A stretch of DNA of 13,953 nt from an uncultured Hyphomicrobiales bacterium (GTDB lineage: Bacteria; Pseudomonadota; Alphaproteobacteria; Rhizobiales; Beijerinckiaceae): positions 1-13,953 of the forward strand of contig CAIWVR010000464.1 in the NCBI GenBank assembly GCA_903916165.1, written 5' to 3'. Position 1 is the first letter of the stretch, and each line of letters begins with the position of its first letter. Shown here piece after piece: positions 1 to 13,953 of the stretch. Made by a program: the position numbers and the translations under genes. The notes under the pieces are model-generated. The model was not told the DNA's origin, did not search any database, and worked only from the letters and a program-made list of their open reading frames with translations.

Positions 1-14
1 AACAACAACGGCCG

Positions 15-90
15 TGGTGCCCGGGGACGGAGTCGAACCGCCGACACTGCGATTTTCAGTCGCATGCTCTACCAACTGAGCTACCCGGGC
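15..90 (-). tRNA. tRNA-Phe (anticodon GAA)
   Basis: Read on the minus strand, this 76-nt sequence folds as a complete cloverleaf. The acceptor arms are GCCCGGG (84-90) and CCCGGGC (19-25). The D-arm contains AGCTCAGTTGGTAGAGC, and the anticodon loop is CTGAAAA with anticodon GAA. The T-arm is GGCGG-TTCGACT-CCGTC. The discriminator is A, and CCA is encoded in the DNA (15-17 on the plus strand reads TGG). It delivers phenylalanine at UUC/UUU codons. It lies downstream of yacG on the same strand but has its own promoter. No terminator is visible because only 14 bases remain before the window edge. Confidence 0.97.
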
Positions 91-126
91 ATTTCGCGCT
101 GGCCGAAGGCCGTTGCGAGTGGGCGG

Positions 127-155
127 TTTATAGGAAGGCAAGCGCGGATTGTCCA
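127..155 (-). promoter_or_regulatory. sigma-70-type promoter of tRNA-Phe
   Basis: On the minus strand, TGGACA (150-155) matches the -35 consensus at 5 of 6 positions and TATAAA (127-132) matches the -10 consensus at 5 of 6. They are separated by exactly 17 bases. Transcription would start near 120, giving a leader of about 30 nt before the mature tRNA end at 90. That leader contains a perfect GGCC-GAA-GGCC hairpin (101-111). The tRNA is therefore probably transcribed independently of yacG. This is inferred from sequence alone. Confidence 0.6.
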
Positions 156-195
156 GCGCTTCCGCATTGTTTTCTCGGGCTCCCGCGCTTTTTCC

Positions 196-417
196 CTAGT
201 CTTCGTCGGAGGGACACGGACCGCGCGGGGCCAGTTCGTCTTCATCCTCGTCAGGCTCGCTCGGCGCGGCCGGAATCGCATAGGTTCCGCCCAGCCAGCG
301 GGCGAGATCGACATCGGCGCAGCGCTTCGAGCAAAACGGCTTGTAGGTCTCGGTCGGAGCCTTGCGGCAGATCGGACAGGGCGCCGCTTTCGACGTGTTG
401 TCGTTGGCGATGTTCAT
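196..417 (-). CDS. yacG: DNA gyrase inhibitor / zinc-binding protein YacG
   Basis: This 73-aa protein carries the YacG zinc finger: C14-x2-C17 and C29-x3-C33, with the family-typical stretch FCSKRCADVDLARWL. The C-terminus, from about residue 54, is disordered and strongly acidic. E. coli YacG binds GyrB and blocks gyrase from binding DNA; that role is transferred here by family. The ATG at 415-417 lies 9 bases after the maf stop, so translation probably follows from an infA-maf-yacG transcript. The infA-maf-yacG order is, to my knowledge, common in this bacterial order. Length and cysteine pattern are normal for the family. Confidence 0.93.
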   Translation of the reverse strand: MNIANDNTSKAAPCPICRKAPTETYKPFCSKRCADVDLARWLGGTYAIPAAPSEPDEDEDELAPRGPCPSDED

Positions 418-426
418 GGGCTTGTC

Positions 427-1101
427 TCAGACGCGGTTGAGCCACAGGAGATGGGTCGGATAGCCCTCCCCCGACAGCATGGACAGGGTCTCGTAGAGCG
501 GCAAGCCGACCACGCTGGGATATGACCCCATGAGCTGCAGCACGAAGGCCCCGGCGAGCCCCTGGACGGCATAACCGCCCGCCTTGCCACGCCATTCGCC
601 AGACACGAGATAGGCCTCGATCTCGGCGTCCGACAGGCGCTTGAAGCGGATGCGGGTTTCAACAAGCCGGTTGCGCACGGCACCCTTGGGCGTGACAAGA
701 CTGACGCCGGTATAGACCCGATGCGCGCGGCCCGAGAGCAGCCGCAAGCATTGGGCGGCCTCCCCGGTCACTTCGCATTTGGGCAGGATGCGTCGTCCCA
801 CGGCCACCACAGTATCGGCGGCGAGCGTGAAAGCACCTTCCAGCGCGGGATCCTTGCGCACCAGCAAAGCGGCGGCCTCGGCCTTTTCGCGGCCCAGCCG
901 CGCGGCGAGCGTGCGCGGCAGTTCATTACGTCGCGGCGTTTCGTCGAGATCGGCGGGAACCATTGCATCAGGCTCGATACCGACCTGCTGCAGCAGCGCC
1001 AGGCGGCGCGGCGACGCGGACGCCAGAACGAGCTTCGGACGCCAGATTTCGTGCGAAGCCTGTGTGGACGCGAGCGCCGGAATCCCGCCTGTTTCTTCCA
1101 T
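427..1101 (-). CDS. maf: Maf-family nucleoside triphosphate pyrophosphatase
   Basis: Maf proteins hydrolyse non-canonical or excess nucleoside triphosphates to the monophosphate plus pyrophosphate, acting as house-cleaning enzymes. With the chosen start the protein has 224 aa. It shows the nucleotide-binding motif SASPRR (28-33), the catalytic AADTVV strand (A95-D96-T97), [10 protein letters not shown] (172-181) and [10 protein letters not shown] (192-201). The last motif resembles the YhdE (dTTP/UTP) subgroup more than YceF (m7GTP), so the substrate is only a family-level guess. The ATG at 1101 has AAGG eight bases upstream. An ATG at 1140 and a TTG at 1152 are in frame, but they add sequence not needed by the fold. 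The gene sits between infA and yacG on the same strand, probably in one transcript. Confidence 0.92.
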
Positions 1102-1160
1102 GAACGAACCCTTCAGGTCGTCAGCCTTGGCATCGTGCATCACGCCTGGCAAATCTCCGC

Positions 1161-1379
1161 TTATTTGAAGCGATAGGTGATGCGGCCCTTGGTCAGGTCA
1201 TAGGGCGTCATTTCCACGAGCACCTTGTCGCCGGTCAGCACGCGGATGCGGTTCTTGCGCATCTTGCCCGCGGTGTGGGCGATGATCTCATGCTCGTTCT
1301 CGAGCTTGACCCGAAACGTCGCGTTGGGGAGCAATTCGCTCACCACGCCAGGGAATTCCAGCAGTTCTTCTTTCGACAT
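1161..1379 (-). CDS. infA: translation initiation factor IF-1
   Basis: This 72-aa protein is one S1/OB-fold domain of exactly the usual IF-1 length, and it ends in the diagnostic [10 protein letters not shown]-1 binds the ribosomal A site of the 30S subunit and helps IF-2 and IF-3 set up initiator tRNA selection. The sequence ([20 protein letters not shown], then [17 protein letters not shown]) is close to the form I know from Hyphomicrobiales. The ATG at 1377-1379 has GGAG twelve bases upstream, a somewhat long spacing. It is followed by maf and yacG on the same strand and is preceded by a candidate promoter at 1464-1492. Confidence 0.98.
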
Positions 1380-1463
1380 GTGTCAGCGGTTCTCCGGCGG
1401 CGGTCCATGCCAGCCGGAAGATCGGTGGTGCAGACGGCCAGGACAATGGGTGAAGTGGGCGGA

Positions 1464-1492
1464 CCCTAATCGAGAACCGCCCCTTTGTGAAC
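1464..1492 (-). promoter_or_regulatory. candidate promoter for infA-maf-yacG
   Basis: On the minus strand, TTCACA (1487-1492) matches the -35 consensus at 5 of 6 positions. After a 17-base spacer comes TAGGGT (1464-1469), which keeps only the T-A...T positions of a -10 box. Weak -10 boxes are common in alphaproteobacteria. The predicted 5' leader to the infA ATG is about 78 nt. The rest of 1380-1560 shows nothing else convincing. Confidence 0.35.
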
Positions 1493-1536
1493 AGAAGACG
1501 CGCGCCCCGGGACCCCGAAAAGGTGCAATTTCGGGC

Positions 1537-1555
1537 AAAAGGCGTCCGGACGGCC
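1537..1555 (-). terminator. weak candidate terminator after pssA
   Basis: Eight bases past the pssA stop, the minus strand reads GGCCGTCCGGACGCC followed by TTTT. The stem is five base pairs with one bulged C and a CCGG loop. A second hairpin follows at 1514-1535 (CCCGAAA, eight-base loop, TTTCGGG) but has no T-tract. Together they could reduce read-through from psd-pssA into infA. The stem is short, so the call is tentative. Confidence 0.25.
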
Positions 1556-1560
1556 TGAAC

Positions 1561-2418
1561 TCAGCCTTTCGGGTCCCCCTCGGGGGCGAGAAGAACCGCG
1601 CTCGACGCCTCGTCGGCCGCTGTCAGCGCCTGATGGCGGCGCATGGCGAGCGGCATCAGGCCGAGATAGGCCAGTGTGAGGCCAACCAGTACTTCCATCG
1701 GGAAGGTCGCCAGCAGGAGCACAAAAGCCGCCACGGCAAACAGAACAGCGATGAACCAGTCGCGTGGCACGCGCCCCACCTGCTTGCCCGAGTAATGGGG
1801 AATGCGGCTCACCATCAGGAAGGCGATGGCGATCACATAGGCAATCTCGAGATAGGTGAAGAACCGCCCGTCAGGCAGGCCGACGACCGAATATTTCAGG
1901 TAGATCGGCAGCATGGCGCAGATCGCGCCGGCCGGTGCCGGCATGCCGACGAAAAATTGCGCCTGCCAGGCCGGCTTGTTGGGATCGTCGATCATGACGT
2001 TGAACCGCGCCAGACGCAGCGCGGCGGCGATGGCGAAAATCATCGCGGCGAACCAGCCAAGGCTCGGCGCCTCGTGCAGGCTCCAGAAATAGAGCAGAAA
2101 GGCCGGTGCCACGCCGAAATCCACGAAATCGGCCAGCGAGTCGAGTTCTGCGCCGAAGCGCGAGGCACCATCGAGCGCGCGGGCGAGGCGCCCGTCGAGC
2201 CCGTCGAGCACGGCGGCGCAGACGATGAACACGGCCGCCATCTCGAACTTCGCTTCCGCCGCGAAGCGGATCGAGGTCAGGCCGAGGCAAAGCGCCAGCA
2301 GCGTGACGAGATTGGGCAGGACGATGCGCATCGGAATGCGCGAAAAACGCCGCTTGCGGCGTTCATTCTGGGGAGCGCTCCCGTTGCCCATCCCCGTCCC
2401 TTCCTGCTCGAGTGCCAT
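1561..2418 (-). CDS. pssA: CDP-diacylglycerol--serine O-phosphatidyltransferase
   Basis: This integral inner-membrane enzyme transfers the phosphatidyl group of CDP-diacylglycerol to L-serine, giving phosphatidylserine for the adjacent decarboxylase. The 285-aa protein contains the complete CDP-alcohol phosphotransferase signature D75-G76-x2-A79-R80-x8-G89-x3-D93-x3-D97. These acidic residues bind the metal and CDP. Several hydrophobic helices follow, for example around 31-50, 60-72 and 101-115. The first ATG overlaps the psd stop by one base (TGATG), which implies translational coupling, and AAGG lies seven bases upstream. A second ATG at 2391 with AGGAAGG before it is a possible alternative start that would remove nine residues. 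The length is that of the Bacillus-type, membrane-embedded enzyme. Confidence 0.95.
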   Translation of the reverse strand: MALEQEGTGMGNGSAPQNERRKRRFSRIPMRIVLPNLVTLLALCLGLTSIRFAAEAKFEMAAVFIVCAAVLDGLDGRLARALDGASRFGAELDSLADFVDFGVAPAFLLYFWSLHEAPSLGWFAAMIFAIAAALRLARFNVMIDDPNKPAWQAQFFVGMPAPAGAICAMLPIYLKYSVVGLPDGRFFTYLEIAYVIAIAFLMVSRIPHYSGKQVGRVPRDWFIAVLFAVAAFVLLLATFPMEVLVGLTLAYLGLMPLAMRRHQALTAADEASSAVLLAPEGDPKG

Positions 2419-3116
2419 CAGCCGACCTTGAAGCTGCGGCGCGACTCTGCCGTGGAAAGGTCGGCCAGAACCGTCTCCCCTGCGACCGCCCTCGAGCCAA
2501 GGCCAACCAATGGCACGGCATTGTCGGGCATGTAGACGTCGACGCGCGAGCCAAAGCGGATGAGACCAAAGCGCTCGCCAGTCCCGATCGAATCGCCCTC
2601 GCGGGAGAAGGAGACGATGCGGCGCGCGATGAGACCGGCAATCTGGACGACGCCAAAATGGCCGGTCGTTGTTTCGATGATCACCGAATTGCGCTCATTG
2701 TCTTCGCTCGCCTTGTCGAGATCGGCATTGAGGAACAGGCCGGGCTTGTAGGCGATGCGGGTGATGCGTCCGGTCACTGGCGCGCGATTCACGTGGCAAT
2801 CGAACACCGACATGAACACCGAGATCCGCGACAGCGGCTTGTCGCCCAGTCCCAGTTCCGGCGGCGGCGTGAAATAGCCAATGGACGACACGATGCCGTC
2901 GGCGGGCGAGACGATCAGACCCTCGCGCAGGGGCGTGACGCGCGGCGGATCGCGGAAGAAATAGGCGCACCAGACCGTGAGGATGAAACCGATCCAGCCC
3001 AACGGCGACCAGATCCAGCCGAGGATCAGCGCGATGACGGCGAAGATAGCGATGAATTTATAGCCCTCCGGGTGGATCGGAACGATCTGGCGGCGGACGG
3101 AATCGATCATGGACAT
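2418..3116 (-). CDS. psd: phosphatidylserine decarboxylase proenzyme
   Basis: The enzyme decarboxylates phosphatidylserine to phosphatidylethanolamine at the inner membrane. The 232-aa protein is of the short type. An N-terminal hydrophobic stretch (about residues 20-53) is followed by the decarboxylase fold with [14 protein letters not shown]. Near the C-terminus it carries [11 protein letters not shown]. In that motif the Gly-Ser bond (Ser at about residue 190) is the expected autocleavage site that makes the pyruvoyl cofactor. The ATG at 3116 begins [18 protein letters not shown], the start I expect for this family. The open frame continues back to a GTG at 3173, but no ribosome binding site precedes that codon. 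The last base of the stop codon overlaps the pssA start. Confidence 0.94.
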
Positions 3117-3303
3117 GGGATGGCTGAGGCTCCGTTCAGACTGCCTTTTCGCAAATTGCCGACAGGAAGTCACGCGTCGGGTGTATAAGTCACGTTTTGA
3201 ACCCGATCATCCAATGTCCGGAGCCGTCGGCAGACGAATATTTTGGCCCGATGGGCGTTACCCTTCGCATTTTCCCGGACAGACGTCCGACAAAGGCTGC
3301 CTC
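3117..3303. promoter_or_regulatory. divergent intergenic region, psd / metallopeptidase
   Basis: This 187-base gap separates the minus-strand psd from the plus-strand metallopeptidase and must hold both promoters. The sequence TGTATAAG (3182-3189) could act as a -10 element in either direction (TTATAC on minus, TATAAG on plus). No -35 box lies at a convincing distance, so I do not assign a promoter. Two small hairpins precede the plus-strand gene: GCCC-GAT-GGGC (3246-3256) and CGGAC-AGAC-GTCCG (3276-3289). The second lies just ahead of AAAGG, the likely ribosome binding site for the ATG at 3304. Confidence 0.3.
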
Positions 3304-4362
3304 ATGAAGCTCTTCGAGTGCCAGATTTGCGCACAACCACTGTTCTTCGAAAACGAAGCCTGCGAAAAATGCGGCCACCGGCTTGGTTTTGCACCTGCCC
3401 AGGGACGCCTTGTTGCGCTCGCTCCGGCGGGCGAGGGCGCTTTCGTGCCGGCAGACCGGGCCGCCATCTGGTCGACGCCGGGCGATCCGCGGCCCGTGCG
3501 GTTTTGCGTCAACGCCGCGCAGGGCGTCTGCAACTGGCTGATCGAGGAAGGCGACCAGGGCACGCATGATGCCTATTGCGCGTCGTGCCGACACAACCGG
3601 ACGATCCCCGACCTGTCCGATGCATCGCAGAAAGCCCTCTGGCGCAAGATCGAAAATGCCAAGCATCGCCTGACCTACACATTGCTCGCGCTGCGGCTGC
3701 CCACTGACGGCGTGGTCTTCGATATTCTGGCCGATGCGCCGGGCACAGGGCCGGTCATAACAGGCCATGACAATGGCCTCATCACGCTCAATCTCGCCGA
3801 AGCCGACGATGGCGAGCGCGAGAAGCGGCGCACCAGCATGGGCGAGACCTATCGCACCCTGCTCGGCCATGTGCGCCATGAGGTCGGCCATTATTACTGG
3901 GACAGGCTGGTGCGCGATGGCGGCAAGCTCGATGAATACCGCGCCCTGTTTGGCGACGAGCGTGACGATTATGCGGCTGCGCTGCAGCGCTATTATGCCA
4001 ACGGGCCGGTGCCGGACTGGCGCCAGAGATATGTGAGCGCCTACGCCAGCACGCATCCGTGGGAGGATTTTGCTGAGACCTTCGCGCATTACCTGCACAT
4101 CGTCGACACGCTTGAAACCGCGCATGCGTTCGGCATCCAGGTGCGGCCGCGTATTCGCGACAACCAGGATCTCTCGACCCAGATCGACTTCGATCCGCAT
4201 CGCATGCGCGACATCGCGCCGCTGATCGACGCCTGGCTGCCCATCTGCTTTGCGGTCAACGCGCTGAACCGCAGCATGGGTCAGCCCGACCTCTACCCCT
4301 TCATCCTGTCGCCCGGAGCCATTTTGAAACTGGGGTTCATGGCCCGGCTCATGCGCGATTGA
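3304..4362 (+). CDS. zinc-ribbon plus HExxH metallopeptidase (Peptidase_Mx family)
   Basis: The predicted zinc-dependent peptidase has 352 aa. An N-terminal zinc ribbon is formed by C6-x2-C9 and C20-x2-C23. A second cysteine group (C68, C76, C92, C95) lies within the first 100 residues. The catalytic region has H192-E-V-G-H196, followed by HPWEDFAETFAHYL (251-264), where the glutamates at 254 and 258 are candidates for the third ligand. I recognise this architecture as the 'putative zinc-binding metallopeptidase' family; its substrate is unknown. There is no signal peptide or membrane helix, so it is probably cytosolic. The start at 3304 follows AAAGG and begins directly with the ribbon; an upstream in-frame extension overlaps the psd start and is rejected. 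It lies 186 bases ahead of the amidoligase operon on the same strand, suggesting a shared role. Confidence 0.85.
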   Translation: MKLFECQICAQPLFFENEACEKCGHRLGFAPAQGRLVALAPAGEGAFVPADRAAIWSTPGDPRPVRFCVNAAQGVCNWLIEEGDQGTHDAYCASCRHNRTIPDLSDASQKALWRKIENAKHRLTYTLLALRLPTDGVVFDILADAPGTGPVITGHDNGLITLNLAEADDGEREKRRTSMGETYRTLLGHVRHEVGHYYWDRLVRDGGKLDEYRALFGDERDDYAAALQRYYANGPVPDWRQRYVSAYASTHPWEDFAETFAHYLHIVDTLETAHAFGIQVRPRIRDNQDLSTQIDFDPHRMRDIAPLIDAWLPICFAVNALNRSMGQPDLYPFILSPGAILKLGFMARLMRD

Positions 4363-4391
4363 GGGACGACGGGAGCAGGTCGGGAATGAGG

Positions 4392-4406
4392 CATGGCGAC
4401 GCCATG
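4392..4406. repeat. 15-bp near-perfect palindrome (possible operator)
   Basis: CATGGCG and CGCCATG (4392-4398 and 4400-4406) form a perfect 7-bp dyad around a single central A, 30 bases after the metallopeptidase stop. A one-base centre suits a dimeric regulator site better than an RNA hairpin. No T-tract follows. Function is unknown. Confidence 0.4.
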
Positions 4407-4458
4407 GCTTGGGCAAAACGCACATCCTCGCGCCAATCTTGTATTTTGTTGCCCAAGC
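4407..4458. repeat. 10-bp inverted repeat upstream of the amidoligase operon
   Basis: GCTTGGGCAA (4407-4416) is repeated as its exact reverse complement, TTGCCCAAGC (4449-4458), separated by 32 bases. It abuts the palindrome at 4392-4406. Further downstream, TTGACA (4474-4479) is a perfect -35 hexamer, but no good -10 box sits 16-18 bases after it. The 186-base gap therefore looks like control sequence, with either a structured leader or operator sites, although I cannot assign a promoter firmly. Confidence 0.4.
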
Positions 4459-4548
4459 TGACGCCCGTATCGATTGACAGGGTGCCCGGAGGGCCGAAAC
4501 TGCAATCTAAGCCGGCCTTCTTGCCAAAACCTGTGAAAGTCACCGCCC

Positions 4549-7500
4549 TTGTCGATCCGCGTCGCCCTTCATCACGTCACGAGCTACACCTACGACCATC
4601 CGGTCGCGCTCGGGCCACAGGTCATCCGACTGCGCCCCGCCCCGCATTGCCGGACGAAGGTGCTGTCCTATTCGCTGAAGGTGACCCCCGCCGATCATTT
4701 CGTGAACTGGCAGCAGGACCCGCATGGCAATTGGCTGTCGCGGCATGTGTTTCCGGAGAAGGCAACGCAGTTCAAGATCGAGGTCGATCTGACGGCGGAA
4801 ATGTCCGTCATCAATCCGTTCGACTTTTTCATGGAAAAACATGCGCAGGACTATCCCTTCGCCTACACGCCCGAAGAGACAGTCGAACTCGCGCCCTATC
4901 TCGTCAGCGAACCGCAGGGCCCGAAATTTGCGGCCTATCTGGCGGATATTCCGCGCGAGACGATGCGCACGGTCGACTTCCTCGTCAGCCTCAACACGCG
5001 GCTCAGCAACGGGATCAAATATGTCATCCGCATGGAGCCTGGCGTTCAGGATCCGGAAGAGACGCTGGAGCTGGGCTCCGGCTCATGTCGCGATTCCGCC
5101 TGGCTGCTGGTGCATCTGGCGCGGCAACTGGGCCTCGCCGCGCGCTTTGTGTCCGGCTACCTCATCCAGCTGAAAGCCGATGTGGATGCCGTCGACGGGC
5201 CGAAGGGCACGCAGCACGATTTCACCGATCTCCACGCCTGGGCCGAGATCTACATTCCCGGCGCGGGCTGGATCGGTCTCGACGCCACCTCTGGCCTGCT
5301 GTGCGGCGAAGGGCATCTGCCGCTGGCCGCCACGCCGCACTACCGCTCGGCGGCGCCTGTGTCGGGGATGGTCGAGCCCGCGACCTGCACGTTCGATTTC
5401 TCGATGCGGATCGACCGCATCCGCGAGGCACCGCGCGTCACCCAGCCCTTCTCCGACGACGCCTGGGACCGGCTCAATGCGCTCGGCATCAAGGTTGACG
5501 AAGATCTTGCAGAACAGGATGTGCGCCTGACGATGGGCGGCGAGCCGACCTTCGTCTCGATCGACGATTTCGAAGCCGCAGAATGGAACACCGCCGCTGT
5601 CGGTCCCACCAAGCGGGTGTTCGCCGACACGCTGATCCGGCGCCTGCGCGAGCGCTTCGCACCCGGCGGTTTCCTGCATTACGGACAGGGCAAATGGTAC
5701 CCGGGCGAGAGCCTGCCGCGCTGGTCCTTCGCGCTCTACTGGCGCAAGGATGGCAAGACGATCTGGAGCAACCCCGACCTGATCGCCGACGAGAGCGGCA
5801 AGGGCAAATACGAGGGCCGGAAAGCGCTCATCGCCGACGCGCAGAAACTCGCGCAGGAGATCGCGACGCGCCTCGGCCTGCCGCTGGATTGCGCGCTGCC
5901 AGCCTATGAGGATCCGGCGCACTGGCTGATCAAGGAATCCGATCTTCCGGTCAACGTCGATCCGAGCAATTCGAAACTCGACAATGCCGAGGAGCGCGCC
6001 CGCATCATGCGCGTCTTCGAACGTGGCCTGACCAAGCCGACCGGCTATGTCCTTCCGATGCAGCGCTGGAACACGGACGGCTCGAAGGCACCACGCTGGA
6101 AAAGCGAGCGCTGGGAGACGCGGCGCGGCAAGATCTTCCTGTTGCCCGGCGATTCACCCATCGGCTTCCGCCTGCCGCTGAGCTCCCTGCCGCACATCCC
6201 GCCGGACTCCTATCCCTACATCACGCCGCAGGACCCAACTGAAATTCGCGGCCCCCTGCCCGATCCCGAAGAGATCCTGCACAGCTATGGCGCGACCACC
6301 AGTCCGGCGCTGGCGCAACAGACGGCGGAAGCGGCCATCGCCGGCCCCGTGCGCACGGCGCTCGCCATCGAGCCGCGCGACGGCATCCTGTGCGCCTTCA
6401 TGCCGCCTGTCGAGCGCATGGAGGATTATCTCGAACTGCTCGCCGTGATCGAACTGGCGGCGGAGGCCGCCGATTGTCCGGTGCACATCGAAGGCTATTC
6501 GCCGCCGCAGGATCCGCGCATCGACGTCATCAAGGTGACGCCGGACCCCGGCGTCATCGAGGTCAATGTGCATCCCGTCGCGAGTTGGCGCGAGGCGGTC
6601 GAGAATACTGTCGCGCTCTATGAAGAAGCGCGGCAAACACGGCTGGGCACAGACAAATATCTCACCGACGGACGCCACACCGGCACGGGCGGTGGCAATC
6701 ATGTCGTGCTGGGCGGCGCGACGCCGATGGACTCGCCCTTCCTGCGCCGGCCCGACCTGCTGAAAAGTCTCGTGCTCTACTGGCAGCGGCATCCGGCGCT
6801 GTCCTATATTTTCTCTGGGCTCTTCATTGGACCCACGAGCCAGGCACCGCGCATAGACGAAGGCCGCCACGACGGCCTCTACGAGCTGGAAATCGCGATG
6901 GGGCTTGTGCCGCATCCCGAGAAGGGGGGGGCACCGCCGCTTTGGGTCATCGACCGCATCTTCCGCAACATGCTGGTGGATGTCACGGGCAACACGCATC
7001 GCGCGGAAATCTGCATCGATAAATTATTCTCGCCCGATGGCCCGACAGGTCGCCTCGGCCTCGTCGAATTCCGCTCCTTCGAAATGCCGCCCGATGCGCG
7101 CATGTCGCTCGCCCAGCAATTGCTGCTGCGTGCAATCATCGCTTGGTTCTGGCGCGAGCCGCAGCAAGGCGAATTCGTGCGCTGGGGCACCGCGCTGCAT
7201 GACAAGTTCATGCTGCCCCATTACGTCTGGGAGGATTTCAACGGCGTGCTCGGCGACTTGAAGGGCGCCGGCTATGACTTCGATCCGCTGTGGTTTGAGG
7301 CACAGCGCGAGTTCCGCTTCCCGCTCTATGGCGACGTCGAACATGGCGGTGTGGCGCTGACATTCCGCCAGGCGCTCGAGCCATGGCATGTGCTGGGCGA
7401 AGAAGGCACGCCCGGTGGCACCGTGCGTTTCGTGGATTCGTCGGTCGAACGCATTGAGGTTCTGGCCACGGGTTTCGTGCACGGCCGCCATGTCATCACC

Positions 7501-7863
7501 TGCAACGGCCGCGCAATGCCAATGACCTCGACGGGACGCTCCGGCGCGGCGGTGGCAGGCGTGCGCTTCAAGGCGTGGCAACCCGCGTCCGGCATTCACC
7601 CGACCATGCCGATCCATGCGCCGCTCACCTTCGATATTGTCGACACGTGGAACAACCGCTCGCTGGGCGGATGCATCTACCATGTGACGCATCCGGGGGG
7701 GCGCAGTTATGATACTTTCCCTGTGAATTCTTACGAAGCACAAGCCAGACGCCTCGCGCGTTTTCAAAATCACGGTCATACTCCCGGACTCATGCACATA
7801 GGTCGCGAGATCCCGTCGCCAGAGTTTCCGCTGACGCTCGATCTGAGGAGGACGTTTGGCTAG
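4549..7863 (+). CDS. transglutaminase-like / DUF2126 putative amidoligase fusion
   Basis: This 1104-aa two-part protein begins with a bacterial transglutaminase N-terminal domain (about 4-85). Next is a transglutaminase core with a visible triad: C180 in [11 protein letters not shown]229 in DLHAWAE and D245 in WIGLDATSG. From about 315 to the end it matches the DUF2126 family, predicted to be a glutamine-synthetase-like amidoligase. Markers are [15 protein letters not shown] (325-339), EVNVHP (671-676), GGGNH (714-718) and VEFRSFE (839-845). Prediction from the family: one half forms amide bonds and the other cleaves or transfers them; no substrate is known. The start is TTG, because a stop (TGA at 4534) lies 15 bases upstream and no ATG or GTG intervenes. 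The 3' end overlaps the next gene by 8 bases. An 8-G run at 6924-6931 leaves the frame intact. It is probably cytosolic. Confidence 0.9.
7845..7851 (+). promoter_or_regulatory. strong Shine-Dalgarno fixing the TTG start of the ATP-grasp gene
   Basis: GAGGAGG lies within the end of the upstream gene, four bases before the TTG at 7856-7858. It is the best ribosome binding site in the window. It makes the TTG start credible although the next possible initiator is well inside the protein. Confidence 0.75.
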
Positions 7864-10387
7864 CGAAGTACCCGGCACGCGAAATGCCGCTCGACGAGGC
7901 GGCGGGTCGGCGCGTCGTGTCGAAAGCTGGACCTCAGCCTATCAACGCCTGCCCGGCATTGACGATGAATTTCTCGACAAGAATGGTGCGCCAAAGCCGC
8001 ATTGGCGCACCTTCCTGAACGCCCTGTCGCGCATTGACGACGAGCAGATCGAGCGGCGCTTTGCCTCCGCAGACCGGCACATCCGCGATCTGGGCGTGTC
8101 CTATCGCGTCTATGGCGAGACGAATGAACGCTCCTGGCCGCTGAGCCACGTGCCCCTGCTGATCCCCGAGAGAGACTGGCGCGAGATCGTGGCTGGCATC
8201 ACACAACGCGCCGAACTCATGGAGCGCGTGCTCACCGACCTGTACGGAGACGCCAAGCTCGTCAGCGAAGGCGCCCTGCCCGCCGCCGTCGTCACCGGCA
8301 GCGCCGATTACATGCGGCCCATGCGCGGTGTGAAGCCACCGGGCGGTAAATGGCTGCGCCTTTATGCCGCCGACATCGGCCGTGGCCCCGACGGTCGCTG
8401 GTGGGTGCTCGGCGATCGCGCGCAGGCGCCATCGGGCTCGGGCTATGCGCTCGAAAACCGTCTCGTGCTCTCGCGCGCCTTCCCGACACTCTACCGCGAC
8501 ATGAACGTGCAGCGCCTCGCGCCGTTCTTTCGCGAATTCCGCAACGGGCTGACACAAGCCGCATCGCGCAGCGATCCGCGCATCTGCCTGCTGACGCCCG
8601 GTCCCTTCAGCCAGACCTATTTTGAACAAGCCTATCTGGCGCGCTATCTCGGCATTCTGCTCGTCGAGGGCGACGACCTCACCATGCGCGATGGCGAGGT
8701 GCATGTGCGCACCATCGCCGGGCTGAAGCGCGCCGACGTGATCTGGCGGCGCGTCGATGCCGACTGGAGCGATCCGCTGGAAGCCAATGCCGCCTCGCGG
8801 CTCGGTGTGCCCGGCCTCATGCAGGCAATCCGCAACGGCACCGTGACGGTCGCCAACATGCCTGGCAGCGGGCTCATTGAATCGCGCGCGCTGCTCGGTT
8901 TCATGCCGGCCCTGTGCCGCCGCCTGCTGGGTGAAGACTTGTCGATGCCCAATATCGCGACCTGGTGGTGCGGACAGGAATCCGAGCGCAAGCAGGTGCT
9001 GTTGCGTCTCGATGATCTCGTCATTGCGGGTGCCTTCTCCGATTCCATGCCAGGCGCCAGCGATCCGCGCAGCGTCATCGGCGCCGATCTCGACAAGGCC
9101 GGGCGTGCAAGGCTCGAGGAGAAGATTGAGCGACGCGCTGTCGATTATGTTGGCCAGGAAGTGGTGCAATTGTCGACCACACCCGTTTGGGCCAATGGCA
9201 AGCTGACACCTCGCCCTTTCGTGCTGCGCGTCTATGCGGCGGCAACCGACAAAGGCTGGGAGATCATGCACGGCGGTTTCTGCCGCGTGTCCGATCGCAC
9301 CGACGCGCGCGCCGTGTCGATGGGCGACGGCGTGCTCTCGGCGGACGCCTGGGTGCTGGCGGACAAGCCTGTCGAAATGACCACATTGCTGCCCACCGGC
9401 GACAGCGTGAAAATTCGTCGCCTGCTGGGAAATCTGCCGAGCCGAGCCGCGGACAATCTGTTCTGGCTCGGCCGTTACATGGAGCGGGCGGAGGCGACGC
9501 TGCGCCTGATCCGCTGCTATTGCAGCCGCGTCATGGACCCCGATTCGATGACGGGCGGCGGGCGTCAGTCGACGGCGCGTCTCGCCCGCATCCTCATCGC
9601 CTGGGGTGCTGTTTCCCCGGAAATGACCGACAGCACGAGCGCCGAAATGGCGGCTGCCGCCTTGCATGAAAAGAAACAGGTCGGCTCGGCGGTCGCGCTC
9701 GCCATTTCGGCACGGCGTGCGGCTGGCGTCATCCGCGAGCGCCTGTCGCCTGACGCCTGGCAATTATTGAACGCCCTCGAGGCGCAGCTGTCCGCCAGCA
9801 AAGTGGCTGCGCTGCCGGAGACGGAAGCCTTCGACCATGCCGACGCCGCGCTGCGATTCATTGCGGCGCTGTCGGGGCTGTTCCAGGAAAACACCAACCG
9901 CGTCGCGGGCTGGCGGTTTCTCGACATGGGCCGCCGTGTCGAACGGGCGATCAACACCTGCCGTTTCGCGCGCACCTTTGCCGACAAGGACGCGACAGCG
10001 GAAAATCTCGACGTGCTGCTCGACCTCATCGACTCGCAGATCACCTTTCGGTCGCGCTATCTCATCGGCGTCGCGCTGGCGCCGGTGCGCGATATGGTCC
10101 TGCTCGACACGTTCAATCCGCGCTCGGTGGCATTCCAGGCGGACCGCATCGACGAGCACCTTGCGACGCTGCCGTTGCTGAGCGAGGACGGCATCATGGA
10201 GGCCCCGCGGCGCATTGCGACGAAACTGGTGTCCGATCTTTCTGTTGATGAGGCCGAGCAAATCGACCCCAGCAAGATCCTTGGTTTCGAGCAGCGCCTG
10301 ATGTCGCTGGCGGAGGCCATCGCGCAACGCTACTTCCTGCAGGGACCCGGCACCGCACGACAGGGCCGCGAAATGGATCTGGCATGA
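7856..10387 (+). CDS. circularly permuted ATP-grasp / alpha-E fusion protein
   Basis: This 843-aa protein joins two usually neighbouring families. Residues of about 60-490 are a circularly permuted ATP-grasp domain, recognised from [13 protein letters not shown] (96-108), [20 protein letters not shown] (172-191), [12 protein letters not shown] (191-202) and [11 protein letters not shown] (364-374). ATP-grasp enzymes activate a carboxylate as acyl-phosphate and ligate it to an amine. From about 527 ([20 protein letters not shown]) the chain is an all-helical alpha-E domain, a family of unknown function that accompanies this ligase. Elsewhere, as I recall, the two are often separate genes. The TTG start at 7856 is supported by GAGGAGG four bases upstream and overlaps the previous gene by 8 bases; the stop overlaps the next start as ATGA. 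Strict translational coupling implies the three proteins act together. The acceptor and donor are unknown. Confidence 0.9.
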
Positions 10388-11304
10388 TCTACGACATCCG
10401 CCACGTCACGACCTATCGCTACGACGCGCCGGTGACCTCGGCCCGCTGCACGCTGCGGCTGCTGCCCTCGGACGACGAGGGCCAGCGCGTCTTCGACAGC
10501 GGGCTCGAAGTCTCGCCCGCGCCCGCCACGATCAGCGAGCGCACCGACTTTTTTGGCATGCGCGTCACCAATGTGACGATTGAGGCGACGCATCGCGAGT
10601 TGCGCATTACTGCGCTGTCGCGCGTCGAGGTCGAGCGCCACGAGACGCCGGCACCCGCGCTCACGCCACCCTGGGAGGATGTGCGTCAGGCCGCCTTTTC
10701 GTCGAGCCAGCTCGGGCAAAATGCACCCGCCCATTTCCTGTTTCCGAGCCGCCTCGTGCCGCTGCATCCGCCGGCGACGCAATATGCCGCTGAAAGTTTC
10801 GTCGCCGGTCGCCCGGTGGTCGAGGCTGCCGCCGAACTGATGACGCGCATCCGCGACGATTTCAAATATGACCCTAAGGCGACCGCCGTCTCGACGCCGC
10901 TATCGGATGCCTTCGACAAGCGCGGCGGGGTCTGCCAGGATTTCGCGCATATCATGATCGCGGGCCTGCGCGGGCTTGGTCTGCCGGCCGCTTATGTCAG
11001 CGGCTACATCCGCACCCTTCCACCGCCGGGCAAGCCGCGCCTCGTCGGTGCCGACGCCTCGCATGCATGGGTGTCGCTGTGGTGCGGCGATATTTTCGGC
11101 TGGCTTGATTTCGATCCCACCAATGCGGTGCTTGCGGGCAACGACCATATCGTCATCGCACGCGGCCGCGATTATGCGGACGTGTCGCCAATCGACGGCG
11201 TGATCCTGGCATCAGGCAATCAGATATTGAGCGTCAGTGTCGACGTGGCACCAAGCCAGCGCCACGCCAGCGATCCGCAGCCTCGGGCGCGGGCGTTGGT
11301 GTAG
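10384..11304 (+). CDS. transglutaminase-like cysteine peptidase family protein
   Basis: The 306-aa protein starts with the bacterial transglutaminase N-terminal beta domain (IRHVTTYRYDAPV, residues 5-17) and continues into a transglutaminase core. The catalytic triad is complete: C184 in GGVCQDFAH, H227 in DASHAWVS and D244 in WLDFDPTN. Proteins of this fold usually act as peptidases or amidases through a papain-like thiol. There is no signal peptide, so a cytosolic target is likely. The ATG overlaps the upstream stop (ATGA), making this the last gene of the amidoligase operon. It is shorter than, and clearly different from, the transglutaminase half of the first gene, so the operon encodes two distinct triads. 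Substrate is unknown. Confidence 0.9.
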   Translation: MIYDIRHVTTYRYDAPVTSARCTLRLLPSDDEGQRVFDSGLEVSPAPATISERTDFFGMRVTNVTIEATHRELRITALSRVEVERHETPAPALTPPWEDVRQAAFSSSQLGQNAPAHFLFPSRLVPLHPPATQYAAESFVAGRPVVEAAAELMTRIRDDFKYDPKATAVSTPLSDAFDKRGGVCQDFAHIMIAGLRGLGLPAAYVSGYIRTLPPPGKPRLVGADASHAWVSLWCGDIFGWLDFDPTNAVLAGNDHIVIARGRDYADVSPIDGVILASGNQILSVSVDVAPSQRHASDPQPRARALV

Positions 11305-11308
11305 CACC

Positions 11309-11434
11309 CCGTCATTGCGAGCGGAGCGAAGCAATCCAGAAGCCACTTGTGAGTCCTATGTGGATTGTCGCTGGCGTCTCGCACGCATGTTAAAGACTCG
11401 CGACTGGATTGCTTCGCTCCGCTCGCAATGACGG
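11309..11434. repeat. 126-bp palindromic repetitive element (31-bp perfect inverted arms)
   Basis: The arms at 11309-11339 and 11404-11434 are perfect reverse complements over 31 bases. The outer end begins CCGTCATTGCGAGCGGAGCG. The 64-base centre carries a smaller GAGTC/GACTC dyad (11351-11355 and 11395-11399). I recognise this arm sequence as a dispersed palindromic repeat in many alphaproteobacterial genomes; no transposase gene lies inside. It begins 5 bases after the transglutaminase stop and ends 10 bases before the ABC exporter stop. It fills the gap between two convergent genes and would form a long RNA hairpin in either transcript. A role as bidirectional terminator or mRNA stabiliser is inference. 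Confidence 0.88.
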
Positions 11435-11443
11435 CGCAACACC

Positions 11444-13360
11444 CTAGGCCTCGATCTCCACATGCCTGCTCCTGCCTTCTTCCTCGGCGGCGCGGCGGAG
11501 CGCTTCCTGCGCGGCATCGACCTCGCGCTGGCGGTTCCACATGGCCTGATAGACGCCGCCCAGCGCCAGCAGCTCTTCATGCCGCCCGCGCTCGACGATC
11601 TCGCCCTTGTCGAGCACGAGGATTTCATCGGCGTTGACGATGGTCGACAGGCGGTGGGCGATGACCAGCGTCGTGCGACCCTGGCTGACACGGTCGAGCG
11701 CCGTCTGGATCTCGCGTTCGGTGAAACTGTCGAGCGCCGAGGTCGCCTCGTCCAGGATCAGGATCGAGGGATTCTTCAGGATCGTGCGCGCAATGGCCAC
11801 GCGCTGCTTTTCGCCGCCGGACAATTTCAGGCCGCGCTCGCCAACCTGCGCCTTGTAGCCATTAGGCACCGAGCGGATGAAATCATCGATCTGCGCGGCG
11901 CGCGCGGCCTCATAGACCTCGTCATCGGTCGCATCCCAGCGACCGTAGCGGATGTTGTAGGCGATGGTGTCGTTGAACAGCACCGTGTCCTGCGGGACCA
12001 TGCCAATGGCGTCGCGCAGCGAGATCTGCGTGATGTTGGCAATGTCCTGCCCGTCAATGGTGATCCGCCCGCTCTGCGGTTCATAGAAACGAAACAGCAG
12101 GCGCGACAGCGTCGACTTGCCGGCACCTGACGGGCCGACGATGGCGAGCGTCTGGCCAGCTGGCACCTCGAAGCTGACGCCTTTCAGGATGGCGCGCTTT
12201 GGATCATAGGCGAAATGCACATCCTCGAATTTCACCGCCGCACGATCAACCTGCAGCGCCTGCGCGTCAGGCTTGTCCTTGATCTCGGGATTCTGGTTCA
12301 GGATGGCGAACATCATTTCGATGTCGATCACGGCCTGCTTGATCTCGCGATAGACCATGCCCATGAAATTCAACGGCTGGTAGAGCTGGATCATCATGGC
12401 ATTGATCAGCACGAAATCGCCGAGCGTATTGGTGCCCTTGTGGATGCCGTCGATGCACAGGATCATCACCACCATCAGACCGATCGAGAAGATCAGCCCC
12501 TGCCCCGAGTTCAGCACCGCCAGCGAGACATAGCTTGCCGTGCTGTTGCGCTCGTAGCGTTCCATCGAGAGATCGTAACGCTCGGCTTCGCGCCGCTCCG
12601 CACCGAAATATTTCACCGTCTCGTAATTGAGCAGCGAATCGATCGCCTTGGTGTTGGCGTCAGTGTCGCTCTCGTTCATGTTGCGACGAATGCCGATCCG
12701 CCAGTCGGTCGCAATCGTCGTAAACTTCAGATAGGCGGCAATCATGATGATCACCGTCAGCGCATAGCGCCAGTCGAATTCGAAGAAAAAGACGCAGAGG
12801 ATCAGCGTAAATTCAACGATGGTAGGCGCGCCCGTCAGCATGGACATGCGCACGATCTGCTGGATCGCCTCGCGGCCACGTTCCAGCACGCGCGTCAACC
12901 CGCCGGTCTTGCGCTCGAGATGGAAGCGCAGCGACAGCTGGTGGAGATGAACGAAGACCTCGTTGGCGATGCGCCGCACGGCATTCATGGCGACAGCTGC
13001 AAAGAGCGCGTCGCGCGCCTGTGTGAAAAACTGCATGAAGATGCGCAGCAGCGTGTAGATGACCACCATCGCGACCGGCCCGGCCAGGATCGCGGGCAAG
13101 GGCACGTCGGCACTGCCATTGGTCAGCAAATCCGTCGCCCATTTGAACGAATAGGGCACGGCAATGGTGATGAACTTGGCGACCAGCAGCAAAGCCATGG
13201 CACCAAGCACGCGCGCCTTCAGGTCGGCACGGTCTGAGGGCCAGATATAGGGCCAGAGGTGCTTGACAGTGGTCGCCAGCGAAGCTTCGGCCCGGATGTC
13301 GGGTCTGGTTGCCTGGTTGTCGGCGGGCGGAGTCTGGATCGGTTTATGGTGAGGGTTCAT
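11444..13360 (-). CDS. Atm1/HMT1-type ABC exporter (fused permease-ATPase)
   Basis: This 638-aa half-transporter should work as a homodimer in the inner membrane. About six transmembrane helices lie between residues 50 and 345. The nucleotide-binding domain has Walker A GPSGAGKST (409-417), Q-loop Q457, signature LSGGEKQR (513-520), Walker B ILILDEAT with E538 (533-540) and H-loop H569. NYETVKYFGAE (245-255) and LNSGQ (283-287) are hallmarks of the Atm1/ABCB7 group. In the Novosphingobium homologue the matching Asn and Gln line the glutathione site, so export of glutathione conjugates, including metal conjugates, is the likely role. The ATG at 13358-13360 has GGAAG five bases upstream. The gene converges on the amidoligase operon across the palindromic element. 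Confidence 0.93.
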   Translation of the reverse strand: MNPHHKPIQTPPADNQATRPDIRAEASLATTVKHLWPYIWPSDRADLKARVLGAMALLLVAKFITIAVPYSFKWATDLLTNGSADVPLPAILAGPVAMVVIYTLLRIFMQFFTQARDALFAAVAMNAVRRIANEVFVHLHQLSLRFHLERKTGGLTRVLERGREAIQQIVRMSMLTGAPTIVEFTLILCVFFFEFDWRYALTVIIMIAAYLKFTTIATDWRIGIRRNMNESDTDANTKAIDSLLNYETVKYFGAERREAERYDLSMERYERNSTASYVSLAVLNSGQGLIFSIGLMVVMILCIDGIHKGTNTLGDFVLINAMMIQLYQPLNFMGMVYREIKQAVIDIEMMFAILNQNPEIKDKPDAQALQVDRAAVKFEDVHFAYDPKRAILKGVSFEVPAGQTLAIVGPSGAGKSTLSRLLFRFYEPQSGRITIDGQDIANITQISLRDAIGMVPQDTVLFNDTIAYNIRYGRWDATDDEVYEAARAAQIDDFIRSVPNGYKAQVGERGLKLSGGEKQRVAIARTILKNPSILILDEATSALDSFTEREIQTALDRVSQGRTTLVIAHRLSTIVNADEILVLDKGEIVERGRHEELLALGGVYQAMWNRQREVDAAQEALRRAAEEEGRSRHVEIEA

Positions 13361-13386
13361 GCGTCTTCCGGAGCCTTCGGTCCGCG

Positions 13387-13433
13387 ACCCCGGTCGGGGT
13401 ATCAGTCACCTGACTTATAGGCGCTAATCGCCT
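13387..13433. repeat. two small hairpins in the gap ahead of the ABC exporter
   Basis: ACCCC-GGTC-GGGGT (13387-13400) and AGGCG-CTAAT-CGCCT (13419-13433) are 5-bp stems in the 101-base gap between the LysM gene and the exporter. The second could be a weak terminator for the LysM transcript but lacks a T-tract. Between them TATAAG (minus, 13414-13419) resembles a -10 box without a matching -35. Nothing firmer can be said. Confidence 0.25.
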
Positions 13434-13461
13434 CCAGTGCACCCCACCCGCGAAGATCAGT

Positions 13462-13953
13462 TCACGGCCTTGTCGTCCCTGCCGGGACCACGAGGATCTG
13501 GTTGGGGAAGATCAGCGACGGTTTGCGGATCTGCGTCTGGTTGGCGGCGTAGATCTGCGTGTAACGATGGCCGTCGCCGAGCAAGCGCTGGCTGATCTTC
13601 CACAGGCTGTCGCCTCGCTGCACCGAGACGCTCTGCAAATCGGTTACGACCGCATCGGACACGCTGCCTGATCCCTTGACCTCTTTTACAGGGGGCGGCA
13701 CCGGGCGCGCCGGATAATCGAACGGCACCTCGGCTTGCGCCAGGATGCGACCGGCAGCATCCAGATGATCGGCGCGCACGCTATAGGCCCCCGGAGCCAT
13801 GCCGCGTTCCACCTTGAGCGACCAGCGGCCCTCGGGATTGGCCGTGACGCTGGTCACCGGCGCGCCATTGAGAGACAGAAGAATGGTGGACCCCGGAGTG
13901 CCTGTTCCGGTGGCGTAAAAGCCCCCCTTGTCATCGACCTCGACGGTGCGAAT
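13462..13953 (-). CDS. LysM peptidoglycan-binding domain protein (C-terminal part)
   Basis: The frame is open from the window edge, so the N-terminus is missing; 163 C-terminal residues are present. The first part (roughly 70-75 residues, including STILLSLNGAPV and NPEGRWSLKVE) looks like a beta-sandwich domain of the kind repeated in cell-wall proteins. After a proline-rich linker (YPARPVPPPVKEVK) comes one LysM domain, with SVQRGDSLWKISQRLLGDG and then YAANQTQI, ending a few residues after ILVVP. LysM binds N-acetylglucosamine polymers such as peptidoglycan, so the mature protein is probably periplasmic or envelope-bound. Whether a signal peptide exists cannot be seen. It lies 101 bases upstream of the ABC exporter on the same strand; co-transcription is possible but unproven. 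Confidence 0.85.
   Translation of the reverse strand: MRTVEVDDKGGFYATGTGTPGSTILLSLNGAPVTSVTANPEGRWSLKVERGMAPGAYSVRADHLDAAGRILAQAEVPFDYPARPVPPPVKEVKGSGSVSDAVVTDLQSVSVQRGDSLWKISQRLLGDGHRYTQIYAANQTQIRKPSLIFPNQILVVPAGTTRP

Follow-up and report, generated by a model that had tools for sequence, protein, structure and literature searches.

We suppose, with a probability of about 0.55, that the three-gene operon found in the window (a stretch of 13,953 nucleotides from an uncultured Hyphomicrobiales bacterium, analysed as a whole) is an accessory layer on an amide-ligase core of the Anbu type. The DUF2126 domain would use ATP to activate a carboxylate, most likely a glutamyl one, and then couple an amine to it, while a second ligation would be performed in trans by a stand-alone ATP-grasp protein. 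The pseudo-ATP-grasp fused to alpha-E would act as a non-catalytic partner, either holding the substrate or pairing with the live ATP-grasp and alpha-E, and the product could be cut or transferred by the transglutaminase-like (TG) domains, as well as by Anbu and a Zn peptidase where these are encoded. Nitrogen shortage would be the likely physiological setting, because the core genes are linked to NtrC and sigma-54 in some carriers.

Genes and domains of the operon

The operon and the candidate fourth member upstream of it are as follows.

4549..7863, + strand: TG-DUF2126, a transglutaminase-like domain fused to an amidoligase domain (1104 aa, start TTG)
7856..10387, + strand: CP-ATP-grasp-alpha-E fusion (843 aa, start TTG, AGGAGG before the start)
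10384..11304, + strand: second transglutaminase-like protein (306 aa, start ATG), matching 3isr
3304..4362, + strand: candidate fourth member, a putative zinc metallopeptidase with Zn_ribbon_DZR_6 and Peptidase_Mx domains (Pfam; ORF 3109-4362)

The ORF coordinates confirm what the first-pass annotation had read from the DNA, namely three consecutive genes on the + strand (span 4549-11304) that overlap by 8 and then by 4 bases. Its assignment of the proteins to the DUF2126, CP-ATP-grasp, alpha-E and TG families is borne out by a profile search, in which every Pfam match of the three proteins exceeds the curated cut-off: Bact_transglu_N (residues 6-84), Transglut_core (141-246) and DUF2126 (277-1100, 1308 bits) in the first, CP_ATPgrasp_2 (PF14403; 100-479, 480 bits) and Alpha-E (527-827, 228 bits) in the second, and Bact_transglu_N (3-82) and Transglut_core (142-245) in the third. 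Among the matches listed, the homologues have approximately the same lengths. Of the 80 closest genome loci retained for comparison, 71 have the order TG-DUF2126, fused ATP-grasp-alpha-E, TG, in agreement with the operon being conserved, and DUF2126 is fused to TG in all 61 DUF2126 loci fetched (the window plus loci from 60 of the other 62 genomes that carry DUF2126).

The Zn-ribbon and Peptidase_Mx gene, passed over earlier, is located 186 bp upstream of TG-DUF2126 on the shared strand. The likely start of its ORF, 3304, corresponds to Met66, right behind which the domain begins. Of the 61 loci, 8 have Peptidase_Mx no more than 3 kb away from TG-DUF2126, twice on the same strand and six times on the opposite one.

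Residue-level sorting of the enzymes

Eight ATP/Mg-type positions are complete in all 68 stand-alone ATP-grasp homologues of our alignment. The fused homologues keep from 0 to 2 of them (54/54), the window protein none, and two extra sets of fused proteins (n=120 and n=72) again 0-2. The sequence of the family is otherwise retained (480 bits to PF14403 for the window protein); the alpha-E half of the window protein retains its R..ER and G...ER motifs. Judging by these residues, the fused CP-ATP-grasp looks dead and may be regarded as a degenerate pseudo-ligase. The literature searched, from which the 2009 Iyer paper was left out, makes no mention of such residue loss. The predicted structure of the fused protein is poor (mean pLDDT 59.7; sole good match 3n6x, TM 0.19/0.30) and was for this reason kept out of the argument on the pocket. 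The loss of ATP-binding residues had been named beforehand as an outcome that would speak against the proposed system; such a loss is found here in one ligase out of two, and it was read from sequence alignments rather than from a structural model.

Since the fused ATP-grasp lacks the ATP/Mg-type residues, the operon is left with one credible ligase, DUF2126. Structure comparison of its predicted model reveals a fold like that of glutamine synthetase (GS), with the listed alignment spanning GS residues 100-449, and DUF2126 is a credible ligase of this type as far as the model goes. Across 60 aligned sequences 216 of the 1104 residues of TG-DUF2126 are invariant, many of them polar, and E332, E671, H718, E840 and R842 are among those conserved in 60/60; their order, and only the order along the sequence, presumably resembles that of the GS motifs. 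The GS-like domain of DUF2126 was reportedly described by Iyer et al. in 2009 as circularly permuted. A PDB search with the sequence profile of TG-DUF2126 returned TG matches and noise only, GS being absent, and the matches to the GS family within the same assembly are partial.

As to the hydrolases, the Cys-His-Asp triad is intact in 149 of 150 TG domains, including both of the window (C180/H229/D245 in TG-DUF2126, and that of the second TG protein), and the two cysteine hydrolase-type domains noticed at first stand. The count of two ATP-dependent ligase-type domains fails at the level of residues: both families are recovered by profile and DUF2126 has the GS-like fold, but the fused ATP-grasp has lost its residues. 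These results bear on the idea of a self-contained make-and-remove system, in which one operon would supply two working ATP-dependent ligases along with a pair of cysteine hydrolases. While the detection of both ligase families and the conserved gene order would agree with it, the lack of all 8 key residues from the window protein and the 0-2 of 8 left in the three sets of homologues, together with the co-occurrence with DUF2126 of stand-alone alpha-E and, where fetched, of an ATP-grasp of the intact type, make this idea quite unlikely.

The Anbu locus and its co-occurrence with DUF2126

Contig C626 of the same assembly, a locus also missed at first, encodes an intact-type, stand-alone ATP-grasp together with alpha-E and the proteasome-like Anbu, the sole Anbu match of the assembly; the window has none. 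T1, D17 and K32 are present in this Anbu, and no TG is encoded at the locus. Completeness of the assembly is 87% and contamination 6%; the Anbu identities, 56-68% to same-family genomes and 64-65% to some same-order genomes, fit an origin of the locus from the organism of the window. The initial theme of ligases combined with hydrolases holds, but the picture of a self-contained operon is incomplete, the intact-type ATP-grasp, alpha-E and Anbu residing on C626.

In a phylum-wide sample of 200 genomes, DUF2126 is carried by 63, window included (about a third), and all 63 also possess a stand-alone alpha-E; their stand-alone ATP-grasp keeps all key residues wherever it was fetched. Anbu is near TG-DUF2126 in 15 of the 61 fetched loci. 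Among 69 Anbu genomes, six have no TG above the cut-off (G031, G082, G094, G102, G186 and G196); four of the six carry Peptidase_Mx, adjacent to the operon only in G102 and G186, which is suggestive only of a substitution of Peptidase_Mx for TG in some Anbu genomes.

With the enzymes sorted by residues, the candidates for ligase activity become DUF2126 and the stand-alone ATP-grasp, the fused protein is better treated as a partner without catalysis, and nitrogen limitation is the condition of interest. A study of the window operon alone would overlook the ATP-grasp that has kept its ATP residues. The DUF2126 system is widespread, yet the literature searched names no product for it, in line with the first-pass annotation.

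Possible nitrogen regulation and neighbouring genes

The best sigma-54 promoter-like site before the window operon, 193 bp upstream of it, has a weak score of 13.0 of 16, and the whole window shows no excess of such sites (29 seen vs 26.9 expected). Scores of at least 13 were found in 10 of 78 close TG-DUF2126 leaders (out of 80 close loci) vs 44 of the 710 genes used as controls (p 0.054), and scores of at least 14 in 1/78 vs 13/710. On these grounds the proposal that sigma-54 controls the window operon itself was rejected. Leaders of the core operon in 24 further genomes contain two perfect sites, the sole ones scoring at least 14 (p 0.03), and three sites at 13 or above (p 0.13); these genomes limit the sites to certain lineages, and the idea that sigma-54 marks the core operon throughout the class was rejected. 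Sigma-54 sites precede the leader gene of the Anbu-type core in some lineages, and not clearly the window operon.

The genes BCAM1233-1236 of Burkholderia cenocepacia, annotated as DUF404/407, DUF403, TG and 'large TG', are NtrC- and sigma-54-dependent according to the accessible part of the source (PMC5491218); we infer that the 'large TG' is TG-DUF2126. Such membership in the NtrC regulon, beside urea and nitrate genes, would also suit nitrogen-scavenging catabolism, in which DUF2126 gamma-glutamylates amines or peptides, like GS-fold ligases of the GmaS/PuuA type, and the TG and protease domains free the nitrogen. A link to urea domains seen in metagenomes of marine origin and the presence of GmaS (7cql) and a GS homologue (4hpp) among the fold matches of DUF2126 point the same way. 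However, GmaS is just one among many GS rows, and neighbour clusters outside the system reach at most 14 sampled genomes; the largest one, annotated from 7 of its 23 members, comprises histidine kinases and response regulators of mixed architectures, and few others are annotated, so that a catabolic partner may lie among the rest. We consider nitrogen scavenging a tentative alternative, somewhat unlikely.

Among the sampled neighbour clusters, no exporter or precursor recurring widely near the operon was found (an ABC-transporter cluster occurs in 10 genomes, its median distance being 3.7 kb, and an RND-like cluster in 6), and comparison of 2040 small ORFs of the clusters gave no convincing recurrent carrier of the Pup type. 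The recurrent small-ORF groups resemble antisense or frame artefacts, and a hidden small carrier protein within the clusters was rejected, though a carrier may be encoded elsewhere. An exported bioactive small peptide as the product is brought to mind by one row of an antinematode-activity table, in the part of the source available, that lists a metagenomic clone with ATP-grasp, alpha-E, transglutaminase and protease genes (PMC7764037). The scarcity of exporters, precursors and convincing small ORFs, as well as a share of invariant residues in TG-DUF2126 above the constraint expected of a secondary-metabolite enzyme, renders this product highly improbable.

Comparison with known systems

Iyer, Abhiman, Burroughs and Aravind are said to have predicted in 2009 a peptide-tagging system of a DUF2126 GS-like ligase, CP-ATP-grasp, alpha-E, TG and Anbu; the set of domains found here is equal to it, with Anbu in trans on C626. 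The Anbu operon of Yersinia bercovieri and Pseudomonas, as presented in the portions of the papers at hand (PMC6376114, PMC5666114), shares the ATP-grasp, alpha-E and TG families with the window, which, unlike it, lacks Anbu, has DUF2126 added and contains a degenerate fused ATP-grasp. Peptidase activity of Anbu was undetected in vitro, according to the available text of PMC6376114. BCAM1233-1236, as far as the source extends, differ in their NtrC/sigma-54 dependence, the window operon being preceded by a weak promoter-like site only.

Pupylation (PafA/Dop, 20S proteasome) is similar in having a GS-like ligase, a proteasome-fold peptidase and a role in nitrogen starvation, as outlined in the accessible section of PMC8223512. 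It possesses Pup, whereas clusters of the window type contain no convincing recurrent Pup-like small ORF. We know of no counterpart of TG or alpha-E in pupylation. One may also imagine that Pseudomonadota possess a conjugation machine that recycles nitrogen in the manner of Pup. In it, TG-DUF2126 and the live ATP-grasp would build and attach a non-ribosomal tag, and the dead ATP-grasp-alpha-E paralogue would serve the live one as a scaffold or regulatory subunit. When nitrogen is short, the tag would be taken off, or the tagged product degraded, by TG domains, by Anbu or by the Zn peptidase. This full form seems to us unlikely.

Finally, the rlo operon of P. aeruginosa, in the available part of its description (PMC12239564), combines an ATP-grasp, a transglutaminase-like protein and a peptidase, one enzyme being inactive, as is the case here; in rlo the inactive enzyme is the TG and the ATP-grasp is a relative of RimK, whereas in the window operon the TGs are intact and the CP-ATP-grasp is degenerate.

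Domain composition and surroundings of the operon

An ORF check of the window bore out the three overlapping ORFs and their strands as described by the first-pass annotation, and profile searches agreed with its placement of the proteins in families, all Pfam matches being above the cut-offs. The features are as follows.

186 bp upstream of the operon, same strand: Zn-ribbon and Peptidase_Mx (Mx) gene
4549-7863, +: transglutaminase-like (TG) protein TG-DUF2126 (Bact_transglu_N, Transglut_core, DUF2126)
7856-10387, +: CP-ATP-grasp fused to alpha-E (CP_ATPgrasp_2, Alpha-E)
10384-11304, +: second TG protein (Bact_transglu_N, Transglut_core)
downstream of the operon: ABC transporter and LysM protein
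window flank: tRNA-Phe

The flanks look ordinary; they also encode what we take, from unaided reading of ORF translations, to be Maf-, PssA- and Psd-like proteins. The AT skew has its window maximum (0.21) at 2001-3000, in the PssA/Psd-like region. The string DCFAPLAMT occurs in ORF translations at window 11220-11637 and at 325-822 of the fetched locus L001, which points to a putative dispersed repeat adjoining both loci.

Conservation of the gene set

The operon is a family feature and no chance arrangement. The protein search returned at least 8000 homologues of TG-DUF2126 (8000 of 8000 scored) and at least 7233 of the second protein (7233 of 7999 scored) at E <= 1e-3. The genome scan met at least 593 TG-DUF2126 loci, and of the 80 best, which were retained, 71 have the order TG-DUF2126, ATP-grasp-alpha-E, TG on one strand; of the other nine, three stop 0.5-2.2 kb past TG-DUF2126, and six (L149, L168, L182, L185, L202, L205) are without the fused gene despite nearly 10 kb of sequence past it. 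Of the 1104 residues, 216 do not vary across 60 full-length TG-DUF2126 sequences (window and phylum sample), whose median identity to the window protein is 56%.

Residue loss in the fused ATP-grasp

The annotation had counted two ATP-dependent ligase-type domains in the operon. The family match stands for both, but the fused ATP-grasp of the window keeps none (0/8) of the ATP/Mg-type positions, which we presumptively assigned by analogy with ATP-grasp enzymes: LEDN contributes its E and N, LVVK its K, the GGYG loop three glycines, DLRPF its D and NSSQGGG its N. The alignment comprised 54 fused and 68 stand-alone (separately encoded) ATP-grasps, i.e., 122 of the 124 ORFs found, two short pieces being left out. 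All eight positions are kept in 68 of 68 stand-alone proteins; among the fused ones 36 keep none, 14 keep one and 4 keep two, the isolated survivors including the K (7/54) and the loop glycines (4-5/54). Misalignment does not explain this loss, since the flanking anchors R of DLRPF (54/54) and W (54/54) stay aligned in the fused proteins, though the loop region aligns loosely. Scores of 0-2 were likewise obtained for 120 further database homologues (the window's own included) and for 72 fused proteins encoded in the 80 loci. Two proteins of this added set were sorted as stand-alone and scored 8 and 0; the latter is probably a cut-off fused gene, because its locus stops 0.6 kb past TG-DUF2126. 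In the FastTree tree the two kinds separate completely (support 1.0), and the solved structure 3n6x, in which the motifs are visible, belongs with the stand-alone proteins (683 bits vs 252 for the window protein). The twin ER motifs of alpha-E are kept in both kinds. Phosphate release from ATP has been reported for a stand-alone ATP-grasp of Y. bercovieri (PMC6376114). Judged by its residues, the second ligase looks dead; the literature searched, which did not cover the 2009 prediction paper itself, yielded no description of this loss.

Partners in the same genome

Besides C464, the contig that forms the window, the assembly contains C626, on which lie genes for a stand-alone ATP-grasp of 485 aa, an alpha-E protein of 333 aa and the proteasome-like peptidase Anbu, with no TG gene between them (locus L003, 8621-11897). 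Only two Bact_transglu_N domains were found in the assembly (651 contigs, 87% complete, 6% contaminated), both in the window.

In the phylum sample of 200 genomes, window included, DUF2126 was found in 63, alpha-E in 112, Anbu in 69, Peptidase_Mx in 29 and Bact_transglu_N in 110. According to the match table, none of the 63 DUF2126 genomes lacks a stand-alone alpha-E, called where the open frame was too short for a fused gene or, in genome G167, where it lies separate from its ATP-grasp; 48 of the 63 contributed a stand-alone ATP-grasp sequence to the alignment. DUF2126 and Anbu occur together in 35 genomes, DUF2126 only in 28 and Anbu only in 34 (Fisher p 5e-5, uncorrected for kinship). In the class sample of 142 genomes, as read from its match table, 20 of the 21 with a fused-type match have the stand-alone type too, the exception being G288, 84% complete; the count excludes G259, with a weak match of 20% identity.

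Loci were fetched from 60 of the 62 other DUF2126 genomes (G097 and G153 left out). With the window, the fused gene lies within 4 kb of TG-DUF2126 in 55 of 61 loci (41 same strand, 14 opposite), and 39 show the order DUF2126, fused, TG. A stand-alone ATP-grasp is present in 34, Mx in 8 and Anbu in 15, in 14 of them within 1 kb; these 15 span six families, six being of one genus, and in seven loci the Anbu and TG-DUF2126 genes share 4 bases. Three loci without the fused gene (L085, L090 and L091, from G076, G036 and G064) have Anbu directly after TG-DUF2126 and may represent a reduced version of the system. Forty further Anbu places were fetched, bringing coverage to 56 of 69. In L134 (G186) Peptidase_Mx separates alpha-E from Anbu, and in L135 (G102) it adjoins Anbu, both genomes being without an over-cut-off Bact_transglu_N. 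A metagenomic clone, jj117, with ATP-grasp, alpha-E, transglutaminase and protease genes forms a row of an antinematode-activity table (PMC7764037).

Nitrogen and sigma-54

A B. cenocepacia cluster of DUF404/407, DUF403, TG and "large TG" genes is described as NtrC- and sigma-54-dependent (PMC5491218). In the first table column for P. putida, PP_2686-2688 are up roughly 11- to 15-fold when nitrogen is limiting, and the Anbu-like PP_2685 is flat (1.1) but was up in an earlier study (PMC7801951, PMC3325844). A 2025 sigma-54 survey gives COG3484 (proteasome-type protease) as enriched in the alpha, beta and gamma classes, and five other COG numbers looked up were absent from its main text (PMC12316311).

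Sites scoring >=14 out of 16 precede 23 of 68 stand-alone ATP-grasp genes, in 14 of 41 genera, against 8/528 other genes, 28/2031 random windows and 1/269 genes inside the system (alpha-E, TG, Anbu, fused); p is 2e-17, uncorrected for kinship. The window genome's own Anbu operon is among the carriers (14.5). The signal ahead of TG-DUF2126 is weaker in the phylum set (>=13 in 20/61 vs 46/528), with no clear enrichment in 78 close loci (10 vs 44/710, p 0.054). Among 24 independent class genomes only 2 had strong sites. RpoN turned up in all 24 relatives searched, picked mostly for belonging to the window's family or for having sites, but not in the window's own assembly, which is incomplete.

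Relation to the predicted system

We read the operon as an accessory layer on an Anbu-type core (stand-alone ATP-grasp, alpha-E, Anbu). This layer would comprise one ligase of the glutamine synthetase (GS) fold and two TG domains, together with ATP-grasp-alpha-E as a non-catalytic partner, the live ATP-grasp being supplied, presumably, in trans. The window operon is an ordinary member of the system that Iyer, Abhiman, Burroughs and Aravind predicted in 2009.
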